Source: a virus. From it: DNA of 64,000 bases. Of this stretch, positions 1-64,000 are shown one piece after another. The translations under genes were made by a program, and so were the position numbers. Below the pieces are notes generated by a model that saw only the letters and a list, made by a program, of their open reading frames with translations, made no database searches and had not been told where the DNA came from. The stretch lies in the IMG/VR virus record IMGVR_UViG_3300021185_003853, positions 1 through 64,000 of that record; one strand, given 5' to 3'. Within the stretch, counting starts at the first letter, position 1; each line of letters begins with the position of its first letter.

Positions 1-156
1 GCCACAACTGATTCTGGTTATGAGAACTTGGGATTGAACTACTCTGATATAAGAGCGTTCATTCAACAGCAAGAGGCAATTCTAGCCGCCTATAGGAGTT
101 ACTATCTAGAAGCAGAAGAAGAATTTAATGAAGCGAATGGTATCGAAGATGAGTAA
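1..156 (+). CDS. 3' end of an unidentified phage gene (truncated by window)
   Basis: Frame 1 is open from the first base to a TAA at 154-156 and gives the last 51 residues of a protein. The C-terminus is rich in Glu, Gln and Tyr (a QQQEAIL stretch and an acidic end EANGIEDE) and looks helical. No family is recognisable from this fragment. The next gene starts inside its last codons (ATG at 149), the tight coupling typical of this genome, which supports the reading frame as real. The 5' part lies outside the window. Confidence 0.6.
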   Translation, partial: ATTDSGYENLGLNYSDIRAFIQQQEAILAAYRSYYLEAEEEFNEANGIEDE

Positions 157-469
157 AAGATACGCAGTTGTGACAACGATTCAAACATTTAAGCATAGAT
201 ATGTGGTCTCTGAAGATCGCCTTCAAAGTCTAAATGAGGACTCACCTGCTGAATTGGGATGGGCAGACGACTGTGTGACTTGTGACCAAATCGATGAGTT
301 CTCACAAAAGTACATAGACGAGTCTATCATTGAATCTAAGTGGATGAAAGAAGACGATGTTCTTTCGATGTTTGATGAAGATCCTGAATTGGAATACCTA
401 AAAGATTGGGACAAAGAACAAAGACTGACCTACATTAATCATGGTCTTATACTTGACAAAGATGATTAG
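149..469 (+). CDS. Hypothetical acidic protein, 106 aa
   Basis: I do not recognise the family. The start is placed at ATG 149, which overlaps the TAA of the upstream gene, rather than at an in-frame ATG at 128 that would add seven residues and a longer overlap. The product begins MSKRYAVVTTIQTFKHRYVV, a short beta-rich start, then becomes strongly acidic (CVTCDQIDEF with a CxxC-like pair, EDDVLSMFDEDPELEYLKDW). It is probably a small early protein. It ends 33 bp before a glutaredoxin gene. Confidence 0.6.
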   Translation: MSKRYAVVTTIQTFKHRYVVSEDRLQSLNEDSPAELGWADDCVTCDQIDEFSQKYIDESIIESKWMKEDDVLSMFDEDPELEYLKDWDKEQRLTYINHGLILDKDD

Positions 470-502
470 TTCTGATATACTATTGAAAAATTAGAGGATA
501 TT

Positions 503-745
503 ATGGTAACAATATTCGGTATAGACACTTGTTTTTATTGCTTGAGATGCAAACAGTTATGTCAGGCGCTAGAGATTGAGTATGAATACTTAAATCTGTC
601 AGAATCAGAAAATGGATTAAGGTTTACACAACTTTTTTCTGAAGAGGGACAGATACCGCAAGTTTTATGGGAGGGTGAACACATTGGTGGATACCCTGAA
701 TTAAAAAGTAAGATTGATGAATATATTAATGGAGAAGTAAAATGA
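503..745 (+). CDS. Glutaredoxin
   Basis: This 80-residue protein has the glutaredoxin pattern: a beta strand (MVTIFGIDT), the redox pair CFYC at residues 11-14, the cis-proline segment QIPQV near residue 50, and the GSH-binding GGYPEL near residue 62. It should reduce disulfides using glutathione and, as with T4 NrdC, could supply electrons to ribonucleotide reductase. A GAGG ribosome-binding site lies 7 bp before ATG 503. The stop overlaps the next start (ATGA), so it is co-translated with two small paralogous genes. A second glutaredoxin is at 19248. Confidence 0.9.
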   Translation: MVTIFGIDTCFYCLRCKQLCQALEIEYEYLNLSESENGLRFTQLFSEEGQIPQVLWEGEHIGGYPELKSKIDEYINGEVK

Positions 746-1011
746 ATAGAAGTGAAGTGATTGAGAAACTAAAGTCTGATATTATAAATATAACATTCAC
801 TAAAGTAGATGGCTCTACTAGAAACATGAGAGCCACTTTAAGTGAAAATGAAATACCTACTGCATCTTCTGCTAGTACTGCTATGAAAGCACCTCAAACA
901 TATCAAGCCGTTTGGGATACAGAAGCAAGCGGTTGGAGATCATTCAAGTGGGATAGCATCAAAGAAGTAAATGGTGTTGCCACTCCAAACGGAGTATCAA
1001 TCAAAGGATAA
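742..1011 (+). CDS. Small phage protein, possible WYL_2/DUF2693 type (copy 1)
   Basis: 89 residues. N-terminal helix (SEVIEKLKSDIINITFTKVDGSTR) followed by beta segments ending in QAVWDTEASGWRSFKWDSIK, a layout I associate with the WYL_2 (DUF2693) small beta-barrel family common in phages; this assignment is from memory. The gene directly downstream is a clear paralogue: both start with an EKLK helix, have a central substitution-rich loop, and end with W-T/S-x-x-RWD/KWD-x-x-x-EV-x-G. The start overlaps the glutaredoxin stop. A TATAAATA string at 783-790 lies inside the coding region and is taken as chance. Confidence 0.6.
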   Translation: MNRSEVIEKLKSDIINITFTKVDGSTRNMRATLSENEIPTASSASTAMKAPQTYQAVWDTEASGWRSFKWDSIKEVNGVATPNGVSIKG

Positions 1012-1014
1012 AAA

Positions 1015-1308
1015 ATGGATAGCAATAAACTCATAGAAAAACTTAAAAAGGGATATGTCAAAATTAAGTCGAAGACTAATGCTGGACAGCAAATTTCTGC
1101 CTACACATTAAATCGAGGACTTATAGATGGTCAAGTTTCTATGGGTGGAAGAAATGTGGCTAATCCGTTTAGTAAATCGCTTCGAAAGCCTTATAGGTAT
1201 CTTGATGTTTTCGAAAAGTCCACTAATTCTTGGACTTTGATTAGATGGGATAAGGTTGTAGAAGTTGATGGCATCAAGACAAAAAGCGGTATAGAATATA
1301 TCGGTTGA
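1015..1308 (+). CDS. Small phage protein, possible WYL_2/DUF2693 type (copy 2)
   Basis: 97 residues, a tandem paralogue of the preceding gene (shared IEKLK start, SWTLIRWDKVVEVDGIKT end against GWRSFKWDSIKEVNGVAT). The two probably arose by duplication and then diverged strongly. The family is predicted to be a small SH3/Sm-like barrel, so nucleic-acid or protein binding is possible but not shown. The -35 box of the next promoter overlaps its stop codon region. Confidence 0.6.
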   Translation: MDSNKLIEKLKKGYVKIKSKTNAGQQISAYTLNRGLIDGQVSMGGRNVANPFSKSLRKPYRYLDVFEKSTNSWTLIRWDKVVEVDGIKTKSGIEYIG

Positions 1309-1333
1309 CACTTTCTTGATTATGTGATATAAT
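1305..1333 (+). promoter_or_regulatory. Sigma70-like early promoter
   Basis: TTGACA at 1305-1310 and TATAAT at 1328-1333, 17 bp spacer, a perfect consensus match. It reads into the gene at 1361 through the leader TTGATTGGAG, shared with the 17168 promoter. Confidence 0.85.
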
Positions 1334-1360
1334 GGTTGTTTTAATTGATTGGAGTAAAAT

Positions 1361-2515
1361 ATGGCTAAAAGTAAAAAGAGGGCTATACCGAGAAGAGGTA
1401 ATGCGGCTAAGTTGGCTGAAGAGTCTAACATTGGTCGAGAAACCATTGATTGGTCGTCAGTAAAGCCTGAAGAGTATAGAAAGAATATACTCGAAACTTT
1501 ACGCCACTACGGATACTTTTACGAGAAGAAATCTTATGTCTCGTGGTCTATAGAATGGATAAAGGCAAATCGCCCTAGTGATCTAAAAACATTCAAAGCA
1601 AGCGAAGACTGGAGAGTATCTGCCACATTAGCAGGTCTAATGAAGATGCAGTTGATGGGTGCAGAACTAGAACAGTCTGATATTGATTTCATTGAAAGTA
1701 GTGTGGCAAGAATACTACAAATAGGTAAAATGAATATAGAGAATGTTGTAGAAGAAGTTGAAGAAGATAAAGAACCCGTCAAAAGAAAGAACCCATCCGA
1801 ACTTCTAAAAGAAAAGACTCTAAACATTACGGGCGAGATCGAGGGTTTCATCGATGACTATCTAGATGGAACTCTTGATAAGAAGTTCTCATTATATACC
1901 CATTTAAAAACTATTGATGCCGCCGCACAAACTGCCAGAGATATCGCTAAGTTCTACAGAGAAATGGAAGCAGAGTTATTAGAACTGACAGTAAACAAAG
2001 ATGCTGAGTTAGTAGAAGGCTATAGCAGTCTCTCTACCAAAGAGCAGAAGGGTTTACTTAAATTGATATCTGGTTTTGTTAGTGATGCTGAGAAGTTTGT
2101 CTTGAGTAAAAAGGCAAATAGAAAACCTCGTGCCAAGAAAGCCACACCTGCCACAAAGCAAGTAGCAAAGGTTATCTATCAAAAAGAATGCGCTGACTTT
2201 AAAATATCTAGCACTAGTCCAGCCTACATAGTTGGCGCCACTGAAGTTTATCTGTTCAATACCAAAACTAGAGTTATTAAGTATCTAGTTACAGATAATA
2301 AAGACGGCTTTATAGTCAGTGGTACGACTGTCAAAAACTATGACGAAGAACTGTCATTCAAGAAAAAACTCAGAAAGCCTGAAGAGACAATCGATTCTAT
2401 CAACAAAGTAACAAAGTTGAGAGCATTGAAAGCATTGAAGGCTTTGAAAACCAAAGCAAGTTCAACTGACGGTAGAATAAACGCAGACACTGTTATTCTA
2501 AAGGTGAATAAGTGA
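1361..2515 (+). CDS. Hypothetical protein, 384 aa
   Basis: I do not recognise this family. The protein has a basic N-terminus (KSKKRAIPRR), a mostly helical first 260 residues, a Lys/Pro/Ala-rich linker (KKANRKPRAKKATPATK) near residues 248-265 and a C-terminal beta-rich domain (FKISSTSPAYIVGATEVYLF, then KTRVIKYLVTDNKDGF) ending in a basic helical tail with an LRALKALKALK repeat. The basic linker and tail suggest nucleic-acid binding (inference). It is the first gene behind a strong early promoter and ends with a GTGA overlap into the next gene. A good ribosome-binding site (GGAG) precedes ATG 1361. Confidence 0.75.
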   Translation: MAKSKKRAIPRRGNAAKLAEESNIGRETIDWSSVKPEEYRKNILETLRHYGYFYEKKSYVSWSIEWIKANRPSDLKTFKASEDWRVSATLAGLMKMQLMGAELEQSDIDFIESSVARILQIGKMNIENVVEEVEEDKEPVKRKNPSELLKEKTLNITGEIEGFIDDYLDGTLDKKFSLYTHLKTIDAAAQTARDIAKFYREMEAELLELTVNKDAELVEGYSSLSTKEQKGLLKLISGFVSDAEKFVLSKKANRKPRAKKATPATKQVAKVIYQKECADFKISSTSPAYIVGATEVYLFNTKTRVIKYLVTDNKDGFIVSGTTVKNYDEELSFKKKLRKPEETIDSINKVTKLRALKALKALKTKASSTDGRINADTVILKVNK

Positions 2516-2901
2516 AAGATAACATAATCGATTTTAATAAAGCCTTTGAGAAAAGAAAGAGGCTTGAAAAGGAGATTGATGATCTAATACTAGAGAGTGA
2601 TGAAGAGATAATAGATTTCTTTTCTACACTAAATGCGAGAGAAACCGTTTGGGCTTTGAGAGGATTTGATTTTGATATCGAAAGTGATCCAAGATCGATG
2701 CTAGACATCCTCACGATAATAGAAGCAACGAAGTCTCTAATGTGGAGAGCAAGAGGAAAGGATTATGCATTTCAAACTTTTGCCGATACAGTATTCGAAA
2801 GTGTGCAAGAAGAAAGTGGCGTTCAAATGGAACATATGTTAGACCGCTTTATAGTTGACATGGAAGAATACTACGCCAGTCTAGATGACTATGATATGTA
2901 A
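2512..2901 (+). CDS. Hypothetical protein, 129 aa, GTG start
   Basis: Starts at GTG 2512, which overlaps the TGA of the previous gene (GTGA), with AAGGTG upstream as ribosome-binding site. The product is helical and acidic (EKEIDDLILESDEEIIDFFSTL; a tail EEYYASLDDYDM). No recognised domain. Translational coupling with the 1361 gene suggests that the two proteins act together. Confidence 0.65.
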   Translation: MKDNIIDFNKAFEKRKRLEKEIDDLILESDEEIIDFFSTLNARETVWALRGFDFDIESDPRSMLDILTIIEATKSLMWRARGKDYAFQTFADTVFESVQEESGVQMEHMLDRFIVDMEEYYASLDDYDM

Positions 2902-2909
2902 AAAAAGAC

Positions 2910-2939
2910 TTGACAAAACCCATTAACTTATGTTATAGT
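2910..2939 (+). promoter_or_regulatory. Sigma70-like early promoter
   Basis: TTGACA at 2910-2915 and TATAGT at 2934-2939, 18 bp spacer, directly upstream of the RNase H gene (ATG 2972, with AGGAG as ribosome-binding site). Confidence 0.75.
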
Positions 2940-2971
2940 AGTCAATACTAAATTAAGTTAGGAGATATAAA

Positions 2972-3823
2972 ATGATATTGGTTGATCTGAACCAAGTCAT
3001 GATCGCAAATATGATGATGCAAATTGGTAATCATCATAATGCTGAGATTGACGAAGGTATGCTAAGGCATATGATTTTAAATACATTACGAGCCAATCGC
3101 AAGAAGTTTACATCTGAGTTTGGTGAACTCGTAATCTGCTGTGACGATAAGAACTATTGGCGCAGACGGATATATCCATACTACAAAGCGAATCGTAAAA
3201 AGACTAGAGATAGTTCCGAAATGGATTGGAATGCTATCTTTATTGCTTTGAACAACATTCGTGAAGAACTGAAAGAGTTCTTTCCATATAAAGTTATTCA
3301 AGTAGAAACCTGCGAAGCAGATGATATCATTGGTGTTATCACGCACGAAGAGGGTACTGAACTAAACGCAGGTGAGCCTATACTGATTCTGTCCGGTGAT
3401 AAGGATTATATACAATTGCATAAGTATGCTAATGTGAAGCAATATGATCCAGTCAGAAAGCGTTGGATTTCTAATGCAAATCCAGATAAATATCTTGCTG
3501 AACATATTATCAAGGGTGATTCAGGTGATGGCATTCCAAATGTCTTGTCTGAAGATAATGCTTTGGTTATGGGTACAAGACAACGCCCAATAACACAAAA
3601 GCGACTTGCTGAGTGGGCTGATATAAATAATATGAACGATGAGGTAAAACGGAACTACATGAGAAACAAGGCTTTGATTGATTTGAATGAAGTTCCTCAG
3701 TCAATGAAAGAAGAAATTCTTTCGCTTTGGCATAAAGATGATGGTAAAGATAGAAGTCAGTTGCTAAATTACTTTATCAAAAATAAACTGAGAAATTTAA
3801 TGGAATGTATAACGGAGTTTTAA
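2972..3823 (+). CDS. rnh: RNase H / 5'-3' exonuclease, T4 Rnh family
   Basis: 283 residues against 305 in T4 Rnh. It removes RNA primers and short flaps from lagging-strand fragments. The FEN-like acidic active-site motifs are visible in order: ILVDLN (Asp5), VICCDDKNYWRRRIYPYYK with the basic run YKANRKK, the CEADDIIG motif, ILSGDKDYIQL, and the helix-two-turn region KGDSGDGIPN. Its substrate partner gp32 is encoded at 38500. In T4 rnh sits next to dsbA-33-59-32; here it has moved 34 kb away. The stop is 1 bp from the next ATG, so the two are likely co-translated. Confidence 0.92.
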   Translation: MILVDLNQVMIANMMMQIGNHHNAEIDEGMLRHMILNTLRANRKKFTSEFGELVICCDDKNYWRRRIYPYYKANRKKTRDSSEMDWNAIFIALNNIREELKEFFPYKVIQVETCEADDIIGVITHEEGTELNAGEPILILSGDKDYIQLHKYANVKQYDPVRKRWISNANPDKYLAEHIIKGDSGDGIPNVLSEDNALVMGTRQRPITQKRLAEWADINNMNDEVKRNYMRNKALIDLNEVPQSMKEEILSLWHKDDGKDRSQLLNYFIKNKLRNLMECITEF

Positions 3824-3824
3824 A

Positions 3825-4304
3825 ATGACTACATTATCTCTGGCAGAGATTGTTAACACTGCCCGAAAAGCTGAGACAGTTGAAGAGAAGGTTGCAATTC
3901 TAAAGAAACACAATAGCAAACAATTGAAAGATGTTTTGATTCTTATGTGTGACAAGAGGTGGACTTTTGATTTACCAGACACGCCTCCTCCATACGAAGA
4001 GTCTGTCATTCATGAGTCACATGGAATGCTATATCGTGAAACTAGAAAGTTTCCTTACTTCGTGAAGGAGATGCCACAAGGCCAGAATTTAGAAAGAATG
4101 AGAAAAGAAGCACTATTCATTCAGTTGCTAGAAACAGTCGATGCAGAAGATGCTAAACTTGTTCTTCGTATGATTGCGAAAGAGCCGTATCCAGATTTGG
4201 CACCTGAGGTTATTAATCAGGCACTTGGAAACATAATTGTTGATCCAATTCCAGTTAAAAGGGGTCGTGGTCGACCTAAGAAATCAGAAGCACCGGTATC
4301 ATAA
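3825..4304 (+). CDS. Conserved T4-like phage protein (possible DUF6433)
   Basis: 159 residues. N-terminal helical region (SLAEIVNTARKAETVEEKVAILKK), a Pro-rich centre (LPDTPPPYEE), a helical segment with RMRKEALFIQLLETVDAEDAKLVL, and a C-terminal basic tail RGRGRPKK resembling an AT-hook (minor-groove binding). I believe this matches a protein widespread in marine T4-like phages (DUF6433), from memory. DNA binding by the tail is inference. It follows rnh with a 1 bp gap. Confidence 0.65.
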   Translation: MTTLSLAEIVNTARKAETVEEKVAILKKHNSKQLKDVLILMCDKRWTFDLPDTPPPYEESVIHESHGMLYRETRKFPYFVKEMPQGQNLERMRKEALFIQLLETVDAEDAKLVLRMIAKEPYPDLAPEVINQALGNIIVDPIPVKRGRGRPKKSEAPVS

Positions 4305-4318
4305 TAAGGTAAGGTAAG

Positions 4319-4462
4319 ATGGGTAAAAATAAGAGTAAGAAATTTCGTGAGTGGATGGATGAGGACTTTGATAGTAAAAAGGACTCAAAGCGATACGACA
4401 AGCGTAAAGCAAAGATTCAAGAAGCGAGACGAAACAAGCGAAAGAACCGAGATTCTTTCTAA
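4319..4462 (+). CDS. Small highly basic protein, 47 aa
   Basis: ATG 4319 to TAA 4460-4462, preceded by AAGGTAAG. The product is extremely rich in Lys and Arg (MGKNKSKKFREW at the start, RRNKRKNRDSF at the end). It is too short for domain calls; its charge suggests nucleic-acid or ribosome association. It sits in a consistent operon position between the DUF6433-like gene and the peroxiredoxin gene, which supports it as a real gene. Confidence 0.65.
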   Translation: MGKNKSKKFREWMDEDFDSKKDSKRYDKRKAKIQEARRNKRKNRDSF

Positions 4463-4489
4463 ACACAACATATATTATGGAGTTATAGT

Positions 4490-5002
4490 ATGATATCAGC
4501 AGTAGGGACTATGTTCCCAGACTTTGAATTGACAGGCGTAAACAAAGATAATGAGTTCGAGAAAGTTAACAATACTAACTTGATTGGCAAATGGTCTGTA
4601 GTTTACTTCTACCCAAAAGACTTTACTTTCATCTGTCCAACTGAAATTGCGGCATTTGACGAACTAACTGCACACGCCAATGTACTTGGTATTAGTGGCG
4701 ATAACGAGTTCTGCAAACTCGCATGGAAGAAAGACAACGATCTAATCGGTAATATTCAGCACACACTACTCGCAGACTGTGGTCTAAGACTCGCAAGAGA
4801 TTGTGGTGTCAAAGAACACTCTGAACAAGTTGCTTATCGTGCAACATTCATTCTAGACGAAGTTGGTGTGATTCAACACTGTTCTGTAAATGCATTAGAT
4901 ACTGGTCGTAATGCCAAAGAGATACTTCGTACCCTGAAAGCACTACAAGCAGGTGGTCTAACTGGCTGTTCATGGAACCCAGGTGATCAATTCGTAGCAT
5001 AA
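4490..5002 (+). CDS. Peroxiredoxin (AhpC/2-Cys type)
   Basis: 170 residues. Reduces H2O2 and organic peroxides. The fold signature is clear: FPDFELTG near the N-terminus, YFYPKDFTFICPTE with the peroxidatic Cys49, a Thr/Pro/Arg environment, and RATFILDEVGVI. A C-terminal Cys160 in GLTGCSWNPG takes the position of the resolving cysteine of typical 2-Cys enzymes. It is an auxiliary metabolic gene that would keep infected cells reduced; the two phage glutaredoxins could serve the same need. GGAG lies 8 bp before ATG 4490. Confidence 0.92.
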   Translation: MISAVGTMFPDFELTGVNKDNEFEKVNNTNLIGKWSVVYFYPKDFTFICPTEIAAFDELTAHANVLGISGDNEFCKLAWKKDNDLIGNIQHTLLADCGLRLARDCGVKEHSEQVAYRATFILDEVGVIQHCSVNALDTGRNAKEILRTLKALQAGGLTGCSWNPGDQFVA

Positions 5003-5007
5003 AAGTC

Positions 5008-5037
5008 TTGACTTTACCTATACAAGTATGTTATAAT
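5008..5037 (+). promoter_or_regulatory. Sigma70-like early promoter
   Basis: TTGACT 5008-5013 and TATAAT 5032-5037, 18 bp spacer, between the peroxiredoxin stop and the HAD phosphatase gene. Confidence 0.8.
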
Positions 5038-5066
5038 ACTTTGTATTTTGATGATAAGGAAGTAAA

Positions 5067-5642
5067 TTGAATAACAAGATAATAGTAGTTGATTGTGATG
5101 GTGTTCTTCTTGATTGGGAACATAGCTTCAAACTCTGGATGAAAGAGAAGGGTTATGAAGTAAAGAACGATGTTGAGTATTCTATGGCTAAATCTTACGA
5201 GATGGAAAAGCCAGAGATGAAAAAGTTGATTCGCCATTTTAACGAGAGCGCAACGATGTGTTGCTTACCGCCTCTTCGAGATGCTGTGAAGTATGTTCGC
5301 AAGATTCACGAAGAGTTAGGTTATGTCTTTCACTGTGTCACTAGTATGACTCTTGATCGTCACGCCAACAAGTTGAGAGAACAAAACTTGAGCAACCTGT
5401 TCGGTGAAACAGCTTTTGAGAAAGTTCAATGTCTTGACACTGGTGCTGACAAAGACGATGCACTTCTTCCTTATCTTGATAGTGGTTGTGTCTGGGTCGA
5501 AGATAAGATTAAGAACGCTGAGTTAGGTGATCGTTTAGGAATGAGTGCTGTACTGATGAAGCATGACCACCAAAACGATTATACTAACGATGCAATCCCC
5601 GCAGTAGAAAGTTGGAAAGAAATCTATGAAATGCTCTCATAA
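5067..5642 (+). CDS. HAD-superfamily hydrolase (5'-nucleotidase-like), TTG start
   Basis: 191 residues. HAD motif I is VVDCDGVLLDW (nucleophile and acid Asp at residues 9 and 11), motif II is CVTSMT, the conserved Lys is in ADKDDALL and motif IV is WVEDKIKNAELG. These predict a phosphatase, plausibly for nucleotides. The start is TTG 5067, placed 8 bp after AAGGA; no ATG fits before motif I. Single-gene unit behind the 5008 promoter, followed by a late-promoter-like element and a terminator. Substrate is not deducible. Confidence 0.85.
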   Translation: MNNKIIVVDCDGVLLDWEHSFKLWMKEKGYEVKNDVEYSMAKSYEMEKPEMKKLIRHFNESATMCCLPPLRDAVKYVRKIHEELGYVFHCVTSMTLDRHANKLREQNLSNLFGETAFEKVQCLDTGADKDDALLPYLDSGCVWVEDKIKNAELGDRLGMSAVLMKHDHQNDYTNDAIPAVESWKEIYEMLS

Positions 5643-5655
5643 GGGCTTCATTTGA

Positions 5656-5663
5656 TATAAATA
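5656..5663 (+). promoter_or_regulatory. T4-type late promoter, TATAAATA
   Basis: Perfect match to the T4 late -10 consensus at 5656-5663, just upstream of the late-type genes from 5732 (PhoH, PAAR, fibre). An intrinsic terminator lies only about 25 bp downstream, an odd arrangement discussed in the findings. Confidence 0.6.
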
Positions 5664-5686
5664 TCATTATGGTTAGATGTGAGTTA

Positions 5687-5714
5687 GGGCAATCTAAGGA
5701 TTGTCCATTTTTTT
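5687..5714 (+). terminator. Rho-independent terminator
   Basis: Stem GGGCAATC (5687-5694) with GATTGTCC (5699-5706, one G-T pair), loop TAAG, followed by A and seven T. It would end the HAD-gene transcript. Confidence 0.8.
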
Positions 5715-5731
5715 AGCAATCGGAGAATAGT

Positions 5732-5965
5732 ATGCCTATATATCAATACAAAAATGAAGAAACCGGTGAAGTGAGTGATAAGTTCATGTCCATTTCCGAT
5801 ATGGAGCAATTCGAAATCGACAACCCCCACATGAAGAAAATGATACAGCCCGTTGCATTCGGTGATGCGATGCGTATGGGTGTAAGAAAAACTGACGACA
5901 GTTTTAATGATTTGATGAAGAACATTAAAAAGCACAATGCGGGGTCTACAATAAAAACAAGATAA
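5732..5965 (+). CDS. FmdB-like small protein without zinc cysteines
   Basis: 77 residues starting MPIYQYKNEETGEVSDKF, the start typical of FmdB-type zinc-ribbon proteins (MPxYxYxC), but with the metal cysteines absent. Small proteins of this kind sit in the structural gene regions of marine T4-like phages; the function is unknown to me. ATG 5732 follows CGGAG. It is the first gene of the late block that continues with phoH. Confidence 0.6.
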   Translation: MPIYQYKNEETGEVSDKFMSISDMEQFEIDNPHMKKMIQPVAFGDAMRMGVRKTDDSFNDLMKNIKKHNAGSTIKTR

Positions 5966-5977
5966 GGATTTTAATTA

Positions 5978-6733
5978 ATGCCTGCACAACAACAAGAAAG
6001 ACTAACTAAAAGGCAAAGACGAGTATTAAGACAACAGGGGATATTAGACACAACAAATCAACTTTCATCAGGATTTACAGTTAAGAGCGATATTGCTCCA
6101 ATGACTGATAATCAGGCTTTAGCCTTTGAGTCGTGGGATGAGGGTCAAAACTTAATGTTACATGGTATAGCCGGAACTGGTAAAACATTTCTAGCACTAT
6201 ACTTTGCACTTAAAGAGACATTGAAGACAAACACTCCACATAAGAAAGTGTTTATCATTCGATCAATCGTTCCAACAAGAGATATAGGCTTTCTGCCTGG
6301 TTCTCAGAAAGATAAGATGAAAGTGTACGAAGCACCGTACTACGACATCTGTAGCAAACTCTTTGGTAGAGGTGATGCTTACGAGATTCTGAAAACTAGA
6401 AACAATGTAGAGTTTGTATCTACTTCCTTTCTAAGAGGTTCTACCTTTGATGACTGCATTATCGTAGTTGACGAAGTTCAAAACATGAGTGATCAAGAAT
6501 TACACACAGTAATGACTCGTGTCGGTGAAGATTGTAGAATCATTTTCGCAGGTGATGTAAAGCAAGACGATCTAACAAGTGAACGAAAGAAAGAACTTTC
6601 AGGCTTGAAAAAGTTCATGGAAGTGATTCGCAATATGCGAGAGTTCGACTTTGTTGAGTTTCTAGCCAATGATATTGTAAGAAGTAATCTCGTAAAATCA
6701 TATATAATAGAGAGAGATAAACAAGGATTATAG
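5978..6733 (+). CDS. phoH: PhoH-family ATPase
   Basis: 251 residues. Walker A GIAGTGKT at 63-70, motif RSIVPTRDIGFLPGS, Walker B IIVVDEVQN near residue 165, and sensor-type IIFAGDVKQDD. PhoH-like P-loop ATPases with RNA/DNA-helicase-like cores are hallmark genes of marine phages; phosphate-stress induction is often assumed, but the biochemical role in phages is unsettled. The N-terminal 35 residues are basic (KRQRRVLRQQ). The next gene follows 2 bp after the stop. Confidence 0.92.
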   Translation: MPAQQQERLTKRQRRVLRQQGILDTTNQLSSGFTVKSDIAPMTDNQALAFESWDEGQNLMLHGIAGTGKTFLALYFALKETLKTNTPHKKVFIIRSIVPTRDIGFLPGSQKDKMKVYEAPYYDICSKLFGRGDAYEILKTRNNVEFVSTSFLRGSTFDDCIIVVDEVQNMSDQELHTVMTRVGEDCRIIFAGDVKQDDLTSERKKELSGLKKFMEVIRNMREFDFVEFLANDIVRSNLVKSYIIERDKQGL

Positions 6734-6735
6734 TA

Positions 6736-7326
6736 ATGCCAGGCGTAGTAAGACAAGACATAGACACTCAAGCAGGACATCCCTGCCCAGCCGTACCTAC
6801 CAGTCACGGTCCACAGCCTTATGTGTCTGCGGGGCAAAGTAAAGTCTTTGCTGATAATGCACTTATTGTGAATAAACTTGGGTCAGCCGCTTGCGGTGAT
6901 ACAGTCGATGCAGTATCAACTAAAGTCTTTGCAGGAGGCCAAGGCGTTCATCGATTGGGTGATGCCACTGTGGGTGAAGGATGTTTCAACCCGTCTACAG
7001 CCGCTAGTGCATCAAACAAAGTATTTTCTGACGACCAAAATAATGCTATTGCTTCTGAAATTTCAATTACACCGATCGAAGATAATGACGGAGATGGAAC
7101 TATCAACCAGTTTGATGCTTTCCCGAATGACCATAGACGAGGAAATGAGACTACTGATACAGATGGTGACGGCATACCAAACAATCAAGATAGTGATGAT
7201 GACAACGATGGTGTTGTTGATGGTCCAGATAGATTCCCGTATGATCCAACAGAATCGGAAGACAAAGATCGTGATGGCGTAGGTGCTAACACTGATGCAG
7301 ATGATAATGATCCGGATGTTCAGTAA
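6736..7326 (+). CDS. PAAR-like spike-tip protein with thrombospondin type 3 repeats
   Basis: 196 residues in two parts. Residues 1-110 are a PAAR-like domain: repeated SKVFADNALIVNKLGSAACGD, TKVFAGGQGVHRLGDATVGEG and ASNKVFSDD with spaced His/Cys, the pattern of proteins that sharpen the tip of phage and T6SS spikes. Residues 115-196 are acidic Ca-binding thrombospondin type 3 repeats (DNDGDGTINQFDAFPND, DTDGDGIPNNQDSDDDNDG, KDRDGVG). T4 gp5.4 is PAAR only, so the acidic extension is unusual. The stop overlaps the next start (TAATG). Confidence 0.82.
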   Translation: MPGVVRQDIDTQAGHPCPAVPTSHGPQPYVSAGQSKVFADNALIVNKLGSAACGDTVDAVSTKVFAGGQGVHRLGDATVGEGCFNPSTAASASNKVFSDDQNNAIASEISITPIEDNDGDGTINQFDAFPNDHRRGNETTDTDGDGIPNNQDSDDDNDGVVDGPDRFPYDPTESEDKDRDGVGANTDADDNDPDVQ

Positions 7327-8033
7327 TGAGTTGGCCCCAAAATCCTGATTGGGCTACGATATTACCTCAACTGCCTGTCGCATCAAGTGTTCCTAATCCA
7401 GATATAGATAATCTAGATGGCGATGCTAACACTGATGCTTATGTACTAGCCGCATGGGTCGAAATTTTGGGTCAATGGCCAAATCAAACTCTTCCTATAG
7501 ATTTGATGACTTTTGTGTTTGACATTCAAGACGGAGCATCAGGAACAACTGCAATTAACATCAATGCTACGAGTAATGCCGCTGGCTTTGCCTTTGGCGG
7601 ACAAAATCATACTATTGATATAGACGGATCATCTTCTGTCAGTATACCAACTTTAGCATCCGCAACTCAACACACTTATGTTTCATCTAGCACGAGATCG
7701 GCAGATGGGACACAGGAAACTGTGATAATAAGTTACAACTGTGACGACACGACAGTTACTGGACTAGGTTTAAGTGTTCATTACGACACTTCAAAGGTTA
7801 CACTAAATAGTGTAACGAGTGTATATGAAGGAGGCTTGTTTATACGCCCTAACTTGACCCAAAGACGAGACGAACTCTTAGAGCAACTACAGGGAAGAGT
7901 TTATAGAAAAATGACAGATGAAGAAGTAACATTATTTGACTATGTTAAGATGGGATACATAGAAGATAACCCGAATGAGACAACAAGAGATAGTTATGTA
8001 GGAAACTATCAGTTTGGAATTACGGGTCCATAA
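7326..8033 (+). CDS. Putative virion protein with cohesin-like segment
   Basis: 235 residues, not confidently recognised. The N-terminus has a short acidic DGDANTDAY stretch. The middle is beta-rich and ends with GLGLSVHYDTSKVTLNSV, which resembles the cohesin beta-sandwich signature. The C-terminal 65 residues are charged (RRDELLEQLQGRVYRKMTDE). It is translationally coupled to the Ca-repeat PAAR protein, so an interaction between the two is plausible (inference). Likely a baseplate or tail accessory protein. Confidence 0.6.
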   Translation: MSWPQNPDWATILPQLPVASSVPNPDIDNLDGDANTDAYVLAAWVEILGQWPNQTLPIDLMTFVFDIQDGASGTTAININATSNAAGFAFGGQNHTIDIDGSSSVSIPTLASATQHTYVSSSTRSADGTQETVIISYNCDDTTVTGLGLSVHYDTSKVTLNSVTSVYEGGLFIRPNLTQRRDELLEQLQGRVYRKMTDEEVTLFDYVKMGYIEDNPNETTRDSYVGNYQFGITGP

Positions 8034-8050
8034 TTAATTAGGATTAACAA

Positions 8051-11000
8051 ATGGCACTAACAAAAAGATCAGAAAAAGGAGTATCATTAACATACACCGA
8101 AATGGATGCAAACTTCACTCATTTGGGTGGAGATGGTAGCTATCAATTTCCTGCGACTGACGGTACAGCTACCCATGTTTTAGCAACGGATGGTAACGGG
8201 CAACTTAGTTTTGTTCCTCAAACTGGTGGCGGTGGCGGTGGTATCGCACTAACCGATCTTAGTGTTACTACAGGCTCTGCTTCTGGTAGTGGATCATTAT
8301 CATACAATAGCACCACTGGAGCATTTACATTCGCTTCACCTGATCTTTCTACTTACTTAACAACTGTTGCTTTTTCTGACCTTACTGGCAAACCCACAAC
8401 GATTGCAGGTTACGGCATCACTGATGCTTTTGACGGTGCGTTTAGTTCACTAACAGGAAAGCCCACAACGATTTCTGGCTATGGAATAACAGATGCTTTT
8501 GATGGAGCATTCAGTTCACTAACAGGAAAACCTACTACCATTTCTGGTTACGGCATTACAGATGCTTTTGATGGTGCTACTTCAAGTTTAACTGGCGATA
8601 TCGATCTTGCAACTCAAGTTACTGGAATACTCCCTGTTGGTAATATGGCTGCCACTGCATTGACAACGGTGCAAACTGCCGCTAATGAATCAGCACAACT
8701 TGCTTTGACAACAGAAGAGGGAGATGTAGTTGTTAGGTCAGACGAAGCCAAAACATATATGCATAATGGTGGTTCTGCAGGAACAATGGCAGATTTTACA
8801 TTGCTATCTACTCCTACAGATTCTGTTACAAGTGTTGACGGAAACACAGGTGCAGTTACGACACTACAATTAGGCACATCATCAACGACTGCACTTGCTG
8901 GCGATACCACATTTGCTTTCTCTGATATTACATCAAAGCCTACAACAATTTCTGGCTATGGTATTACCGATGCATTAGCAATTGGCACATCATCAACAAC
9001 TGCAATGGCAGGTGACACAACATTTGCATTTGCTGATATCACAAGCAAACCTACAACGATTGCGGGTTACGGCATCACTGATTCTATTGTCACATCTGAT
9101 TCATCGATTGATGCACAACCTATAAAGCAACTATACACAAATCAAGCCGCATTTCCTGCCGCAGGCACTTGGCATGGTGCGCTTGCTCATAGTCACTCAG
9201 ACGGAGCAATGTTTTTCGCTCATGGTGGATCATGGGTTCAGTTGGCCAACAATAGCAGTATTCCAACTGTGCCAAGTACTGTTAGCTCCTTCACAAACGA
9301 CTCGAACTATTTGACGACTGTTGCCTTTGCTGATTTAACAGGCAAACCTACTACCATTTCTGGTTATGGTATTACTGATGCTCTAGCGATTGGTACATCA
9401 TCAACAACAGCGATGGCAGGCGACACTACATTTGCCTTTGCTGATATTACAAGTAAGCCTACAACGATATCTGGCTATGGAATAACTGATGCATTGGCGA
9501 TTGGTACGACATCAACAACTGCCCTAGCAGGTAATACCACATTTGCATTTAGTGACATTACTTCAACACCGACTACAATAAGTGGTTATGGCATTACAGA
9601 TGCCTTTGATGGAGCAACTTCAAGTTTGACGGGTAATATTGATCTTGCATCACAAGTAACTGGAACATTGCCTGTCGGTAATATGGCCGCTACAGCACTC
9701 ACAACAGTCCAAACAGCATCAAGCGAATCTGCACAATTAGCACTCACAGCAGAAGAAGGTGATGTAGTTGTCAGATCAGATGAGAATAAAACATATATGC
9801 ACAATGGCGGTTCTGCAGGAACAATGGCAGATTTTACACTTCTTGCGACACCGACTGATGCAGTAACGAGTGTTGACGGCAATACTGGCGTAGTTACAAC
9901 ATTGCAAATTGGCACATCTGGCACGACAGCAATGGCAGGTAATACTACTTTTGCATTTGCTGACATCACCAGTAAGCCAACTACAATAAGTGGTTATGGC
10001 ATTACTGATGCGTTAGAGTTAGGTACGACTTCTAGTACAGCATTAGCAGGTGATACTGCATTACTAGAATTAGGAACATCATCAACGACTGCACTTGCAG
10101 GAAACACAACATCTTTTGGTGGAAATGCATCAACTGTAACACTTGGTACTAGTACAGGTCCACAAACAATTAACATTCAAGCTGAAACGCCATCATCAGG
10201 TCAAAATCAGTTTATTAATATTGGCACAGGTGGATCTGCAGGTAGTTCAAAAACAATCAATATAGGTACTACAACCACCGGTTATCATACTAAAAATATT
10301 AATATGGGTAACTCAAGTACATCATCAGGTACATCAAGTAACATTACGATGTATGGCACAGTGTTGATGGATGATGCCACTGTTGCCGCTACTCACACAA
10401 TTGGTGGAACAACGCAAACCGGTACAATCACTATTGGTCGTAGTACGCAATCACAAACGATTAATATAGGTACTGGTACTGTTGCCAGTTCCAAAACTAA
10501 GACAATTAATATTGGTACTGGTAATTCAAGTGGGGCAATCACAAACATCAATATAGGTCCGACAAATACATCGGCAACTCGTGCAATCGATATTAATGGC
10601 AACTTAACTGTTGATGGTACTACACAATTTGATCATATGGTGACATTCAAGTCAGATGCATCAACAGCTAATGTATACGATCAAATAGTAAGTTTTCAAG
10701 CAAAGGGTACTAGCACAAGTTGGTATGAGGCAGCCAGAATCGCAACATTAGGTTCTGGTAGCGCACCATCAAGAATGATTATTGGACAAGATAATGCCGC
10801 ACTGACATTCTTTGATGGGTTTGGTTCAAGATATGTTTACCCTGCTCATGCTGACACAGGCGCAGGCACAAATGGCGTTTGTGATTTGGGTTCTTATAGT
10901 GCAAGATTTAAACTTGGTCGATTCTCAAGTGGCACAACAACATCTTCTGATAGAAACGAAAAGCGAGATATTGAAGAATTGACTGCCGCTGAGTTAAGAG

Positions 11001-11311
11001 TAGCAGTTCGATGTAAGCCACTACTTCGCAAGTATCGTAGAATTGATGCTTATGAAGAAAAGGGTGAAGCGGCTCGTATTCACTTTGGTATCATTGCTCA
11101 AGACCTTGATGATGCGTTTACAGCAGAAGGTTTGGATGCTCATCGATATGCAATGTTCATGGAAGATACTTGGTATGAATACGAAGGTGGTGTAGTATCG
11201 TATCCAACATTAGAAGATATACCTGAAGAGCATCGTGCAAATGCAACAGAACACACAGCAATGGGTGTCAGATACGAACAACTACTTGCGTTCATGATTG
11301 CCGCCTTATAA
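8051..11311 (+). CDS. Tail fibre with S74 intramolecular chaperone
   Basis: 1086 residues. N-terminal TEMDANFTHLGG motif common in phage fibres; nine copies of a KPTTI-[AS]-GYGITDA repeat between about residues 115 and 660; then trimeric-fibre-like TINIGT repeats (residues 700-860); and a C-terminal peptidase S74 domain from about residue 965: SSDRNEKRDIEEL with the auto-cleavage Ser, FGIIAQDLDDAF, and GVRYEQLLAFMIAAL. S74 domains trimerise the fibre and cut themselves off. Probably the host-recognition fibre. Two large internal blocks are duplicated (8560-8976 and 9598-10014). Confidence 0.9.
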   Translation: MALTKRSEKGVSLTYTEMDANFTHLGGDGSYQFPATDGTATHVLATDGNGQLSFVPQTGGGGGGIALTDLSVTTGSASGSGSLSYNSTTGAFTFASPDLSTYLTTVAFSDLTGKPTTIAGYGITDAFDGAFSSLTGKPTTISGYGITDAFDGAFSSLTGKPTTISGYGITDAFDGATSSLTGDIDLATQVTGILPVGNMAATALTTVQTAANESAQLALTTEEGDVVVRSDEAKTYMHNGGSAGTMADFTLLSTPTDSVTSVDGNTGAVTTLQLGTSSTTALAGDTTFAFSDITSKPTTISGYGITDALAIGTSSTTAMAGDTTFAFADITSKPTTIAGYGITDSIVTSDSSIDAQPIKQLYTNQAAFPAAGTWHGALAHSHSDGAMFFAHGGSWVQLANNSSIPTVPSTVSSFTNDSNYLTTVAFADLTGKPTTISGYGITDALAIGTSSTTAMAGDTTFAFADITSKPTTISGYGITDALAIGTTSTTALAGNTTFAFSDITSTPTTISGYGITDAFDGATSSLTGNIDLASQVTGTLPVGNMAATALTTVQTASSESAQLALTAEEGDVVVRSDENKTYMHNGGSAGTMADFTLLATPTDAVTSVDGNTGVVTTLQIGTSGTTAMAGNTTFAFADITSKPTTISGYGITDALELGTTSSTALAGDTALLELGTSSTTALAGNTTSFGGNASTVTLGTSTGPQTINIQAETPSSGQNQFINIGTGGSAGSSKTINIGTTTTGYHTKNINMGNSSTSSGTSSNITMYGTVLMDDATVAATHTIGGTTQTGTITIGRSTQSQTINIGTGTVASSKTKTINIGTGNSSGAITNINIGPTNTSATRAIDINGNLTVDGTTQFDHMVTFKSDASTANVYDQIVSFQAKGTSTSWYEAARIATLGSGSAPSRMIIGQDNAALTFFDGFGSRYVYPAHADTGAGTNGVCDLGSYSARFKLGRFSSGTTTSSDRNEKRDIEELTAAELRVAVRCKPLLRKYRRIDAYEEKGEAARIHFGIIAQDLDDAFTAEGLDAHRYAMFMEDTWYEYEGGVVSYPTLEDIPEEHRANATEHTAMGVRYEQLLAFMIAAL
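8560..10014 (+). repeat. Duplicated 417-bp block inside the tail fibre
   Basis: Segments 8560-8976 and 9598-10014 encode nearly the same 139 residues (both contain LPVGNMAATALTTVQTA and SAGTMADFTLL) at a constant offset of 1038 bp. Synonymous sites have diverged, so it is an old duplication kept by selection on the protein. Confidence 0.8.
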
Positions 11312-11343
11312 CTCCTGGTTATATGCTTATAACAAAATAGTCT

Positions 11344-11371
11344 TTGACTTTTCTCTCCAATTTGATATAAT
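11344..11371 (+). promoter_or_regulatory. Sigma70-like early promoter
   Basis: TTGACT 11344-11349 and TATAAT 11366-11371, 16 bp spacer; leader contains TAGAGAG before the start at 11401. A weak AU-rich hairpin (GTTATA/TATAAC) lies just upstream after the fibre gene. Confidence 0.8.
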
Positions 11372-11400
11372 ACTTGTATTGAATAGATAGAGAGATGATT

Positions 11401-11706
11401 ATGTATACACGATTTGATAAAGAGCAGTTCACATGGGATGGTTCATTTCTCATGTACAACGGTCCTTACAACGGATCTAAGACAATGGATGAAGTTAAGC
11501 CAAATTGTCACCCATCTTGGGTAGGTAAGATGAAGCCCGCATTTATCGCACGATTCAAATATGGTTCTAAGCCTTGGAAATCTTGGGTAAACTTCTTAGT
11601 GAAGAATGCTCATGTTGAAATCTACTTGAAACTAGCAGAAGAGTTTACTCCGGCTGAAGCGATGAGTATGCTTGGATTCAAACCGAGAAAAAAGTCTAAT
11701 GTTTAA
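11401..11706 (+). CDS. Conserved hypothetical protein, 101 aa
   Basis: Start placed at the second ATG (11401), since GAGAG sits at proper distance from it and only 1 bp from the ATG at 11395; other genes in this region use the same GAGAGA-7 nt-ATG layout. Contains KPWKSWVNFLVKNAHVEIYL and a C-terminal basic tail KPRKKSNV. I do not recognise a domain. Overlaps the exonuclease gene by 8 bp, so they may function together. Confidence 0.65.
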   Translation: MYTRFDKEQFTWDGSFLMYNGPYNGSKTMDEVKPNCHPSWVGKMKPAFIARFKYGSKPWKSWVNFLVKNAHVEIYLKLAEEFTPAEAMSMLGFKPRKKSNV

Positions 11707-12373
11707 TCATGTCGAACACGGCTATGCGCTCCAAGAGTTGCAAGCCAACATTGTCAAGAAAGTCGGGCGTTTATACACAACGCCTGACGGCAAGAAACTC
11801 CCTTCCATTACTACTGTTCTAGGTGCTACTCAAGACAAATCTGGTCTTGATGCTTGGCGTAAACGAGTTGGTGAAGAAGAAGCAAATCGAGTCATGGCTC
11901 AAGCCTCTACTCGTGGTACTGCGGTGCACCAACTCGCAGAAGATTATGTGAACAACGAAGAGAACTGGAGTAAGGGTGCTATGCCTGCTAACCTGTTCAC
12001 TTTTAACACGATTAAGCCTTTGCTTGATAAGCATATGAATAACATATGGATTCAAGAGGCACCGCTCTACAGTGAGCGATTAGAGGTTGCTGGTCGTGTG
12101 GACTGTATCGCAGAGTGGGATGGAGTACTATCTATTGTGGATTACAAGACCTCTAAACGACCCAAGAAGCGAGAGTATGTCGAAGGTTACTTCATACAAG
12201 AAGCGGCTTATGCGGCCATGTTTCTTGAACGAACTGGTGTTCCAATCAAGCAAATTGTAACTGTAATTGCTGTGGATGATAACGAGCCACAAGTCTTTGT
12301 TGAAAAGACAATGGACCATTTGCCTAAGTTTGTGGAAGCCAGACAAAAATTTAGAGAAAAATTTGGGTTTTAG
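11699..12373 (+). CDS. PD-(D/E)XK exonuclease
   Basis: 224 residues from ATG 11699 (longer in-frame starts would lie deep inside the upstream gene). The nuclease core is visible: RGTAVHQLAEDYV (motif with catalytic His/Glu), GRVDCIAEWDGVLSIVDYKTSK (D-x(n)-D-x-K core) and QEAAYAAMF. The fold is RecB/lambda-exonuclease-like, and homologues are common in marine T4-like phages. Likely roles are host DNA degradation or recombination; neither can be decided here. Confidence 0.85.
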   Translation: MFNHVEHGYALQELQANIVKKVGRLYTTPDGKKLPSITTVLGATQDKSGLDAWRKRVGEEEANRVMAQASTRGTAVHQLAEDYVNNEENWSKGAMPANLFTFNTIKPLLDKHMNNIWIQEAPLYSERLEVAGRVDCIAEWDGVLSIVDYKTSKRPKKREYVEGYFIQEAAYAAMFLERTGVPIKQIVTVIAVDDNEPQVFVEKTMDHLPKFVEARQKFREKFGF

Positions 12374-12376
12374 GGG

Positions 12377-12404
12377 TTGACTTTAATCTTCAACCTGCTA
12401 TAAT
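12377..12404 (+). promoter_or_regulatory. Sigma70-like early promoter (cassette A)
   Basis: TTGACT 12377-12382, TATAAT 12399-12404, 16 bp spacer. The spacer and the following ATAAATTGAGTT leader are nearly identical to those of the 14058 promoter. Confidence 0.85.
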
Positions 12405-12438
12405 ATATGTATAAATTGAGTTAATGAGAGAGATTGCT

Positions 12439-12660
12439 ATGTCTACACTAAATTATGATGTTTCTTTTGATATCAAACACATTGATGATATCAGTACTTA
12501 CAAAGGTTTTATCCCATCTGGATATGATCTGATTGAATATGAGAAAGACACAGACCCAGTCGAGGGTACTGTTCTCTACGGCTTTGATGAGATTGGTCTG
12601 GCTGTCTCTTGGGGTGAAGTCAAGAACCCTGCTTACGCATTCATCAAGGCTAATTTCTAA
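12439..12660 (+). CDS. Hypothetical protein, 73 aa
   Basis: Start at ATG 12439, 7 bp after GAGAGA (an in-frame ATG at 12424 would lie before that site). Compact, acidic (FDIKHIDDIS, YEKDTDPVEGTV). No family recognised. First gene of a string of overlapping small early genes up to 13435. Confidence 0.6.
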   Translation: MSTLNYDVSFDIKHIDDISTYKGFIPSGYDLIEYEKDTDPVEGTVLYGFDEIGLAVSWGEVKNPAYAFIKANF

Positions 12661-12839
12661 TGATAACTTGGTGGAAAGAAGTTACTGATTGGCAATATCC
12701 CAATCACACCTATGGTCTGAACAAACAAGGTTGGGCTGTAGCGTATATCAAGAATGGAACTGAAGAAGTGATCGAGTTTACAAACCCACTGAAGCAGTTC
12801 TCAAAAACTCGTAGAAAATTTAAGAAGGTGAAAGTATGA
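12660..12839 (+). CDS. Hypothetical basic protein, 59 aa
   Basis: ATG 12660 overlaps the previous stop (TAATG), and its stop overlaps the next ATG (ATGA at 12836-12839). Begins MITWWKEVTDWQYPNH and ends with the basic tail FSKTRRKFKKVKV. Overlaps on both sides support it as a real gene. Function unknown. Confidence 0.6.
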   Translation: MITWWKEVTDWQYPNHTYGLNKQGWAVAYIKNGTEEVIEFTNPLKQFSKTRRKFKKVKV

Positions 12840-13021
12840 ATTATATTGTTCGTCAAGTAACGACACACAAAGTTCTTGCGGGTATATTCGAACCATTTAG
12901 AACTTATGAGTCTGCACTTGCTTATGCACAAGAGGTCGCTGAGTTTGAAGGACCTACTTATGTTGATTTGTTAGAAAATATTGATAAACAATTTTGGGGA
13001 GTAGAAAGTGGAAAAAGTTAA
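12836..13021 (+). CDS. Hypothetical protein, 61 aa
   Basis: Coupled by ATGA to the previous gene. Begins MNYIVRQVTTHKVLAGIF, with YESALAYAQEVAEFEGPTYV in the middle, an arrangement of a beta hairpin followed by a helix seen in many small phage early proteins. No known function. Confidence 0.6.
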   Translation: MNYIVRQVTTHKVLAGIFEPFRTYESALAYAQEVAEFEGPTYVDLLENIDKQFWGVESGKS

Positions 13022-13232
13022 TTTTGATGGTCTAACTGACCATGAGTTGTATATCTTTGAGGGGGTTAGAGATTCAGTCTTGGCTAACAATAGCCTTCAG
13101 GACTTTCTCGGAGAAGCAATTCTGTATGATGAAGAGACGGGTAGCAGTTACTCTGATGCCTTATATGATATGATTGATGTTATCGCAAAGCATCACTTTG
13201 ATGAAATGGTAATCACTGAGGATGCAGAGTAA
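13008..13232 (+). CDS. Hypothetical protein, 74 aa, GTG start
   Basis: GTG 13008 is placed 6 bp after GGGGAG. Acidic helical product (ELYIFEGVRDSVLANNSL). Overlaps both neighbours by a few bases. No family recognised. Confidence 0.6.
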   Translation: MEKVNFDGLTDHELYIFEGVRDSVLANNSLQDFLGEAILYDEETGSSYSDALYDMIDVIAKHHFDEMVITEDAE

Positions 13233-13435
13233 TGTGGGTAGCAAAACCAAATCTAAACAATAGTCGAGATATCCAAAAGTTTGAGAATGTGAAAGATGCT
13301 GTAAAATATCTCGAAGAATTCACTGGAATTGAGATGGCTTATGATAGAGATAGAAAAACTAAAGAAGTTACTTACGACTGGGAAATCATTGGAAAACTCT
13401 GGGAAGAAGAAGCAGAGTCGCAAGTCGGAGTGTAA
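13232..13435 (+). CDS. Hypothetical protein, 67 aa
   Basis: TAATG overlap with the preceding gene. Begins MWVAKPNLNNSRDIQKFENV and ends acidic (LWEEEAESQVGV). No family recognised. The next 78 bp to 13514 hold no convincing gene. Confidence 0.55.
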   Translation: MWVAKPNLNNSRDIQKFENVKDAVKYLEEFTGIEMAYDRDRKTKEVTYDWEIIGKLWEEEAESQVGV

Positions 13436-13513
13436 GTGGAAGGTGCAAAAGCACGACCAGGCAAAGCACAGAAAATATAGTGCTGTATTTGATGACCATT
13501 GTATGTGAGAACT

Positions 13514-14050
13514 ATGAATATATTTGTACTTGATGAATCGCCTAAGGTGTCTGCACAGTACCATTGTGACAAACACGCCGTAAAGATGATCGTTGAATCT
13601 GCCCAGATGCTATCAACTGCTCACCGTATGCTTGATGGTATTGAGGAGGTAAGACGAACCAAGACTGGTAGAAAGGGTAGATACTACAAACTTCAAGATA
13701 GTCGTGAGAATGTAATGTACAAAGCGGTACACTACAATCACCCATCTACTGTTTGGACTAGGCAATCTAAAGCAAACTATGATTGGCACTACAAGTTGTT
13801 TCATGAACTTTGTAAAGAATACACTCACAGGTATGGCAAAGTCCATATGACTGAAACTAAGTTATTGAGTGTTCTTTCTAAAGCACCTGACAACATTCCT
13901 GACGATATTGGTTTGACTAAATTTCCACAAGCCATGCCAGATTACTGTAAAATGGCTGATTCTGTTCAGGCATATAGGAAGTACTACATCAATGAGAAGA
14001 AGTACTTTGCCAAGTGGACAAATCGTAAAGTTCCTTCATGGTTCTTGTAA
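13514..14050 (+). CDS. Conserved phage protein with HCDKH motif
   Basis: 178 residues from ATG 13514. The N-terminus MNIFVLDESPKVSAQYHCDK, followed by HAVKMIVESAQMLSTAH, is a strongly conserved signature I know from many cyanophages and large dsDNA viruses, where the protein is usually left unnamed. His/Cys/Asp/Lys/His clustering and later conserved HPSTVWTRQSKANYDW suggest an enzyme or metal site; a DNA-repair or nuclease role is conceivable, but I have no firm basis. An in-frame ATG at 13499 would add five residues. Confidence 0.75.
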   Translation: MNIFVLDESPKVSAQYHCDKHAVKMIVESAQMLSTAHRMLDGIEEVRRTKTGRKGRYYKLQDSRENVMYKAVHYNHPSTVWTRQSKANYDWHYKLFHELCKEYTHRYGKVHMTETKLLSVLSKAPDNIPDDIGLTKFPQAMPDYCKMADSVQAYRKYYINEKKYFAKWTNRKVPSWFL

Positions 14051-14057
14051 AAAAAGG

Positions 14058-14085
14058 TTGACTTTAATCTTAAACCTGCTATAAT
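14058..14085 (+). promoter_or_regulatory. Sigma70-like early promoter (cassette A, second copy)
   Basis: TTGACT 14058-14063, TATAAT 14080-14085, 16 bp spacer differing by one base from that of the 12377 promoter, and the same ATAAATTGAGTTGAGAGA-type leader. Confidence 0.85.
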
Positions 14086-14117
14086 GGTACTATAAATTGA
14101 GTTGAGAGAGAATGATT

Positions 14118-14306
14118 ATGTACGAAGATATCCTTGAAAGTGCGTTAAAAAGTGAGATGACTTATGTTTCATTTGAAGATGGAACTGAATGGGTTGCCCC
14201 CTTGTTGTCGTTTTCTGTGTTAGACAAGTATTTTTGGGACCTTGTGAATCATAGACCTTTAAAGGCTACGGACATGGGTCGTGATTCTAGATTTTTAGGA
14301 GCGTAA
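14118..14306 (+). CDS. Hypothetical protein, 62 aa
   Basis: Start at the second ATG (14118), 8 bp after GAGAGA, as in the 11401 gene. Begins MYEDILESALKSEMTYVSFE. Unknown function. Confidence 0.55.
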   Translation: MYEDILESALKSEMTYVSFEDGTEWVAPLLSFSVLDKYFWDLVNHRPLKATDMGRDSRFLGA

Positions 14307-14307
14307 T

Positions 14308-14481
14308 ATGAAGTATTTAAGTGTGCATGAAGTTCAAATGGCTTATGATCTGCTAGTGGGAATGAATCCACAGATCATCAATGATGCTCAAAAATTTGTT
14401 GAGTTGCTTGTTAGAGTGTATGAAGATGATACCGTTAAGGTAGGTTGGAATGAAGTTCGTCTAGCCTTGAGAAATCTCTAA
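14308..14481 (+). CDS. Hypothetical protein, 57 aa
   Basis: ATG 14308 with AGGAGC upstream; TAA 14479-14481 overlaps the next ATG (TAATG). Helical product (EVQMAYDLLVGMNPQIINDA) ending VGWNEVRLALRNL. Unknown function, but the overlap and ribosome-binding site support it. Confidence 0.6.
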   Translation: MKYLSVHEVQMAYDLLVGMNPQIINDAQKFVELLVRVYEDDTVKVGWNEVRLALRNL

Positions 14482-14717
14482 TGATGAGATCACGGTACGA
14501 GATGCCGATAACAAGAATTGTGAAGACACTCCATTCGAAGAGTGATCTTCCGTTATGTGCATCCATATTTGAGAAGTTAGCCGCAGACGGCACACTCCAT
14601 TATGGATGTAGAATGTTTCGTAACGGCAAGTTTGCCCGAGACGAATTTTATCCACAAAAGTCTATGAGTTATGTTGAAGTAATTGCTGAGAAATGGACAG
14701 AGGGGAAGATACGATGA
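14481..14717 (+). CDS. Small conserved phage protein (EDAAENW-like family, copy 1)
   Basis: 78 residues. The C-terminal half (GCRMFRNGKFARDEFYPQKS, then MSYVEVIAEKWTEGKIR) has the same layout as the protein at 37388 (IRYIDPAGQVLATETHPGKS, then LQWVEDAAENWALGI): a beta hairpin, a Lys-Ser turn and a Trp-containing helix. Such small proteins recur across marine T4-like genomes. Function unknown. Confidence 0.6.
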   Translation: MMRSRYEMPITRIVKTLHSKSDLPLCASIFEKLAADGTLHYGCRMFRNGKFARDEFYPQKSMSYVEVIAEKWTEGKIR

Positions 14718-14875
14718 TTGATATTATTCTAAATATTTTATTGTTTATAGGTGGCGTAATAGGTTTTACGCTTAGTTTTAAAGTATTGCTTGGTCTTGAG
14801 AAAGAGCATTCAGAACGCAGAAAGCTATATCAAGAAGGTAAGACTGACTACTATGGCAACAAGATAGACGATTAG
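14714..14875 (+). CDS. Small single-pass membrane protein, 53 aa
   Basis: ATG 14714 follows GAGGGGAAG at good distance, so the longer in-frame start at 14693 is rejected. One hydrophobic helix (IILNILLFIGGVIGFTLSF) followed by a charged cytoplasmic-type tail (EKEHSERRKLYQEGK). Unknown role. Confidence 0.6.
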   Translation: MIDIILNILLFIGGVIGFTLSFKVLLGLEKEHSERRKLYQEGKTDYYGNKIDD

Positions 14876-14881
14876 AGATTC

Positions 14882-14957
14882 GGGCCCATAGCATAACGGT
14901 TAATGCATCCGACTCATAATCGGCAGACTCTTGGTTCAAATCCAAGTGGGCCCACCA
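14882..14957 (+). tRNA. tRNA with CAT anticodon, probably tRNA-Ile2 (AUA)
   Basis: Complete cloverleaf: acceptor GGGCCCA/TGGGCCC, D stem GCAT/ATGC, anticodon loop CTCATAA with CAT, T stem CTTGG/CCAAG with loop TTCAAAT, encoded CCA. The anticodon arm CGACTCATAATCG is the same as in E. coli ileX, which suggests a tRNA-Ile2 (lysidine-modified, reads AUA) rather than Met. The outermost anticodon-stem pair is T-C, a mismatch. It would help an AT-rich phage decode ATA. Confidence 0.88.
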
Positions 14958-15026
14958 GACTTTAGAGAACATAGCCTTGGACCGTTATGTCAGAATGACT
15001 GCGCTGTAAAGACAGTCCCGATTTAT

Positions 15027-15101
15027 TCCGAAGTAGCACAATGGTAGTGCATCTGACTGTTAATCAGAGGGTTGTTGGTTCGAGTCCAACCTTCGGAGCC
15101 A
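15027..15101 (+). tRNA. tRNA-Asn (GTT)
   Basis: Acceptor TCCGAAG/CTTCGGA, D arm with GGTAG, anticodon loop CTGTTAA (GTT), T arm GTTGG-TTCGAGT-CCAAC, discriminator G and encoded CCA. 69 bp after the first tRNA; the spacer holds a GACTG/CAGTC hairpin with a CTGTAAA loop sequence. Confidence 0.9.
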
Positions 15102-15127
15102 TTTTGAAAAAAAAGTGAAAAAAAGGG

Positions 15128-15155
15128 TTGACATTCCACGTGGATTTGTTATAAT
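15128..15155 (+). promoter_or_regulatory. Sigma70-like early promoter (cassette B)
   Basis: TTGACA 15128-15133, TATAAT 15150-15155, 16 bp spacer. Downstream ATGTACTTAATTGATGAGAG is identical to the leader of the 25543 promoter. Confidence 0.85.
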
Positions 15156-15183
15156 ATGTACTTAATTGATGAGAGTTTATGAG

Positions 15184-15333
15184 ATGAGTGACGAAGTTAA
15201 CGAAGCCTTGCTTGAAAAATTATATGAAGATGCGCTTGAAAACTTACAAAAATATACGACTCTGAGTGATGAAGAGAAAGAAGAGATCGCTCTTGAGACT
15301 GCTGAAGAATTATTTGCTGAGATGAGTGTTTAA
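15184..15333 (+). CDS. Small acidic helical protein, 49 aa
   Basis: ATG 15184 to TAA 15331-15333, first gene behind a strong promoter. Highly acidic and helical (EALLEKLYEDALENLQKY; LSDEEKEEIALETAEELF). Short acidic proteins expressed early are often host-protein inhibitors or DNA mimics, but this is speculation for this one. Confidence 0.6.
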   Translation: MSDEVNEALLEKLYEDALENLQKYTTLSDEEKEEIALETAEELFAEMSV

Positions 15334-15336
15334 ATT

Positions 15337-15525
15337 ATGATTACATTTTTAGGTTATATTGGTAGTTTCGTGATGGTTATTTTTGCCTTCACTATGGTTA
15401 CAGAGTTTGCTATTATTGGTCTGACTCTGATGACACTTCAAGCCGCTAGAGCGGGTCTTTGGAACTTCGTGATACTCAACATCATTTCTATCATTGGTTT
15501 TTCATCTAATTTAGGGAGTTTATAG
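15337..15525 (+). CDS. Small membrane protein, 62 aa, two helices
   Basis: Two predicted membrane helices (FLGYIGSFVMVIFAFTMVTE and NFVILNIISIIGFSS). Lies in the same operon as the preceding acidic protein. Unknown role; an inner-membrane exclusion or holin-like role cannot be judged. Confidence 0.6.
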   Translation: MITFLGYIGSFVMVIFAFTMVTEFAIIGLTLMTLQAARAGLWNFVILNIISIIGFSSNLGSL

Positions 15526-15526
15526 T

Positions 15527-15739
15527 ATGAGTTATGAAAATTGGTCTGATAAGCACGATGCCGCTAAGGCATTAGTAGCAGAGATGCTGTCTGGTTTGGA
15601 GAAGCAAAATGATAGCCCAGATTATTCTTTGGGATATCTTGAGTCAATGCTTACTGGTTGGGCATCAAAGAACGAAATCGTGTTCAATGAGATTTCTAGC
15701 ACCGTGGATTATCTAAATTCAGAGGCTCAAAATGCCTAA
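15527..15739 (+). CDS. Hypothetical protein, 70 aa
   Basis: One base after the membrane protein. Begins MSYENWSDKHDAAKALVAEM, helical, no recognised family. Overlaps the next gene by 8 bp. Confidence 0.55.
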   Translation: MSYENWSDKHDAAKALVAEMLSGLEKQNDSPDYSLGYLESMLTGWASKNEIVFNEISSTVDYLNSEAQNA

Positions 15740-16094
15740 GTATAAAGTTCATCAAATGAAACTCACTGACGAACAAGTCGATGAGATCAACGAGCAGGGC
15801 GCAGAGAACTCATCGCTCTGGAGATTCTACAACGATGCCAATATGTTTCCAGATGGCGACAAAGTTCAACACGCATGGAACCGTGGGCTTTACGACCACA
15901 TGGCAAACATTGAAGCACCTGACATGAATCAGGTTGTTCATCTAGGCAACACAGAAGATACTGTTAGTGATAAGATTGAGTTTCTTGAAAACAAGTTTGG
16001 TCGTAAGATGCATATCATTACGATTGGTGATGTTGTCGAAGACCCAGACGGAGTAAGATGGTTTGTCAACTTCGGTGGCTTTGAGAAAGTATGA
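15732..16094 (+). CDS. Hypothetical protein, 120 aa
   Basis: Starts in the end of the previous gene. N-terminal helical part (DEQVDEINEQGAENSS) and C-terminal beta part (IITIGDVVEDPDGVRWFVNF). No family recognised. Overlaps the nuclease-like gene by 4 bp (ATGA). Confidence 0.55.
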   Translation: MPKYKVHQMKLTDEQVDEINEQGAENSSLWRFYNDANMFPDGDKVQHAWNRGLYDHMANIEAPDMNQVVHLGNTEDTVSDKIEFLENKFGRKMHIITIGDVVEDPDGVRWFVNFGGFEKV

Positions 16095-16471
16095 AGCGAT
16101 CTCACTTCAAGGGTAAGTTCACGCCTAAAAATCCAGAAAAGTATACTGGCAATGTCAAGCAGATAATATACCGAAGCAGTTGGGAACGACTGTTTATGGT
16201 ATACTGCGACAAGAAGAAGAATATCCTACAGTGGTCGAGCGAAGAGGTCAAAATCGCATATATACATGATGACAAAAACAGAACATATTACCCAGACTTC
16301 TGGGTTTATATGATTGACAAGAATAATAATCTAGTTGAAAAACTGATTGAAATCAAGCCTCATTATCAACGCACGATGAAAGTGAACAAAGCAAAGTGGA
16401 GTGCGGCTGAAGAGTATTGCCAAGAGAATAATATGGAATTTTTGGTAATGACTGAGAAGGAGTTGTTCTAA
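16091..16471 (+). CDS. TnsA/gp4-like nuclease paralogue in the early region
   Basis: 126 residues. Begins with FKGKFTPKNPEKYTGN, then IIYRSSWERLFMVYCDKKKNILQWSSEEV, YYPDFWVYM and EIKPHYQ, and ends KWSAAEEYCQENNMEFLVMTE: the same order of motifs as the head-completion protein gp4/gp50 family, which has a PD-(D/E)XK (TnsA-like) core (E..D..E-x-K visible). A second, longer copy is at 44861 beside the head genes. The early location suggests a role other than head completion, perhaps a DNA-cleaving enzyme (inference). Confidence 0.78.
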   Translation: MKRSHFKGKFTPKNPEKYTGNVKQIIYRSSWERLFMVYCDKKKNILQWSSEEVKIAYIHDDKNRTYYPDFWVYMIDKNNNLVEKLIEIKPHYQRTMKVNKAKWSAAEEYCQENNMEFLVMTEKELF

Positions 16472-16674
16472 TGAGAGCATTCAATCGAGTCAAGGGTAAA
16501 CTCTTTCGCAAACTCGTCAATCTTGCTGATAGAATTGATGTGTGGTTTCGTAGTAACTTTAATGTGAATATGAAACAAAAGGCTCTTGAGTTGTCTCAAG
16601 ATAACATACCACTAAGTCGTCTAGACAAGACTATTGGTGTACACTTAAATATAGTTGAGGGTGAAGATGAGTAA
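16471..16674 (+). CDS. Hypothetical basic protein, 67 aa
   Basis: Start overlaps the previous stop (TAATG). Basic N-terminus (MRAFNRVKGKLFRKLVN) and an acidic end (VEGEDE). Unknown. Confidence 0.55.
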   Translation: MRAFNRVKGKLFRKLVNLADRIDVWFRSNFNVNMKQKALELSQDNIPLSRLDKTIGVHLNIVEGEDE

Positions 16675-16972
16675 ATGGAAATATAGCGAAAAGAACGATA
16701 GCCGCAATTATGATTTGGAAGCGAAAGAACTCCTTAAACCTTTGCGAGAGTCACAACTTTATGAGATGTATGGAATAGTCAATAAGCAATTGCAGAGATC
16801 AGTAAGTCCTGTTCGAGAAAAGGAACTGAATGCTGTTAGAATAGCCATTGAAAAATATCCTGGAATTGACAAGTCAAAACTGTCATTTGTTTTACACGGA
16901 TACAAGACAGAAATGGCACAAAAGGGTCATCCTAAAGATGGCGTCAAGTCAACATATAAGAAAAAGGTGTAA
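16667..16972 (+). CDS. Hypothetical protein, 101 aa
   Basis: ATG 16667, placed 4 bp after GAGGGTG/GAAG; it overlaps the upstream stop. Helical (ELLKPLRESQLYEMYGIVNK) with a basic tail (KDGVKSTYKKKV). No family recognised. Confidence 0.55.
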   Translation: MSKWKYSEKNDSRNYDLEAKELLKPLRESQLYEMYGIVNKQLQRSVSPVREKELNAVRIAIEKYPGIDKSKLSFVLHGYKTEMAQKGHPKDGVKSTYKKKV

Positions 16973-16982
16973 CAAACATCGC

Positions 16983-17171
16983 ATGAAAATGATCAAGTAT
17001 AGAGATGACAAGTCTACTGATTATGAATATTTTTGGGTTAACGACAATGAAGTTAGAATGAGTCCAAGTTTTCCTAAAGAATCAATTGCATTAGAGTGGT
17101 ATACAATGCATGAAGAGTGGATGGAAGAACCACGGCCAGCAGTCTTTGAGCCTGAAGAAAATAATGGTTGA
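16983..17171 (+). CDS. Hypothetical protein, 62 aa
   Basis: ATG 16983 (or 16989). Contains FWVNDNEVRMSPSFPKESIA and LEWYTMHEEWMEE, again a hairpin plus Trp-rich helix as in the small proteins at 14481 and 37388, so it may be a distant relative. The -35 of the next promoter overlaps its stop. Confidence 0.55.
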   Translation: MKMIKYRDDKSTDYEYFWVNDNEVRMSPSFPKESIALEWYTMHEEWMEEPRPAVFEPEENNG

Positions 17172-17197
17172 CTTTTGGTTCTGGTTTGTGTTATAAT
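17168..17197 (+). promoter_or_regulatory. Sigma70-like early promoter
   Basis: TTGACT 17168-17173, TATAAT 17192-17197, 18 bp spacer; followed by TTGATTGGAG, as at 1361. Drives 17224 through at least glyA. Confidence 0.85.
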
Positions 17198-17223
17198 CAG
17201 ATATTATTGATTGGAGAAATATT

Positions 17224-17337
17224 ATGTTACTAGAAGTTTTGTATGGTGGGTTATTATCTATTGGTAGTTTAGCATTAGTTATCGGTCTATTTGAGGCGGT
17301 TGGCTTGGGACTTGCTGGTAAGAAGAAGGATGACTAA
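17224..17337 (+). CDS. Very small membrane protein, 37 aa
   Basis: ATG 17224 to TAA 17335-17337, first gene behind a strong promoter. One hydrophobic helix (LLSIGSLALVIGLFEAVGLG) and a KKKDD tail. Overlaps the next ATG by 8 bp. Function unknown. Confidence 0.55.
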   Translation: MLLEVLYGGLLSIGSLALVIGLFEAVGLGLAGKKKDD

Positions 17338-17443
17338 AGAAGAAAAAGAGGTAGCAAAGCCTACCCAAGAAGAAACGGAATACTGCATCTGCGGTAAGCC
17401 ACTAACACAAGAATGCTACGAGCATATGGCTAAGGGATATTAA
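17330..17443 (+). CDS. Very small Cys-containing protein, 37 aa
   Basis: ATG 17330 to TAA 17441-17443; TAATG overlap with glyA. Contains [11 protein letters not shown], a possible half zinc finger (C-x-C-x(7)-C), after a Lys/Glu-rich start. Translational coupling to SHMT is clear; function unknown. Confidence 0.55.
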
Positions 17444-18582
17444 TGGACACAAGAATCGCCAAGATTTATAACAAAGAGATTGATCGTCAAATGCACACGG
17501 TCGAACTTATCGCAAGTGAGAACTTTGCGAGTAAAGCAGTAATGGATTTAGCAGGTAGCCTGTTTACGAACAAGTACGCAGAAGGCTATCCCGGCAAGCG
17601 TTATTATAATGGTTGCGAAAACATGGATGAGATCGAAGAACTAGCGATTGAAACTTTGTGTAAATTGTATGGTTCTAACTTTGCGAATGTGCAACCACAT
17701 TGTGGTGCTAACGCAAACACTGCTGTATATCAAGCATTCTTGAAGCCAGGCGATACGATTCTTGGAATGGATTTAGCAAGTGGTGGTCATCTAAGTCATG
17801 GTAGTCCACCAAATATATCTGGTAAGATTTACAATGCTGTGTCTTATGGTGTTGATGAGAATGGCTGGATTGACTACGATCAAGTGAGAAGTCTAGCCCA
17901 TGAACACAAGCCTAAGATGATTGTAGCGGGCGCAAGTGCATATCCACGACAGATCGACTGGGCAGAGTTTAGAGATATTGCAGATGAGATTGGTGCATAT
18001 TTACTCGTAGATATGGCACACTATTCTGGTCTGATTGCAGGTGGTGTTTATGGAAACCCAGTGCCATTTGCTGATGTTGTTACATCGACTACACACAAGA
18101 CTCTTCGAGGACCTCGTGGTGGAATCATTCTATGGAACAACGAAGATTATACGAGAAAGATTAATAGTGCGATATTCCCAGGCACTCAAGGCGGACCTCT
18201 GATGCATATCATTGCCGCAAAGGCTCAATGCTTTATTGAAGCAAGCCAGATGGAGTTCTCAAAATACGCATTTGATGTAATCGAAAATGCTAAAGCAATG
18301 TGTGAAGTATTTGAGCAAAGAGGTTTGCCAGTACAGACAGACGGAACTGATTCGCACATTATTCTAATGGATTTGAGTGAGAGTAAGCATAGTGGTCGAG
18401 AAGCGGCTGATCTACTCGAAGATAATGAAATTACTGTGAATAAGAATGGTGTACCAAACGACCCACGATCTTTTGTAGAGACAAGTGGCATTCGAATTGG
18501 TACTGCCGCAGAGACTACTCGTGGTCATGATGTCGAGTGGTTCAAAGAACTAGCAAATAGAATTGCGGATATCTTAGCATGA
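17443..18582 (+). CDS. glyA: Serine hydroxymethyltransferase
   Basis: 379 residues; bacterial enzymes have about 415-430. PLP enzyme converting serine plus tetrahydrofolate to glycine plus methylene-THF, the one-carbon donor for dTMP synthesis. Visible signatures: [57 protein letters not shown] and the PLP-lysine motif [12 protein letters not shown] (Lys219), [23 protein letters not shown]. Compared with E. coli GlyA the C-terminal tail of about 30 residues after the last helix is missing, but the catalytic parts are all present. An auxiliary metabolic gene that would feed phage DNA synthesis. Confidence 0.95.
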
Positions 18583-19010
18583 AAGTAAAGATTGGAAACT
18601 ATCCAAAAGGTACCTGTCCAATGGACAGACTTTTTGGAAACAACGAAAGAAAGGTGAATGTTAGAATAGATCGTCACGATACTATTTCTATGGATGATAC
18701 TCTAGCATACATCATTTTACCCATGTTGTATCAATTAGCGAAGACTAAAGATGGTTCGCCAGATGTTGACTTAGAAGATGTACCTTTTGAGTTACAAGGT
18801 GATCACGAAGATGCAATACATGAGCGATGGGACTGGGTCATGGCAGAAATGATCTATGCGTTTGAAGAAAAAACCAATGATTGGGAAGAAAGATTCTTCT
18901 GTTCTGAACGAGAGTACGATTCGTACAAAGCAGAGATGGATCAAATTAGGGGGAGAATAAGCAATGGGTTCAGACTCTTTGGTAAATATTACGAAGGACT
19001 ATGGACATAA
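18579..19010 (+). CDS. Conserved T4-like phage protein, 143 aa
   Basis: ATGA overlap with glyA. Contains [20 protein letters not shown] followed by [19 protein letters not shown], which I recall as a widespread unnamed family in marine T4-like phages (RVKIDxYDTWxMDxTLAxIILPMLxQL). C-terminus [18 protein letters not shown]. Function unknown. Confidence 0.7.
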
Positions 19011-19035
19011 CCTAACCTAATACAGGTATATTATT

Positions 19036-19251
19036 ATGACTTTTAAATGTAAAGTAACATCTTTTAAGAACGAACTAATCAGAATTGCAAAAGAGCAACA
19101 CGAAGTAATCTCACTAGCGATAGGTCTAAACTGTTTGTTTGCCTATGCTTTATCAGACGACTTCTTTTTGCTATTCTCTGGTTTAGTATTAACGACAGTA
19201 TCACTTGTTGATCTGTTTTTTGATGAAGTAAAAGAGGTTGATGAAAAATGA
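19036..19251 (+). CDS. Membrane protein, 71 aa
   Basis: Amphipathic N-terminus (KCKVTSFKNELIRIAKEQ) then a long hydrophobic stretch (VISLAIGLNCLFAYALSDDF, then FLLFSGLVLTTVSLVDLFF) forming probably two membrane helices. Ends in an acidic tail overlapping the glutaredoxin start (ATGA). Unknown function. Confidence 0.6.
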   Translation: MTFKCKVTSFKNELIRIAKEQHEVISLAIGLNCLFAYALSDDFFLLFSGLVLTTVSLVDLFFDEVKEVDEK

Positions 19252-19490
19252 AATATGTTGTTGTAGGAACACCCACTTGTGGGTATTGTAGGCAAGCGAA
19301 AGCCGTTCTTGAGCAGAACAATCTTGAGTATGAGTATAGATGTCTTACTGAAGTTGCTCCTGCTGAACAAGATCGTTTGATGGAAGTCGCAGGTCAACCA
19401 TTTAGAACTGTACCACAAATTTTCACTGTTGAAGATGATCAATGGGGTTATGTTGGTGGTTACACTGAGTTAGCAAAATCTTTGAAATAG
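19248..19490 (+). CDS. Glutaredoxin (second copy)
   Basis: 80 residues: VVVGTPTCGYCRQAK with the CGYC pair at residues 11-14, TVPQIF (cis-Pro) and GGYTELAKSL (GSH site). More typical of a bacterial Grx than the 503 copy. It could reduce ribonucleotide reductase or the phage peroxiredoxin. Confidence 0.92.
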   Translation: MKYVVVGTPTCGYCRQAKAVLEQNNLEYEYRCLTEVAPAEQDRLMEVAGQPFRTVPQIFTVEDDQWGYVGGYTELAKSLK

Positions 19491-19499
19491 GACTATATT

Positions 19500-20030
19500 A
19501 TGAAACATTATTTGATGGAGCCGAAGAACAAGAAGGCTTGTGCTGAGTACGATGTCTTTCAGAAAGAGATTGATGGCGTAACTTATCGTGTTGTGAGAGA
19601 AGAAGTTTATCGGTGGGGGTCTTGGATAGTCAATGTGCCTTCTACTGATGAAGAAATGAAAGAGTGGTTAGATAATCGTGGCGAAACAATGGAAGATATG
19701 ATTGACTGTTATGAGTCAGTTGACGAGTTTCCATTTCTGCCAGATTTGACAGATGATTTTATTGAACTTGAAGATTACGACACAGAGTTTCTTGAGATGT
19801 GGGATGGTTGCTCAACTGATTGGTATCTACAAGATCCAGCAGGTAATATTTCAGAAGATAAGTCTGAAGAGATCATTGAATTGGTAATGGATATCTTTGA
19901 AGAAGAGTATCACGAAGGTCTTGAAGATGAAGGTTGGGAGAATGTCGATTGTTTCCAACAGATTCATTCTGAAGTGACTCTGAAAGAATGCGATGAATTA
20001 GGTCATGTTTCTGACGAAGATATTTTTTAA
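19500..20030 (+). CDS. Hypothetical acidic protein, 176 aa
   Basis: Strongly acidic, Trp- and Tyr-rich (EEVYRWGSWIVNVPSTDEEM; ELEDYDTEFLEMWDGCSTDW; IFEEEYHEGLEDEGWENVD). Unrecognised. The charge pattern would suit a protein-binding or DNA-mimic role, but that is only an impression. Confidence 0.65.
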   Translation: MKHYLMEPKNKKACAEYDVFQKEIDGVTYRVVREEVYRWGSWIVNVPSTDEEMKEWLDNRGETMEDMIDCYESVDEFPFLPDLTDDFIELEDYDTEFLEMWDGCSTDWYLQDPAGNISEDKSEEIIELVMDIFEEEYHEGLEDEGWENVDCFQQIHSEVTLKECDELGHVSDEDIF

Positions 20031-20033
20031 TGC

Positions 20034-20062
20034 TTGACAGGAGGGATCCTTTGTGTTATAAT
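20034..20062 (+). promoter_or_regulatory. Sigma70-like early promoter
   Basis: TTGACA 20034-20039, TATAAT 20057-20062, 17 bp spacer (consensus). Transcription should start near 20069, leaving an 80-nt leader, the longest 5' leader in this early region. Confidence 0.85.
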
Positions 20063-20083
20063 GTCCCTTACAAATTAAAGAAT

Positions 20084-20125
20084 CTTGGATAACCACCGAA
20101 TCCGAGTGTAAAATATATATCGGTG
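20084..20125 (+). promoter_or_regulatory. Candidate pseudoknot in 5' leader of HTH gene
   Basis: CTTGGAT (20084-20090) pairs with ATCCGAG (20100-20106) leaving a 9-nt loop AACCACCGA; the loop segment CACCGA (20094-20099) is exactly complementary to TCGGTG (20120-20125). Nested they cannot both form as simple hairpins, but together they make an H-type pseudoknot ending 25 nt before ATG 20150. This is a geometry used by small riboswitches; no known class was recognised from the sequence. Confidence 0.45.
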
Positions 20126-20149
20126 AAACTATGTTAATGGAGTTTGATT

Positions 20150-20416
20150 ATGAACTTGAATGTAAAGAGTGATTCAAAGCAAGCACGAGTATTGTCGGCA
20201 CTAGAAGCTGTAGAGAAAGGCTTGACTGCGAAACAAATTGAAGCCCGCTTCGGTGGTAATGCAACTGCAACAGTAAGTGACCTACGATTCAAAGGTTTCC
20301 CCATCTATGCAAATCAGCACACCGACACTAAAGGCAGAACCAAGACTTTCTTCCGTCTAGGTACTCCAAGCCGCAAAGTACTAGCCGCCGGCTATAGAGC
20401 GTTAGCAAACGCTTAA
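20150..20416 (+). CDS. Small winged-helix/HTH-like protein, 88 aa
   Basis: Start ATG 20150 with TGGAG 6 bp upstream (a TTG at 20144 is in frame but not needed). Residues 8-60 look like a helix-turn-helix module: ARVLSALEAVEKGLTAKQIEARFGG, then TATVSDLRFKGFPIYA as recognition helix and wing, then KTFFRLGTPSRK. Comparable 80-90 aa HTH proteins are common and highly expressed in marine T4-like phages. It has its own strong promoter, a potentially structured leader and its own terminator, so it is a monocistronic unit. Confidence 0.75.
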   Translation: MNLNVKSDSKQARVLSALEAVEKGLTAKQIEARFGGNATATVSDLRFKGFPIYANQHTDTKGRTKTFFRLGTPSRKVLAAGYRALANA

Positions 20417-20426
20417 TAATAAAAAA

Positions 20427-20449
20427 GGGGGCGCAATGCCCCCTTTCTT
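20427..20449 (+). terminator. Rho-independent terminator
   Basis: GGGGGC (20427-20432), loop GCAAT, GCCCCC (20438-20443), then TTTCTTT; A-run on the left makes it potentially active for the converging minus-strand gene as well. Confidence 0.9.
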
Positions 20450-20461
20450 TTCCCTATTTCC

Positions 20462-20626
20462 TTAAGCCTTAAAATCCACACCACGGTAAGTATGTAGACT
20501 TGCTTTCTTTGCTTGTTTAGGAAGTTTCTTGTAAGACGCACCACGATAGGTCTTCTCTGAAGACTTGCGACTTGCTTTTGGGGTTTTTGCTAATTGGCTT
20601 GCGCCACGGTACATAAGATTGTTCAT
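20462..20626 (-). CDS. YRG-repeat mini-protein, 54 aa (DUF4278-like)
   Basis: Minus strand, ATG at 20626-20624 after AGGAGAAG, stop at 20464-20462. The product is very basic and carries three YRG motifs (LMYRGAS, KTYRGASYKK, HTYRGVDF). YRG mini-proteins (DUF4278-type) are known from cyanobacteria and cyanophages; function unknown. A late promoter 108 bp upstream (20741-20734) points to late expression, so it might be a virion or DNA-packaging-associated peptide (inference). Confidence 0.78.
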   Translation of the reverse strand: MNNLMYRGASQLAKTPKASRKSSEKTYRGASYKKLPKQAKKASLHTYRGVDFKA

Positions 20627-20733
20627 AAGTACTTCTCCTGTAGAATAGGATTAGTAGTCTTTTAACGCATGAACATATGCGAGTCTTTAAAGCAGACTAA
20701 ACTAACAAGAGGAATAGTATAACTATTCGATAT

Positions 20734-20741
20734 TATTTATA
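20734..20741 (-). promoter_or_regulatory. T4-type late promoter, minus strand
   Basis: TATAAATA on the minus strand. Downstream at 20728-20712 is a perfect 7-3-7 inverted repeat (GAATAGT-ATA-ACTATTC), then the YRG mini-gene. Confidence 0.75.
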
Positions 20742-20747
20742 CATTCT

Positions 20748-22589
20748 CTATCTTCGTATCTTTGGTCTGGGATATACGCCACCAGTCTCTGGTCGTCTAC
20801 CTTGACTCTGTGATCTTTCGAAACCTTTACCGCTAAAGAATGCTCTCTTAGTTGTGGTGCCACATAAGTCTGTCATTCTATGATGACCATTGTAGCTAAT
20901 ATTCTCTCCAGTTCTAATCAGATGTACACTATCTTCTGTTTCGGGTACAGTGATTGTTCCAGTACTTGCATCGGGAACATTATCCCAAGTTGTAGAAGGC
21001 ACTCCAATAACCTTATCTTGTGCTTGACTTAACAAAATATCTTTGAGTTGATTTGGTGTAGGCCATCTTTCATTATTGTGATAATATTGATCCATCATAC
21101 AAGCGGCTTTACCAACAACTGTCGGTGCCGCACAAGATGTTCCGCTAAAGTAGCCCCATGTTCCATCAGTAAATGCTTTTGTGGTGGTACTACCTGGTAT
21201 TGAAGAATATGAATCTGCACCCAATCCAACAATATCGATACCCTTACCTCTACTAGTGTATGCATCTAGAAGTGGTTGTGCTTCAGAGTTCTGCCCAGCC
21301 GCTACATCGATACTCTTATCTCTTGAACAGCCATGAGGACCGTATGATCTAAATGGATAAACATCCTGTCCATCAGGTCTTGTAAAAGTGGTGTAACTGG
21401 TTATGTAACCCTGAGAGTTGGTATTATATCTATAGTAGTCACCACCATTTTCTATGTGAAAGTAGGTTCCGTTAAATTCTGGATCGTCTCTTTTTACATA
21501 CACTTCAGCCCCGTTTCCTGCGGCATGAATACAAACAATGCCCGCATCCCAAGCGGCTTCTAATCCATTCTTTATCGTGGTATTCTCTCCAACTGCACCC
21601 CAAGGCAACACCCAGAAGTCTTCACTAGAATCGTCAGGGTTTTCCATTCTAAATGGTATTATGTTCTTTTCTGTGAATACTGTTAAGTCACTTCCCCAAC
21701 TCGCTCCAGGTCTGTTTGTGGTAACACCATCATGTACGATATAATCTACGCTATCTACTGGCACAAATCTAGCTTTTTGTTGATTGAACTGATATTCAGA
21801 AATCATGATAGTTGGATTTGGAACACCAGTATCTGGATTGTTCGGCTTTTCATTGTGCCATTGAGTGATGTTTGCTATACCATCTATTATTCCATCACCA
21901 CCAAAATACATATAAAGATTTGCTTTCTTAGCAAAGCCTGATGTTGTACCGGCAGCCACACTCAAAACACCTAAACCATGGCTGTTGAAGAATGAATTAT
22001 TTCTTGTGTGGGTGTGATTGTCGTCACCCCCTGTTGTGTTAGGCCAATCAGTCGGAATAAATCTATGATCTGCACCATCCATAAAGTCTGGGTGATTTCC
22101 AGTCCAATAGGCGCCATCGTATGCGCCAGTTGGACTGCCTGCTTCTAGCGTGACGATATCTACATTTTCACCGAAAAAGCAAGAAGTATAGTAAGCATTA
22201 TCGAGATTGCTTATATCATCGTCAGCATCATTTCCGATTGTTTGTGCGCTTGGTGGCATACTATCAGAGTCGGTGTATAACTGTAAAGGCATCAACGAGT
22301 GACCACCCTGACCAGTGTATGTACTCAGATTTTCTTCTGTGACTACTCTGCCAGTTTGAGTAACATATGGTGGCAACGAAACTTCTGTGGGTACTAGTCT
22401 TTCATCTACTGATTTCACGCTAGAGTTAGATCGAAGTGTGTCCAGATAAGATTCTTCTACATTTAATACGAGAAGATATGGAAGTGCGTATAGTGGATTT
22501 ACTAATTCTACTGAATCATTACCAGAGAACGAGTCAATGAACTGTTGTTGATCAGTTCCATCAACTAAGGTGACATCGACCTTAATCAT
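20748..22589 (-). CDS. Subtilisin-like (S8) protease, probable virion protein
   Basis: 613 residues. N-terminal 75 residues look like an I9-type propeptide (VDVTLVDGTDQQQFIDSF). The S8 core is visible: VDIVTLEAGSP at the usual Asp position (here Glu149), SHGLGVLSVAAG with His204, the oxyanion-hole Asn in HAAGNGAEVY, and SGTSCAAPTVVGKA with Ser485. So Ser and His are kept but the Asp position holds Glu. Late promoter (23176-23183) and coupling with a tail-type protein suggest a tail/fibre-associated or capsid-maturation protease. C-terminal 60 residues are basic with GYYRR-like tails of unknown role. Confidence 0.85.
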   Translation of the reverse strand: MIKVDVTLVDGTDQQQFIDSFSGNDSVELVNPLYALPYLLVLNVEESYLDTLRSNSSVKSVDERLVPTEVSLPPYVTQTGRVVTEENLSTYTGQGGHSLMPLQLYTDSDSMPPSAQTIGNDADDDISNLDNAYYTSCFFGENVDIVTLEAGSPTGAYDGAYWTGNHPDFMDGADHRFIPTDWPNTTGGDDNHTHTRNNSFFNSHGLGVLSVAAGTTSGFAKKANLYMYFGGDGIIDGIANITQWHNEKPNNPDTGVPNPTIMISEYQFNQQKARFVPVDSVDYIVHDGVTTNRPGASWGSDLTVFTEKNIIPFRMENPDDSSEDFWVLPWGAVGENTTIKNGLEAAWDAGIVCIHAAGNGAEVYVKRDDPEFNGTYFHIENGGDYYRYNTNSQGYITSYTTFTRPDGQDVYPFRSYGPHGCSRDKSIDVAAGQNSEAQPLLDAYTSRGKGIDIVGLGADSYSSIPGSTTTKAFTDGTWGYFSGTSCAAPTVVGKAACMMDQYYHNNERWPTPNQLKDILLSQAQDKVIGVPSTTWDNVPDASTGTITVPETEDSVHLIRTGENISYNGHHRMTDLCGTTTKRAFFSGKGFERSQSQGRRPETGGVYPRPKIRR

Positions 22590-22593
22590 TGTG

Positions 22594-23145
22594 TTACGCC
22601 TCTGTTCTTAGAACAGTTAACGATACTCCGATATTTTGAGTTGATCCATGATTGTTGACTACCGCTACGGGTACAGTTGTCGTTGGAGTCGATTCGTTAT
22701 TATATCCAACAACGCCAGGTGTGAAGTTTACTGTTCCACCATTACCAGTGAATACTGCTTCAGCGATAACGCCAGCATTTGGAGATGGGTCTGTTCCTTG
22801 CGCTCGACTTGCATCAGCAGTTCTACTTGCGGCAGAGTCGTACAGTCTTACCCAACACGCTCTATCTGCTGTGATTGAATATAGATTATAACCTTTATGA
22901 CCAGTGATGTCTATTTCTGATCTATTGGTATCAGCAACAGAACTTGCTGTGACAGTTGCTGTAGTATTTCTTGATACTAAACCAACACCACCACCTGCGA
23001 TAGCATTACCGCCTTGAGTTGTTCCATCTGATAATCTTAATGAGCCGTCGGTAGGATTCCAAAAGATTTCGCCTTCTCTGCCAATATATGTAGACGGGTC
23101 AGTGCCGCCCATTTTCGAGAGAAATGCTCTATAGGTAGATGCCAC
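22594..23145 (-). CDS. Tail-associated structural protein
   Basis: 183 residues. N-terminus has the fibre/structural signature YIGREGEIFWNPTDGSLRLS followed by DGTTQGGNAIAGGG, which occurs at the start of many cyanophage structural proteins. The rest is a beta-sandwich-like domain with low charge (TADRACWVRLYDSAASRTAD; TPTTTVPVAVVNNHGS). First gene of the late minus-strand operon; the protease starts 4 bp after its stop. Likely an adhesin or decoration module. Confidence 0.75.
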   Translation of the reverse strand: MASTYRAFLSKMGGTDPSTYIGREGEIFWNPTDGSLRLSDGTTQGGNAIAGGGVGLVSRNTTATVTASSVADTNRSEIDITGHKGYNLYSITADRACWVRLYDSAASRTADASRAQGTDPSPNAGVIAEAVFTGNGGTVNFTPGVVGYNNESTPTTTVPVAVVNNHGSTQNIGVSLTVLRTEA

Positions 23146-23175
23146 AGGTATTCCTTATTGATATAGTTGTTTACT

Positions 23176-23183
23176 TATTTATA
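23176..23183 (-). promoter_or_regulatory. T4-type late promoter, minus strand
   Basis: TATAAATA on the minus strand, 31 bp before the start of the 23145 gene; divergent from the early promoter at 23269. Confidence 0.85.
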
Positions 23184-23268
23184 CATTTCTTTATATCAAA
23201 AGGTTATTAAAACTGAATTACTTACACCAACTTATTCTAAAAAATTCGAAAAAAGATGCCAAAACCCA

Positions 23269-23296
23269 TTGACTTTGCCTCAAAACCTAGTATAAT
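23269..23296 (+). promoter_or_regulatory. Sigma70-like early promoter
   Basis: TTGACT 23269-23274, TATAAT 23291-23296, 16 bp spacer; leader TAGAGAGAAATCA before ATG 23331. Confidence 0.85.
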
Positions 23297-23330
23297 ATCA
23301 CCATAACTTGAGAAATATAGAGAGAAATCA

Positions 23331-25505
23331 ATGCTTCAGAAAAAGTCAGTTTTAGCCCGATTGCTTGCAAATGAGAACATTAGTGTTCGCCAGGGTAACT
23401 ACCCTACGGCTTCATTCGATGTAGTCAATCGTGTATTGAATCTTCCTAACTGGAAAGATATGAGTAATGATCTCTATGATATGCTAGTGGGTCATGAAGT
23501 CTCTCACGCCCTCAACACTCCTTCTGATCCTGAAGTGCTGAACATTCCTAATGTTCCATTCAGTTTTGTGAACATTGTTGAGGACATTCGAATTGAAAAA
23601 CTAATCATGAAAAAATATCCTGGTCTAGTCGGTAACTTCACTCGAGGTTACGATGAGTTGATTCAGATGGATATTTTCGGTACCAAGAATCAAGACCTAA
23701 ACGAAATGCCTTTCATGGATCGTCTAAACATCAAGTCTAAGGGTCGTGCGGCTGTTGAGGTTGAGTTCTCGGATGAAGAGCAATACTACTTCGACAAAGC
23801 CATGGCTGTTGAGACTTTTGAAGATGTTCGTGAGGTTGTTCTTGAACTTGCTGAGTGGCTACGATCTAAGAATGAGGTCACTGAAGAAGATGCCAATCAG
23901 TTCAATGATGGCGATGAGAGTGAAGATCAAGAGCAAGGCCCTGAGAGTAATGAAGACTCTGGTGAAGATGAGAGTCAAGAAGATGGTCAGGGTGAAGAGA
24001 GTGAAGAGCCTGGTGATGAAGAGGGTGAAGAAGAGAATGTGGGCAGTGCTTCTGGTTCTGATCAGTCTGATGAAGACGATGATGAAGAGAATGAAGATAG
24101 AGAGGGTGCCAGAGGTACTGACGGTGACTTCCATACTCTTATCAAGGAGTCGAGCGATGAGGTTGATGACCTAGATGAAGTTCAGACTGATATCAACCAG
24201 CACAATAATGAGGGTAAACTTCTAGACGATAGTGCTAAGGTCTTTGTTCAAGCCTTGAGCCGTGCTGAGTATGAAAAATTTACGATTCCTTATAGTGATG
24301 TTTTTGATGCTCGAATCGATATGATTCAAATGGTTGAAGAGAGATTCGGCAAGTTTCGAATCGAGAATGCTGAAGAAGAGTGGAAAAAGTTTGAGTCTGA
24401 AGCAAAGCCAATCGTTAATCTGATGGCGAAAGAATTTGAGATGCGTAAGGCCGCTTATCGAACCAAACGAGCCAAGACTTCTACAAAGGGTTCATTAGAT
24501 GTTACCAAACTTCATGCCTATAAGTATGATGACAATCTTTTCAAACAAGTGACTACGCTTGCTGATGGCAAGAGTCACGGTCTGATGATGTTGGTTGACT
24601 ATTCTGGTTCGATGCACGATGTAATGCCTGCCGTGATTCGCCAGACTATCACTCTTGTGATGTTCTGTAAAAGAGTTGGTATTCCATTCCAAGTTTATGG
24701 TTTCACTAGCCCACACGGTGGCGCTGACCGAACTCTTGAATTAGATAAGAGTGTAAGTCGATTCGACTCTAGCGACCTACAGATGATTGAGTTGTACTCT
24801 TCAAGTATGAGTAAAAAAGACCTTGAGTTTGCGATGAGAACTGCAATCTATGCCGCTCATGATCCTTACTACTTTCAGTCACGCCTTGATCGTTTGGGTA
24901 ACACTCCACTGAATGCGGCTCTAATGGCAATGCAGTATGCGATTGAAGACTTCCGTAAGAAGCACCCAGTCGATAAGATGCGCCTAGTCACTCTGACTGA
25001 CGGTGAGAGTAACGGTGTTCGAATCAATGAGGGTAATGATTTACGAGGTGATGATCGAGCATGGAACTGGAAAACTCCTATCATCACTGAGGTAAACAAA
25101 AAGAAAATTGAATTAGCAAGAGGCTATCTAGCTAGCCACGATAACACGGCTAAGATTATTCGAGCGGTATGTGGTGATGATATCAGTGTGATGAATTTCT
25201 TTATTGCTGATAATCGAGGCTTAAGGCAAGAACTGTATCGTATCTTCCCATACCAAGAGTCTAAGCAACAAGCCGCTAGAAAGAAAATGAGAGATACTGG
25301 TGCTTTTGTGATCGATGGCGATATTGGTTACGACCGACGATTCATTATTGCGAACAAAGGTAGTGCGATATCCAGCCAATCAGACGATCTTGAAGTGGCA
25401 GAAGGTGCTACCCCAGCCCAGATTGCGAGAGCGTTCAAAAAGTTCAGTGGCTCTAAGAAGAACAACCGAGTTGTTGCCAAGAAGTTTGCTGAGACAGTGG
25501 CATAA
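23331..25505 (+). CDS. cobT: CobT-like protein: HEXXH metallopeptidase-like plus VWA domain
   Basis: 724 residues. Residues 1-180 contain GHEVSHALNTP with HEXXH (His55, Glu56, His59) and a later IVEDIRIEKLI helix that may give the third ligand. Residues 190-285 are an extreme acidic linker of Glu/Asp/Ser/Gly. Residues 410-650 are a von Willebrand A domain with MIDAS motif LVDYSGSMHD, and TLTDGESNG. Resembles CobT of aerobic cobaltochelatase and the 'CobT-like peptidase' of cyanophages. In T4-like phages this pair is unlikely to make cobalamin alone; a MoxR/VWA-type remodelling machine is a reasonable alternative. Partner ATPase at 25600. Confidence 0.85.
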   Translation: MLQKKSVLARLLANENISVRQGNYPTASFDVVNRVLNLPNWKDMSNDLYDMLVGHEVSHALNTPSDPEVLNIPNVPFSFVNIVEDIRIEKLIMKKYPGLVGNFTRGYDELIQMDIFGTKNQDLNEMPFMDRLNIKSKGRAAVEVEFSDEEQYYFDKAMAVETFEDVREVVLELAEWLRSKNEVTEEDANQFNDGDESEDQEQGPESNEDSGEDESQEDGQGEESEEPGDEEGEEENVGSASGSDQSDEDDDEENEDREGARGTDGDFHTLIKESSDEVDDLDEVQTDINQHNNEGKLLDDSAKVFVQALSRAEYEKFTIPYSDVFDARIDMIQMVEERFGKFRIENAEEEWKKFESEAKPIVNLMAKEFEMRKAAYRTKRAKTSTKGSLDVTKLHAYKYDDNLFKQVTTLADGKSHGLMMLVDYSGSMHDVMPAVIRQTITLVMFCKRVGIPFQVYGFTSPHGGADRTLELDKSVSRFDSSDLQMIELYSSSMSKKDLEFAMRTAIYAAHDPYYFQSRLDRLGNTPLNAALMAMQYAIEDFRKKHPVDKMRLVTLTDGESNGVRINEGNDLRGDDRAWNWKTPIITEVNKKKIELARGYLASHDNTAKIIRAVCGDDISVMNFFIADNRGLRQELYRIFPYQESKQQAARKKMRDTGAFVIDGDIGYDRRFIIANKGSAISSQSDDLEVAEGATPAQIARAFKKFSGSKKNNRVVAKKFAETVA

Positions 25506-25542
25506 GAAATGGATTTTTATTCCAAAACAGTATAAAAAACGG

Positions 25543-25570
25543 TTGACATTGCCTGATAACCTGTTATAAT
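25543..25570 (+). promoter_or_regulatory. Sigma70-like early promoter (cassette B, second copy)
   Basis: TTGACA 25543-25548, TATAAT 25565-25570, 16 bp spacer; leader identical over 20 bases to that at 15156. Confidence 0.85.
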
Positions 25571-25599
25571 ATGTACTTAATTGATGAGAGATTTATATT

Positions 25600-26799
25600 A
25601 TGAGTAATTTGACTGAAAAACAAACCCAGCTTCTGCAAGCATATGCTGATGCTAATCCGACTGCGACTAGTTTCACTCGCCAAGAGATGTTTAGTTTTGC
25701 TGAAGAGCAAGGTGTAACGGGATCTACCGCTTACACTATGATGAAGATTCTTCCTCGTATTAATCGAGGTGTTTATGAGTTGATTACGGCAGCCAATGTG
25801 GTGCCTATGCCTACTGCTCAAAATGAGCCAGTTGTTCAACAAACTCCTGTTGCTCAGGCTGTTCAAAAAGCAGTCGGCAAAGTTCGCTCTACTTCTTCAG
25901 AAGAAGTTTTCATTCCTCAGAAAGATGACACTTTTGTTAAATGGGGTTACTTTGCTGATGTTTCTAAGATCATCAAGTCTAAGATGTTCTACCCAATGTA
26001 TGTTGCTGGTTTGTCTGGTAACGGTAAGACAATGATGATTGAGCAAGCCTGTGCGGCAGCCAAGCGTGAGTATGTTCGTGTTCAGATTACTCCAGAGACT
26101 GATGAAGATGATCTAATCGGTGGTTTCAGACTGCTAGATGGTGAGACTGTTTTCGCAAAGGGTCCAGTTATCAAAGCGATGGAAGCTGGTGCGATACTGC
26201 TGATCGATGAGATTGATCGTGGTTCTAACAAGCTGATGGCTCTTCAAGGTGTTCTTGAGGGTAAGCCAGTTTTGATCAAGAAAACTGGTGAAGTAGTTGA
26301 GCCAGCCCCGGGGTTTAATGTGATCGGCACTGCTAACACGAAGGGTCAAGGTGATGATGCTGGTCGCTTTATCTCTGCGGGTATTATCGATGAGGCATTC
26401 CTTGAGCGATTCACTATCACTCTTGAGCAACCTTATCCTTCAGCAAGTGTTGAGAAGAAAATCATCAAGAACCACATGGACAAGTTTGATGTTAAAGATT
26501 CTGAGTTTACCGATAAGTTGGTAGCTTGGGGTCAAGCGATTCGTAAAACATTCCTTGACGGTGGTGTTGATGAGATCGTATCGACTCGTAGATTATGTCA
26601 CATTGTTCAGACTTTCTCGATCTTCAATGACCGTATGAAAGCCATTGAACTTTGTGTAAATCGATTCGATGAAGATACTCGCTCTGGTTTCTTAGACCTT
26701 TACAGCAAGATTGATGCTGATGTTAATGCGATGGATGAAGCATTAGTTGAGACTGATGTAAACGAGCCAGAAATGCGCCCTTACACTGATATGGACTAG
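25600..26799 (+). CDS. cobS: CobS/MoxR-like AAA+ ATPase
   Basis: 399 residues. N-terminal 100 residues hold a helical putative HTH-like region and a linker. AAA+ core: Walker A AGLSGNGKTMM near residue 135, ETDEDDLIGGFRL, Walker B ILLIDEIDRGS, sensor 1 IGTANTKGQGD, arginine-finger region FLERFTITL. Closest to CobS/MoxR types that work with a VWA partner; its partner is CobT-like at 23331. CobS is a frequent cyanophage gene; biological role in phages remains open. GAGAG precedes the start. Confidence 0.88.
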   Translation: MSNLTEKQTQLLQAYADANPTATSFTRQEMFSFAEEQGVTGSTAYTMMKILPRINRGVYELITAANVVPMPTAQNEPVVQQTPVAQAVQKAVGKVRSTSSEEVFIPQKDDTFVKWGYFADVSKIIKSKMFYPMYVAGLSGNGKTMMIEQACAAAKREYVRVQITPETDEDDLIGGFRLLDGETVFAKGPVIKAMEAGAILLIDEIDRGSNKLMALQGVLEGKPVLIKKTGEVVEPAPGFNVIGTANTKGQGDDAGRFISAGIIDEAFLERFTITLEQPYPSASVEKKIIKNHMDKFDVKDSEFTDKLVAWGQAIRKTFLDGGVDEIVSTRRLCHIVQTFSIFNDRMKAIELCVNRFDEDTRSGFLDLYSKIDADVNAMDEALVETDVNEPEMRPYTDMD

Positions 26800-26825
26800 T
26801 GAGTTTGTATAAGTAGTATTATCGA

Positions 26826-26845
26826 GGGGACTTATGTCCCCTTTT
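26826..26845 (+). terminator. Rho-independent terminator
   Basis: GGGGAC (26826-26831), TTAT, GTCCCC (26836-26841), TTTT. Ends the cobT/cobS transcript. A late-promoter-like TATAAGTA (one mismatch) lies just upstream at 26808-26815; the next gene has AAGGAG before ATG 26863. Confidence 0.85.
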
Positions 26846-26862
26846 CTCACAAGGAGAAGCAT

Positions 26863-27243
26863 ATGTTTTACCAAGTACCAATGCTAGTGGCAATAGCTAT
26901 GGCAATTATCTACCCCGAATCTGGTGGTGATATGGCATTAGCCAGTCTTATGGTTGTTTTTGCTAGTATGTTCTATTTGCTTATGTTTTCAGCTATGAGT
27001 GGCACGAAACAAGTCGACCTAGACTTGGAAGCCGATCTTAACCAACTCTGGCAAAGTCGTGTTATTGCTATTGCAGGTGCGATAGCACTGTATAAAGTAG
27101 GAATGATCTCAGCATTTTATTATGTGCTACCCTTTCAGTTGATCGCACTATTCTGTGATCTACTAGCAACTGGATTTAAGTTAGGGTATCTTGGATTCGA
27201 TGAACTGGATGAAGATGCTCAAGAACTTGATGATGAAGATTAA
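26863..27243 (+). CDS. Membrane protein, 126 aa
   Basis: Four hydrophobic segments (MLVAIAMAIIYP, ALASLMVVFASMFYLLMFSA, VIAIAGAIALYKVGMISAF, VLPFQLIALFCDLLATGF) and an acidic C-terminus (DELDEDAQELDDED). Not recognised. Precedes the envelope block by one gene. Confidence 0.65.
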   Translation: MFYQVPMLVAIAMAIIYPESGGDMALASLMVVFASMFYLLMFSAMSGTKQVDLDLEADLNQLWQSRVIAIAGAIALYKVGMISAFYYVLPFQLIALFCDLLATGFKLGYLGFDELDEDAQELDDED

Positions 27244-27267
27244 ATTTTAATATTGACGGAGTAAATT

Positions 27268-27594
27268 ATGAAACAACTAGCGACTATACTATTAGCATCA
27301 ATTTTTTCAATGTCGGCATTTTCTGAGGCTTATGTCTCAATGAAAAACAAAGCCTCATGGATGGAAGATGAGAGCATGACATTTGATGGATCGAAAACCC
27401 ATCTAAGATTTGGATTTCAAGATAGAAGTCTTTATGCTGAAGCGGGTGTCGTAAATGGTGGAACATCTTGGGAAGCCGGATATAAATTTAAGTCATTTGC
27501 AAATGGTCTTACGCTTTCGGGTAAGGCAGAGGCGACCAATATCGATGAGTGGAACTATACTCTCGAAACACGCCTTAGATACACATTCAAATAG
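27268..27594 (+). CDS. Exported beta-strand protein, possible small outer-membrane barrel
   Basis: 108 residues. Signal peptide with likely cleavage after ASIFSMSAFSEA. The mature part alternates polar and hydrophobic residues (HLRFGFQDRSLYAEAGV; WEAGYKFKSFANGLTLSGKA) and ends ETRLRYTFK, close to the aromatic C-terminal signature of outer-membrane proteins. I recall similar unnamed exported proteins in marine T4-like phages. It may sit in the outer membrane during infection. Confidence 0.65.
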   Translation: MKQLATILLASIFSMSAFSEAYVSMKNKASWMEDESMTFDGSKTHLRFGFQDRSLYAEAGVVNGGTSWEAGYKFKSFANGLTLSGKAEATNIDEWNYTLETRLRYTFK

Positions 27595-27598
27595 AAAG

Positions 27599-27620
27599 AG
27601 CCCCTTAATTGGGGCTTTTT
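27599..27620 (+). terminator. Rho-independent terminator
   Basis: AGCCCC (27599-27604), TTAATT, GGGGCT (27611-27616), T-run to 27620. It isolates the following curli block from upstream transcription. Confidence 0.88.
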
Positions 27621-27679
27621 CATATCAGTCTCAATAATCTCGCAAAATAATTTCTAGTCTTCAGTGTTTTAAACTACTA

Positions 27680-27701
27680 AATACTATATAATAATAGTAT
27701 T
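27680..27701 (+). promoter_or_regulatory. Palindrome over a lone -10 box before the curli block
   Basis: AATACTA (27680-27686) and TAGTATT (27695-27701) form a perfect inverted repeat around TATAAT (27687-27692). No good -35 is seen at 16-18 bp upstream. It is the only promoter-like element I see before the seven-to-eight-gene block, and the dyad could be an operator or a hairpin at the RNA start. Confidence 0.4.
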
Positions 27702-27711
27702 GAGGTAGGTT

Positions 27712-27990
27712 ATGGAAATATTGACACTTATTGCCGATGTAGGATTTCCTATTGCATCGGCTCTTGCAGGTGGATTTTTCGTGTTTGTTACACTCAAGTT
27801 TATCTTGAATGGTGTGCTTAGTGACATTTGTACACAAAGGGGCTTTGTAAAAGCACTAGATAATAGAGTGAAAACAATGAATAACGAGGTCGTGAGAATC
27901 GATCTTCAGATGTGTCATGCTTTTGGAGTTGAACCAGACTTAACAGTCGTAGCGAGGGCAGACGGACAGCAAGACGCAAGAAAGGATTAG
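27712..27990 (+). CDS. Small membrane protein, 92 aa (holin/UviB-like layout, copy 1)
   Basis: N-terminal GFPIASALAGGFFVFVTLKF membrane helix, then a coiled-coil-type segment (ALDNRVKTMNNEVVRIDLQM) and a hydrophilic end. The next gene has the same layout (YGFPIIAAVGLGYFIYYIWS; IDRIRMLDNDLIRLRTKLD), so they are paralogues. One TM helix followed by a helical tail is seen in BhlA/UviB-type phage proteins. GAGGTAGGT lies before ATG 27712. First gene of the curli block. Confidence 0.65.
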   Translation: MEILTLIADVGFPIASALAGGFFVFVTLKFILNGVLSDICTQRGFVKALDNRVKTMNNEVVRIDLQMCHAFGVEPDLTVVARADGQQDARKD

Positions 27991-27993
27991 ATT

Positions 27994-28290
27994 ATGGAAG
28001 AATTAGATATAGGAGCAATGATCTCACAGTACGGCTTTCCAATTATAGCCGCTGTTGGATTAGGATACTTCATATATTACATATGGAGTTGGGTTACTGA
28101 AGAAGTAGACCCAGTGATATCAGAGTCTCATATGACTCTCATAGCACTAATTGACAGAATAAGAATGTTAGATAATGATTTGATAAGACTGAGAACTAAA
28201 CTAGATATGATTTTACAGCAACAGGAAATGATGAAGAATGAAAAAGATAATAACTCTGATACTACTATCGATATCACTGACGAGTCATAG
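27994..28290 (+). CDS. Small membrane protein, 98 aa (holin/UviB-like layout, copy 2)
   Basis: Paralogue of the preceding gene: N-terminal membrane helix after MEELDIGAMISQYGFP, then a coiled-coil-like region (LIALIDRIRMLDNDLIRLR) and a polar tail. Overlaps the csgF-like gene by 53 bp in another frame. Either holin-like, or inner-membrane parts of the secretion system; the sequence does not decide. Confidence 0.65.
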   Translation: MEELDIGAMISQYGFPIIAAVGLGYFIYYIWSWVTEEVDPVISESHMTLIALIDRIRMLDNDLIRLRTKLDMILQQQEMMKNEKDNNSDTTIDITDES

Positions 28291-28732
28291 TAGCGAAATA
28301 ACTTTCGGATTCAAAAGCCCATCATTTAGTGGTGTTGGCACTGGTTCGCATTATCTTACGATTGAGAACCAAGAACATAGTCGAAAGAAATCAATCGAAG
28401 ATGCACTCGAAGCGGCTCGTAAAGCGGCTGAAAGAGAAGCAGAAAACACCACACTCGCTAAGTTCATTCGTAACCTAGAGAGTCGTATCTATTCACAGTT
28501 GTCAAAGCAACTTGTGGACAATATGTTTAGTAACGAAGATGCAGTCACATTCGGGTCATTTACACTTGAAGGGTCTACAGTTGCCTATCAGGTTATGACG
28601 AATGATGCAGGCGAAGATTATATCGAGATGAGAATTGTAGATACAGAAGGTTCAGAAACTATTATTGAAATACCAATTGGTACTGGTAACTTTGGTTCAA
28701 TAGATAGCGGGGAAGATGATGTTGCGTTTTAG
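28238..28732 (+). CDS. csgF: CsgF-like curli assembly protein
   Basis: 164 residues. Sec signal peptide (KKIITLILLSISLTSHSS), then EITFGFKSPSFSGVGTGSHY, which matches the N-terminus of mature CsgF (TMTFQFRNPNFGGNPNNG), the segment that binds in the CsgG channel. The middle is a charged helix (KKSIEDALEAARKAAEREAE) longer than in E. coli CsgF; the end has beta strands (EDYIEMRIVDTEGSETIIEI) like the CsgF C-terminal domain and finishes VAF. E. coli CsgF is 138 aa. It would be surface-exposed, coupling curlin secretion with nucleation. Directly followed by csgG. Confidence 0.85.
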   Translation: MKKIITLILLSISLTSHSSEITFGFKSPSFSGVGTGSHYLTIENQEHSRKKSIEDALEAARKAAEREAENTTLAKFIRNLESRIYSQLSKQLVDNMFSNEDAVTFGSFTLEGSTVAYQVMTNDAGEDYIEMRIVDTEGSETIIEIPIGTGNFGSIDSGEDDVAF

Positions 28733-29621
28733 TTTACTACTAGCGGTATCTATTATCACTGGGTGCGCTCAGATTCCAAAATGGTCTGAGAATCCACAGG
28801 ATTGCTCACATCTGAAAAATGCTAGGGACTATATCTGTGTAGACGAACCAGAAGTGGTTGATATGCCCGCATATGTAAAATTACTTGAAGTTCCACCTGC
28901 TACCAAAATGCCAGTTGTAGCAGTATATGGATTCAGAGACTTAACAGGTCAAAGAAAGAATAGAGACGGAATTGCAGATTTTAGTACTGCTGTCACACAA
29001 GGCGGTACTGAAATGCTAATAGATGCACTCAAAACAGCAGGGAAAGGGACTTGGTTTCGTGTTGTGGAGAGACAGGGTATCGACAATCTAGTAAGAGAAA
29101 GACAGATTGTTAGATCAACCCGAAAAGAATACGCTGACGAAAAATCTCAAGGGTTAGGACCTTTGTTATTTGCAGGTATGATTATCGAAGGCGGTATAAT
29201 TGGTTATGATACAAATCTTCAATCAGGTGGTAGAGGTGCTAGAGCATTAGGTATTGCGCTTTCAAGGCAATATCGTAAAGATGTCGTGACTGTTTCTGTG
29301 AGGGCTGTCTCAGTCCTGACAGGAGAAGTTCTGCTCAATGTTCAAGCAAAGAAGAGTATTCTTAGTTATGGGTCGGGTGGTGATTTATTCCGATTCTACG
29401 AAGAAGGAACTAAGCTAGTTGAATATGAAGATGGTGTGGGAAATAATGAGTCAGTGACTTATGCGGTACGGACAGCCATTGAGGCAGCCGTGCTTGAACT
29501 AATATATCAGGGACATGATAGAAGTCTCTGGTCAGTAGGTGAAGGTCATCGTCATCCTCATTTGAATGATGGAACGAATGATGGTCATAGCCTAGAAGAA
29601 GAGGTAAAGGAAGATGAATAG
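28716..29621 (+). CDS. csgG: CsgG-like outer-membrane curli secretion channel
   Basis: 301 residues, near E. coli CsgG (277). Lipoprotein signal with lipobox SIITGC (Cys17). Family motifs: VVAVYGFRDLTGQRKN, TQGGTEMLIDALKTAG, WFRVVERQGIDNLVRERQIV, LGPLLFAGMIIEGGIIGYD, VTVSVRAVSVLTGEVLLNV and SVTYAVRTAIEAAVLELI. CsgG forms a nonameric channel for unfolded curlins in the outer membrane. The 25 C-terminal residues are His/Asp/Glu-rich (HRHPHLNDGTNDGHS), unlike E. coli. Overlaps csgF by 17 bp and the curlin gene by 8 bp. Confidence 0.92.
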   Translation: MMLRFSLLLAVSIITGCAQIPKWSENPQDCSHLKNARDYICVDEPEVVDMPAYVKLLEVPPATKMPVVAVYGFRDLTGQRKNRDGIADFSTAVTQGGTEMLIDALKTAGKGTWFRVVERQGIDNLVRERQIVRSTRKEYADEKSQGLGPLLFAGMIIEGGIIGYDTNLQSGGRGARALGIALSRQYRKDVVTVSVRAVSVLTGEVLLNVQAKKSILSYGSGGDLFRFYEEGTKLVEYEDGVGNNESVTYAVRTAIEAAVLELIYQGHDRSLWSVGEGHRHPHLNDGTNDGHSLEEEVKEDE

Positions 29622-30339
29622 GTACTTAATAGGACTAGTAGCATTGCTTTCTAGTTTCGTTTATGCTGGCGCATCTGATGATAACGAAATCAACATCGAA
29701 CAATCTGGTGATACATTTACATTGTATATCGATCAGGTAGGTTATGGTAACAAAGTAGGACTTGATAATTTTGAAACATCGTCAAGTGCTTCGCCTATAA
29801 CTGGTTCATCGTTGAATTTCGATATTGATCAAATTGGTAACGAGAACTTATTGTTCGGTGAAGTAACTGCCGATAGTTCAACTTACAATCTGATCTGGAC
29901 TGGTGATTCTAACTCATGGGATTGGATGATTGGCGATGTAGGTTCTGCTGATTCGACAAACATTGATGTTAGCATAACTGGTGACTCCAACACAATGGAT
30001 TTTGATCAGGGTTCTGTAGCAAGTGCAGAAAGACTTGATCTTGATTTAACTGTGATTGGCAGTAGCAATGTATTTGATGTAGATGTTGAAACAGATGATG
30101 TAACATTCACAGTTGATGTTACTGGTGATGGCAACAACATCAATACACTACAGAACGATGGATTCTACCAAACATTAACTCTTGACCTAACTGGAGACAA
30201 TGCTGATGTTGATATTAATCAACTTAGTGGTACTTGTCCACAGGGTGTTACTAGTTGTAAAGGTATAATTACATTAGATGTTACTTCTGAAAATGCTACT
30301 ATCCAGATTAACCAGAAAGATAACGCAGGCGACAGTTAA
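29614..30339 (+). CDS. Curlin-repeat protein (CsgA/CsgB-like), copy 1
   Basis: 241 residues with signal peptide (YLIGLVALLSSFVYAGA). The mature part has about eight degenerate curlin-type repeats of 20-30 residues with the pattern beta-[QT]-G-x-x-N-x(5)-Q: NEINIEQSGDTFTLYIDQVG, FDIDQIGNENLLFG, DVSITGDSNTMDFDQG, TVDVTGDGNNINTLQND, LDLTGDNADVDINQL. Very acidic (many Asp), unlike E. coli CsgA. Two Cys near the end (TCPQGVTSC) may form a disulfide. Probable secretion substrate of the CsgG homologue, able to form surface amyloid-like fibre. Confidence 0.82.
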   Translation: MNRYLIGLVALLSSFVYAGASDDNEINIEQSGDTFTLYIDQVGYGNKVGLDNFETSSSASPITGSSLNFDIDQIGNENLLFGEVTADSSTYNLIWTGDSNSWDWMIGDVGSADSTNIDVSITGDSNTMDFDQGSVASAERLDLDLTVIGSSNVFDVDVETDDVTFTVDVTGDGNNINTLQNDGFYQTLTLDLTGDNADVDINQLSGTCPQGVTSCKGIITLDVTSENATIQINQKDNAGDS

Positions 30340-31435
30340 TGCATTGCTACTAGTGGGAGTTGCCGCTCAAGGCGCTTCCATTGGTGGTATTGTAGAGTCA
30401 ACTGGAGTCGGTTCTCTTGAACGAGAGACATCAGATACAGTAGTTGCGACTGTGGGCGAGGAGATTCAACTCAACGATACCGCTCAAACTGCAAAAGGTA
30501 GAATGCTAATCAAGTTCCTTGATGAGGCAGAACTATCTCTAATCGAACATACCAAAGTCTATATCGACAAAGTTTACTACGACCCGGATCCCTCCAAATC
30601 CAAAATGGTCATGAAGATGGCTTTAGGCACCGCTAGGTTTGCCTCTGGGCGTCTTGGAATGGTGAACAAATCAAATATAGACATATCAACACCAACGGCA
30701 ACGATTGCTGTTCGTGGCACAGATTTCACAACGACTATTGATGAACTTGGTAGATCATTAGTCATTCTATTACCAGATGAAAATGGTGACCCGTCTGGTG
30801 AGATCATCGTATCAAACGAAGCGGGTTCAGTGACACTCACTGAAGCATATGCCGCAACAATGGTTTCGAGTGTATCAACAATGCCTACTCAAAAAGTAAT
30901 CATAAATAACATCACGCCTGCGCTTATAGACAATATGTTTATCGTCAACGCACCACAAGAGGTAAGACAGGCAATTGAAGAGCAGATTCAAGAAGACGAT
31001 AATTTGGACATGGGTTCATTAGATGCTGACTTCCTAGAGTTTGATGAGTTAGAAAAGGATTTTGATGACTATGCAGGTGGAGAAGTTTACACCAGATTAG
31101 ATTATGATTTTCTAGGGTCTAATCTATTAACTGACTTGCTTGATGTGATCGATGAATTAATCCGCACAATGGCACAACTCGAAGATGTACAAGAGGGAGC
31201 AGGTAATACAGCAATACGACTGACTGGTGCTAAATGGGGATTCAATGATGATAGTCAGTACGCCATATTTGAAGAAGATGGTGGTATCGTATTTCATCGT
31301 GATGTTAGAGGTGTTATCAGTTTGAAGTTTGCTAAAGGTGGAGCAATAACTGTAGTGACAGAAGTCGAAGGTTATGTAGGCGAAATCACTGCTGACGGCG
31401 GAGAAGACATCAACGTCTTTATTAAACAGGATTAA
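30293..31435 (+). CDS. FecR-domain exported protein
   Basis: 380 residues from ATG 30293 (an in-frame ATG 30278 adds five). Basic start and hydrophobic stretch (ATVNALLLVGVAAQGAS) make a signal peptide. Residues 25-175 are a FecR domain: VATVGEEIQLNDTAQTAKGR, AELSLIEHTKVYID, MALGTARFASGRLG, IDISTPTATIAVRGTDFTTTID. The rest is acidic and unassigned (DADFLEFDELEKDFDDYAGG). FecR-domain proteins are signalling or periplasmic proteins and often lie next to CHASE2-cyclases in bacteria, as here. Overlaps the first curlin gene. Confidence 0.82.
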   Translation: MLLSRLTRKITQATVNALLLVGVAAQGASIGGIVESTGVGSLERETSDTVVATVGEEIQLNDTAQTAKGRMLIKFLDEAELSLIEHTKVYIDKVYYDPDPSKSKMVMKMALGTARFASGRLGMVNKSNIDISTPTATIAVRGTDFTTTIDELGRSLVILLPDENGDPSGEIIVSNEAGSVTLTEAYAATMVSSVSTMPTQKVIINNITPALIDNMFIVNAPQEVRQAIEEQIQEDDNLDMGSLDADFLEFDELEKDFDDYAGGEVYTRLDYDFLGSNLLTDLLDVIDELIRTMAQLEDVQEGAGNTAIRLTGAKWGFNDDSQYAIFEEDGGIVFHRDVRGVISLKFAKGGAITVVTEVEGYVGEITADGGEDINVFIKQD

Positions 31436-31436
31436 T

Positions 31437-32150
31437 ATGAAGGACATAGAAGAATACTTGTTATACGTTATTACTCCAATTCTTTTATTGGTGTATATGT
31501 TTGCCTCGGGTAAAGCAAAAGCAGACAACGAAATCTTTATCGATCAATCAGGCAATAACTTTGCGATTGGTGTTGAACAAATAGGCGCTAACAACAACGC
31601 AACAGTCAACGCTGATGGAACAACTCAACAACTACTTATTGTTCAATATAATGACACTACAGTAGATAATGATGTAACAGTCAATACTACAGGTGCTGAC
31701 AATGGTATCAAACTATGTCAAGGGTGTGCCTTTGATTATCCAGAAAGTTACACCAATCACGACTATTGGTACGATAACCTGGAAGGTGGCGGTCACTCAA
31801 TCGATGTGACTGTTACTGGAGATAGAAATGGTATCTCTGCTCAACAAACAAATCAAGGCAGTACAAACGGTCACAGTTACGATCTAAATTTAACTGGAGA
31901 CGATAACGAAGTTACGACCATTCAACAGCACGATGGTGTTAAGACTATAGACCTTACAATCTACAATGATGACAACGATGTGTTTGTTCGTCAGAAAGGG
32001 GCAGGTTCAACTCATACTGCTACGATAGAACTTGACGGCACATATGGCACTGACCTGACACTCAAACAATTCAATTCAACAGCAACTTACTCACTCACGC
32101 AAAATTGTGTCACTGTTGGTGGTTGCTCTATCTCGGTGACTCAACAATGA
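31437..32150 (+). CDS. Curlin-repeat protein (CsgA/CsgB-like), copy 2
   Basis: 237 residues. N-terminal signal or anchor helix (YLLYVITPILLLVYMFASG) after an unusual acidic MKDIEE start, then KAKADNEIFIDQSGNNFAIG and VEQIGANNNATVN, which open like curlin 1. Repeats: VTVTGDRNGISAQQTNQG, LNLTGDDNEVTTIQQHDG, LTIYNDDNDVFVRQKGAG, ending SLTQNCVTVGGCSISVTQQ. A Cys pair (KLCQGCAF) and a final Cys pair are present. It could be the nucleator (CsgB role) if copy 1 is the major subunit; the order cannot be decided. Overlaps the cyclase gene (ATGA). Confidence 0.82.
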   Translation: MKDIEEYLLYVITPILLLVYMFASGKAKADNEIFIDQSGNNFAIGVEQIGANNNATVNADGTTQQLLIVQYNDTTVDNDVTVNTTGADNGIKLCQGCAFDYPESYTNHDYWYDNLEGGGHSIDVTVTGDRNGISAQQTNQGSTNGHSYDLNLTGDDNEVTTIQQHDGVKTIDLTIYNDDNDVFVRQKGAGSTHTATIELDGTYGTDLTLKQFNSTATYSLTQNCVTVGGCSISVTQQ

Positions 32151-34174
32151 CAAAGTGGTGGTCAGTTCTTCCAATTATTTTCATATTTTGTGCATTAAAA
32201 GTCACAGAATCCTACTTTGTAAAATCGATAGAATATACATACTACGACCAGTTGCAACGTGGCCATCAAACTACTAAAGTGAATGACATTGTACTGGTAA
32301 ACATAGATGAAAATGCAATTAAAAAGGAAGGACAATACCCTTGGCCAAGACAGACAGTCGCCAAATACATAAACAATGCACCGATCAACTCACTGCTAGT
32401 CTCCACTATGATCTGGTCAGAGCCAGATCGCTTTGCAGGGGACAAGGAACTATCAAGATCCCTAAGTCAAAAAGCATTGGTATTAGCAAGCGCCCCTACT
32501 CGCCAAACTACTACAACTGAGTTAGGGATATATGCCAATGTTTCGACATTCGGCAAACCGACAAGTACGCTGATTAACTACAGTGGGTTATTGACACCCA
32601 TACAAGATCTCGCACAATATGCAATGGGAGTCGGCGCTGTGTCTGCTGAAGTCGATCAACCTTCAGGCGTTCTACGTAGAGTCCCATTAATCGTTAGCAT
32701 TAATGGACAACCTTATCCTTCATTAGGACTTGATACTGTTCGTGTATTTTTAGGTGAACCATCATATACTATTAAGAACAATGAACTCGGAGTGGAGTGG
32801 ATTCGTTTAGGTAAACAAGATCCTATTACAACCCAACCGACATCTGAACTGCCTGTTGCATTCTGGCATGACTTCGAACAGATATCTATTCTTGATCCAA
32901 TGCCTGAGGGTAAGGTATTGATCTTCGGGGTGACTGCAGAAGGATATTCGAATCCTGTTCCGACACCAACAGGTCCTATGTATCCTCATGAGATTCAAGC
33001 ACAACAAATCTACACGCTGATGTCTGGTGTCGAGATACTACGACCCGACTATACAAGATTCCTCGAACTATTGATGATCCTTATTGCTTGTACGGGCATA
33101 CTAATCGCAGTTTATCGCTTGGGTACGATTGGTGCGTGTATCACAAGCATTGCATTGTTGGGTGCATCACCAGCGATAGGATATTATGCATGGACAAATA
33201 GTTACTTCTTCCTTGATATTATCTGGCCAACAGTTGCCGGGGTGGTCGTATTCGCACAAAGTTCATTCAACAAATACTACACGACTTACAAACTCAAAGA
33301 ACAAATCAAGAAACAATTTGGGACATACTTATCTCCTGCTATGGTGCAAAAATTACAAGATGATCCGTCATTGTTAAGGTTGGGTGGTGAGACAAGAAAT
33401 ATGACATTCCTGTTCTGTGACATTCGTGGATTCACTCCAATATCAGAACAATACAAAACAAACCCACAAGGATTGACGGAACTCGTCAATCGATTCCTGA
33501 CACCGATGACAGACATTATTATGGACAACGAAGGAACCATTGATAAGTACATGGGTGACTGCATTATGGCGTTTTGGAATGCCCCCTTAGACGTGCAGTA
33601 TCAGGAGTATATGGCGGTTAAAACGAGTGTAGAGATGTATCAGCACCTTGACATACTCAACGCAGAACTCGAAAGCGAAGGGTTATTGCCCATTAATATC
33701 GGTGTTGGTATCAATACAGGTGAAGTTGTTGTGGGTAATATGGGGTCAAATCAACGCTTTGATTACTCTGTATTGGGTGATGCTGTAAACCTAGCGGCAC
33801 GATTAGAAGGACAAACAAAGTCATATGGTGTCAAAACACTTATAGGTGAGGACACTAAAACACAGCTCAACGAACAATACTTTACTCTTGAGTTAGATAA
33901 TCTTGCTGTTAAGGGTAAGACAGAACCTGTTAAGATATACACTGTATTGACTGAAGCAATAGATGTTGAGATAGAAATGCATGAAGAGATGATGAGAGCA
34001 TATTACGCAAAACAATTCGATCAAGCGATAGCATTCTGTGAGGATCTAAAGAGATGCTTCAAAGGTGAAATTGCTGATTATTACAGAATGTGGCAAGACA
34101 GATGTAGGTCGCTAGAAAACACTCTAGACAAGGGTGAAGCGTGGGACGGCGTGTATCGAGCAACATCTAAATAA
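32147..34174 (+). CDS. CHASE2-domain class III adenylate/guanylate cyclase
   Basis: 675 residues. TM1 at 5-20 (LPIIFIFCALKVTESYF), periplasmic CHASE2 sensor to about residue 300 (YYDQLQRGHQ, IVLVNIDENAIKKEGQYPWP, GKVLIFGVTAEG), three membrane helices (305-385), then a class III cyclase: FLFCDIRGFTPIS with metal Asp425, IDKYMGDCIMAFW with Asp471, NIGVGINTGEVVVGN, and the transition-state motif LGDAVNLAARLEG (Asn and Arg). All catalytic positions look intact. C-terminal helical tail may be TPR-like. It would make cAMP (or cGMP) inside the infected cell in response to an envelope signal. ATG 32147 chosen for its overlap with the curlin stop. Confidence 0.9.
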   Translation: MTKWWSVLPIIFIFCALKVTESYFVKSIEYTYYDQLQRGHQTTKVNDIVLVNIDENAIKKEGQYPWPRQTVAKYINNAPINSLLVSTMIWSEPDRFAGDKELSRSLSQKALVLASAPTRQTTTTELGIYANVSTFGKPTSTLINYSGLLTPIQDLAQYAMGVGAVSAEVDQPSGVLRRVPLIVSINGQPYPSLGLDTVRVFLGEPSYTIKNNELGVEWIRLGKQDPITTQPTSELPVAFWHDFEQISILDPMPEGKVLIFGVTAEGYSNPVPTPTGPMYPHEIQAQQIYTLMSGVEILRPDYTRFLELLMILIACTGILIAVYRLGTIGACITSIALLGASPAIGYYAWTNSYFFLDIIWPTVAGVVVFAQSSFNKYYTTYKLKEQIKKQFGTYLSPAMVQKLQDDPSLLRLGGETRNMTFLFCDIRGFTPISEQYKTNPQGLTELVNRFLTPMTDIIMDNEGTIDKYMGDCIMAFWNAPLDVQYQEYMAVKTSVEMYQHLDILNAELESEGLLPINIGVGINTGEVVVGNMGSNQRFDYSVLGDAVNLAARLEGQTKSYGVKTLIGEDTKTQLNEQYFTLELDNLAVKGKTEPVKIYTVLTEAIDVEIEMHEEMMRAYYAKQFDQAIAFCEDLKRCFKGEIADYYRMWQDRCRSLENTLDKGEAWDGVYRATSK

Positions 34175-34177
34175 CAC

Positions 34178-34234
34178 GACAAATATGACATATTGTACTT
34201 GAATTAAGGCATTACATGACAAATATGACGTATT
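34178..34234. repeat. Two direct repeats of a 17-bp dyad element
   Basis: GACAAATATGACATATT (34178-34194) and GACAAATATGACGTATT (34218-34234), one mismatch, 40 bp apart. Each contains the imperfect dyad AATATGACRTATT. They lie just upstream of the 34254 promoter and are operator candidates. Confidence 0.6.
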
Positions 34235-34253
34235 AAATAAATGAAAAAACCGG

Positions 34254-34282
34254 TTGACATATACCTCAATTTGATGTATAAT
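34254..34282 (+). promoter_or_regulatory. Sigma70-like promoter of the lysis/bilin operon
   Basis: TTGACA 34254-34259, TATAAT 34277-34282, 17 bp spacer. Drives 34312-36133, three overlapping genes. Confidence 0.85.
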
Positions 34283-34311
34283 TCATTATAGAATGAAAAA
34301 AGGTATCTACT

Positions 34312-34902
34312 ATGAAATCTAAGTTGAAAGCTGCGCAGTTGATTATCGGTATTCTAGCGTTATTATTTATCTCTATTATTGTATTGATGTATCCTGTTAA
34401 ACACAATCAAGAGTTTTATGCTATTGAACAGGTTACAGTGCCTGAACAAAGCAAGCATCTTACACTTGATAATATTGAATGTATGGCACTAAACATCTAC
34501 CATGAATCACGAAATCAAACTCTAGGCGGACGACTTGCCGTAGGTTATGTTACTTTAAATCGTGTTAAGAGTAATAAGTATCCTGACACTATTTGCGGTG
34601 TCGTGAAACAAGCAAAAATAAACAAATGGTTCCTCGAAAGACACAACAAAAAAGTTCCCTCTAGAAACAAGTGTCAATTTTCTTGGTATTGCGATGGTAA
34701 GTCAGATCAACCATTAGAATCAAACGCATGGGAGGAAGCATATCTACTTGCTATCCATGTTATAAATATGTACGATACTATATCAGATCCCACAAAAGGT
34801 TCGATCATGTATCACAGCAATAAAGTGAAACCTTACTGGACAGATGCTTATAAACATCTTGTCACAATTGATGACCACATTTTTTATGGGAGTGTGAAAT
34901 GA
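34312..34902 (+). CDS. SleB-type cell wall hydrolase with N-terminal membrane helix
   Basis: 196 residues. An uncleaved-looking hydrophobic segment (LIIGILALLFISIIVLMYPV) then a Hydrolase_2 (SleB-like) domain: IECMALNIYHESRNQTLGG with the catalytic Glu, AVGYVTLNRVKS, CQFSWYCDG, IMYHSNKVKPYW. Such enzymes cut peptidoglycan. The N-terminal helix makes it a candidate signal-anchor-type endolysin or a periplasmic enzyme exported by Sec. A surprise is its operon: the next two genes are bilin biosynthesis genes in tight overlap. The promoter is of the early type, which is unusual for a lysis enzyme. Confidence 0.87.
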   Translation: MKSKLKAAQLIIGILALLFISIIVLMYPVKHNQEFYAIEQVTVPEQSKHLTLDNIECMALNIYHESRNQTLGGRLAVGYVTLNRVKSNKYPDTICGVVKQAKINKWFLERHNKKVPSRNKCQFSWYCDGKSDQPLESNAWEEAYLLAIHVINMYDTISDPTKGSIMYHSNKVKPYWTDAYKHLVTIDDHIFYGSVK

Positions 34903-35450
34903 GTTTAAAAGAGTTAACTTGGGAAAATCACAAGTCGGCAGAACGCAAAAAGTTTGCTAGTATTCTAATGAGTGGTGATATAGATCCCTTGTTATATTAC
35001 AGATTTTTATGTAATCAATACTACATGTATATCATGTTAGAAGAAAATTTAAGAATGGCAGGATTCCCACCTAAGTTATGGGACATATTCAGAGCGCCAA
35101 AAATCCTTGAGGATATGGTCGAACTACAAGACGAATATGGATTCATATTTAAACCAAAAGCAGTATATCCACTCACACACAAATACTCGGCACACGTTGA
35201 GACATTGTTCCGTGAAAGACGATACGATGATTTGATTGCTCATATGTATGTTCGTCACTTTGGTGATATGTACGGCGGTGCGATGATTGCTAAGAAGGTT
35301 CCGGGTTCAGGTAAGATGTATGAGTTCGAGAACAAAGAAGAATTAAAAGTGCATCTACGTGAAATGCTTAACGATGATATGGGACCTGAAGCAAATGTAT
35401 GTTTCGAGTACGCAATTGCATTGTTTGAGGAGTTAGGCAAGGAATCATGA
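34899..35450 (+). CDS. Haem oxygenase
   Basis: 183 residues. Opens haem to biliverdin, Fe2+ and CO. Motifs: proximal His in LTWENHKSAERKKF (His11), and the distal helix HMYVRHFGDMYGGAMIAKK with the Gly-Asp pair (122-123) corresponding to HO-1 GD in YLGDLSGG. ATGA overlap with the hydrolase gene and with the next gene. Cyanophages carry ho1; here its partner is a PcyA-family bilin reductase, matching the phage HO/PcyX pair described from ocean viral metagenomes (recalled, not checked). Confidence 0.9.
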   Translation: MSLKELTWENHKSAERKKFASILMSGDIDPLLYYRFLCNQYYMYIMLEENLRMAGFPPKLWDIFRAPKILEDMVELQDEYGFIFKPKAVYPLTHKYSAHVETLFRERRYDDLIAHMYVRHFGDMYGGAMIAKKVPGSGKMYEFENKEELKVHLREMLNDDMGPEANVCFEYAIALFEELGKES

Positions 35451-36133
35451 GTTATGTTTGGGATTCGTTAGTCGATCTGCAGAATCATTTTATTGAGACA
35501 TTTGACTCAGTAGCAAAAGAATACAAAGAGTCAGGCATGGAACGATACAACCATGAAGGTTGGATTAATCGTGTATGGAGCAATGATGACTTTAGACGAG
35601 CGCATGTTGATGTTGTCGATGCCCGTGAGGAGAAAGGATTGTGGATGATGCATGTATGCGTATTCCCGCATCTAAGTTCAAACGCTCCTATCTATGGGTT
35701 TGATGTGATTGCTGGACATAAGTTGATGACTGGTGCATTTCATGACTATAGTCCTACAACACAAAAAGATCACCCAATGATTGATTATTTCAATGAACAG
35801 GTTGAACCCTTACAATGGAAACGTGAACGTGATTTGCCGCCTTGGGCGAAAGCAATCTTTAGTGACAAGATGATGGCGGCAAGTGCTGTTAAAGAGCATT
35901 CAGAGATCGATCAAGTTGTATCGACAGCAAAGAATACACTTGATTACTTTGTAAATAATGTGGGACAGTATAATCAAACTTCGAGGCGTAACCCGGTTGT
36001 GTTTGCTCAAAACAACTATGCGCATCACCAAAAACAAAATCCTCACACTCCCCGAGTGATGAAGACCCTAGGATTAAATTCAGACGATGTTGATTCGTTT
36101 ATTAAGAAGTGTTTGTTTCCAGAAGTGAAGTGA
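35447..36133 (+). CDS. pcyX: Ferredoxin-dependent bilin reductase, probable PcyX type
   Basis: 228 residues. Reduces biliverdin, the product of the adjacent haem oxygenase, to a phycobilin. Motifs aligned by eye to PcyA: RRAHVDVVDA (Asp55 at PcyA Glu76), WMMHVCVFPHLSSNAPIYG (His69 at PcyA His88), GFDVIAGHKLMTGAFHDYSP (Asp100 at PcyA Asp105). C-terminal SFIKKCLFPEVK also resembles the family end. The phage enzyme PcyX is reported to make phycoerythrobilin; this one may do so but the product cannot be read from sequence. No phycobiliprotein gene is visible. Confidence 0.85.
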   Translation: MSYVWDSLVDLQNHFIETFDSVAKEYKESGMERYNHEGWINRVWSNDDFRRAHVDVVDAREEKGLWMMHVCVFPHLSSNAPIYGFDVIAGHKLMTGAFHDYSPTTQKDHPMIDYFNEQVEPLQWKRERDLPPWAKAIFSDKMMAASAVKEHSEIDQVVSTAKNTLDYFVNNVGQYNQTSRRNPVVFAQNNYAHHQKQNPHTPRVMKTLGLNSDDVDSFIKKCLFPEVK

Positions 36134-36185
36134 TCATTTATGATTGATTATACCGCATTTAAGGTGAAAATAAATCATAAATGAT
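36133..36185. repeat. 13-bp perfect inverted repeat
   Basis: ATCATTTATGATT (36133-36145) and AATCATAAATGAT (36173-36185), 27 bp apart, immediately before the -35 box at 36189. May form a hairpin ending the pcyX transcript (no T-run) or act as an operator. Confidence 0.7.
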
Positions 36186-36188
36186 TGG

Positions 36189-36218
36189 TTGACATTGCAG
36201 TATTAGTTATGTTATAAT
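36189..36218 (+). promoter_or_regulatory. Sigma70-like early promoter
   Basis: TTGACA 36189-36194, TATAAT 36213-36218, 18 bp spacer. GCGAGG precedes the ATG at 36243. Confidence 0.85.
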
Positions 36219-36242
36219 GTATGTACAAAGCGAGGTATTATT

Positions 36243-36542
36243 ATGAAGTTAATGTTTTTGAAATTTTACGATGTGTATAACTGGATATTTGATCATAGCA
36301 AAAACCCATTAAGACATATCCCCGACCCATTATCACGCATGTGGATAATGACTGTCCTAGCATGGATGTGGTCAGTCGCATTCGGCATCTATATCGGAAG
36401 CGTGATCTACATGGGAGTCAGTTTAGCAGTACACTTTATATTGTTGTTTATGATTACATTTACTGCTGCAATATTCTTTGAGGCAGAACGTAAGCAATCA
36501 ACATGGTTGTTAAAGTTGAGAAAAGAGCAACAGTATAAATAA
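36243..36542 (+). CDS. Membrane protein, 99 aa
   Basis: Two membrane helices (MWIMTVLAWMWSVAFGIYIG and MGVSLAVHFILLFMITFTAA) with a charged C-terminus. Unrecognised. Its last codons (TAT AAA TAA) contain a perfect late-promoter string. Confidence 0.65.
   Translation: MKLMFLKFYDVYNWIFDHSKNPLRHIPDPLSRMWIMTVLAWMWSVAFGIYIGSVIYMGVSLAVHFILLFMITFTAAIFFEAERKQSTWLLKLRKEQQYK
36534..36541 (+). promoter_or_regulatory. T4-type late promoter
   Basis: TATAAATA at 36534-36541, coinciding with the end of the 36243 gene; reads into a 190-bp non-coding leader and then the dsbA-33-59-32 cluster. Confidence 0.55.
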
Positions 36543-36734
36543 AACATTCTATGAAACACACTAGTGTCCAGTTAAGTTTGGAACACATCTGATAAAGTGG
36601 CTAGTGGGTTTTTGATGGGGTGTGGTTACCTAGCAACAGAACAAACCATTTAATCAAAAGAGGATGTGGCTTAGTTCACCACGGCACGGATGCCAAACGA
36701 ACTACTTTATTATTTTTTAACTTGGAACTTTATT
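36543..36734 (+). other. Non-coding leader with several short hairpins
   Basis: No gene seen on either strand. Contains the palindrome ACACTAGTGT, a GTGG/CCAC hairpin (GTGGCTTAGTTCACCAC) and an adjacent GGCA-CGGA-TGCC hairpin shortly before the dsbA-like start. G- and T-rich stretch in the middle (GTGGGTTTTTGATGGGGTG). Possibly a structured 5' untranslated RNA or an origin-type region; nothing known was recognised. Confidence 0.4.
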
Positions 36735-36998
36735 ATGACAAATTCAATTATCATTCCATCATCTGATGCTGACAAGCAACGCATCAAGGGTGCGATGGAA
36801 GAAATCAGTAATGCATATACCCGTGTCGAAGCGGAACGTGACTTTATTAAAGAGGCAATCGTTGCTTTATCAGAAGATGTAGATATCCCGAAAAAATACT
36901 TATCTAAAATGGCGACAATGTATCACAAGAACAATGTGAGCGAAGTTGTTGCTGAAATCGAAGACATTGAGGCGCTGATCGAAACAATCAGCAGATAA
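36735..36998 (+). CDS. dsbA: DsbA-like dsDNA-binding late transcription coactivator
   Basis: 87 residues from ATG 36735 (MTNSIIIPSSDADKQR); the upstream in-frame ATG 36690 would add 15 hydrophobic residues that do not fit. All-helical, with KGAMEEISNAYTRVEAERDF and KKYLSKMATMYHKNNVSEV, comparable to T4 DsbA (RLLALYHKDNRDVFEAE). T4 DsbA binds DNA near late promoters. Gene order dsbA-...-33-59-32 as in T4 strongly supports this. Confidence 0.82.
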   Translation: MTNSIIIPSSDADKQRIKGAMEEISNAYTRVEAERDFIKEAIVALSEDVDIPKKYLSKMATMYHKNNVSEVVAEIEDIEALIETISR

Positions 36999-37002
36999 TC
37001 AT

Positions 37003-37203
37003 ATGAGTGATGAAAAAGAACTTATTGACTTTTCAATCGATCTTGATGAACAAGGCAGATCAGGAATGAGTTGGAAGAACTTAAAACTGTATGGGAATGA
37101 AAGATATGATTACGGTGTGAAGCCACTTGAAGAGATCAATCTCGGTGATGATTCATACACTCCCAACGATCAAGTAAAGATTAAATTTGATGTAATGCCG
37201 TGA
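37003..37203 (+). CDS. Hypothetical acidic protein, 66 aa
   Basis: Between dsbA and 33. Begins MSDEKELIDFSIDLDEQGRS and ends QVKIKFDVMP. No family recognised; overlaps the next gene (GTGA). Confidence 0.55.
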   Translation: MSDEKELIDFSIDLDEQGRSGMSWKNLKLYGNERYDYGVKPLEEINLGDDSYTPNDQVKIKFDVMP

Positions 37204-37385
37204 AAAAGTGGTGGCGTATATGGGCAAAGTCTCTCGGGGAAAAAGTAGGAGAGACTGATAAGCAAGCAGATACTGTAGCAATGATCAGAACATTCTGGTG
37301 GTTGGTTCATATATCAACATGCTTCTTTATCATCCTAAACGCAATTGCAACACACGGTTGGAAATTAATAGGAATAGGAAATTGA
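37200..37385 (+). CDS. Small membrane protein, 61 aa, GTG start
   Basis: GTG 37200 overlaps the previous TGA. Positively charged, Trp-rich start (KKWWRIWAKSLGEKVGE) and one membrane helix (FWWLVHISTCFFIILNAIA). I recall similar unnamed proteins in this position in marine T4-like phages. Confidence 0.6.
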   Translation: MKKWWRIWAKSLGEKVGETDKQADTVAMIRTFWWLVHISTCFFIILNAIATHGWKLIGIGN

Positions 37386-37387
37386 GA

Positions 37388-37594
37388 ATGAAATTAATCG
37401 CAACGCATTTTAAAGAGGAAGCATCAGGTCGAGCAACAGCAGAGATCTATGAAGCGTCTAATGGATTTAGCATCAGGTACATTGACCCAGCAGGTCAAGT
37501 GTTAGCAACAGAAACCCACCCAGGCAAATCATTGCAATGGGTTGAAGATGCCGCTGAGAATTGGGCACTAGGAATAAAACTACTCAATGAATAA
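37388..37594 (+). CDS. Small conserved phage protein (EDAAENW family, copy 2)
   Basis: 68 residues from ATG 37388. Contains ISRYIDPAGQ-like hairpin (IRYIDPAGQVLATETHPGKS) and WVEDAAENWALGIKLL. Related to the 14481 protein. Function unknown; common in marine T4-like phages. Overlaps gene 33 by 8 bp. Confidence 0.65.
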   Translation: MKLIATHFKEEASGRATAEIYEASNGFSIRYIDPAGQVLATETHPGKSLQWVEDAAENWALGIKLLNE

Positions 37595-37829
37595 ATTAGA
37601 TTCACAACTCAACTCTGAAAAGATTATGAAAGAGATATCTGGCATGATAGCACAAGGCGTTCCATACATTGATGCTATTGTTGAATATTGCGAGATTCAT
37701 TCTCTCGAGATTGAAGTGGCAGGTGAGATCATACGCAGAAGTCCTATCCTCAAAGCGAAGATACATGAGGAGGCAGAACATCTTAATTTAGTACAATCAG
37801 TAGTGAGGTTGCCCGCTGATGTACTCTGA
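37587..37829 (+). CDS. 33: gp33-like late promoter transcription accessory protein
   Basis: 80 residues (T4 gp33: 112). Helical, with GVPYIDAIVEYCEIHSLEIEV and IRRSPILKAKIHEEAEHLNL, the core seen in marine phage gp33 homologues. gp33 bridges host RNA polymerase with gp45 clamp and works with gp55 at TATAAATA promoters. It is the protein that explains the late promoters listed here. Position 33-59-32 as in T4. Confidence 0.82.
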   Translation: MNKLDSQLNSEKIMKEISGMIAQGVPYIDAIVEYCEIHSLEIEVAGEIIRRSPILKAKIHEEAEHLNLVQSVVRLPADVL

Positions 37830-38421
37830 TCGTGAAGCGTTTAATCTTTTTCAGTATTACATTGCTGTTAAGCAGCACTTTACAACTGACTATGACTTCT
37901 TCAAATATAATGGGAAGATGCGACTCAAGGAGTCATCTTTTGAAACTCGTAAGGACAAATTCTTCTTCCACAAACTGTCGAAGAAAGACGAACCCAAAAA
38001 CAGAATCCTAGCGAACTTAGTTGTCAATCCTAAAGCATGGATAGGCGATATAGTAGACAAGGAATCGTGTAATGAGGTTTACACTGAATGGGCAAAGCGT
38101 CAACAACAATTGCGCTATACGTTCAAGCAAGACCTAGCAGAACTTGATGATGACTTTGATAAGGAGTTCAAAGTAGTGAGTGGGCAAAACCCACACGTTA
38201 TTAACCTACACTTGCAACACCGGGTTAATTTGGAGACACTAGTGATCCTGGATGATCTACTATTGTGTTTCCGTTATTGGGAGAACCACGTAACTGATCG
38301 TGTACTTTTTCCTAATATAAATAAAAGTGTCAATAAATATCGACCGTTTATGATGAAAGAAGGTTATGAATTTGAAAAATTCCGTTCGATTTTGGTTGAC
38401 AAGTACGATGATATATGTTAA
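37819..38421 (+). CDS. 59: gp59-like DNA helicase loader
   Basis: 200 residues (T4: 217). Opens with REAFNLFQYYIAVKQHFTTD, then YDFFKYNGKMRLKESSFETR, KDKFFFHKLSKK and ILANLVVNPKAWIGDI, typical gp59 motifs. Loads the replicative helicase onto gp32-coated forks. Overlaps gene 33 by 11 bp. The gp32 promoters lie in and just after its 3' end. Confidence 0.9.
   Translation: MYSDREAFNLFQYYIAVKQHFTTDYDFFKYNGKMRLKESSFETRKDKFFFHKLSKKDEPKNRILANLVVNPKAWIGDIVDKESCNEVYTEWAKRQQQLRYTFKQDLAELDDDFDKEFKVVSGQNPHVINLHLQHRVNLETLVILDDLLLCFRYWENHVTDRVLFPNINKSVNKYRPFMMKEGYEFEKFRSILVDKYDDIC
38316..38323 (+). promoter_or_regulatory. T4-type late promoter for gene 32
   Basis: TATAAATA at 38316-38323 inside gene 59, 177 bp before the gene 32 start, giving gene 32 a late promoter besides its early one. 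Confidence 0.6.
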
Positions 38422-38424
38422 AAT
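38396..38424 (+). promoter_or_regulatory. Sigma70-like promoter of gene 32
   Basis: TTGACA 38396-38401 and TAAAAT 38419-38424, 17 bp spacer, overlapping the end of gene 59. A TATAAACC string at 38445 is a weaker late-like element. Confidence 0.75.
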
Positions 38425-38499
38425 ATGTCAAGTACGAATAATTATATAAACCTAATATATCGCACATAACGCAATACAACGTCAATACAGGAGCAACCT

Positions 38500-39474
38500 A
38501 TGACTAGCAATTTTGCATCACTAAAGAAGTCCCGTTCAGGGTCTTTCGACAAACTCAATTCTCAACTTCAAAAGATGAACACCTCTGGGGGTAACAACTC
38601 AAAGGATGATGATATGTGGAAGTTGGAAGTTGACAAAGCGGGTAACGGTTACGCTGTTCTTCGCTTCCTTCCTGCGCCATCAGGAGAAGATATGCCTTTC
38701 GTTCGTATCTGGGATCACGGATTCCAGGGTCCAGGCGGTTGGTACATCGAAAACTCTTTGACCACTCTAGGTCAAGATGATCCTGTTTCTGAATACAACA
38801 GCAAGTTATGGAATTCTGGTGTGGATTCCGACAAGGATGTAGCACGTAAACAGAAACGCCGTCTTAACTACATGGCGAATGTATATGTAGTAAAAGACCC
38901 TACCAATCCACAGAACGAAGGCAAAGTGTTTAAGTTCAAGTTTGGTAAGAAAATCTTTGATAAACTAAATGATGTTATGAATCCTCAGTTCCCTGATGAA
39001 GCACCTATCAACCCATTTGATTTTTGGGAAGGCGCTAACTTCAATCTGAAAGCACGTAATGTTGAAGGTTATCGAAACTATGATAAGTCAGATTTCTCTG
39101 CTCCTGCTGTTCTAACGAACTCGCAAGGTGTTGATTTATCTGATGAAGAAATGGAGGGTGTATGGGAACAACAACACTCTTTAGCAGAACTGATCGATCC
39201 TAAAAACTTCAAGTCATATGCTGAACTTCAAGCGAAGTTATATAAAGTATTGGCACTTGATGGCAGTGCTCACGCACCCAAAAATACTGCCGAGGACGAC
39301 AGTGGGGAGATGGATTTCACTCCGAAATTCAAAGCGCAAGAGGCAGCACCTGTCTCAACAGCGACTGCACCAGCGCAAGCGGCAGCAGAATCTCCTCTAG
39401 AATCTCGCTTTGCGGATAGCAGCAATGATGATGAAACGCTTGATTTCTTTAAGAATCTAGCGAATGATGATTAA
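38500..39474 (+). CDS. 32: gp32 single-stranded DNA-binding protein
   Basis: 324 residues (T4: 301). N-terminal B-domain LKKSRSGSFDKLNSQLQ, core with FVRIWDHGFQGPGGWYIENS, NVYVVKDPTNPQNEGKVFKF, NPFDFWEGANFNLK, and an acidic C-terminal tail DDETLDFFKNLANDD for partner binding. The three zinc cysteines of T4 gp32 are absent, as in cyanophage homologues I recall. AGGAGC precedes ATG 38500. Terminates at a strong hairpin. Confidence 0.94.
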   Translation: MTSNFASLKKSRSGSFDKLNSQLQKMNTSGGNNSKDDDMWKLEVDKAGNGYAVLRFLPAPSGEDMPFVRIWDHGFQGPGGWYIENSLTTLGQDDPVSEYNSKLWNSGVDSDKDVARKQKRRLNYMANVYVVKDPTNPQNEGKVFKFKFGKKIFDKLNDVMNPQFPDEAPINPFDFWEGANFNLKARNVEGYRNYDKSDFSAPAVLTNSQGVDLSDEEMEGVWEQQHSLAELIDPKNFKSYAELQAKLYKVLALDGSAHAPKNTAEDDSGEMDFTPKFKAQEAAPVSTATAPAQAAAESPLESRFADSSNDDETLDFFKNLANDD

Positions 39475-39498
39475 TATGTTATCTTGAGATTCGGAAAG

Positions 39499-39530
39499 GG
39501 CGGGGTCAAGGATGGCCTCGCCTTTTTTTT
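39499..39530 (+). terminator. Rho-independent terminator between convergent genes
   Basis: GGCGGGG (39499-39505) pairs with CCTCGCC (39516-39522, one G-T), then eight T. The minus-strand gene ends in the same T-run (TTA 39529-39531). Confidence 0.88.
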
Positions 39531-41694
39531 AAGCAGTGGCAGTTGCTACTAAAGCACCATTTGCTGGTGTTGCGGCCGCAAAGTTGTTTGTCGTGCTTTT
39601 ATTAATGACAGTATTATCGCCGCCTTTATTTACATTACCGCCACTATTAACAACCTGAACATTGCTTGTATCATTTGACCCTGTAGGACCGCCTCTTAAT
39701 CTTGTGCTTGCTTGAGTAGCAACACTTCCTTGACTTGTGCCGAGTATTTCATTCACCTTGCCCATTGCGATTGCTAATCCGTCAAGGTCTATATCAGGGT
39801 TATCAATCAAACCTTTTCCGAAATCAATCTCTGGGCCGTCAAAGAATCCTTCTCCTACCTTACCGCCTTTAGTCAACCCTTGAAGTAGCGGGATTGATTG
39901 ACCAAGTTTTGTTGCCATTCCTTCAAAATCAAGATCATTTGAATTGAACTTGATGCCAGAGAACTTAGTCATTGCTACAGCAATTCGTTCCAGCGCATTT
40001 GCTCCCTTTGTCAATCCCTCAGAGTTATCAGCAATGCCTTGAATTTGTGTGAACATATTATCTTCAGGATTTTTGCCGCCTGACAAGAAGTTTGCAATTG
40101 CTATGCCTACACCTTTAAATGCTGCACCAAATTGTGCTGACGAAAATGCTGATAATCCGTTTGAAATCCCTGTCATTGTGTTCTGAAACGCAGCACCATC
40201 AATTGCATTAATTGTTGTAAAATCAATTGATTCAATAGGCGCCAACATTTCCTTTAGACCCTCGAATGGGCCTTTTGCTTGCTGCGCTTCCTTACCTGTG
40301 AAGAATGAAACAATCATATTCTTCATGTTAGTCAAGCCTTCAGCGACTTTAGTAGCGCCTAATGATATTAGCATGGTAGCCATACCAGCACCTAAACCTG
40401 CCATACCTAACCCTAGGTTTGCAAAGTTGCTTCCGTCAATACCGTTGAATCCTTTTAACCCATCAGCGATATTAATCATGATACTTTTAAGGCCGGAACC
40501 GTCAGCGCCAACCAAACTTGCAACGCCGCCGCCCATTGCTATGCCCGATATGAAGCCGCCGAGACCTAAACCGATTGCAGTCGCACCTACTGCTGCTAAT
40601 CCTGCTACTGCAACGCCGCCAGGAACAGCGCCAAATATTGCCCCCGCTGCGAATAATCCCGTCAATCCTAACAATTGCCCGTCTGAGAATGCACTCAACC
40701 CCTCAGCAATATTTGTTGCAACTGTTTTAAATCCTGCGCCATCAAATCCCGCAAGTTCTGCTAATCCTCCGCCTGCTGCGATACCTCCAACGAATCCGCC
40801 AATACCTGCACCGATAGCAGTCATACCAACTGCCATTTTAAACGCACCACCTAACCCGCCAAATGCAGCGAACAATCCGCCAGCGGCAAGCATTCCACCT
40901 AATACTTTTGCAGTATCACCAGACATTGAACTGGCAAATGCCTCTAATCCTTTACCGACATTTTCTGCTTGAGTGGGAAAGTTAGATAAGTCAAGATTCA
41001 TAGCATCTATTGCTGTACTGGATGCTGCCAATCCACCAATAAACCCACCTATGCCTAAACCTATAGCAGTCATACCAACTGCTGCTAATCCTGATCTTTT
41101 CGCACCACCAAAGGCGCCAAACAGTGCACCAGTACCGAGCAATCCTGCAAGAGCTGCTCCGTTACTTAAATTAAATTTAGATAGACCCGTAGCAAGATTG
41201 CCCATTAATGAAACAAGGTGTTCGCCCGTTCCTAATTTACGTGCAGCTGCATCAGCGACTGCTAATCCTCCAATGAATCCGCCTATACCTGCACCAAGTG
41301 CTGCAAGACCCACACCTGCGCCAGCAAGTTTCATGAATAATCCTAAGCCGCCGCCGATACCCTTTTCGACTCCACGAGAAACGCCGCCACGGATTGTTGT
41401 GCCTTCTGAATCTGCAAGTCCTCTTACAGGCTTTTCTTTTGTAGAGAAAAACTTTGCAAAGAAACCTTTCTGTGCTGTCTCGCCTAATTTTTCATTTCTT
41501 ACAGCATCTTTTCTTTGCTCTGCCTGATTAGACATGAAGTTAAATAGCGTACTGTGAATAGAGTTTAAATGCGTGTTCGTTTGATCCAATGATTTGACCA
41601 TTGAATCTAATGCAGGTGTCAACGAGTTAAGCGTTTCCTTTGATAAGGTTACAACTTGTGGTGTGGGGCGTTTTTTAGGCGGTTTTTGTGCCAT
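39529..41694 (-). CDS. Probable tail tape-measure protein
   Basis: 721 residues. N-terminal helical part with LSKETLNSLTPALDSMVKSL; then four to five copies of a Gly/Ala-rich membrane-like unit (for example AVGMTAIGLGIGGFIGGLAA, AVGMTAIGAGIGGFVGGIAA, AVGATAIGLGLGGFISGIAM) about 100 residues apart; C-terminus Asn/Thr/Ala-rich. Length-repeat design, hydrophobic patches and position after a tube-type and chaperone-type gene fit a tape measure, the role of gp29 in T4 (590 aa). Alternative: a membrane-inserting tail protein, functions that overlap. Last gene of the minus-strand late operon. Confidence 0.72.
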   Translation of the reverse strand: MAQKPPKKRPTPQVVTLSKETLNSLTPALDSMVKSLDQTNTHLNSIHSTLFNFMSNQAEQRKDAVRNEKLGETAQKGFFAKFFSTKEKPVRGLADSEGTTIRGGVSRGVEKGIGGGLGLFMKLAGAGVGLAALGAGIGGFIGGLAVADAAARKLGTGEHLVSLMGNLATGLSKFNLSNGAALAGLLGTGALFGAFGGAKRSGLAAVGMTAIGLGIGGFIGGLAASSTAIDAMNLDLSNFPTQAENVGKGLEAFASSMSGDTAKVLGGMLAAGGLFAAFGGLGGAFKMAVGMTAIGAGIGGFVGGIAAGGGLAELAGFDGAGFKTVATNIAEGLSAFSDGQLLGLTGLFAAGAIFGAVPGGVAVAGLAAVGATAIGLGLGGFISGIAMGGGVASLVGADGSGLKSIMINIADGLKGFNGIDGSNFANLGLGMAGLGAGMATMLISLGATKVAEGLTNMKNMIVSFFTGKEAQQAKGPFEGLKEMLAPIESIDFTTINAIDGAAFQNTMTGISNGLSAFSSAQFGAAFKGVGIAIANFLSGGKNPEDNMFTQIQGIADNSEGLTKGANALERIAVAMTKFSGIKFNSNDLDFEGMATKLGQSIPLLQGLTKGGKVGEGFFDGPEIDFGKGLIDNPDIDLDGLAIAMGKVNEILGTSQGSVATQASTRLRGGPTGSNDTSNVQVVNSGGNVNKGGDNTVINKSTTNNFAAATPANGALVATATA

Positions 41695-41698
41695 TTAC

Positions 41699-41815
41699 TT
41701 AGTCCTTAAATTTACTATCGATCCAGCATTTACCATAGTAAAGGATACCTAGCCAGACGGTGAACAATACACCGTCAAGGTATGATAATGAATTCCACGC
41801 TTCAACAGGATCCAT
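41699..41815 (-). CDS. Very small membrane protein, 38 aa
   Basis: ATG 41815-41813, TAA 41701-41699, between two real genes with 1-4 bp gaps. Begins MDPVEAWNSLSYLDGV, with one hydrophobic helix (GVLFTVWLGILYYG) and a KFKD end. Position and spacing support it; function unknown. Confidence 0.6.
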   Translation of the reverse strand: MDPVEAWNSLSYLDGVLFTVWLGILYYGKCWIDSKFKD

Positions 41816-41816
41816 T

Positions 41817-42137
41817 TTATTTCTTCTTCATTGCTTGTGTGCCGAAGAAAGCAGCAACGATACCAGCAACAGCAACAAAGTATGTTGGTGCCATATCGCC
41901 TAATGTTTCTTGTGCTTGATCTAATCCTGCCATAGAAGCGCAAACAACTGCGAATGGATACAATAGCATACCTCCTAATGAAAACCATGCCATGTTACGC
42001 TGTGCATCACGCATAGCATCAGCATCTTCTAACTCTTTGCGCTTAAACTCAAGATACATTTGCTCTTCTGCGTCACTTACCTTACCATCGCCGTTTGAAT
42101 CAGCGGGATGATATACTTTAACTTGTTCGTCAGACAT
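41817..42137 (-). CDS. EF-hand-containing two-helix membrane protein
   Basis: 106 residues. Residues 12-24 hold a canonical EF-hand loop (DSNGDGKVSDAEE), then a charged helix (YLEFKRKELEDADAMRDAQ) and two membrane helices (WFSLGGMLLYPFAVVCASMA; YFVAVAGIVAAFFGTQA). An odd combination for a tail operon: Ca-binding plus membrane. Late promoter 120 bp upstream. I recall similar unnamed genes next to the tape measure in marine phages. Confidence 0.7.
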   Translation of the reverse strand: MSDEQVKVYHPADSNGDGKVSDAEEQMYLEFKRKELEDADAMRDAQRNMAWFSLGGMLLYPFAVVCASMAGLDQAQETLGDMAPTYFVAVAGIVAAFFGTQAMKKK

Positions 42138-42146
42138 TACATCTCC

Positions 42147-42323
42147 TTACATTGCGTTCTTTTCTTGTTGTTTAGAATCTTCAATAAACTGTAATAACAT
42201 ATCAAGGTAAATATCCCTCTCATATGGTATTATGTTTTCTATTTCGCTTATCTGATATTTATAATGTTGAGCCAGTGCAAACACGTTTTGATAATATAAT
42301 GCCAACGTGTTATGGACCAACAT
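42147..42323 (-). CDS. Small tail-chaperone-type protein, probably made as a -1 frameshift extension
   Basis: 58 residues; ATG 42323-42321 overlaps the stop of the upstream gene (TAATG). Content: LALYYQNVFALAQHYKYQIS, then EIENIIPYERDIYLDMLLQF, a pattern shared with second halves of phage tail assembly chaperones (E-x-x-IP-[WY]-ERD-IY). A run of seven T directly before the upstream stop would let ribosomes slip -1 into this frame. It may also be started independently at its own ATG. Lies upstream of the tape-measure gene as expected for a G/GT-type chaperone. Confidence 0.7.
   Translation of the reverse strand: MLVHNTLALYYQNVFALAQHYKYQISEIENIIPYERDIYLDMLLQFIEDSKQQEKNAM
42256..42263 (-). promoter_or_regulatory. 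T4-type late promoter, minus strand
   Basis: TATAAATA on the minus strand inside the 58-aa gene, 119 bp upstream of the EF-hand protein gene. Confidence 0.65.
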
Positions 42324-43033
42324 TAAGTAAAAAAAGTGTCCATCCCCTCCATATTGAAGGTTTTGTCTTTTCCAGTATTATCTGTATAATTTACAGAGTA
42401 TTTCATTTTGGGACTTGTAGCAAAAAACTGTTGTAGCTGTTCCACTGTTGATGTTGTAAATTGCTCTACAAATTCTTCAATCTCCTTAGGAGAGAAGTCG
42501 CTAAAGCTATATACCTCATCAGTAGTGCTGTCAACTAATGTTTCGATACATGCTACCATCGTATTAAACAATATATTCGCCTCTGATTCACCTTCAACGT
42601 CTTGCAACCCAGCAAGTTCATTGATAGTAGGATATCTCATCATCATAAAGTATTGATCGTTTAGTTCAACTTTTTTTACGTGATCTGGGTCACGAGTTAT
42701 TTGTATTTCGTCAATATCAACCTTTAATTCTACTTCTTCTTCTGTGTCAGGATCTTGAATCGTAAATTTAATTTCATTGTTGACTGACTTTGCTCTGACC
42801 TGCAACATAATGTATTCAAGGTCAAATACTGACAGTGTATCAACGTCAACATCTTGACAACAATTGTTAACAATTTGTTTAACTGCAAGAACAATTTGTT
42901 CTATATCACCCGACTCACGAGCGATTAAAAGAACTTTTTCCTCTTTAACAGTGAAAGGTCTAAAGGTAATCTTTTTTTCCGTAGAAGGAACAGTGAGTTC
43001 GAATAACGGTTGATCAATCTTGGGTAATCCCAT
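42323..43033 (-). CDS. 26: gp26-like baseplate hub / tail assembly chaperone
   Basis: 236 residues. Begins GLPKIDQPLFELTVPSTEKK, then ITFRPFTVKEEKVLLIARES, LEYIMLQVRAKSVNNEIKF, and YPTINELAGLQD, the T4_baseplate family that contains gp26-like proteins of cyanophages. The position between a tube-type gene and the tape measure, plus a slippery site before the stop, suggest that it is the functional equivalent of lambda gpG. Both readings (hub protein gp26, or chaperone) are given; the family assignment is firm, the role less so. Confidence 0.8.
   Translation of the reverse strand: MGLPKIDQPLFELTVPSTEKKITFRPFTVKEEKVLLIARESGDIEQIVLAVKQIVNNCCQDVDVDTLSVFDLEYIMLQVRAKSVNNEIKFTIQDPDTEEEVELKVDIDEIQITRDPDHVKKVELNDQYFMMMRYPTINELAGLQDVEGESEANILFNTMVACIETLVDSTTDEVYSFSDFSPKEIEEFVEQFTTSTVEQLQQFFATSPKMKYSVNYTDNTGKDKTFNMEGMDTFFT
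42329..42335 (-). other. Candidate -1 frameshift slippery site, T TTT TTT
   Basis: On the minus strand the gene 26-like frame reads ACT TTT TTT ACT TAA. The seven T (42335-42329) give X-XXY-YYZ in the right phase. After a -1 slip, reading continues TAC TTA ATG and through the 58-aa frame, giving a fusion of about 295 residues. Confidence 0.6.
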
Positions 43034-43053
43034 ATTATACTCCTATAAAATAA

Positions 43054-43809
43054 TCAAAATGGAAGCGTGTCTATCAATCTTCCTACATTGTTTGTTTGCG
43101 TAATCAAATCCTGAATGCTGTTTGGCTTTCTTATCTGTTTAATTTGTTGTGCTACACTATTTATAGATGATAAGAAACCAAGTAACCCTGTCTTACTATT
43201 AAATCCTGATACAATGCCGTCATCTGCACCTTCAACGCTGAATGAATCATATGCAAAGTTAACAGTAATGGTCATAACCTCTGCGCCATTTTCCCATGCA
43301 ACCTGAACACCGCCTACTGATACTGGGAATGCGCCATTAAATTTGTAGTTGTATGTTATTTGTTCTTGGTGATACGAATAAACAACAACTTCTAATGTTG
43401 AACTATAATCATCATGATAATTAAATTCATACAACCCACGACCATCAACAGAGTTTAAAGGACCTGATCCGTTTCCGTGATTGAAAACACTTTGATTCCA
43501 TTGATGAAATAACTTCTTAATTGCAAAATTAGAATCGACCATAAACACTAAGGGAACTGTTCCGTTTTCCATTGCAGTTGCACGCTTTTGAGATACCCCA
43601 TGCCCCTGTGTTTTGATGTCTGTTACATTCAGTTCGAGGTCAGGCAATTGAACAGATCGACAAAAGAAAGGAATGTCTCTAATGTTCATACCTTCATTAC
43701 CAGCCGAACTCAATGAGGCGGGCAACGAGAATCGTGCGAGGAATAAATTATTAAGTGCAACTCCGTGACGGTTGATTGTTGCACTGAAATCTGCTACATT
43801 AAATGGCAT
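43054..43809 (-). CDS. 54: gp54-like baseplate tail-tube initiator (tube-fold protein)
   Basis: 251 residues. Has the tube-protein fold signature of gp19/gp54: NNLFLARFSLP, FFCRSVQLPDLELNV, GTVPLVFMVDSNFAIKKLFHQW, a GAFPVSVGGVQVAWENGAEV turn and MTITVNFAYDSFSV. A C-terminal helical extension (INSVAQQIKQIRKPNSIQDL) is beyond gp19 length (163) and resembles gp54. Together with gp48 at 45370 it would cap the baseplate for tube polymerisation. Alternative: the major tube protein, less likely by length. Confidence 0.75.
   Translation of the reverse strand: MPFNVADFSATINRHGVALNNLFLARFSLPASLSSAGNEGMNIRDIPFFCRSVQLPDLELNVTDIKTQGHGVSQKRATAMENGTVPLVFMVDSNFAIKKLFHQWNQSVFNHGNGSGPLNSVDGRGLYEFNYHDDYSSTLEVVVYSYHQEQITYNYKFNGAFPVSVGGVQVAWENGAEVMTITVNFAYDSFSVEGADDGIVSGFNSKTGLLGFLSSINSVAQQIKQIRKPNSIQDLITQTNNVGRLIDTLPF
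43158..43165 (-). promoter_or_regulatory. T4-type late promoter, minus strand
   Basis: TATAAATA inside the 3' end of the gp54-like gene, 125 bp before the gp26-like start. Could be chance, but spacing is similar to the other internal late promoters. Confidence 0.5.
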
Positions 43810-43815
43810 TGTACG

Positions 43816-44415
43816 CTACCCCCTGATAGCACGTCTTGAATCCGCAAATACTTGCGCTTTTGATGCACCAACAAATCTTTCTGTCGGCAAAAATAATGCT
43901 ATATCCCACTCTGAGGGATACACATATAAAAATTTACTTGTTACTTGTGAGGTCAGATAACGCTTAACACAAGGTTTGAAAGGACCGTATTTTGCTGCTT
44001 TGTCCAATATCTGATATGATATTCTTAATTTTGTTGACTCATCATATTTTGTATTGTTAGCAGTATCATACAATGCGTCCATCAATTTAGCACGTAATTG
44101 TAAAGGCAGGTAGTGCATGTTTAATCCCATGAACCCACCAGGTACCTTCTTATACGGAAAGATCAACGGCAATCTATCATAGTACGGCAATGTTGCTTTG
44201 TGCTTTGCAACATATTCCATCATATACATGCCACCTACAAGAGGTTGAGACATCATTCGTTCTTTATCACTACCCTTGCCGAATAATTTATTCTCTGATA
44301 CATTCTTATATTGTTTTGCTGTGTCACGATACCAATTACGTGCCTTAGATGTGCGAGCAGGTATCTGTCCCGCTCGAACGCCTTTGGTTAGTATTTCATC
44401 AAATAGTGTAGACAT
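43816..44415 (-). CDS. 2: gp2-like DNA end protector / head completion protein
   Basis: 199 residues. Contains ARNWYRDTAKQYKNVSENKL, YDRLPLIFPYKKVPGGFMGL, NMHYLPLQLRAKLMDALYD and YVYPSEWDIALFLPTERFVG, a pattern I know from cyanophage proteins labelled gp2 (DNA end protector). T4 gp2 binds the ends of packaged DNA and blocks RecBCD. Its neighbours here include gp4, as in T4 (2-4-53), which supports the call. Confidence 0.65.
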   Translation of the reverse strand: MSTLFDEILTKGVRAGQIPARTSKARNWYRDTAKQYKNVSENKLFGKGSDKERMMSQPLVGGMYMMEYVAKHKATLPYYDRLPLIFPYKKVPGGFMGLNMHYLPLQLRAKLMDALYDTANNTKYDESTKLRISYQILDKAAKYGPFKPCVKRYLTSQVTSKFLYVYPSEWDIALFLPTERFVGASKAQVFADSRRAIRG

Positions 44416-44859
44416 TTAGATCTTTACGATACCTGCTTCCATTAGAATGCCTCTGTTTCTTAGATGTTCAAATACAATATCATCCTTGCTTTGACCATGA
44501 TAAGGAACAGCGTGATGTTCTTCAATCATAATTTTTGTGACTGGCCGCCATGCATCTGTCTTTGCATCATAGACATCAAAGTCACCAAGGATACGACCGA
44601 ACTTACCTTTCATGTCCTCCCCTTTCTTACTAATTTGTGTACGTAACACAGGGTTAGGACCTAATAATTCTTTGAGACGTTGCTTTGCTGCCAATCCAAA
44701 TACTTTTTCTACTTTGTCTCGTGTACGTGATTCAGGAGTATCGATGCCCATGATTCTTACACGTTCTTTTTTCATCCAAACACCAAAACCTAGATCAATA
44801 TCTACATCTACAGTATCACCGTCAACAATTTTTACTACTTTACATTTATAATCATACAT
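44416..44859 (-). CDS. Staphylococcal-nuclease-like (SNase) protein
   Basis: 147 residues. OB-fold SNase signature: VVKIVDGDTVDVDIDLGFG, RVRIMGIDTPESR (catalytic Arg and Glu), KFGRILGDF (second catalytic Arg). Key residues are present, so it may be an active Ca-dependent nuclease. It lies between two head-completion genes, so it could be a virion or packaging-linked nuclease. Gene gaps are 0-1 bp on both sides. Confidence 0.88.
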   Translation of the reverse strand: MYDYKCKVVKIVDGDTVDVDIDLGFGVWMKKERVRIMGIDTPESRTRDKVEKVFGLAAKQRLKELLGPNPVLRTQISKKGEDMKGKFGRILGDFDVYDAKTDAWRPVTKIMIEEHHAVPYHGQSKDDIVFEHLRNRGILMEAGIVKI

Positions 44860-44860
44860 A

Positions 44861-45310
44861 TTATTTTATTCCTAGATGGTCTTCGTGCATTATTTGAAAG
44901 CGATACCCTCTATCAATACAATATTCTTCTGCTGCTTTCCACTTTGCGCTATTGATACCCCAATCCTTTACTTCACGGATGTAACGCTTTGTGGGTTTGC
45001 TTCCTTTCTTTTTAATGACAGGCGGCCCGCATTGATACTTTGGTTTCACTTCTATTAAAATTTTTTCTTTCTTGTTATCTTTATTTATCATTTCTACATA
45101 GAAATCAGGAAAATATCTGTGCATCTTTCCATCAATAGGTGAACGATACGGAATAACAATTTCTTCACTATTCCATAGCAATACGCCAGGATGTTTATCA
45201 AGGTAGGACATTAATTTTAATTCCCATCCACTACGATAAATAATATTTGTCGAATCACCTCTATACTTCTCTGGGTGTCGAGGTTTAAATTTTCCTTGCA
45301 TCAAAGGCAT
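44861..45310 (-). CDS. 4: gp4 head completion protein (TnsA-like nuclease fold)
   Basis: 149 residues (T4 gp4: 150). MQGKFKPRHPEKYRGDSTN, IIYRSGWELKLMSYLDKHPG, WNSEEIVIPY, GKMHRYFPDFYVEM, IEVKPKYQ, and WKAAEEYCIDRGYRFQIM. Needed for completing DNA-filled heads before tail joining. The fold is PD-(D/E)XK. A shorter paralogue sits at 16091. First gene of the minus-strand late operon behind the 45355-45348 promoter. Confidence 0.9.
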   Translation of the reverse strand: MPLMQGKFKPRHPEKYRGDSTNIIYRSGWELKLMSYLDKHPGVLLWNSEEIVIPYRSPIDGKMHRYFPDFYVEMINKDNKKEKILIEVKPKYQCGPPVIKKKGSKPTKRYIREVKDWGINSAKWKAAEEYCIDRGYRFQIMHEDHLGIK

Positions 45311-45323
45311 TATACATTACTCA

Positions 45324-45331
45324 TATAAATA
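45324..45331 (+). promoter_or_regulatory. T4-type late promoter for the baseplate operon
   Basis: TATAAATA 45324-45331, 39 bp before the gp48 start (45370, with AGGAC upstream). It faces the minus-strand late promoter at 45348-45355. Confidence 0.8.
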
Positions 45332-45347
45332 AAGTTATCACTTTATG

Positions 45348-45355
45348 TATTTATA
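45348..45355 (-). promoter_or_regulatory. T4-type late promoter, minus strand
   Basis: TATAAATA on the minus strand, 38 bp before the gp4 start. The two late promoters face each other with -10 boxes 16 bp apart. Confidence 0.8.
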
Positions 45356-45369
45356 CAGGACAAAAGTAA

Positions 45370-46449
45370 ATGGCAAGCGGTAACGAAACAGTTAATGCAT
45401 CAAAAAAAGATTCTAGCTTAGAGGTCTTAAGTTTTCCCAGTAACCTGGGCGTACACCAAATGATCTTAAAATTTTATGAATACGACTACTCTCGTGTGTC
45501 GAAAGGTAAAGGTGCTCATGGAGTAAAGGCATCTATCGCCTTGCCGTTGCCGCAAAATATTGTTGATCAATCTCGCCTTGAAGTTGGTGGCACACAGTTA
45601 GGTGTGCTTGGTGGGATTACTGCAGACATCTCAGGTGCTGCAAAGTCAGGCAATCTAGGTGCTAATGCACAAAAAGACATCAGTGCGTTCAAAAATGAAG
45701 ACGGATCATTTAAAGGTGCTACTGAAATGATGAGTGCCTTTGCAAACAATTTTAAAGATGTTATTGGTTCGGGCATGGATGCATCTGTTTATTTGTTGAA
45801 AGCAGGTGTGGGAAGCATTGCTCCACAGATAGGACAAGCATTATCAGCAACAAGTGGAGCAGCATTGAACCCACAAACAACGCTTGTATTTGATGGTGTT
45901 GATCTAAAAATTCATAACTTTGAATGGTTGTTGTCTCCTAAGAATGAAAAAGAACAAAAAGAATTAGATAAAATCATTCAGCTCATACAATACTATATTC
46001 ATCCTGACTACAAAAGTCCTGCGGCAGGGTTAGAGTCGTCAACATTCAGAAGTGTTAGTCGTGGACTATTAACATATCCTGCGCTTATGCAAGTAGAGTT
46101 AGTTGGTGTATCAGGCAATCTTAAAACAGTATTCAAGTCAGGTAAATATTTAATGGTCAATCAATTTGCTGTTGACTATACTCCACAAGGCATGGTATTG
46201 AATAAAGGCGGCACAGCATCAGTTATTCGTTGCTCGTTAAATACAACTGAAAGCGAAATTCATACTCGTGCTGACTATCGTTATGGCGAATTTGGTGCGT
46301 TAGGTGATGAATCAAATGATCTTTCTGATATTTTAACTGATGTATTAGATGGCGCAGCTGACATTGAGGACATCGTTCAAGGCGAAATCGACAGTCAACT
46401 TAGTGGTGCAGTTAGTGATCTCGCAGACAAATATAACGTAACTGCTTAG
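45370..46449 (+). CDS. 48: gp48 baseplate tail-tube cap
   Basis: 359 residues (T4: 364). ASIALPLPQNIVDQSRLEVG, a central Gly/Ala-rich helical part, then LKIHNFEWLLSPKNEKEQKE with LIQYYIHPDY (T4: VFTWDLTPRSTEDL), LTYPALMQVELVGVS, and MVNQFAVDYTPQGMVLNKGG, matching gp48. With gp54 it ends the tube on the hub. First of the plus-strand late baseplate genes. Confidence 0.9.
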   Translation: MASGNETVNASKKDSSLEVLSFPSNLGVHQMILKFYEYDYSRVSKGKGAHGVKASIALPLPQNIVDQSRLEVGGTQLGVLGGITADISGAAKSGNLGANAQKDISAFKNEDGSFKGATEMMSAFANNFKDVIGSGMDASVYLLKAGVGSIAPQIGQALSATSGAALNPQTTLVFDGVDLKIHNFEWLLSPKNEKEQKELDKIIQLIQYYIHPDYKSPAAGLESSTFRSVSRGLLTYPALMQVELVGVSGNLKTVFKSGKYLMVNQFAVDYTPQGMVLNKGGTASVIRCSLNTTESEIHTRADYRYGEFGALGDESNDLSDILTDVLDGAADIEDIVQGEIDSQLSGAVSDLADKYNVTA

Positions 46450-46458
46450 GAATAAATT

Positions 46459-47181
46459 ATGTATTTTAAATCTTTTCCGACAACCCTTTGGGACAAAAAA
46501 GAGATGGTAGACATCTCTAGACGTGCGACTATCCTTAATAAAGTTAAAGGTGATCCATATGGATTCGTTCCTTATACAGTTCAGGATGGCGATACGATAG
46601 AAATGATTGCATATCATTACTATGGCGATGCAGAATTGTCATGGTTGGTCCTACTTGCTAATAATATTATTGATCCTTATGAAGATTTTTTCAAAGAGAC
46701 AGGACAACTAGATCAATATATTACTAACAAATATCGTGAAGAATGGTATCAAGCAGCTATAGTTGATAATGTCTTAGGGCTGGTGCATCCTGTTACTAGG
46801 TTAGTATCAACTGATCCTGAATTAACGCTCGAACTATATGTTAGTTACACCGGCAATAGTAACTATAGGTATTGGAGTGAAGACGAAACCGTATTGAGAT
46901 GGACACAAAACCAAGTTATTCCATCAAGTACGGGCAATAAGTTCTTGGGTGAAGATGCTGCTCGAGCGTTTAAAACAATTAAATATTATTATTCAAAAAA
47001 TAATCCTAACATACAAATCTCGCCCGCCACACAAATAAAATATCCTTCAGGCGAGTTTGTTCCTAAGTATATTTACGACCATGAAGTAGAAGAGAACGAA
47101 AAGAAACGTAATATTAATTTAATTTCTGATATTTACGTCAATCAAATCATAGATGAGATGAAGACAGTTCTAAATGACTAA
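46459..47181 (+). CDS. 53: gp53 baseplate wedge protein
   Basis: 240 residues (T4: 196). YFKSFPTTLWDKKEMVDISR followed by a LysM-like segment DTIEMIAYHYYGDAELSWLV and LLANNIIDPYEDF, the typical gp53 signature. gp53 joins wedges into the six-fold baseplate. Overlaps gp27 by 8 bp. Confidence 0.9.
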   Translation: MYFKSFPTTLWDKKEMVDISRRATILNKVKGDPYGFVPYTVQDGDTIEMIAYHYYGDAELSWLVLLANNIIDPYEDFFKETGQLDQYITNKYREEWYQAAIVDNVLGLVHPVTRLVSTDPELTLELYVSYTGNSNYRYWSEDETVLRWTQNQVIPSSTGNKFLGEDAARAFKTIKYYYSKNNPNIQISPATQIKYPSGEFVPKYIYDHEVEENEKKRNINLISDIYVNQIIDEMKTVLND

Positions 47182-48661
47182 AGCAAAGATCGCACCCCAT
47201 GCAGGATACGTTGACGTTTCGAAACTTTTAATCGTTTCGCACGAGAGCGGGAAGTCAGTCGATATAAAAGCAAACTACGTCTCGATCCACATGACCGAAA
47301 ACTTATACAATCCTTTCGTAGATGGATACATTGATATTGCGGACACTTACGGAATGATATACCCCACCGCTTCTGAACGATCAGACGATAATTTTTTTCA
47401 AATACGAGGCGAAGAGTATCTACATATAGAGTACTACGACTACAAATCTTTCGATGATGCATCAGAACTCAAAAAAGAAACTTATTTTATATACGCTATC
47501 GAAGAGATAGAGATGCTTGATCGTAAGAAAGAGACAGGTTTACAATACAGACTCTTCTTTACATCACCACAAAAAGTATTTTCTGATACAAAACTTATAA
47601 GCAAAGCATATAGAAACATGTCATGTAGTGAGATAGTACAAAGCATATACGATGAATACTATACAAACACAACAAACGATCTATGTAAACACAAAGATAA
47701 TAACGGAAATATATTAAATATAAAGAAAGATCTTATAATAGAAGAGACAAAAGCAAAGTATACAATCGTAATACCTAACCTTTCACCAGAGAAAGCAATA
47801 CAGTTTATAGGTAAACGAGCGTATAGCGAAAAAAATTCAAGCAGTTTCTTCATGTTTTTCGAGACGAGAGACAATTTTTATTTTTGCACCACAGAATACC
47901 TTGTAGAAAAGAATCGATTAAAATCAATTGAGCAGGGGGAACGATTTGAGTATTCTTCAGGTAAAGATGACAATTCTCCTGATGGACAAGAACGTGCGAT
48001 GAACATCATATCGAATGGCACTTTCCCCTCAATCAACTCGATGGAAGCGATTAAGAAACAAGCGTATTCACGTAGAATCAGCGAGATAGATCTAGCGAAT
48101 CGAGACATCAATCACTTCTATTATCAATACAAAGATAACTATACAGGGTATGAGAACATTGATAAGCGACCACAGTTGCAGAACTCTAAAGCGTTTATAA
48201 CACAAACGACTGGAGATGTCAACCATATAGATGATACGTATGTGTTTAAGGACTATGCAGGTATCGGTGAAGCGTATCAGAAACAAGCGAATCATGATAG
48301 ACAGTATCCATATTATAAGGAAACATTAAGTACGAAACCTGTGTTTGCATATCACTTTGCAAAGAATACTATGACAGGATCTATTAAAGGAAGGAATAAG
48401 ATGTTTCCTGGATCTTTAATCAATGTTGATATACCTGAGTATGCAGTTACATCTATGAAAAATAATATTCCTTTAGATAAGTACTTTGGCGGTACACAGA
48501 TGGTTGTATCATTAAGCCATGTTATAGTAAATAATGAATGGAATAGTTCTATATCATTTACGAAAGCATTACGTGGAGGAGGGAGTGCACCTAACGCCCC
48601 TGGATCGAATGCATCTGCTGTAAGTGAAGAGAAACCAACAGGACAGAGTGAGACATCATAA
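47174..48661 (+). CDS. 27: gp27-like baseplate hub
   Basis: 495 residues (T4: 391). Hub signatures: YVSIHMTENLYNPFVDGYID, SPEKAIQFIGKRAYSEKNSS, FFMFFETRDNFYFCTTEYLV, INHFYYQYKDNYTGYENIDK and a final MVVSLSHVIVNNEWNSSISF. Sits directly before gp5 (TAATG overlap), its trimeric partner. Codon use in the first 1.1 kb is richer in ATA and AGA than in the rest of the gene. Confidence 0.85.
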   Translation: MTKAKIAPHAGYVDVSKLLIVSHESGKSVDIKANYVSIHMTENLYNPFVDGYIDIADTYGMIYPTASERSDDNFFQIRGEEYLHIEYYDYKSFDDASELKKETYFIYAIEEIEMLDRKKETGLQYRLFFTSPQKVFSDTKLISKAYRNMSCSEIVQSIYDEYYTNTTNDLCKHKDNNGNILNIKKDLIIEETKAKYTIVIPNLSPEKAIQFIGKRAYSEKNSSSFFMFFETRDNFYFCTTEYLVEKNRLKSIEQGERFEYSSGKDDNSPDGQERAMNIISNGTFPSINSMEAIKKQAYSRRISEIDLANRDINHFYYQYKDNYTGYENIDKRPQLQNSKAFITQTTGDVNHIDDTYVFKDYAGIGEAYQKQANHDRQYPYYKETLSTKPVFAYHFAKNTMTGSIKGRNKMFPGSLINVDIPEYAVTSMKNNIPLDKYFGGTQMVVSLSHVIVNNEWNSSISFTKALRGGGSAPNAPGSNASAVSEEKPTGQSETS

Positions 48662-50352
48662 TGGCAGGATTAAAACAATTTACACATTTTGTAGGATATG
48701 TAGTTGATCGTGAAGATGGTCAGAACTTAGGTCGTGTTAAAGTTAAAGCATTAGGATTCCATGATCTTGATTCAAAGGTTATATGTGCTGATGACTTACC
48801 TTGGGCACCTGTTGTTGATGGTACGTATGGCGCTGTATCAACTGTTCCATTAATAGGCGATTGGGTATTAGGTGCGTTTCTCGATGGTGCTGATGCTCAA
48901 CATCCTATTGTCTTGGGTTGTATCCCAGGCTATAACTCGCAGGCTCCTTCTGGAACGGAAACAAATGGAACCGAAGTTGCTGAATACGCAAATGATCCTA
49001 ATCTATTTGGTAAGTTTCCTTTACATCCTGTATTAGGTGGAGAAGGTGTTGATCAATTAGAAGGTTTATTATCTGCAGCGACTGCTACACGTAGAGATGA
49101 TAACGATTTAAAAGATTCAATTGAACGTAAGCATACAGAAGAAGTTGCGATGCGTCCGGAACGTGATCTTGATAATCGTGTGTTATCGTCTACGGATGAT
49201 CAGAACTATATCTTAATGACTGACTCAGATGGCGGACATATACAAATAGTTCATCATAAAGGTACTGTGATACAAATCAATGAAGAAGGCGATGTATTGA
49301 TTAAGACTCGTGGCGGTATGCAGAATATGGTTGATGGTGGCCTTGTTGAACAGATCGATGGCGACTACAATACAATGATTGGACAAGATTATACATTAAA
49401 AGTTGACAACAACGGAAAGATGTATTTCCGCAACGATCTTGACATTGAATGTGAGAACTTTAGTTTAACAGTGCGTGGCGATACATTAATTAATACGAAA
49501 GGCACACATGTACAGAAATCATTTGGTAACATGATGATTAACTCTGGCGATGATATGGATATAGTGTCTGAAAAGAAATTAAAAATTCAATCACTTGATC
49601 TCACAACAATACAATCTGATAATCATGGTATCTACTTATATGCAACGGGTGCGCAGAATAAGATTGATATGACATCAGGTTCGTTGAAAATGACTACAGA
49701 AATTAAACCGAATACTGCGATACCTGATTTCACGGAAGCGGATACGCATGAATTAGGCACTATCGATATACAAAGTGCGAACAATATGTTTATCGAAACG
49801 AAAGGAACTCCTGCAGATTCACCGCCTAGCACTGCAGAGACTGAGGACTCAGACGGTTACATAGACATTAAGTCATCAGGAGGCCTACGCTTAGAAACAA
49901 CGGGTGGAAATATTACAGCGATATCATCTAATGATACATTCATGACAACACAAGAGAATTTAAGTCTCACATCAGGGGGCATATCAGATATAGCGTCTGT
50001 AGGTAACATAGCTATAGCAACACCAGAACAAGTTCATGTTCGTGGCTCAACAACTTATATTGATGATATTGTTCGTATGGCAGAAGGTGGTGCTGATACA
50101 CATAATGCTGTTGATGGGCGAGTTAAACAAAATTTCCCTGCGTCTTCCACTGAAGCAATGATTAGTTCGCTTACACGTAAGAATGTCGATGATGAAGATG
50201 ATCTACAAAAGGCAAATGCAGCAGGTGGGTTAGCACCTATGCCGCCTGACAATCAGGGTGTGGGTGGATACAAGGTGCCTGATTCAATACCTATAATACC
50301 GAACCCGGGTAATACAAGTGGTTCACAAGGAGTAGCAGAAGAAGATGAGTAA
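48661..50352 (+). CDS. 5: gp5-like baseplate spike without lysozyme domain
   Basis: 563 residues. N-terminal OB domain (HFVGYVVDREDGQNLGRVKV, LPLIGD-like turn, GADAQHPIVLGCIPGYN), a linker, then a long triple-stranded beta-helix (HIQIVHHKGTVIQINEEGD, VDGGLVEQIDGDYNTMIGQD, LKIQSLDLTTIQSDNHG) and a Pro-rich C-terminus. No T4-type lysozyme insert, as in cyanophages. Tip likely capped by the PAAR protein at 6736. Penetrates the outer membrane. Confidence 0.9.
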   Translation: MAGLKQFTHFVGYVVDREDGQNLGRVKVKALGFHDLDSKVICADDLPWAPVVDGTYGAVSTVPLIGDWVLGAFLDGADAQHPIVLGCIPGYNSQAPSGTETNGTEVAEYANDPNLFGKFPLHPVLGGEGVDQLEGLLSAATATRRDDNDLKDSIERKHTEEVAMRPERDLDNRVLSSTDDQNYILMTDSDGGHIQIVHHKGTVIQINEEGDVLIKTRGGMQNMVDGGLVEQIDGDYNTMIGQDYTLKVDNNGKMYFRNDLDIECENFSLTVRGDTLINTKGTHVQKSFGNMMINSGDDMDIVSEKKLKIQSLDLTTIQSDNHGIYLYATGAQNKIDMTSGSLKMTTEIKPNTAIPDFTEADTHELGTIDIQSANNMFIETKGTPADSPPSTAETEDSDGYIDIKSSGGLRLETTGGNITAISSNDTFMTTQENLSLTSGGISDIASVGNIAIATPEQVHVRGSTTYIDDIVRMAEGGADTHNAVDGRVKQNFPASSTEAMISSLTRKNVDDEDDLQKANAAGGLAPMPPDNQGVGGYKVPDSIPIIPNPGNTSGSQGVAEEDE

Positions 50353-52258
50353 TTGTCCAACTAGTTTACCATTAAGTCAATTAACTGATACTGATGAATT
50401 TAAAAATATTTTATCAGGCGAAGATCTATTAAACTTAACAGATCCCACAAAGCAATTGAATCAAGCATTGTTGTCTGTGACTACGGATACGATAAATGAT
50501 AAATTAAATGATCAGAAGACGAAGCAATCTCCATCCGCATATACGTTTGATCAGTTTGAAGATGACTATCCTACACTAGCTAAAAAGATACAAGACGATG
50601 ATATTAGTCTTGGTGAAGTCGCTATATTCGCAACTGAAACAGGTGCCACCCTGCAATCCCCCTTGAATAGTGCGTTTGACGATCCTGTAGATGGCGTTGA
50701 TACTGAAGGAGTAACGACTGGGGATACTATTAAGGCGGGGCAAGTATCATTAGATTTTCGTGCATGGACTCCAGGATCTTATCCTACGGCACAAATTGCT
50801 GGTGCATTAGCATTGTTAGATACATTCCTTGATGATAATATAGGGTCATCATTATCGGGGGGTCAATGTGCCGCCTTTGCTGCTTTGGGTAATTCTTTAC
50901 AAAGTTTATTACAATCTATGAAAGCAAAGGCAGATTCACTTGATAGCATACCTGGATTGGATCTTAAGAAGTTTACATTAAGTGAAATTTTATCAGGAGA
51001 AGTGATAAAGGTCAAGTTAAAATTAGAAATGATTGGTAAATTAATTAAGGATACTGTAGAGAAAGTTATTGAAAAGGTTAAGAATCAAGCAAAGTCACTC
51101 GTTGCTTCACTTAAAGATCTTCCTAATTCATTACAAGCACAGTTAAATAAGGCACAAGCGAAGGTTGCGGCATTCACATCTGACAAGAATAAGAACGGTG
51201 TGATGGATGGAATTGATAAAATGATTGCGAATGTTGGATCAATGTTCGAAAAATTAACCCCTGCTGTATTGGGTTTATTGTTGTTTCGTTTCTGTCAAGT
51301 AACAAGTGCTATACAAAATGCAAGTGAAACTCCTTTAAAATCATTGATGAATACAGTGAATGGCATTCAAGAAACACAAAAAATCATGAAGAGTGAGAGT
51401 GCAAAGGCAACAAAAACCGCTGTAGAGTCAGGTGCTAACCGCATGGATGCTGATGACGTTGAAAAACAAAAGGAAAAAGCGCAAACAGAAATGCGTGAAC
51501 GTAGTACGAAACTTGATGATCTCGTTGAAGGACACAAGTCTCTATACGGTGAAGGTGATGGTGTCGGTCAATTGAATACTGATAGAACGATTAATAATGA
51601 TTCATTAGTATACGATTTCATGAAGTCATATCCACGACCGAAGAGATCAAAGGATTTGCCTAAGGAATTAAGACCCTATGTTTCTAAGCTAGGTAACGAT
51701 ACATCTATTACTGGCGGTATTGGACCCATCAAATTTAAGGGAGGATCACAGATTGCGACTACACAATTACGTAAGAATGGTGATGATACTGGTGCTCCGG
51801 GCCCGGGTTGGACTCTAGTACAAACGAAACTATGGGTACAGATACTAGATATGGCAAATCAATTAGATGAAGATATACTTGTAATCAAAGGGTTCGATTA
51901 TGAATCTAAATCTAAATATCGTAAGAAAGGACAAATAGTAACTATAGAATTACCCTCTGATGATATAACTACACAATTAAGATATCTTATTGCCGCTTCC
52001 CGTGCAGGACTTAAAGGAATTCTTCTAGGCACGAACCCAGGAAGAATTACTGTAGGTAATTCTGCTCGTGGTGGATGGTTAAGTAAAACTTTACAAAAAG
52101 AATATGATGATTTATTTAAAGGTGCTACTGCGGATGAACGTGTTGAGTCATTCACTGCAGGAAAGGATAATACATCTATATTCGCATTAAGAAGTGCTTT
52201 AAAAGATCATAAGCGTGATGCATGGTATCCTAGAGTTGCCGTCAAGAATGATAAATAA
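50345..52258 (+). CDS. Conserved baseplate-region structural protein, 637 aa
   Basis: Start overlaps gp5 by 8 bp. N-terminal 240 residues variable; a helical Lys/Ala-rich segment (KVIEKVKNQAKSLVASLKDL) near 235-330; a C-terminal domain with GPGWTLVQTKLWVQILDMAN, ILVIKGFDYESKSKYRKKGQ, LRYLIAASRAGLKGILLGTN and FALRSALKDHKRDAWYPR. Located between gp5 and gp25, so a baseplate component is likely. I recognise it only as a gene found there in marine T4-like phages; no T4 homologue known to me. Confidence 0.7.
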   Translation: MSNCPTSLPLSQLTDTDEFKNILSGEDLLNLTDPTKQLNQALLSVTTDTINDKLNDQKTKQSPSAYTFDQFEDDYPTLAKKIQDDDISLGEVAIFATETGATLQSPLNSAFDDPVDGVDTEGVTTGDTIKAGQVSLDFRAWTPGSYPTAQIAGALALLDTFLDDNIGSSLSGGQCAAFAALGNSLQSLLQSMKAKADSLDSIPGLDLKKFTLSEILSGEVIKVKLKLEMIGKLIKDTVEKVIEKVKNQAKSLVASLKDLPNSLQAQLNKAQAKVAAFTSDKNKNGVMDGIDKMIANVGSMFEKLTPAVLGLLLFRFCQVTSAIQNASETPLKSLMNTVNGIQETQKIMKSESAKATKTAVESGANRMDADDVEKQKEKAQTEMRERSTKLDDLVEGHKSLYGEGDGVGQLNTDRTINNDSLVYDFMKSYPRPKRSKDLPKELRPYVSKLGNDTSITGGIGPIKFKGGSQIATTQLRKNGDDTGAPGPGWTLVQTKLWVQILDMANQLDEDILVIKGFDYESKSKYRKKGQIVTIELPSDDITTQLRYLIAASRAGLKGILLGTNPGRITVGNSARGGWLSKTLQKEYDDLFKGATADERVESFTAGKDNTSIFALRSALKDHKRDAWYPRVAVKNDK

Positions 52259-52281
52259 TATATAAACCCAGGAATAAGTAA

Positions 52282-52689
52282 ATGGCATTAACACCTAACA
52301 GTATATCACGAATAGTGGCAGCGGATTTTCATAAGGACATGACGATTGTTCCTGGGAAAGAAGATTTAGCACGTAAGATGAATGAGCAAGCAGTTAAAGA
52401 ATCTATACGCAATATAGTATTAACGAATAAAGGAGAGCGTCCGTTTCAACCTGAGTTGGGTTGTAATGTACGTAAGATGTTATTTGATAATGCAACACCT
52501 CAAACATTTGACTTAGTTGAAACTGTGATATATGATGCTATTGATCTATATGAACCCCGATGTGAATTAATAGGGGTTGACGTAACGGGTGATATAGATA
52601 GCAATGCGATTAATATATCGATTGTGTTTCGATTGATAAATACTGATACTCCAACTAAGTTTAACATAATCCTCGACAGGGTAAGATAA
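52282..52689 (+). CDS. 25: gp25 baseplate wedge protein
   Basis: 135 residues (T4: 132). Contains IRNIVLTNKGERPFQPELGC, NVRKMLFDN and IYDAIDLYEPRCELIGVDV, the conserved gp25/TssE core. Anchors sheath to wedge. A weak late-like TATAAACC lies upstream at 52260. Confidence 0.95.
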   Translation: MALTPNSISRIVAADFHKDMTIVPGKEDLARKMNEQAVKESIRNIVLTNKGERPFQPELGCNVRKMLFDNATPQTFDLVETVIYDAIDLYEPRCELIGVDVTGDIDSNAINISIVFRLINTDTPTKFNIILDRVR

Positions 52690-52692
52690 GAA

Positions 52693-54447
52693 ATGGCAAA
52701 GATTGCACCATATAATAAACTTGATTTCACACAAATTAAAGCGAACCTACTCGCTCATTTACAGAATCAAGATCAATTCAAGGGATTCGATTTCGAAGGA
52801 TCGAACATGAATGTGCTAGTTGATTTACTAGCGTATAACACATATAGTAATATGACTTATTATAATATGACGTTAGGAGAAACATTCCTCGATTCCGCAC
52901 AGTTAAAAAACAGTGTTGTATCTCATGCAAAAGAATTAAATTATTTACCACGTTCTAGACGTTCAGCAGGGGCATTATTATCATTACGTATTACTGCATC
53001 TCAGGCAGGTAATACATTTACAATACCTCGTGGAACATCTTTCCTAGGTAGATGTGGTAATGTGTCATATAATTTTATCACAAATAAGACATATAATGCA
53101 ACTCGTGAAGGACAAACTGCCAACGTATTTGTAGCGAATGATGTTGCTGTATTTGAAGGTCGTACTATAGTTGAAGTGCTTGATTATCAGAATACTGTAT
53201 TATCTAATTCGTTTATTGATACACGATCTATTCGTTTGTTTGTAAACGGTGAAGAGTATAGATACGCTACAGGTATATTCGGAGTTGTTGAGAATGATAA
53301 AGTATTCTATTTACAACCAGAGTTAAATGATAAGTATTCGATACAATTTGGTCAAACATTATTCGGGTATCAACCAACTGCAACCGATGTGATAGAAGTT
53401 CAGTATCGTGTATGTTCTGGGACTCAATCAAATGGTGTGAAAGCGTTTTCTGTTGATGCGGGAGCAATAGGAGCAACTAGCGTGATTGCGACTCCTGTTG
53501 GAAACTCGATAGGCGGCGCAGATGCTGAATCAGTGGAATCGGTAAGGGAGTTTGCCCCTAAGGCGTTTCAGGTTCAGGATCGTGCTGTGACTGCCAACGA
53601 TTACGAAGTTTTGCTTAAGACACAGTTTCCCGAAATAGAAAACATTAGTGTGTTTGGTGGTGATGAAGCAACGCCTCCTCAATATGGTCGTGTGATTGTT
53701 GCGGTTGATGTACAGGGTCGTGATGGTGCTGCTGCAACTGAAATGGCATTATATAAAGATTATATTAAGAGTAAGAGTCCGTTAGCAATCGAACCAATTT
53801 TTCAAGAAGCAAAATTCTTATATGCTAAAACGAATGTCGTAGTATCTTTTGATCGTAATAATATTCTTACATCTGTTGCGGGATTAGAAGCATTAGTTCG
53901 TGATGCATTGACTACGTATTCAAGTACAAATTTAAATAAGTTTGGTGCGACATTAGGTTCATCTGATTTAAGTTATTCATTATCATTAGCAAATGAAGCA
54001 ATCACATCTGTATCAGTAACAACAGATCCTATTATTGATTATAAACCTGTATTGAATGCAAATGAAAGTCCTACGTTTAACTTTAATCAAGAGTTATTAA
54101 AACCTTATCCATATAACGACACTAGTGGATTAACAGATTACAAACCATGTATTTCATCTACACGATTCACGATTGATAATACAATTGTTGAATTACAGGA
54201 TGATGGTAATGGTGTTATACAAGCGATTGTATCTAGTGATGCATTACGTTCTGTGTATAAGAAAAACTTAGGTACCGTGAATTATGATACAGGCGAAATC
54301 ATTTTGAAGGATTTACGCATACGTAATTTTGAAGGTGCCGCAATTCAAATTACTGTTAAGACAAAAACTCGTGACTTTACATCACCGAAGGATCGTATCT
54401 TTAGAATAAGACAAAGTGATACTACAGTAACAACAAGGGCAGTTTAA
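52693..54447 (+). CDS. 6: gp6 baseplate wedge protein
   Basis: 584 residues (T4: 660). Contains FEGSNMNVLVDLLAYNTYSN, LGETFLDSAQLKNSVVSHAK, ELNYLPRSRRSAGALL and ESVREFAPKAFQVQDRAVTA, then NDYEVLLKTQFPEIENISVF, typical of the gp6 (J-like) family. Builds the ring of the baseplate. 3 bp after gp25; TAATG-type overlap into gp7. Confidence 0.93.
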   Translation: MAKIAPYNKLDFTQIKANLLAHLQNQDQFKGFDFEGSNMNVLVDLLAYNTYSNMTYYNMTLGETFLDSAQLKNSVVSHAKELNYLPRSRRSAGALLSLRITASQAGNTFTIPRGTSFLGRCGNVSYNFITNKTYNATREGQTANVFVANDVAVFEGRTIVEVLDYQNTVLSNSFIDTRSIRLFVNGEEYRYATGIFGVVENDKVFYLQPELNDKYSIQFGQTLFGYQPTATDVIEVQYRVCSGTQSNGVKAFSVDAGAIGATSVIATPVGNSIGGADAESVESVREFAPKAFQVQDRAVTANDYEVLLKTQFPEIENISVFGGDEATPPQYGRVIVAVDVQGRDGAAATEMALYKDYIKSKSPLAIEPIFQEAKFLYAKTNVVVSFDRNNILTSVAGLEALVRDALTTYSSTNLNKFGATLGSSDLSYSLSLANEAITSVSVTTDPIIDYKPVLNANESPTFNFNQELLKPYPYNDTSGLTDYKPCISSTRFTIDNTIVELQDDGNGVIQAIVSSDALRSVYKKNLGTVNYDTGEIILKDLRIRNFEGAAIQITVKTKTRDFTSPKDRIFRIRQSDTTVTTRAV

Positions 54448-57419
54448 TGCAATACAGACCATCAACGATAGCGCCGACTATACCCGAGCAGTTCCCAGAT
54501 CACTATCGTGAAGATGGTCCTGATCTTGTTGAGTTCGTTAAACAGTATTATGAATATCTTGACGAAACAAATGATCGAAACTTTGCAGGATTACGTGACA
54601 TTGATTCGACATTAGAAAGTTTCCTAAAGTATTATAAGAACAAATATTTACACAATCTTCCTTTTGTAAATAAAGCACTTGAGGATATACCTTTCCTTGT
54701 TAAAAACATTGGCGATTTATATCGCAGTAAAGGTACGTCAGAAGCACTCGAACTGTTATTCAAAATGTTCTACAAAACGGAAGTTGAAACATACTTTCCG
54801 GCGTCTTCTATTCTGTCATTGTCTGATTCGAAATGGGCATTCTCTACATTCATTGAGTTCCTTCCTGTACAGGATGTATCAATCTTCCCTGTGAAGAAAG
54901 GAGATAGAATTGAAGGTGATACATCAAAAGCAACCGCATTCGTTGACGAAATTGTATTTTATAATATTGATGGTGTACTAGTTCCTGTAACGTACATATC
55001 AAACGTATACGGAAAGTTCACAAACGATGACGGATTACGTATAGAAAGAGATGGTGTTGTTACATATCCTGGTAAATTGATATACGGATCTATTGAATCG
55101 ACAACTGTATTAACTAGAGATGCAACAGCAAATAATGTAGTAGGTAACAAATTAAAAATTGTTTCAAGCAGAACAGGTGTTGATGGCGAAGCAACAGTTC
55201 GAACAGTATCCGATATTCCAACGGGTGTTGTTGATTGGCAATTATTGGATAGTGGTTGGGGATATGCAGTTCCTGAAGGATCAACACAGAGTGGGAGTAA
55301 TTATACAGTAGGTCCTAACTCAGTTGATACAGAAAACGAAATATTGACATCGACACAAGTATTGATTGTTGCAGGAGATGAAGTACCTGATCTTGTTCCT
55401 GGTACAACTGTCATCGCCATCAATACACCTGTAAACGAAGTTTCAAATGGATCATCAACACCAGTAGCAAATAAGCGATTTGATGGTATTGGAAAAGTTA
55501 TCGCATACGAACATCCAATCATTTATGTGTACGCATTTCCCGAATCGACAACAACTGATTTCGCAGATGGTGCATTTGTCGTAAGAAATACTGTTACAGG
55601 TCTTGAAGAGGATTGGCCTTTTGCCCCAGCCGTCATTAATCCAAGAGCACAGGTTCAGGTCGGTGGTGTAGGTACGGTTGAAATATCATCGATGACACGA
55701 TATAATGATTCAGCATCATTTTCGTTTGAAAAGTTTTCGAATGCCGAAACAGTATCATTCCTAGATGACATTATAAGTTTCTTTCTTTCGAAGCCGCTAG
55801 ATGCATTTAATTATAATATGGGCGGGAGAATTAATCCTAATAATAAAGATACTAAAATTCAAGATGCCCTGGGTGTAACGACAACGACTATTGGATCAAT
55901 CGATGAGATCAGAGTCGAAAGTTCGGGTGATAGTTATAAGAACAATGTGAGAACACGATTACGAAACCCAACAATCTTTCCTCACGATTTAGGATTGATT
56001 GGATTGACATTTGATGTGACTAACTTCATCATTCAAGAAGGCGACATAATTGAACAAGATATTCAAATTGAAGATTTGACACGAGACAGCGAAGGTGCGT
56101 TTATAAACTCTGGTCAACAAATAACACATACGACAAGAGGACGATTTGTTCGTAGGGAAGGAAACATTTTCTATTTCCAACCATTAAGTTATTATCCCTT
56201 TAGTATTGATGGCACATCAATTACATTCAAGGGTAGAGCATTGACCGTAGAATCAGTATCTAGATTACCAGAAAATACTGCTGGCGGTAATGCTGTCGTT
56301 GAAGGTGAGGCAGAATATTTGTCAGGACAGATAACAGAAATTGATATTGCAAGATCAGGTTTCAGATATACGTCAGGTGAAACTGTTGACTTAGTTGGCA
56401 ACGATGAGGATGATGAAGACAAATATCAACAAATAGTTGCCAAGGCAAAAATTGATGTTGGGGGAATGGGAGAAACGGCAGGTAACTGGGTAACTACAAC
56501 GTCACACCTTTCTGATAACAATAGATTCATTCACGATAATTATTATTATCAACAATATTCATATGATGTATCGACTATACTAGATCCTCCGGTGTATGAA
56601 AAAACAGTAAAAGATATAACGCATGTTGCAGGGACTAAGTTATTCGGCACACCTCTGATTGCTACGATTGATGATATTCGCCCAGAAATTGATGCGAGTG
56701 TTGGTCAGACAGAAACAATATTAAAAATTATTGTTGCACGACTCGAGGTAATTACTAACGCAATTTATGAAGTGTTAATCATAAATACTCAAGGTACTAC
56801 TTTGCAATCTAGAGCGCCGCTATTGTATGATGTTATTCGTGAGGATGACCCTTCAGGCATACCTTATGCCACTCTTGACCCAGATGGGTTAACTGGATTA
56901 ACTCAAATTCAACTTTTAACTTTGTGGAACCTCAGCACTTTAACTTCAACTGGATATCCTGAGGTTGATGCCCGACTAGATGCACTGTCTGATCATATAA
57001 CCGACAATGTATTGTCTGTTGAAAATGGGTTTCAAGGTGTTTATGGATACGCAGTACAGTTGTTTAATTACGACTATTCGCTTGTTGAACCTAGCGATGA
57101 TTATCCTGATGGATTCTCTCCGTTAATGTTAGAAGCGGATACAACAGATCCTAGCGCATATGAAACACTTACACAAATTACTGTTGGCCCAGGAGATTTT
57201 GTCGTAGGAACAACTTACCAGATTGTTGATCTCGGAAATCTTGCAGGCAGTAGTCCACAATGGAATGATGCTGCGGATACAGGAGCACAAACTTATTCGC
57301 AAGGATCAGTATTTAGAGCAAATAATGACGGATCTTTATTGACAAATGCGGTTGTTATTCCTGCACTCATGGCATCAATTGTCGAAACAGGTACTGATAC
57401 AGTAGTCGGATTTGATTAA
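54447..57419 (+). CDS. 7: gp7-like baseplate wedge protein
   Basis: 990 residues (T4: 1032). N-terminus TIPEQFPDHYREDGPDLVEF, VKQYYEYLDETNDRNFAGLR and DIPFLVKNIGDLYRSKGTSE, which I know from cyanophage gp7; the rest is beta-rich with repeated domains. A large wedge organiser. Followed by a late promoter and gp8. Confidence 0.82.
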   Translation: MQYRPSTIAPTIPEQFPDHYREDGPDLVEFVKQYYEYLDETNDRNFAGLRDIDSTLESFLKYYKNKYLHNLPFVNKALEDIPFLVKNIGDLYRSKGTSEALELLFKMFYKTEVETYFPASSILSLSDSKWAFSTFIEFLPVQDVSIFPVKKGDRIEGDTSKATAFVDEIVFYNIDGVLVPVTYISNVYGKFTNDDGLRIERDGVVTYPGKLIYGSIESTTVLTRDATANNVVGNKLKIVSSRTGVDGEATVRTVSDIPTGVVDWQLLDSGWGYAVPEGSTQSGSNYTVGPNSVDTENEILTSTQVLIVAGDEVPDLVPGTTVIAINTPVNEVSNGSSTPVANKRFDGIGKVIAYEHPIIYVYAFPESTTTDFADGAFVVRNTVTGLEEDWPFAPAVINPRAQVQVGGVGTVEISSMTRYNDSASFSFEKFSNAETVSFLDDIISFFLSKPLDAFNYNMGGRINPNNKDTKIQDALGVTTTTIGSIDEIRVESSGDSYKNNVRTRLRNPTIFPHDLGLIGLTFDVTNFIIQEGDIIEQDIQIEDLTRDSEGAFINSGQQITHTTRGRFVRREGNIFYFQPLSYYPFSIDGTSITFKGRALTVESVSRLPENTAGGNAVVEGEAEYLSGQITEIDIARSGFRYTSGETVDLVGNDEDDEDKYQQIVAKAKIDVGGMGETAGNWVTTTSHLSDNNRFIHDNYYYQQYSYDVSTILDPPVYEKTVKDITHVAGTKLFGTPLIATIDDIRPEIDASVGQTETILKIIVARLEVITNAIYEVLIINTQGTTLQSRAPLLYDVIREDDPSGIPYATLDPDGLTGLTQIQLLTLWNLSTLTSTGYPEVDARLDALSDHITDNVLSVENGFQGVYGYAVQLFNYDYSLVEPSDDYPDGFSPLMLEADTTDPSAYETLTQITVGPGDFVVGTTYQIVDLGNLAGSSPQWNDAADTGAQTYSQGSVFRANNDGSLLTNAVVIPALMASIVETGTDTVVGFD

Positions 57420-57424
57420 TAGTA

Positions 57425-57432
57425 TATAAATA
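57425..57432 (+). promoter_or_regulatory. T4-type late promoter
   Basis: TATAAATA 57425-57432 in the 39-bp gap before gp8 (ATG 57459); AGGAAAAC precedes the start. Confidence 0.8.
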
Positions 57433-57458
57433 AAACAAACACTTAGGAAAACTTTTAC

Positions 57459-59120
57459 ATGGCAAAGGTTGTAACTGAAAATTTTAGAGTTGAATCAACA
57501 AATGAGTTCGTAGATTCATTTGCGAACGCTAACGGCAATAATTATTACATTATGGCATCTTCAGTTAGTGAAGATTCAACCATCGCTAACACTCAAAAAG
57601 ATATTAGAGAGTTTCAGCGTAAAGTGGTGTTCGGCAATAAGATTGACTCGAGCAATGTTAGATACATGTTTAACATTAAACCATGGGTGACAGGAACTGT
57701 ATATGACATATTCGATGATACTCAAGACATGAGTACAAAGAATTTTTACGTGACCGTTCTCGATGGCACAATCAACGAAACATCATATAAGGTTTACAAG
57801 TGCTTGAGAAACAATAACAATTCGCCTTCTGTCGATACGCCTCCTACTGCTGAGTTAGAGTCTGGGTATGAGGTAACGTCAGGTGACGGATATGTATGGA
57901 AATATTTGTTCGATGTGCCTCCTGCGCAATACTTATTGTTTGGCACATCAAAATTCTTACCCTTTATTCCTAACTCTGCTGTTACTGCTGCTGCAACACA
58001 AAGTATTAGTGATATTTTGATAACTGATGTCGATGCTGGCGCATTTAAACCATACCTCATAGGAGAAGATGGTACGCCCACAAAAGCAACAATTGCATCA
58101 GTATCTTCGGACATTATTGTTGATCAATATCAATTACAGTTAACGTGTTCTAGGGTGCCGAAAAATGCGACAAACGCTTACACTAACATGTATGTGAGAA
58201 CTACCTCTGGACACATATTTGATATTGTCGAAAGTTCCATACCTGCTAATGTTGATTCAACAACAAACAAAACTCTTAACATATTTGTTAAGACGCCGAT
58301 AAATCTAAATAATGAAGCTGGGTTATCAGGCGGTGCTTGTTTTATTGTTCCTAAAGTTTATATAACTGAACCTGACGACTCGACAGGAACTCAGGCCATT
58401 GCGTATGGCGTATTAAGCAATGAGGGTACATTGACGTCTATTAACTTTAAGACAAAAGGCTCAGGTTATACATTTGCGAGCGCAGAAATTAAGGCGCCAC
58501 CTGCAGTGCAGTTTTCAGATACATCTGTTAGAACTATTGTATCGCCGTCAGGTGGACACGGATCAGATCCTGTGCATGAATTGTTTATGAGTAAAGTAGG
58601 AACGGTTACTAGTTTCGTTACTGATACAAATACAAGCATTCCTGATTCAAATCAATATACAAAAATAGGTCTTGTCAAAAATCCTACATTCAGAGATGAC
58701 ACATATCCTGCTGATTTTGATAACAGGGTGCTGGTTTCTATAGACGAAGCATTGGACGCATCACAGGTTGTTGTCGGCAGTATTGTTAAGCAAGCGTCAT
58801 CTTATGATATTGACGGAAATCCTATAGGCACAGAGGTTGTTGGGACTGTTCATGAAATTATCACATCTCACAATAATCAAACAGGTTTATATATTGTTGA
58901 TAATGTTGGCGCATATAATAAAGAATTTGAGGCAGGCGCCTTTCAAATATTTGCCGTCGAAGGAGATGCAAACACATCCTATCAAGGCGCCATAAACACT
59001 GTTAGCACACGACATAAATATAATAAGTATTCCGGAGAAGTAATGCACTTTGTTGACTTTGATCCGATCACACGAACCGCTACATCTAAAGAAAAAGTAA
59101 AACTTATTTTCGACTTTTAG
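57459..59120 (+). CDS. 8: gp8-like baseplate wedge protein
   Basis: 553 residues (T4: 334). Begins VTENFRVESTNEFVDSFANA with NNYYIMASSVSEDSTIANTQ and SSNVRYMFNIKPWVTGTVYD, then GDGYVWKYLFDVPPAQYLLF, which fit the cyanophage gp8 family. Longer than T4 gp8 through C-terminal extra domains. Binds gp7 and gp10 in T4. Confidence 0.82.
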   Translation: MAKVVTENFRVESTNEFVDSFANANGNNYYIMASSVSEDSTIANTQKDIREFQRKVVFGNKIDSSNVRYMFNIKPWVTGTVYDIFDDTQDMSTKNFYVTVLDGTINETSYKVYKCLRNNNNSPSVDTPPTAELESGYEVTSGDGYVWKYLFDVPPAQYLLFGTSKFLPFIPNSAVTAAATQSISDILITDVDAGAFKPYLIGEDGTPTKATIASVSSDIIVDQYQLQLTCSRVPKNATNAYTNMYVRTTSGHIFDIVESSIPANVDSTTNKTLNIFVKTPINLNNEAGLSGGACFIVPKVYITEPDDSTGTQAIAYGVLSNEGTLTSINFKTKGSGYTFASAEIKAPPAVQFSDTSVRTIVSPSGGHGSDPVHELFMSKVGTVTSFVTDTNTSIPDSNQYTKIGLVKNPTFRDDTYPADFDNRVLVSIDEALDASQVVVGSIVKQASSYDIDGNPIGTEVVGTVHEIITSHNNQTGLYIVDNVGAYNKEFEAGAFQIFAVEGDANTSYQGAINTVSTRHKYNKYSGEVMHFVDFDPITRTATSKEKVKLIFDF

Positions 59121-59137
59121 AGGAAAGAGTAAACTAA

Positions 59138-62100
59138 ATGGGTATTAACACAAATCTAAACACAGCTCCTTACAATGATGACTTTGATGCTGACAAGCAA
59201 TACATTCGTGTGTTGTTTAAACCAGCACGGGCAGTTCAAGCAAGAGAGATGACACAACTACAATCAATCCTTCAAAATCAGATAGAAAGGTTTGGTAATA
59301 ATATTTACCAAGAAGGAACAATCATTGAAGGTGTGAACCCAACGGTTGATAAAAATGTCAATTTTGTCAAGATTAATGATCAATCAGGTATTGATGACTT
59401 AACAATTTATGCATCGACAGATGATGTTTCGTATTTCATCGAAGGCCTTTCTTCAGGACTTACTGCAAGAATCGTTGCTGGGGCAAATGGATTCCAGAGT
59501 GATGCGCCTGACTTGAAAACATTTTTTGTAAAGTATTTGCAATCAGTTGCAAACCAAGCTGGCACAGACGTTAAGCAATTTATTTCTGGTGAACTATTAA
59601 GTGTTACAAGAGAAGAAGATGGCGTAACGACAGCTGTTGCAACTGTCACAGCAAACGATGGGACTGATCATGTCGGAGAATCTTTAGCTGTTCAAGTAAC
59701 TGATGGAGTAATCTATCAGCATGGACACTTTAATTATGTTGCACCGCAACTTATCATCGCATCAAAGTATGATATTATTCCTGCTGATATCTCAGTAGGT
59801 TTTAACATCAATGAATCAATCGTTGACTCGGCACTAGACAATACATTGCTGGACAATGCCCAAGGATTTAACAATTTTAATGCTCCTGGTGCCGATAGAT
59901 TAAAACTAGAACCTAAGTTGGCAGTATATGATACTGCAACAAGACCTGAATCATTCTTTGCATTATTGAGAATCGAAAAGGGACAGACAGTATTTGTTCG
60001 TGGCGATACACAGTTTAACTCCATTAAAAAAGAACTTGCAAAAAGAACACAAGATGAGTCGGGCAGTTATGTTGTTAGTGGGTTACCTATCACAACAGAA
60101 AAAGATTCAGATGGGAAGTTTCAGGCTGTTATTGGTGCAGGACGGGCATATGCGTTCGGGTTCGAGATAAACAACATAGGTAAAACACGACTAGAGATTG
60201 AGCCCAGTGCAACAACAAGCACAAAATCTTTACAATCAACAGGTGTTGAGTATGGCGGATATCTGACAGTAGATGTATCATCAGCAGGCACTGACGTTGA
60301 ATCATTTAATTTCTCTGATAGATATAAATTGTGCAATTCGGCACAGCAAGACATAGGCACATGTTCAATACGAAACATTGAACCCGTAGGCAATGATAAG
60401 TTAAGAATTTATGTATATGCAGTGCAAAAAAATGAAAATGAACAAACTACTGATATAGCATTTATTTACAAAAATGCGACAACAAAAACTGCTGTATTAT
60501 CCGGCAACATCGTTGATGCGAATAAAGGATTGGCTATATTTGATACAGGCCGCCAAGGCATGAAGTCGGTTTCTAGTGTCGTATACACAGAAAGACAAAG
60601 AAAATATTACCCTATACCTGTTTCGTCATCATCTCCTATTCTGATTCCTGTTGAGGTTAACGGGCAAGTAACGACATCACCTATCACACAAGGCGGAGCT
60701 TTTGCAATTGACATTTCTGGGGAATATGTCGGCGCAACGATCGTAGAATCAGTCGCATCACCTAACACAGGTATCAGCATAACATTCCCAGCAGGTAAGA
60801 CCCTACAATATATCTATTACAATGCGAACATTAGTGGTGTTACACAAGACACATTAACAGCAATTGATGTTTGGGTTACTACTAGTCATTCTGCGATAAA
60901 TAATTTTGCTTCTTTAGGTCTTCCTAATGCTGTTGTACTTAATCAGGTTAAGGATAGTGAAGGAAAGGATGTCACGAGCAAGTTTGCATTACAAAGAAAT
61001 CAAAATGATGCATATTACGGGCTATCTTATCTTACGCTTAAATCAGGTGAAACGCTTGGTGCGGCAACTGCAACGATAAGTGCAAACTTCACTGTTCTTC
61101 AAAGAACTGTTAATGGTGGGTATATAACGCCGAATAGTTATAGCAATATTACTGATGTTTCTGAAAAACTTACATCATATACTGGCAGGAACGGAAAAAC
61201 GTATAATCTTTTAAATTCGTTTGATTTCAGACCTTATGCAGATACAACAGTTCAATACCTGACTGAAGAGGCGGGCGCTGCATCAGTCAACATTTCATCT
61301 TTACAACTTGACACTTTAGGATCTGCAATTCCTGTGTCATCGAATTCTACTATACTTGCAACACAAGAATATTATTTGGGCAGAATAGACAAACTTGCAA
61401 TTGACAAAACACAACAGTTTGTGATTGTAAAGGGTCAACCTGCTGATAACCCAGGAAAAGTTGTTAACGATTCTGTGTTCGGCATAGCAGACATTTTTGT
61501 GCCTGGTGTTAATATGTCTGTGTCAAAAGCAAATCCGATAAGAGTTGAAAGAAACACAATTAAAAATTACACTATGAAAGACATTGAATCAATTGAAAAA
61601 AGAGTTGATAGGGTTTTCGATGTGCTATCATTGAGTTTGCTTGAATCACAAACAAAAGATATGTTCATTCCCGATGCAAGCGGAAACAATAGATTTAAGA
61701 ATGGCATCTTAGTAGATCAATTCAAAGACCTTAGAGTTGCGGATATCACTGACGGAGACTTCAAAGCGTCAATTGAATCAGTGCAGAAATATCTTGCTCC
61801 TGCAGTGACTCAGTTCCCTATTGATCTTAAAGTTGATAGCGCAACATCATCAAATGTTGTGTCGTATGACGATGTGACAACGCTATCAAGTTCTAGTAGA
61901 GAAACATTGCTTTCACAGGAATATGCAACAAGTTTCAGAAACTGTGCATCAAACTTTTATAATTACAACGGCACAGTTTTAATGGAACCTAAATTTGATG
62001 CTGGGTATGATGTTATTGAAAACCCTGCGGTCACAATAGATATCGATCTTGCTGGTGCTGTGCTTAGTGCAGTAGACACTATTCAACAATTCGTTCCGTT

Positions 62101-64000
62101 AACATCGACAACGCAAACAAATAGTGTTCAGTCAGAGTTTAATCAACAAGGAAACTTTTCTGTAGCGAGTATAACAGATTCATTCTTGACTGAAACTTTG
62201 ACTAGCGACACATTTAATACGACACAAAATTTAGGTTCATTCGTAACAGATTTTTCAATGACACCCTTCATGAATTCTAAAGTCATTAAAATCGGGGTTT
62301 CAGGATTACGACCAAACACAAGACATTATTTCTACTTTGATGAGAAACCTGTTTCTGCTCATGTTGCTCCTGGCGGCATTATAGAAAATGGCATTTCACG
62401 AAGCATTAAAGCTTCTGACATCTCTGCAATAGGGTCCAGAGGTGCTGCTGTTAAGTCAGATCAATACGGAAGATTATTTGCAGTATTCCAATTGCCCGGA
62501 CAAACATTCTTAGTAGGTGAAGCAGATCTGGTTATCTCAGATGCTGATCAATTCAATAGTATTGAATCAGCAGGAACATCTTCTGCTAAAGAAACTTATC
62601 GTGCGTATGGATTTACTGTGAACAGAACTGCAATAGGATCAGATGTCAGATCCGTTGACTTCGATATTGAATCAGACACATTCAGCACATCAAGAGAACT
62701 TAGAGTTTGGAATCCTCCACCAAGAAGAAGAGGCGGAGATCCATTAGCGCAAACTTTCGCAATTCAACCTGCGCAAGCAGAATATGCATCGTACATCTTT
62801 ACCGATAAACTTGATTTGTGGTTTAAGAAGAAATCACCTGCTTCACGAAGAAACGGAGTCACTGTCCAATTGCGTGAAGTTGAAAACGGGTATCCTACTG
62901 CTAAAATAGTGACATTTGGTATGAAACATGTTGACTGGAGTGAAATATCAATATCTGATGATGCATCATCAGCAACTACTGTTGTTTTTGATAATCCAGT
63001 CAAACTTGAAGTCGGGAAAGAATATGCAATTGTTGTTGTTCCTGATGCAACTGATCCTGATTATTTCATATGGACGGCAAAGGTCGGAGAGAATAGCATC
63101 AATGACGATAGTGTTCAGGTTTCATCTGACTGGGGTTCAGGTGTATTGTTTACATCAACAAACAACCAAGCATGGGAATCATATCAAAACGAAGACGTCA
63201 AATTTAAGTTGTACAAGATTCCGTTTTCCACAAATCCAGGACACATTGATCTTGTTGCTAATGACATGGAATTCATTGACATTAATCCTGATACACGCAA
63301 CGGCAACTTTATTGTTGATGAGTATGCTTATGTGTCATTATCAGGCAATACATTCTCAGGAAACTTAACATCTGAAAGAAAGATTAATGTTCCTAGTAGT
63401 TTAAGCGACTTTTCTATTGTTCAGGGTGACTTGGTCATTGTTGAAAAACAAGGAAGCACGCATGTGTCAACTGTTAAATCTTTGACAACTGTAGCATCAA
63501 ATCGTGTTATTGTTCTTTCAGATTTGCCGCCATTTACTGCAGGGCCATTGACAATATCGCTAGGTGTCGGAGGTAAAGTAACATACTTCAACCAAAACAA
63601 AGGCAATGCAGTGCATATCAAAGAAAGTACATCAAGAACTTCTGCGCAATATACAGCGTCAGCAACTGTTACAGGTGCAACGTCTGGGGCAACAGGAGAA
63701 ATCGTTTCTTTATCAAGCGCAAATGTGTCTTATATTCAACCTTTCGTTATGCAACAAAATACATTGCGAACTTCTAGTGAATTGACACTATTTAAAAATA
63801 CAGCAGCATTTGATACTGCAAACTTGTCGCCTGGCCAAGGTGTTCCTTTACACTCAAACCTTTTCTTGACAGGTGAACAAAGATCAATTCCGTCAAAACA
63901 ATTACTGCTCGCTGACACTGCAGGTAATCAAATTGATAGGTTTAGATTGAGACTAGATTTATCTAATAATGAATACAAATACGTAACACCTGTTATTGAT
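59138..64000 (+). CDS. Giant structural protein (DUF4815-like), 3' truncated by window
   Basis: Open from ATG 59138 (after AGGAAAG) to the last base: at least 1621 residues. The start GINTNLNTAPYNDDFDADKQ followed by YIRVLFKPARAVQAREMTQL and QSILQNQIERFGNNIYQEGT matches the DUF4815 family of phage baseplate/fibre proteins; a later VSGLRPNTRHYFYFDEKPVS is a recurrent motif of marine phage structural proteins. Probably replaces T4 gp9/gp10-type proteins linking baseplate and fibres. Located after gp8. Confidence 0.85.
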   Translation, partial: MGINTNLNTAPYNDDFDADKQYIRVLFKPARAVQAREMTQLQSILQNQIERFGNNIYQEGTIIEGVNPTVDKNVNFVKINDQSGIDDLTIYASTDDVSYFIEGLSSGLTARIVAGANGFQSDAPDLKTFFVKYLQSVANQAGTDVKQFISGELLSVTREEDGVTTAVATVTANDGTDHVGESLAVQVTDGVIYQHGHFNYVAPQLIIASKYDIIPADISVGFNINESIVDSALDNTLLDNAQGFNNFNAPGADRLKLEPKLAVYDTATRPESFFALLRIEKGQTVFVRGDTQFNSIKKELAKRTQDESGSYVVSGLPITTEKDSDGKFQAVIGAGRAYAFGFEINNIGKTRLEIEPSATTSTKSLQSTGVEYGGYLTVDVSSAGTDVESFNFSDRYKLCNSAQQDIGTCSIRNIEPVGNDKLRIYVYAVQKNENEQTTDIAFIYKNATTKTAVLSGNIVDANKGLAIFDTGRQGMKSVSSVVYTERQRKYYPIPVSSSSPILIPVEVNGQVTTSPITQGGAFAIDISGEYVGATIVESVASPNTGISITFPAGKTLQYIYYNANISGVTQDTLTAIDVWVTTSHSAINNFASLGLPNAVVLNQVKDSEGKDVTSKFALQRNQNDAYYGLSYLTLKSGETLGAATATISANFTVLQRTVNGGYITPNSYSNITDVSEKLTSYTGRNGKTYNLLNSFDFRPYADTTVQYLTEEAGAASVNISSLQLDTLGSAIPVSSNSTILATQEYYLGRIDKLAIDKTQQFVIVKGQPADNPGKVVNDSVFGIADIFVPGVNMSVSKANPIRVERNTIKNYTMKDIESIEKRVDRVFDVLSLSLLESQTKDMFIPDASGNNRFKNGILVDQFKDLRVADITDGDFKASIESVQKYLAPAVTQFPIDLKVDSATSSNVVSYDDVTTLSSSSRETLLSQEYATSFRNCASNFYNYNGTVLMEPKFDAGYDVIENPAVTIDIDLAGAVLSAVDTIQQFVPLTSTTQTNSVQSEFNQQGNFSVASITDSFLTETLTSDTFNTTQNLGSFVTDFSMTPFMNSKVIKIGVSGLRPNTRHYFYFDEKPVSAHVAPGGIIENGISRSIKASDISAIGSRGAAVKSDQYGRLFAVFQLPGQTFLVGEADLVISDADQFNSIESAGTSSAKETYRAYGFTVNRTAIGSDVRSVDFDIESDTFSTSRELRVWNPPPRRRGGDPLAQTFAIQPAQAEYASYIFTDKLDLWFKKKSPASRRNGVTVQLREVENGYPTAKIVTFGMKHVDWSEISISDDASSATTVVFDNPVKLEVGKEYAIVVVPDATDPDYFIWTAKVGENSINDDSVQVSSDWGSGVLFTSTNNQAWESYQNEDVKFKLYKIPFSTNPGHIDLVANDMEFIDINPDTRNGNFIVDEYAYVSLSGNTFSGNLTSERKINVPSSLSDFSIVQGDLVIVEKQGSTHVSTVKSLTTVASNRVIVLSDLPPFTAGPLTISLGVGGKVTYFNQNKGNAVHIKESTSRTSAQYTASATVTGATSGATGEIVSLSSANVSYIQPFVMQQNTLRTSSELTLFKNTAAFDTANLSPGQGVPLHSNLFLTGEQRSIPSKQLLLADTAGNQIDRFRLRLDLSNNEYKYVTPVID

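Follow-up and report, generated by a model that had tools for sequence, protein, structure and literature searches.

A CHASE2 receptor cyclase closing a phage curli operon and its proposed coupling to curli assembly through a FecR protein

The curli operon and its receptor cyclase

The DNA analysed here, referred to as the window, is a 64,000-nucleotide part of a 114,312-base IMG/VR virus record. T4-like genes were found in the record, namely those for a gp59-type helicase loader, baseplate and tail families, and a terminase. The window contains a curli operon with the gene order CsgF-CsgG-curlin-FecR-curlin-cyclase. Its genes lie on one strand with overlaps or short gaps, and the cyclase gene is the last. 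The operon and the parts of its proteins are listed below.

28238..28732 (+): csgF, curli chaperone, the first recognised gene of the operon (Pfam CsgF, E 5.8e-15)
28716..29621 (+): csgG, curli outer-membrane pore (Pfam CsgG, E 9.3e-52)
29614..30339 (+): first curlin-like subunit gene (IxIxQxGxxN repeats; position conserved across phage operons)
30278..31435 (+): FecR-domain protein with signal peptide, FecR domain, acidic flexible linker and C-terminal beta domain (Pfam FecR, E 3.8e-7; AF2)
31217..31432 (+): C-terminal beta domain of the FecR protein, final strand DINVFIKQD (pLDDT about 88; shared terminal motif)
31437..32150 (+): second curlin-like subunit gene, terminus SISVTQQ (overlaps the cyclase gene by ATGA)
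32147..34174 (+): CHASE2 receptor class IIIb cyclase, 675 aa (ORF, Pfam, catalytic residues, AF2)
32156..32206 (+): first transmembrane helix, residues 4-20 (hydropathy and AF2)
32204..33091 (+): CHASE2 periplasmic sensor, residues 20-315 by Pfam limits (E 2.6e-30)
33053..33319 (+): three transmembrane helices, residues 303-324, 327-352 and 359-391, the last running on as a signalling helix (AF2)
33392..33943 (+): class III cyclase catalytic domain, residues 416-599, with D425, K467, D471, S541, N548 and R552 (Pfam Guanylate_cyc, E 1.5e-19)
33962..34171 (+): C-terminal helical tail, residues 606-675 (alignment and AF2)

Neither curlin gene gave a Pfam match at E 1e-3. Both encode curlin-type IxVxQxGxxN repeats, and HMMs built from the two genes recovered both of them throughout the phage set. 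The stop codon of the second curlin gene (TGA, 32148-32150) overlaps the cyclase start codon (ATG at 32147). A preliminary description of this DNA had proposed this ATGA coupling, a FecR/CHASE2 pairing within the operon and a link to curli assembly, and the present analysis supports all three. Two short membrane proteins were read by eye upstream of csgF.

Directly downstream of the curli module, at 34899-36133, the window encodes a heme oxygenase and a ferredoxin-dependent bilin reductase, whose nearest phage relative is in Pelagibacter phage Mosig (47%). A gene for a cell-wall hydrolase at 34312 stands between the cyclase and the heme oxygenase. These three genes are preceded by a perfect TTGACA-17-TATAAT promoter at 34254-34282, and just before it the sequence GACAAATATGACRTATT occurs twice, at 34178 and 34218. 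Further perfect copies of the promoter with the same spacing are located at 1305 and 20034. The T4 late-promoter core TATAAATA was found at 13 sites in the window (e.g., 34761 and 45324) against 5.0 expected by chance. Genes for tRNA-Met and tRNA-Asn are present at 14882-15101.

The cyclase is encoded by a single 675-aa frame without an internal stop, in which both Pfam domains, the CHASE2 sensor and the catalytic domain, were recognised. The predicted structure is confident (mean pLDDT 86.7), and hydropathy and AF2 agree on four hydrophobic helices, one before the CHASE2 domain and three after it, which is the architecture of CHASE2 receptors. The periplasmic sensor and four membrane helices described previously were thus found again. 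In the structure search, the catalytic domain matched CyaB and CyaC with Z about 27 at 1.7-1.8 Å (for 3r5g, Z 26.8 at 1.7 Å over 188 residues), which corresponds to the class III fold. The listed matches were taken up by the cyclase domain, and no solved structure related to CHASE2 was among them. Both metal residues (D425 and D471) and both transition-state residues (N548 and R552) are present, as the preliminary description had stated. It had also called for an alignment on ATP/GTP selectivity. This analysis revealed that the base-binding residues K467 and S541 align with the Lys/Thr pairs of CyaC and CyaB, and that the guanylyl cyclase Cya2 has Glu at the place aligned with K467. A Lys plus Thr/Ser base pair is characteristic of class IIIb cyclases of the ATP type, and by its Lys/Ser pair the window enzyme is predicted to belong to this class and to use ATP. 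The head is strongly constrained (pN 0.12 and pS 0.86 against the related locus L002). The WDGV..ATSK end of the C-terminal tail also occurs in bacterial CHASE2 cyclases and is absent from the cyclase of phage HTVC008M in the alignment. Judged from its sequence, the protein is an intact class III receptor cyclase with a predicted complete active site. Its product would be a cyclic nucleotide, most likely cAMP made from ATP.

The FecR protein and its relation to the CHASE2 sensor

In the AF2 model of the FecR protein, which was built without rows from public phage records, a signal-peptide helix is followed by a FecR domain (residues 30-190). An acidic linker, which is disordered, leads from there to a C-terminal beta domain that is modelled with confidence. 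A structure search covering mostly residues 26-214 matched the FecR domain to the cell-surface signalling domain of PupR (6ovk; Z 15.6, 2.4 Å over 136 residues), the structure of which was solved in a complex. The Pfam scan of the protein found PF04773 alone and no anti-sigma domain, and the N terminus is modelled as the signal-peptide helix.

The FecR protein ends in a motif of the form [hydrophobic]x[hydrophobic]x[Q/H] followed by 0-3 residues. It was found in 182 of 188 FecR proteins of the phage-operon type (97%) and in 138 of the 151 curlins that follow FecR, against 1.5% of 1371 other ORFs. The motif is carried by both FecR proteins from the Caulobacteraceae curli operons described below, and it was absent from the FecR proteins read near bacterial CHASE2 cyclases outside curli operons, which were few (L095, L104, L106, L126 and L140). 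A clear curlin homology of the whole C-terminal domain was not established by profile comparison, as the match to a curlin profile was weak (hhalign E 0.003, but a probability of 10%).

The covariation of the sensor with its neighbours was determined for 101 non-redundant loci as correlations of distances after removal of the CsgF, CsgG and first-curlin signal. The CHASE2 domain tracked the N-terminal domain of FecR (partial r 0.43) as closely as its own transmembrane segment (0.44); these are moderate correlations between distance matrices of related sequences, so the p-values are only indicative. The values were lower for the C-terminal part of FecR (0.11), for the catalytic head of the same protein (0.13) and for the curlin encoded between FecR and the cyclase (-0.04). 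Upon subsampling, the FecR N-terminal domain exceeded the C-terminal part by 0.19 (range 0.11-0.27) and the head by 0.24 (range 0.14-0.34). The covariation held when equal numbers of columns were used, and also in the Ser/Asn-type, Asp/Ser-type and near-window subsets taken separately. In the Ser/Asn-type and near-window subsets, the correlation with the FecR linker equals or exceeds that with the FecR domain. The FecR protein taken as a whole followed CHASE2 no more closely than it followed the catalytic head, and a closer fit to CHASE2 was seen only for its N-terminal domain. Gene neighbourhood alone was tested as the source of the covariation and found no support, because the intervening curlin does not covary in spite of a split-half signal of 0.65. 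The pattern is expected from a physical or functional pairing of FecR and CHASE2, and not from gene order alone. We take it to suggest that the two domains are paired physically or functionally; it is not proof of contact.

Occurrence, catalytic heads and spread of the operon

In the preliminary description, full receptor cyclases were regarded as rare in phages. The scan of viral contigs contradicted this view, as it yielded at least 599 stretches, all encoding relatives of the cyclase. A cyclase annotated as adenylate/guanylyl cyclase closes a curli operon also in the cultured phages HTVC008M (SAR11) and Melnitz (OM43). Of 136 distinct phage loci with 5.5 kb or more of upstream sequence, 131 have the order CsgF-CsgG-Cur-FecR(-Cur)-cyclase, and in four none of these upstream genes was recognised. 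As the loci were collected by taking the best matches to given queries, these counts are not population frequencies. Some relatives are encoded on very large phage contigs of 328 kb (L275), 236 kb (L293) and 204 kb (L398). Curli genes in pelagimyophages were reported in 2020 (PMC7029224), and in 2022 phage curli modules that include FecR and adenylate cyclase were described and found to be widespread in the ocean (PMC9599517). The window enzyme is an additional member of this published module, and its gene type is common in marine phages.

The catalytic heads of the phage proteins are of two types. D471 and K467 were present in all 240 phage proteins, and D425 and R552 in 239 of them. At positions 541 and 548, the intact type has Ser or Thr with Asn, as in the window protein and HTVC008M. 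The second type has Asp with Ser and has lost the transition-state Asn; it was found in 63 of the 240 proteins, including that of Melnitz, and is over-sampled because Melnitz served as a query. Asp/Ser heads keep both metal Asp residues, the Lys and the Arg, and are still strongly constrained (pN about 0.06, pS about 0.6-0.7). They occur in several sensor lineages (L083, L240-L242, L305 and others). In a single protein (L056), D425 is replaced by Tyr and one metal Asp is lost, which may be a sequencing error.

Trees built separately from the sensor and from the catalytic domain disagree. The Asp/Ser head requires one change on the catalytic tree and 10 on the sensor tree, some of which may be due to tree error; with shuffled labels, the mean on the sensor tree was 18.5 and the least 14. 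Individual proteins show the same discordance. L240 shares 54% of its CHASE2 domain with the window and 84% of its head with Melnitz, and L360 and L327 have 95% of the head in common and 36% of the sensor. Sliding identity placed the break at about residues 385-410, at the junction of the last transmembrane/signalling helix and the head. The hybrid of the L240 type recurs in three contigs (L240-L242) whose IMG/VR sample numbers differ, and this makes a chimeric assembly less likely. These comparisons indicate that catalytic heads are swapped between phages.

The phylogeny proposed earlier for finding a bacterial donor gave an unexpected result. The phage cyclases group in a single clade (support 1.0) within a background of alphaproteobacterial CHASE2 cyclases, and bacterial operons of the same type were found only nested within phage clades. 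The operon CsgF-CsgG-Cur-Cur-FecR-cyclase is encoded in two related MAGs (L086:5983-12040 and L218:2442-8462), both from one bacterial family, which the record title of L086 gives as Caulobacteraceae. The operon stands in different neighbourhoods of ordinary bacterial genes, which include a glycosyltransferase, an S9 peptidase and a TonB receptor, and a metallophosphatase and TetR. The MAG CsgG and FecR fall inside a phage clade with support 1.0 and CsgF with 0.97. The CHASE2 domains lie inside it as well, and the catalytic heads sit elsewhere within the phage clade. FecR and the cyclase were absent from more than twenty other alphaproteobacterial curli operons in the stretches examined. The Caulobacteraceae operon was rejected as the bacterial donor, since the trees nest it inside phage clades. 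The trees are most simply explained by a putative transfer of the operon from phage to bacterium, with the bacterial sampling thin and MAG binning errors possible.

Proposed role and comparison with known systems

We know of no function for phage curli modules. The reading that we prefer, with a probability of about 0.5, is that the cyclase is a sensor of curli assembly and that FecR, as an adaptor with two faces, connects it with the export or assembly of curli. Its basis, as read from sequence and structure prediction, is the layout of the receptor and its intact active site, the conservation of the operon, the covariation of FecR with CHASE2, the swapping of heads and the common C-terminal strand. 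In this reading, the curli module of the phage would signal through the cyclase. FecR would be exported to the periplasm, where its FecR domain, a cell-surface signalling fold, would pair with the CHASE2 sensor and its curlin-like C-terminal strand would tie it to curli subunits or to fibre assembly. Altered curli export or assembly would then alter the contact of FecR with CHASE2, and the signal would cross the membrane helices to the class IIIb head, which would form a cyclic nucleotide (most probably cAMP, made from ATP). Like the contacts of FecR with CHASE2 and with curlin, the sign of the regulation and cAMP as the product are inferred from evidence that is comparative throughout.

Another possibility is that CHASE2 senses a small ligand, an ion or envelope stress by itself, with the curli linkage reflecting co-expression only and FecR being a separate curli accessory. 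No CHASE2 ligands are known, and many alphaproteobacterial CHASE2 cyclases have no curli genes nearby, which would fit such a sensor. We nevertheless consider it unlikely, because the sensor covaries with the FecR domain beyond the operon background and skips the intervening gene, and because the operon is near-invariant.

The preliminary description suggested that the cyclase may set host cAMP through CRP-type regulation. For the SAR11 family, this suggestion is not supported by the host genomes. The family was taken from a SAR11 genome picked by exact match to what we take to be the sequence of the SAR11-441R 16S probe, and it was the only host family tested. Among its 117 genomes, 112 were without a cNMP-binding domain (PF00027) and 114 without a class III cyclase (PF00211), and a CRP-type HTH was found in one of the five genomes having PF00027. 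PF00027 was also absent from six phage records (the present 114-kb record, HTVC008M, Melnitz and three more), of which the present one and some others are possibly incomplete. The CRP model thus has no known receptor in SAR11, and the SAR11 phage HTVC008M nevertheless has the same operon and cyclase. An increase of host cAMP by the enzyme during infection, with host transcription rewired via a CRP-type regulator, is accordingly a doubtful explanation, despite the ATP use predicted by K467 and S541 and the CHASE2 cyclases of S. meliloti, which act through the CRP-family regulator Clr (PMC13001267). The host of the window phage could have a CRP. The phage has a GC content of 39%, and its terminase (L228:8510-10123; 108510-110123 in the record) is nearest to those of Sinorhizobium T4-like phages (59%) and not to those of pelagiphages, so the host may not be SAR11.

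In marine alphaproteobacteria (L104:6055-13246 and also L106), a CHASE2 cyclase gene is flanked by genes for cNMP-binding proteins. One of these proteins is fused to an HlyD membrane-fusion domain, a type 1 secretion ABC transporter is encoded next to them, and an RTX-FecR protein about 8 kb away. Direct control of secretion by cAMP is possible in this arrangement.

It is improbable that some phages retain the protein for binding and not for signalling, as a receptor with weak catalysis or none. The 63 cyclases in which Ser replaces the transition-state Asn and the base position is occupied by Asp, together with the one carrying D425Y, would agree with this, but the window protein has every catalytic residue, and the Ser heads retain the remaining ones under the strong constraint described above. 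The suggestion that FecR is an iron (ferric citrate) regulator and the module iron-responsive (PMC9599517) is very improbable in spite of the PupR-like fold. Only the periplasmic FecR domain is present, behind a signal-peptide helix; as the Pfam scan gave no anti-sigma domain, the protein does not fit a FecI/FecR iron regulator. FecR-domain proteins also accompany CHASE2 receptors in a biofilm operon that has no iron genes (PMC5192318).

The curli-assembly sensor can be extended to a fuller picture, which we put forward tentatively and with the odds somewhat against it. Phages would have evolved a self-contained sensor of fibre assembly, in which a curlin-tailed FecR couples curli export to a CHASE2 receptor with cartridge-like heads. 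It would work in SAR11 hosts with almost no cyclic-nucleotide receptors, so that some effector must exist, and the operon would have passed from phages to freshwater Caulobacteraceae chromosomes. A second-messenger receptor co-evolving with a fibre-linked FecR suggests that infected cells monitor fibre assembly, and it points to a not yet identified cyclic-nucleotide effector in streamlined marine bacteria. The exchange of heads offers a natural experiment on the modularity of receptor cyclases, and the FecR-CHASE2 coupling is directly testable in E. coli.

Among characterised enzymes, CyaB of P. aeruginosa and CyaC of Spirulina platensis are class IIIb cyclases that resemble the window head in fold and in the Lys plus Thr/Ser base pair, but have other sensor domains and an identity of about 35%. 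In Burkholderia, a FecR protein and a CHASE2 kinase are encoded in one biofilm operon, where the gene of a periplasmic LysM-FecR protein stands beside that of the CHASE2 receptor as in the window; the output there is a histidine kinase, and the FecR protein carries LysM (PMC5192318). The S. meliloti cyclases CyaD1, CyaD2 and CyaK are CHASE2 receptors that are fed from an outer-membrane protein, as their signal is received through NsrA (PMC13001267). That system differs from the window in being host-encoded, in having Clr as the effector and in being without a curli link. Cultured phages encode cyclases that likewise combine CHASE2 with a class III domain at the end of a curli operon. The HTVC008M cyclase (KC465899) is 37.6% identical to the window protein and differs in the absence of the C-terminal tail, and the Melnitz cyclase (MZ577097) is 33.5% identical and differs in its Ser-type head. 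The pelagiphage T8SS module has the gene order CsgF, CsgG, CsgA/B, FecR, second CsgA/B and AC, which is that of the window, and the podophage modules of the same study are preceded by a histidine kinase (PMC9599517). Bacterial T8SS operons were stated there to be without FecR and AC inside (PMC9599517), and the two Caulobacteraceae operons are exceptions to this statement. The text of that study makes no mention of CHASE2, head swapping, Ser-type heads, the C-terminal strand common to FecR and curlins, or operons of the phage type in bacterial contigs. What is new here is the wiring of the module, that is, a sensor that goes with the FecR domain, heads that are exchanged and a FecR protein with a curlin-like end, together with the lack of an identified effector in SAR11 and the putative spread of the operon to bacterial chromosomes.

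Follow-up and report, generated by a model that had tools for sequence, protein, structure and literature searches.

Ocean viruses are known to encode a haem oxygenase (HO) paired with the bilin reductase PcyX (Ledermann 2016, 2018; cited in PMC11480375), and earlier publications cover this pair of genes, the type of enzyme and its occurrence in T4-like phages of heterotrophs. PcyX forms phycoerythrobilin (PEB) via 15,16-dihydrobiliverdin (PMC6755814, PMC13193486), and Asp55 is its specific catalytic residue (PMC11480375). The regiospecificity of ferredoxin-dependent bilin reductases (FDBRs) is only partly predictable (PMC13193486), and a homologue without Asp55 from the freshwater phage CB_2 is a PcyA, which makes phycocyanobilin (PCB) that assembles phytochrome in vivo (PMC11480375). 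The literature has yet to settle why phages of non-photosynthetic bacteria carry enzymes that turn haem into bilins. Here we analyse a 64,000-nt stretch (the window) of a 114,312-base IMG/VR record of a T4-like phage, together with 154 IMG/VR stretches that encode relatives. At the level of the enzymes, we read the locus, with a probability of about 0.8, as an auxiliary metabolic operon that converts haem through biliverdin to PEB, a pink pigment that absorbs light, early in infection, using host ferredoxin.

Three overlapping open reading frames (ORFs), all on the plus strand, span window positions 34312–36133, exactly as the first-pass annotation had placed them, and each scores above its Pfam curated cut-off. 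The first (34312–34902; 196 amino acids) is a SleB-like cell-wall hydrolase of endolysin type with an N-terminal membrane anchor (Hydrolase_2, PF07486; 76.9 bits against a cut-off of 27). It is followed by the HO gene (34899–35450; 183 amino acids; Heme_oxygenase, PF01126; 54.2 against 23) and by a gene for a PcyX-type FDBR (35447–36133; 228 amino acids; Fe_bilin_red, PF05996; 66.3 against 31). Both junctions consist of a 4-base ATGA overlap. Upstream and outside the operon lies a conserved neighbour on the same strand, a CHASE2-adenylate/guanylate cyclase (32147–34174), whose ORF is listed from a TTG at 32105 and whose homology to phage Melnitz begins at 32147.

The HO carries His11, the proximal ligand, and a GDMYGG motif at residues 122–127. 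Across 24 aligned phage HOs, His11, Gly122-Asp123 and Gly126-Gly127 are invariant, which bears out the earlier choice of His11 and Gly122-Asp123 as key residues. An AF2 model (pLDDT 93.8) has the all-helical HO fold, and its top Foldseek matches are all haem oxygenases, including HmuO and human HO-2 (TMq about 0.8); the window protein is thus predicted to share this fold.

Among solved structures, the reductase is closest to PcyX_EBK42635 (PDB 5OWG; E 2e-71), with PcyA at only about 1e-11, and its AF2 model (pLDDT 93.7) likewise has 5OWG as the top Foldseek match (E 2.9e-16). Its Asp55, His69 and Asp86 align with Glu76, His88 and Asp105 of PcyA, and Asp55 is invariant in the viral PcyX set that we aligned. 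The alignment therefore upholds the assignments of His69 and Asp55 made from the sequence at first pass, but not that of Asp100 as a key residue: the equivalent of PcyA Asp105 is Asp86, and Asp100, itself invariant, belongs to a ‘DxSP’ motif. In a tree of 32 rows, from which PebS was left out because of an unusable long branch in an earlier tree, 25 rows, the window reductase among them, form a PcyX clade (support 96/97), with Roseomonas-type and cyanophage PcyA apart. The protein encoded at 35447 thus belongs to the FDBR family, as a PcyX, and the likeness to the known phage HO–PcyX pair that had been noticed at the outset fits by sequence, clade and Asp55.

This placement together with Asp55 leads us to predict that the window reductase is a PcyX making PEB, given that the homologue lacking Asp55 makes PCB (PMC11480375). 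That same CB_2 homologue, which turned out to be a PcyA, is what speaks for the window enzyme being a true PcyA with phycocyanobilin as its product, but the presence in the window of the Asp55 missing from CB_2 and the position inside the PcyX clade make this very unlikely. Within the clade, 5OWG, the only PcyX that a PDB search found, groups with the PcyX of pelagiphage Mosig, and the window reductase lies in another part, closest to that of locus L003 (96% identical); PEB synthesis by the window sub-clade is to this extent an extrapolation from a characterized enzyme of the Mosig sub-clade. Comparison of the window with L003 gave dN 0.017 and dS 0.274 for PcyX, with similar values for other PcyX pairs, and dN 0.014 and dS 0.364 for the C-terminal 61 amino acids of HO. 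By these substitution rates, both genes are under purifying selection.

We also considered, and rejected, candidates for a bacterial PcyX. Homologues from Roseomonadaceae and Acetobacteraceae, found in a scan of genome collections, have Glu at the Asp55 position and are PcyA-like. Four contigs (L103–L106) are binned in metagenome-assembled genomes (MAGs) of Pirellulales, Halobacteroidaceae, Neomarinimicrobiota (a 335-kb contig) and Rickettsiales; their gene order is that of the phages, so they are probably misbinned phage, and a further contig (L102) is too short to judge.

A perfect sigma-70 consensus promoter (TTGACA-17-TATAAT; 34254–34282, plus strand) precedes the hydrolase gene, one of six perfect sites in the 64 kb against 0.06 expected. 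A perfect site lies immediately 5′ of the hydrolase gene in 16 of the 17 loci of the same gene arrangement with enough flanking sequence (the exception is L032), several of which are near-identical copies. Because this promoter recurs before the hydrolase gene, the hydrolase, HO and PcyX genes are likely to be transcribed together and early. A candidate end of the transcript is an A+T-rich hairpin without a T-run (36131–36186, plus strand; −19.9 kcal/mol, z −4.5), located between PcyX and the promoter that serves the following unit, again a perfect sigma-70 site (36189–36218, plus strand), which L003 also has. We rejected a late promoter for the pair: a single TATAAATA occurs at 34761, within the hydrolase gene, and elsewhere in this arrangement only L026 has one less than 200 bases from HO. 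Just 5′ of the operon promoter, at positions 34178–34240, ACAAATATGAC.TATT occurs twice as a direct repeat, with a spacing of about 39 bases. An Rfam scan of the window found two tRNAs and nothing else.

In nearly all loci with enough 5′ sequence, HO lies upstream of PcyX, and, as judged by gene order, the pair is the constant unit across three arrangements. Arrangement I, that of the window, runs from the curli–cyclase region and the promoter through hydrolase, (kinase), HO, (a tail-anchored ORF of 48–60 amino acids) and PcyX to gp59 and gp32 farther on. In arrangement II, a second lineage of about 25 loci, the order is IMPDH–Hsp20–ClpS–HO–(nitrilase-like)–PcyX, often with the curli–cyclase region downstream and the hydrolase several kilobases upstream; HO–PcyX follows IMPDH–Hsp20–ClpS directly in L036, L040, L055, L061, L080–L082 and L103–L106, a DnaK gene is also present in the MAG contig L104, and the nitrilase-like gene separates HO and PcyX in L062, L105 and L106. 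Arrangement III is Mosig-like, with ferrochelatase and 2OG-Fe oxygenases, HO–PcyX and neck genes. The first-pass annotation had proposed translational coupling of the pair to the hydrolase. The overlap in the window supports this, but direct overlap or abutment recurs elsewhere only in L087 (the gap in L026 is 30 bases), and a kinase gene of about 232 amino acids stands between hydrolase and HO in most relatives of the window lineage. Across the lineage, the association is therefore best described, from gene order, as a shared transcription unit or island, and strict coupling is not a lineage trait.

About 20 loci have the tail-anchored ORF between HO and PcyX (for example, L004:9858–10004, L007:4323–4478 and L026:1486–1668); its product has a C-terminal membrane helix, and no Pfam family matches it above cut-off. 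The window has no such ORF at this position. In L049–L053, L057 and L059, the position is taken by another ORF, a non-membrane one about 60 amino acids long. Downstream of PcyX, L014 (2784–3743) and 22 other loci encode a 319-amino-acid membrane protein without a Pfam match, the N terminus of which is vaguely phosphate permease-like.

The genome belongs to an uncultured T4-like phage that, by gene content and similarity, is related to pelagimyophages and methylophages, in line with the initial description: gp59 and gp32 are present, and TerL and the sheath protein are 47% and 45% identical to those of Mosig. The absence of photosystem genes, also first described at the outset, holds for the reaction centre, with no Photo_RC gene in the 114-kb record; phycobilisome-like, hemerythrin and ferredoxin genes were likewise not found there, nor was ferredoxin in 17 partial relatives. 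The record is incomplete (cultured relatives have about 141 kb), and all these absences are accordingly weak. The adjacent HO, the lack of a Photo_RC gene and nearest cultured relatives that infect heterotrophs together place the pair in a putative non-cyanophage. As these relatives are Melnitz, HTVC008M and Mosig, a heterotrophic host is likely; it may differ from that of Mosig, because GC content is 39% in the window and 30% in Mosig (PMC7892664). The operon sits in the same accessory region as the curli–cyclase genes (27712–34174; CsgF, CsgG, curlin-like, FecR, curlin-like and CHASE2-cyclase, with CsgF, CsgG and FecR confirmed by Pfam), and in pelagimyophages curli genes lie in a hypervariable region between the replication and structural modules (Zaragoza-Solas 2020, PMC7029224). 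Elsewhere in the window, positions 17443–18582 encode a serine hydroxymethyltransferase (PF00464, E 2e-149), which PHROGs labels only ‘methyltransferase’.

In the proposed mechanism, host RNA polymerase would transcribe the hydrolase–HO–PcyX unit early, HO would convert haem to biliverdin IXα, Fe2+ and CO, and PcyX would carry out a four-electron reduction of biliverdin through 15,16-dihydrobiliverdin to PEB. Its electrons would come from host ferredoxin, given that the incomplete record yielded none. Our leading guess for the benefit, a tentative one, is controlled haem turnover that, as the phage takes over the cell, would free iron and clear both haem and biliverdin; by removing the product of HO, the reductase would draw that reaction forward. 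The ferrochelatase and 2OG-Fe oxygenases in Mosig-type loci are iron- or haem-linked neighbours that would fit such a role. The hydrolase would then be a co-transcribed neighbour, probably acting separately on the cell wall. Possibly the bilin itself is the purpose, PEB serving as chromophore or ligand of some photoreceptor of the host, such as a phytochrome or a bilin-binding globin, and altering host behaviour; that a four-electron reductase is retained beside HO under purifying selection argues for this, as does the phytochrome assembly achieved with CB_2 PCB, but the record lacks a phycobilisome-like gene and the neighbour clusters examined gave no bilin acceptor, and we hold it only loosely.

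A role in stress, in which HO and PcyX would clear pro-oxidant haem from host haemoproteins dismantled by the phage, alongside chaperones and proteolysis adaptors, draws on the position of the pair directly after IMPDH–Hsp20–ClpS and on the DnaK gene of L104. In the window lineage, however, the pair does not have these neighbours next to it, and a neighbourhood alone is no proof of function; we regard this role as unlikely. It is harder still to credit that pair and hydrolase share a part in timing lysis, for instance through bilin- or CO-linked control: the promoter shared over the lineage, the overlapping genes of the window and the tail-anchored ORFs elsewhere would suit it, but the promoter is of early and not late type, and other lineages have the pair kilobases from a hydrolase or with none nearby. 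A bolder and improbable extension would make HO–PcyX a portable early module that dismantles haemoproteins, paired with either the cyclase–hydrolase region or Hsp20–ClpS–IMPDH, and brought to the membrane in some phages by the tail-anchored microprotein, where cytochromes are stripped. Compared with these alternatives, haem turnover with release of iron is the benefit we favour.

Set against known systems, the genome context of the pair was not first resolved here, as had been supposed, but already in the cultured pelagiphage Mosig (EXVC030M; MT647606) and by Wegner 2024 (PMC11480375). Our own contribution lies in the conserved promoter, the unit that includes the hydrolase, the IMPDH–Hsp20–ClpS arrangement and the microprotein, none of which we found described in the main texts of open-licence papers. 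The hemO–pcyX–valaS cassettes of Wegner 2024 share the hemO–pcyX core in T4-like phages but differ in AlaS (TIGR01821), which had no match in the incomplete 114-kb window record; the records of L006, L045 and L082 do contain AlaS, apparently, in the close relative L006, as the 402-amino-acid gene between hydrolase and HO. In L113 (the L082 record of 261,806 bases, also with HO–PcyX), the AlaS match contains one internal TAA. PcyX_EBK42635 has the same enzyme family, fold and Asp55 as the window reductase and belongs to another PcyX sub-clade. In the Methylophilales phage Melnitz (PMC9004378), which gave no FDBR match, the cell-wall hydrolase lies at a distance of about 12 kb, but the order CsgF–CsgG–curlin–FecR–curlin–CHASE2 cyclase agrees with the window gene for gene. 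Mosig is likewise a T4-like phage of a heterotroph with overlapping HO and PcyX genes (37% and 47% identical, respectively, to those of the window); it differs in encoding its own ferredoxin and in having the pair between 2OG-Fe oxygenases/ferrochelatase and neck genes, whereas the window pair follows the curli–cyclase region and the hydrolase. Taken together, the conserved sigma-70 promoter and the neighbourhoods that recur lead us to expect early expression and point to specific partners, and both can be tested in the cultured Mosig–Pelagibacter system.

Follow-up and report, generated by a model that had tools for sequence, protein, structure and literature searches.

The window analysed here, a 64,000-nucleotide stretch of DNA from a marine T4-like phage, carries on its minus strand a gp26-like gene whose end overlaps a gp51-like frame, and both lie between a tail-tube-like gene and a candidate tape measure gene. 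The features discussed in this report are as follows.

43054-43809, minus strand: tail-tube-like protein, upstream neighbour (gp54 / tube initiator type; phrog_45 E 1.4e-38, PF23849 E 2.8e-9)
42323-43033, minus strand: gp26-like gene, predicted short chaperone form (TAC-N, lambda gpG-like role), 236 aa; PF12322, phrog_150
42344-42350, minus strand: Shine-Dalgarno-like GGAGGGG, 8 nt upstream of the heptamer; duplex energy -9.8 kcal/mol
42329-42335, minus strand: slippery heptamer T_TTT_TTT in the phase X_XXY_YYZ, conserved in relatives
42323-42325, minus strand: 0-frame stop TAA, one codon past the heptamer, overlapping the ATG of the -1 frame (TAATG)
42147-42329, minus strand: -1 frame extension, 60 aa, including the gp51-like 58-aa ORF at 42147-42323
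42313-42322, minus strand: 5' arm of a 10-bp stem, starting 6 nt after the heptamer
42265-42274, minus strand: 3' arm of the stem, pairing with 42313-42322
41817-42137, minus strand: 106-aa membrane-type protein with an EF-hand-like loop; ORF only, with an ORF of similar size at the same place in HTVC008M
41699-41815, minus strand: 38-aa hydrophobic ORF; ORF only
39529-41694, minus strand: 721-aa tape measure candidate, named from its position and from an HTVC008M counterpart annotated 'putative tail tape measure'

The 0-frame of the gp26-like gene ends at a junction that reads ACT TTT TTT ACT TAA TG on the minus strand, and the context of the slip site, 5' to 3', is TATGGAGGGGATGGACAC TTTTTTT ACT TAA TG. 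The original prediction described an in-phase T TTT TTT near this stop, from which a -1 slip would lead into a 58-aa frame with the motif IPYERDIY. Both elements were confirmed. The heptamer occupies positions 42335-42329 of the minus strand, and the -1 frame runs from its first codon, TAC at 42329, to a stop at 42147 with IPYERDIY inside. The conceptual fusion of the gp26-like protein with the -1 frame is 295 aa long, as claimed, and the junction peptide of the predicted fusion product is ...MDTFFYLMLVHN.... The 68 ORFs of at least 100 aa in the window (18,296 codons) hold three in-phase T_TTT_TTY sites, one of which, that of the gp26-like gene, lies within four codons of a stop.

The site was compared across untruncated loci outside the T-even type, drawn from IMG/VR relatives, named phages and further scans and including the window's own copy (L081), 172 loci in total. 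The original prediction turned on a slippery site being kept in related T4-like phages, and the site is present wherever the two-frame arrangement exists: an in-phase T_TTT_TTT, T_TTT_TTC or T_TTT_TTG stands near the stop in 171 of the 172 loci, and all six additional named phages carry the site. The sole exception, L178, has its first stop inside gp26 and so shows no such pattern there. All 80 IMG/VR relatives, which are 45-100% identical, have the slippery site, as do all 21 named phages of non-T-even type. Fifteen of these named phages include Pelagibacter HTVC008M, Methylophilales Melnitz-3, Sinorhizobium phiN3 and phiM9, Delftia PhiW-14, Aeromonas Aeh1, Vibrio V05, Pseudomonas pf16 and Prochlorococcus P-SSM2. 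Ten gp26 genes of the T-even type, which serve as a natural negative control, have no slippery site. Retention of NNT TTT has a joint codon-usage probability of about 10^-37 over 67 representatives of below 70% identity, treated as independent although they are not entirely so. The last codon of the heptamer can be Leu TTG in place of Phe, which indicates that the bases are kept and not the protein. In addition, the -1 frame has no ATG near the junction in 94 of 168 loci and no ATG, GTG or TTG there in 60. Thus, it is hardly possible for gp51 to be a gene of its own in these 60 loci.

Two further elements flank the heptamer. Throughout the family, predicted pairing with the 16S tail is strongest 6-9 nt upstream of the heptamer, where the duplex energy has a mean of -6.6 kcal/mol against a background of -0.13 kcal/mol, and duplexes of -5 kcal/mol or stronger occur in 81% of the family and in 4% of the background. 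Synonymous permutation of the same codons weakens the element (-5.3 permuted, -6.7 real; paired t -6.3), so it is not merely a by-product of Glu-Gly codons. The family also shows a second, weaker Shine-Dalgarno-like signal (mean -3.1 kcal/mol), located 30-34 nt 5' of the heptamer.

Downstream of the heptamer, the window sequence folds with an energy of -14.7 kcal/mol, and the folding energy there has a z of -2.9 relative to synonymously permuted versions of the -1 frame, compared with -0.4 for the control. A stimulatory hairpin 3' of the site had been named in the original prediction as a feature to look for, and a stem-loop with compensatory base changes was found. An explicit test of column pairs was used in place of the RNAalifold consensus, which predicted no consensus pairs for the same alignment, probably because the inner region of the stem-loop varies. 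In the window's clade the stem corresponds to alignment columns 36-45 with 84-93, where 90.4% of cells are paired, and pairing drops to 27-42% when the arms are slid by 1-3 columns. The covariation score is 0.248 compared with 0.144 for shuffled alignments, and none of 500 shuffles reached the real score. For example, pair 38-91 is U-A in 26 sequences and C-G in 22, through Leu TTG/CTG and Gln CAA/CAG changes that are both silent, and pair 41-88 alternates among A-U, U-A and U-G.

A strong local hairpin is missing in about 19 of the 67 representatives. Among the loci with weak hairpins, a CCCTCTC after the stop is complementary to the upstream Shine-Dalgarno-like GAGGG (L084, L085, L118, L121, L127, L129, L159, L164 and L186). 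Over the 19 representatives this pairing has a mean z of -1.2 against synonymous permutation, and elsewhere it is -0.1. It is conceivable, though rather unlikely, that in HTVC008M-like lineages and relatives without the strong hairpin, a hairpin between the Shine-Dalgarno-like element and its complement, with the heptamer in the loop, forms a different stimulator that exchanges evolutionarily with the first type.

Profile searches place both frames in known T4 families. The gp26-like protein matches PF12322 ('T4 baseplate') with an E value of 4.1e-53 (180.7 bits, Pfam cut-off 24.5) and phrog_150 with 2e-60, and the -1 extension, the predicted C-terminal part of the long form (TAC-NC, lambda T-like role), matches the phrog_634 gp51 family with 5.9e-20. 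An HMM of the -1 extension matches the C-terminus of T4 gp51 (E 1.8e-6; decoys above 1). When an HMM of the conceptual fusions was used, T4 gp51 aligned over positions 23-279 of the 292 in the model, whereas T4 gp26 aligned over positions 15-235, ending at the slip codons. T4 gp51 itself matches PF12322 with its residues 1-201 and phrog_634 with its residues 147-246. These matches indicate that T4 gp51 is the long form in one ORF and T4 gp26 the short form. In Slopekvirus phiKp_23 a long gene and a short gene, both in frame, are arranged in tandem, which is consistent with gene duplication. An unrooted tree with several long branches separates T-even gp26 and gp51 from all frameshift types (98/97). 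One paper (PMC3004832) lists T4 gp51 as needed for assembly and as missing from the finished particle.

The AlphaFold2 model of the window gp26 has a pLDDT of 90. Its first approximately 90 residues match PDB 3fgx with a Z of 7.8 and the HK97 chaperone 2ob9 with a Z of 7.3 over 83 residues; Z values of 7-8 can arise by chance, but these two stand well clear of the next chain, at 2.6. Foldseek alone found no significant matches of the gp26 model in the PDB, a gp26 profile searched against PDB sequences found nothing relevant, and the HK97 chaperone was absent from the VIA-align list for a T4-type gp51 model. The long-form fold was taken from this natural in-frame gp51 and not from a conceptual fusion, and its extension is modelled as helical. 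Judging from the models, there is moderate confidence that the N-terminal fold of gp26 resembles that of the HK97 tail-assembly chaperone. The window gp26 differs from HK97 gp13 (PDB 2ob9) in having about 140 more residues, unmatched, beyond the shared predicted fold of about 84-94 N-terminal residues. The BFVD matches of the gp26 model include proteins of similar fold from Campylobacter CP220/CP21 and Bacillus SP-15 that bear the names baseplate hub or gp51-like. That the gp26-like family is a tail assembly chaperone, as had been proposed for this locus, is supported by the collinearity with T4 gp51 and by the fold, and the idea is already in the literature.

The gene order put forward for the locus (tube-like gene, the pair, two small membrane-type ORFs, tape measure candidate) is borne out. 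One qualification concerns the tube-like gene: it is probably a gp54-type tube initiator, because a candidate for gp19, the major tube protein, sits at 112423-112872 of the same record. The 106-aa protein (41817-42137, minus strand) has the EF-hand-like loop DSNGDGKVSDAEE and two hydrophobic stretches. For the tape measure candidate (39529-41694, minus strand), family searches gave no match above chance; a Gly/Ala-rich repeat, AAVGMTAIGLGIGGFIGGLA..., occurs in it about four times.

Three other explanations of the junction were weighed. In translational coupling, gp26 and gp51 are separate proteins and terminating ribosomes start gp51 at the overlapping ATG. An ATG does stand at or close to the junction in the window and in 74 of 168 loci, a GGAGGGG precedes the overlapping ATG by about 20 nt, and the TAATG overlap in the window permits a free 58-aa gp51 through reinitiation. 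However, the 60 loci described above keep the -1 frame without any start codon at the junction, the fixed T_TTT_TTN phase and the 3' stem are left unexplained, the spacing of the Shine-Dalgarno-like element suits a slip stimulator better than a start, and T4 gp51 has both parts in a single chain. Coupling is therefore regarded as quite improbable, and a separate gp51 made by reinitiation was rejected as the main route because so many relatives have no start codon.

In transcriptional slippage, RNA polymerase would stutter on the T7 run, so that a fraction of the mRNAs is frame-shifted. Many members have the T7 homopolymer, but at many other sites the run is just six T long, with a C or G after it (T_TTT_TTC, T_TTT_TTG), which is short for polymerase stutter, and the Shine-Dalgarno-like element and stem-loop at ribosomal spacing implicate the ribosome. 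This explanation is less probable still, and it was rejected as the main route because six-T sites are common. The current database names, baseplate hub and hub assembly catalyst, would fit two ordinary hub genes with a chance T-run, or one gene split by a sequencing error. That reading is contradicted by the comparison across genomes, in which the site is conserved in many divergent members with the codon probability given above, and by the architecture of T4 gp51; it is the most improbable of the three.

We therefore favour, at a probability of roughly 0.93, the reading that gp26 and gp51 here would be a single tail assembly chaperone, produced in two lengths by a -1 ribosomal slip. The site, its stimulators and the collinearity with T4 gp51 come from comparison, as does, at moderate strength, the fold; from these we infer slippage, its rate and the binding roles of the two forms. 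The majority of ribosomes would terminate at TAA and give the 236-aa short form, and a minority would slip one base back on U UUU UUU, continue in the gp51 frame and give the 295-aa long form. Pairing of GGAGGGG with 16S rRNA and the stem-loop 6 nt downstream would promote the slip, both holding the ribosome. If the roles are analogous to those of lambda gpG/gpGT, coating of the tape measure protein would fall to the short form, and the long form would use its extra helices to bring in tube subunits. T-even phages would instead make each form from its own in-frame gene, gp26 or gp51.

Several known systems bear on this mechanism. As with lambda gpG/gpGT and the equivalent genes of most long-tailed phages, the window has a -1 slip site near the end of the short gene and a chaperone pair sited between the tail tube and tape measure genes. 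There is no recognised sequence similarity to the lambda proteins, and the window has a T_TTT_TTN site flanked by the Shine-Dalgarno-like element and the stem-loop. T4 gp26/gp51 belong, like the window pair, to the family PF12322 and come as a short form and a long one that carries the same C-terminal extension, but they are separate in-frame genes without a slippery site, whereas the window pair would be joined by the slip. In the Pakpunavirus phage Adele (PMC12846349), from a different phage family, the short chaperone gene likewise ends at a poly-T (GTTTTT) -1 slip. A 2016 review described the G/T frameshift as conserved 'except T4' (PMC5009743). According to two later papers (PMC10885494 and PMC12846349), Vladimirov, Gautam and Davidson (Virology 2022;566:9-15) identified T4 gp26 and gp51 as tail assembly chaperones. 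The first of these, on PRFect, cites them for some T4-like phages having short and longer fused chaperone genes with no frameshift, and the second, from 2025, credits them with poly-T slippery sites in T4-like chaperone genes. Thus, by these accounts, the central idea is already published. Judged against the same accounts, and as far as checked, the covarying stem, the second frames without start codons and the family-wide survey are new.

T4-like phages beyond the T-even side (marine, rhizobial, Vibrio and some Aeromonas) would thus carry a G/GT-type frameshift with a full set of signals, as read from their sequences, and per this survey the arrangement as two separate genes is confined to the T-even side. 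In hundreds of genomes, gp51 should be relabelled as the C-terminal portion of one joined gene. The slip rate, and what it contributes to tail length, become testable in well-studied phages, for example Aeh1 and the KVP40 group.
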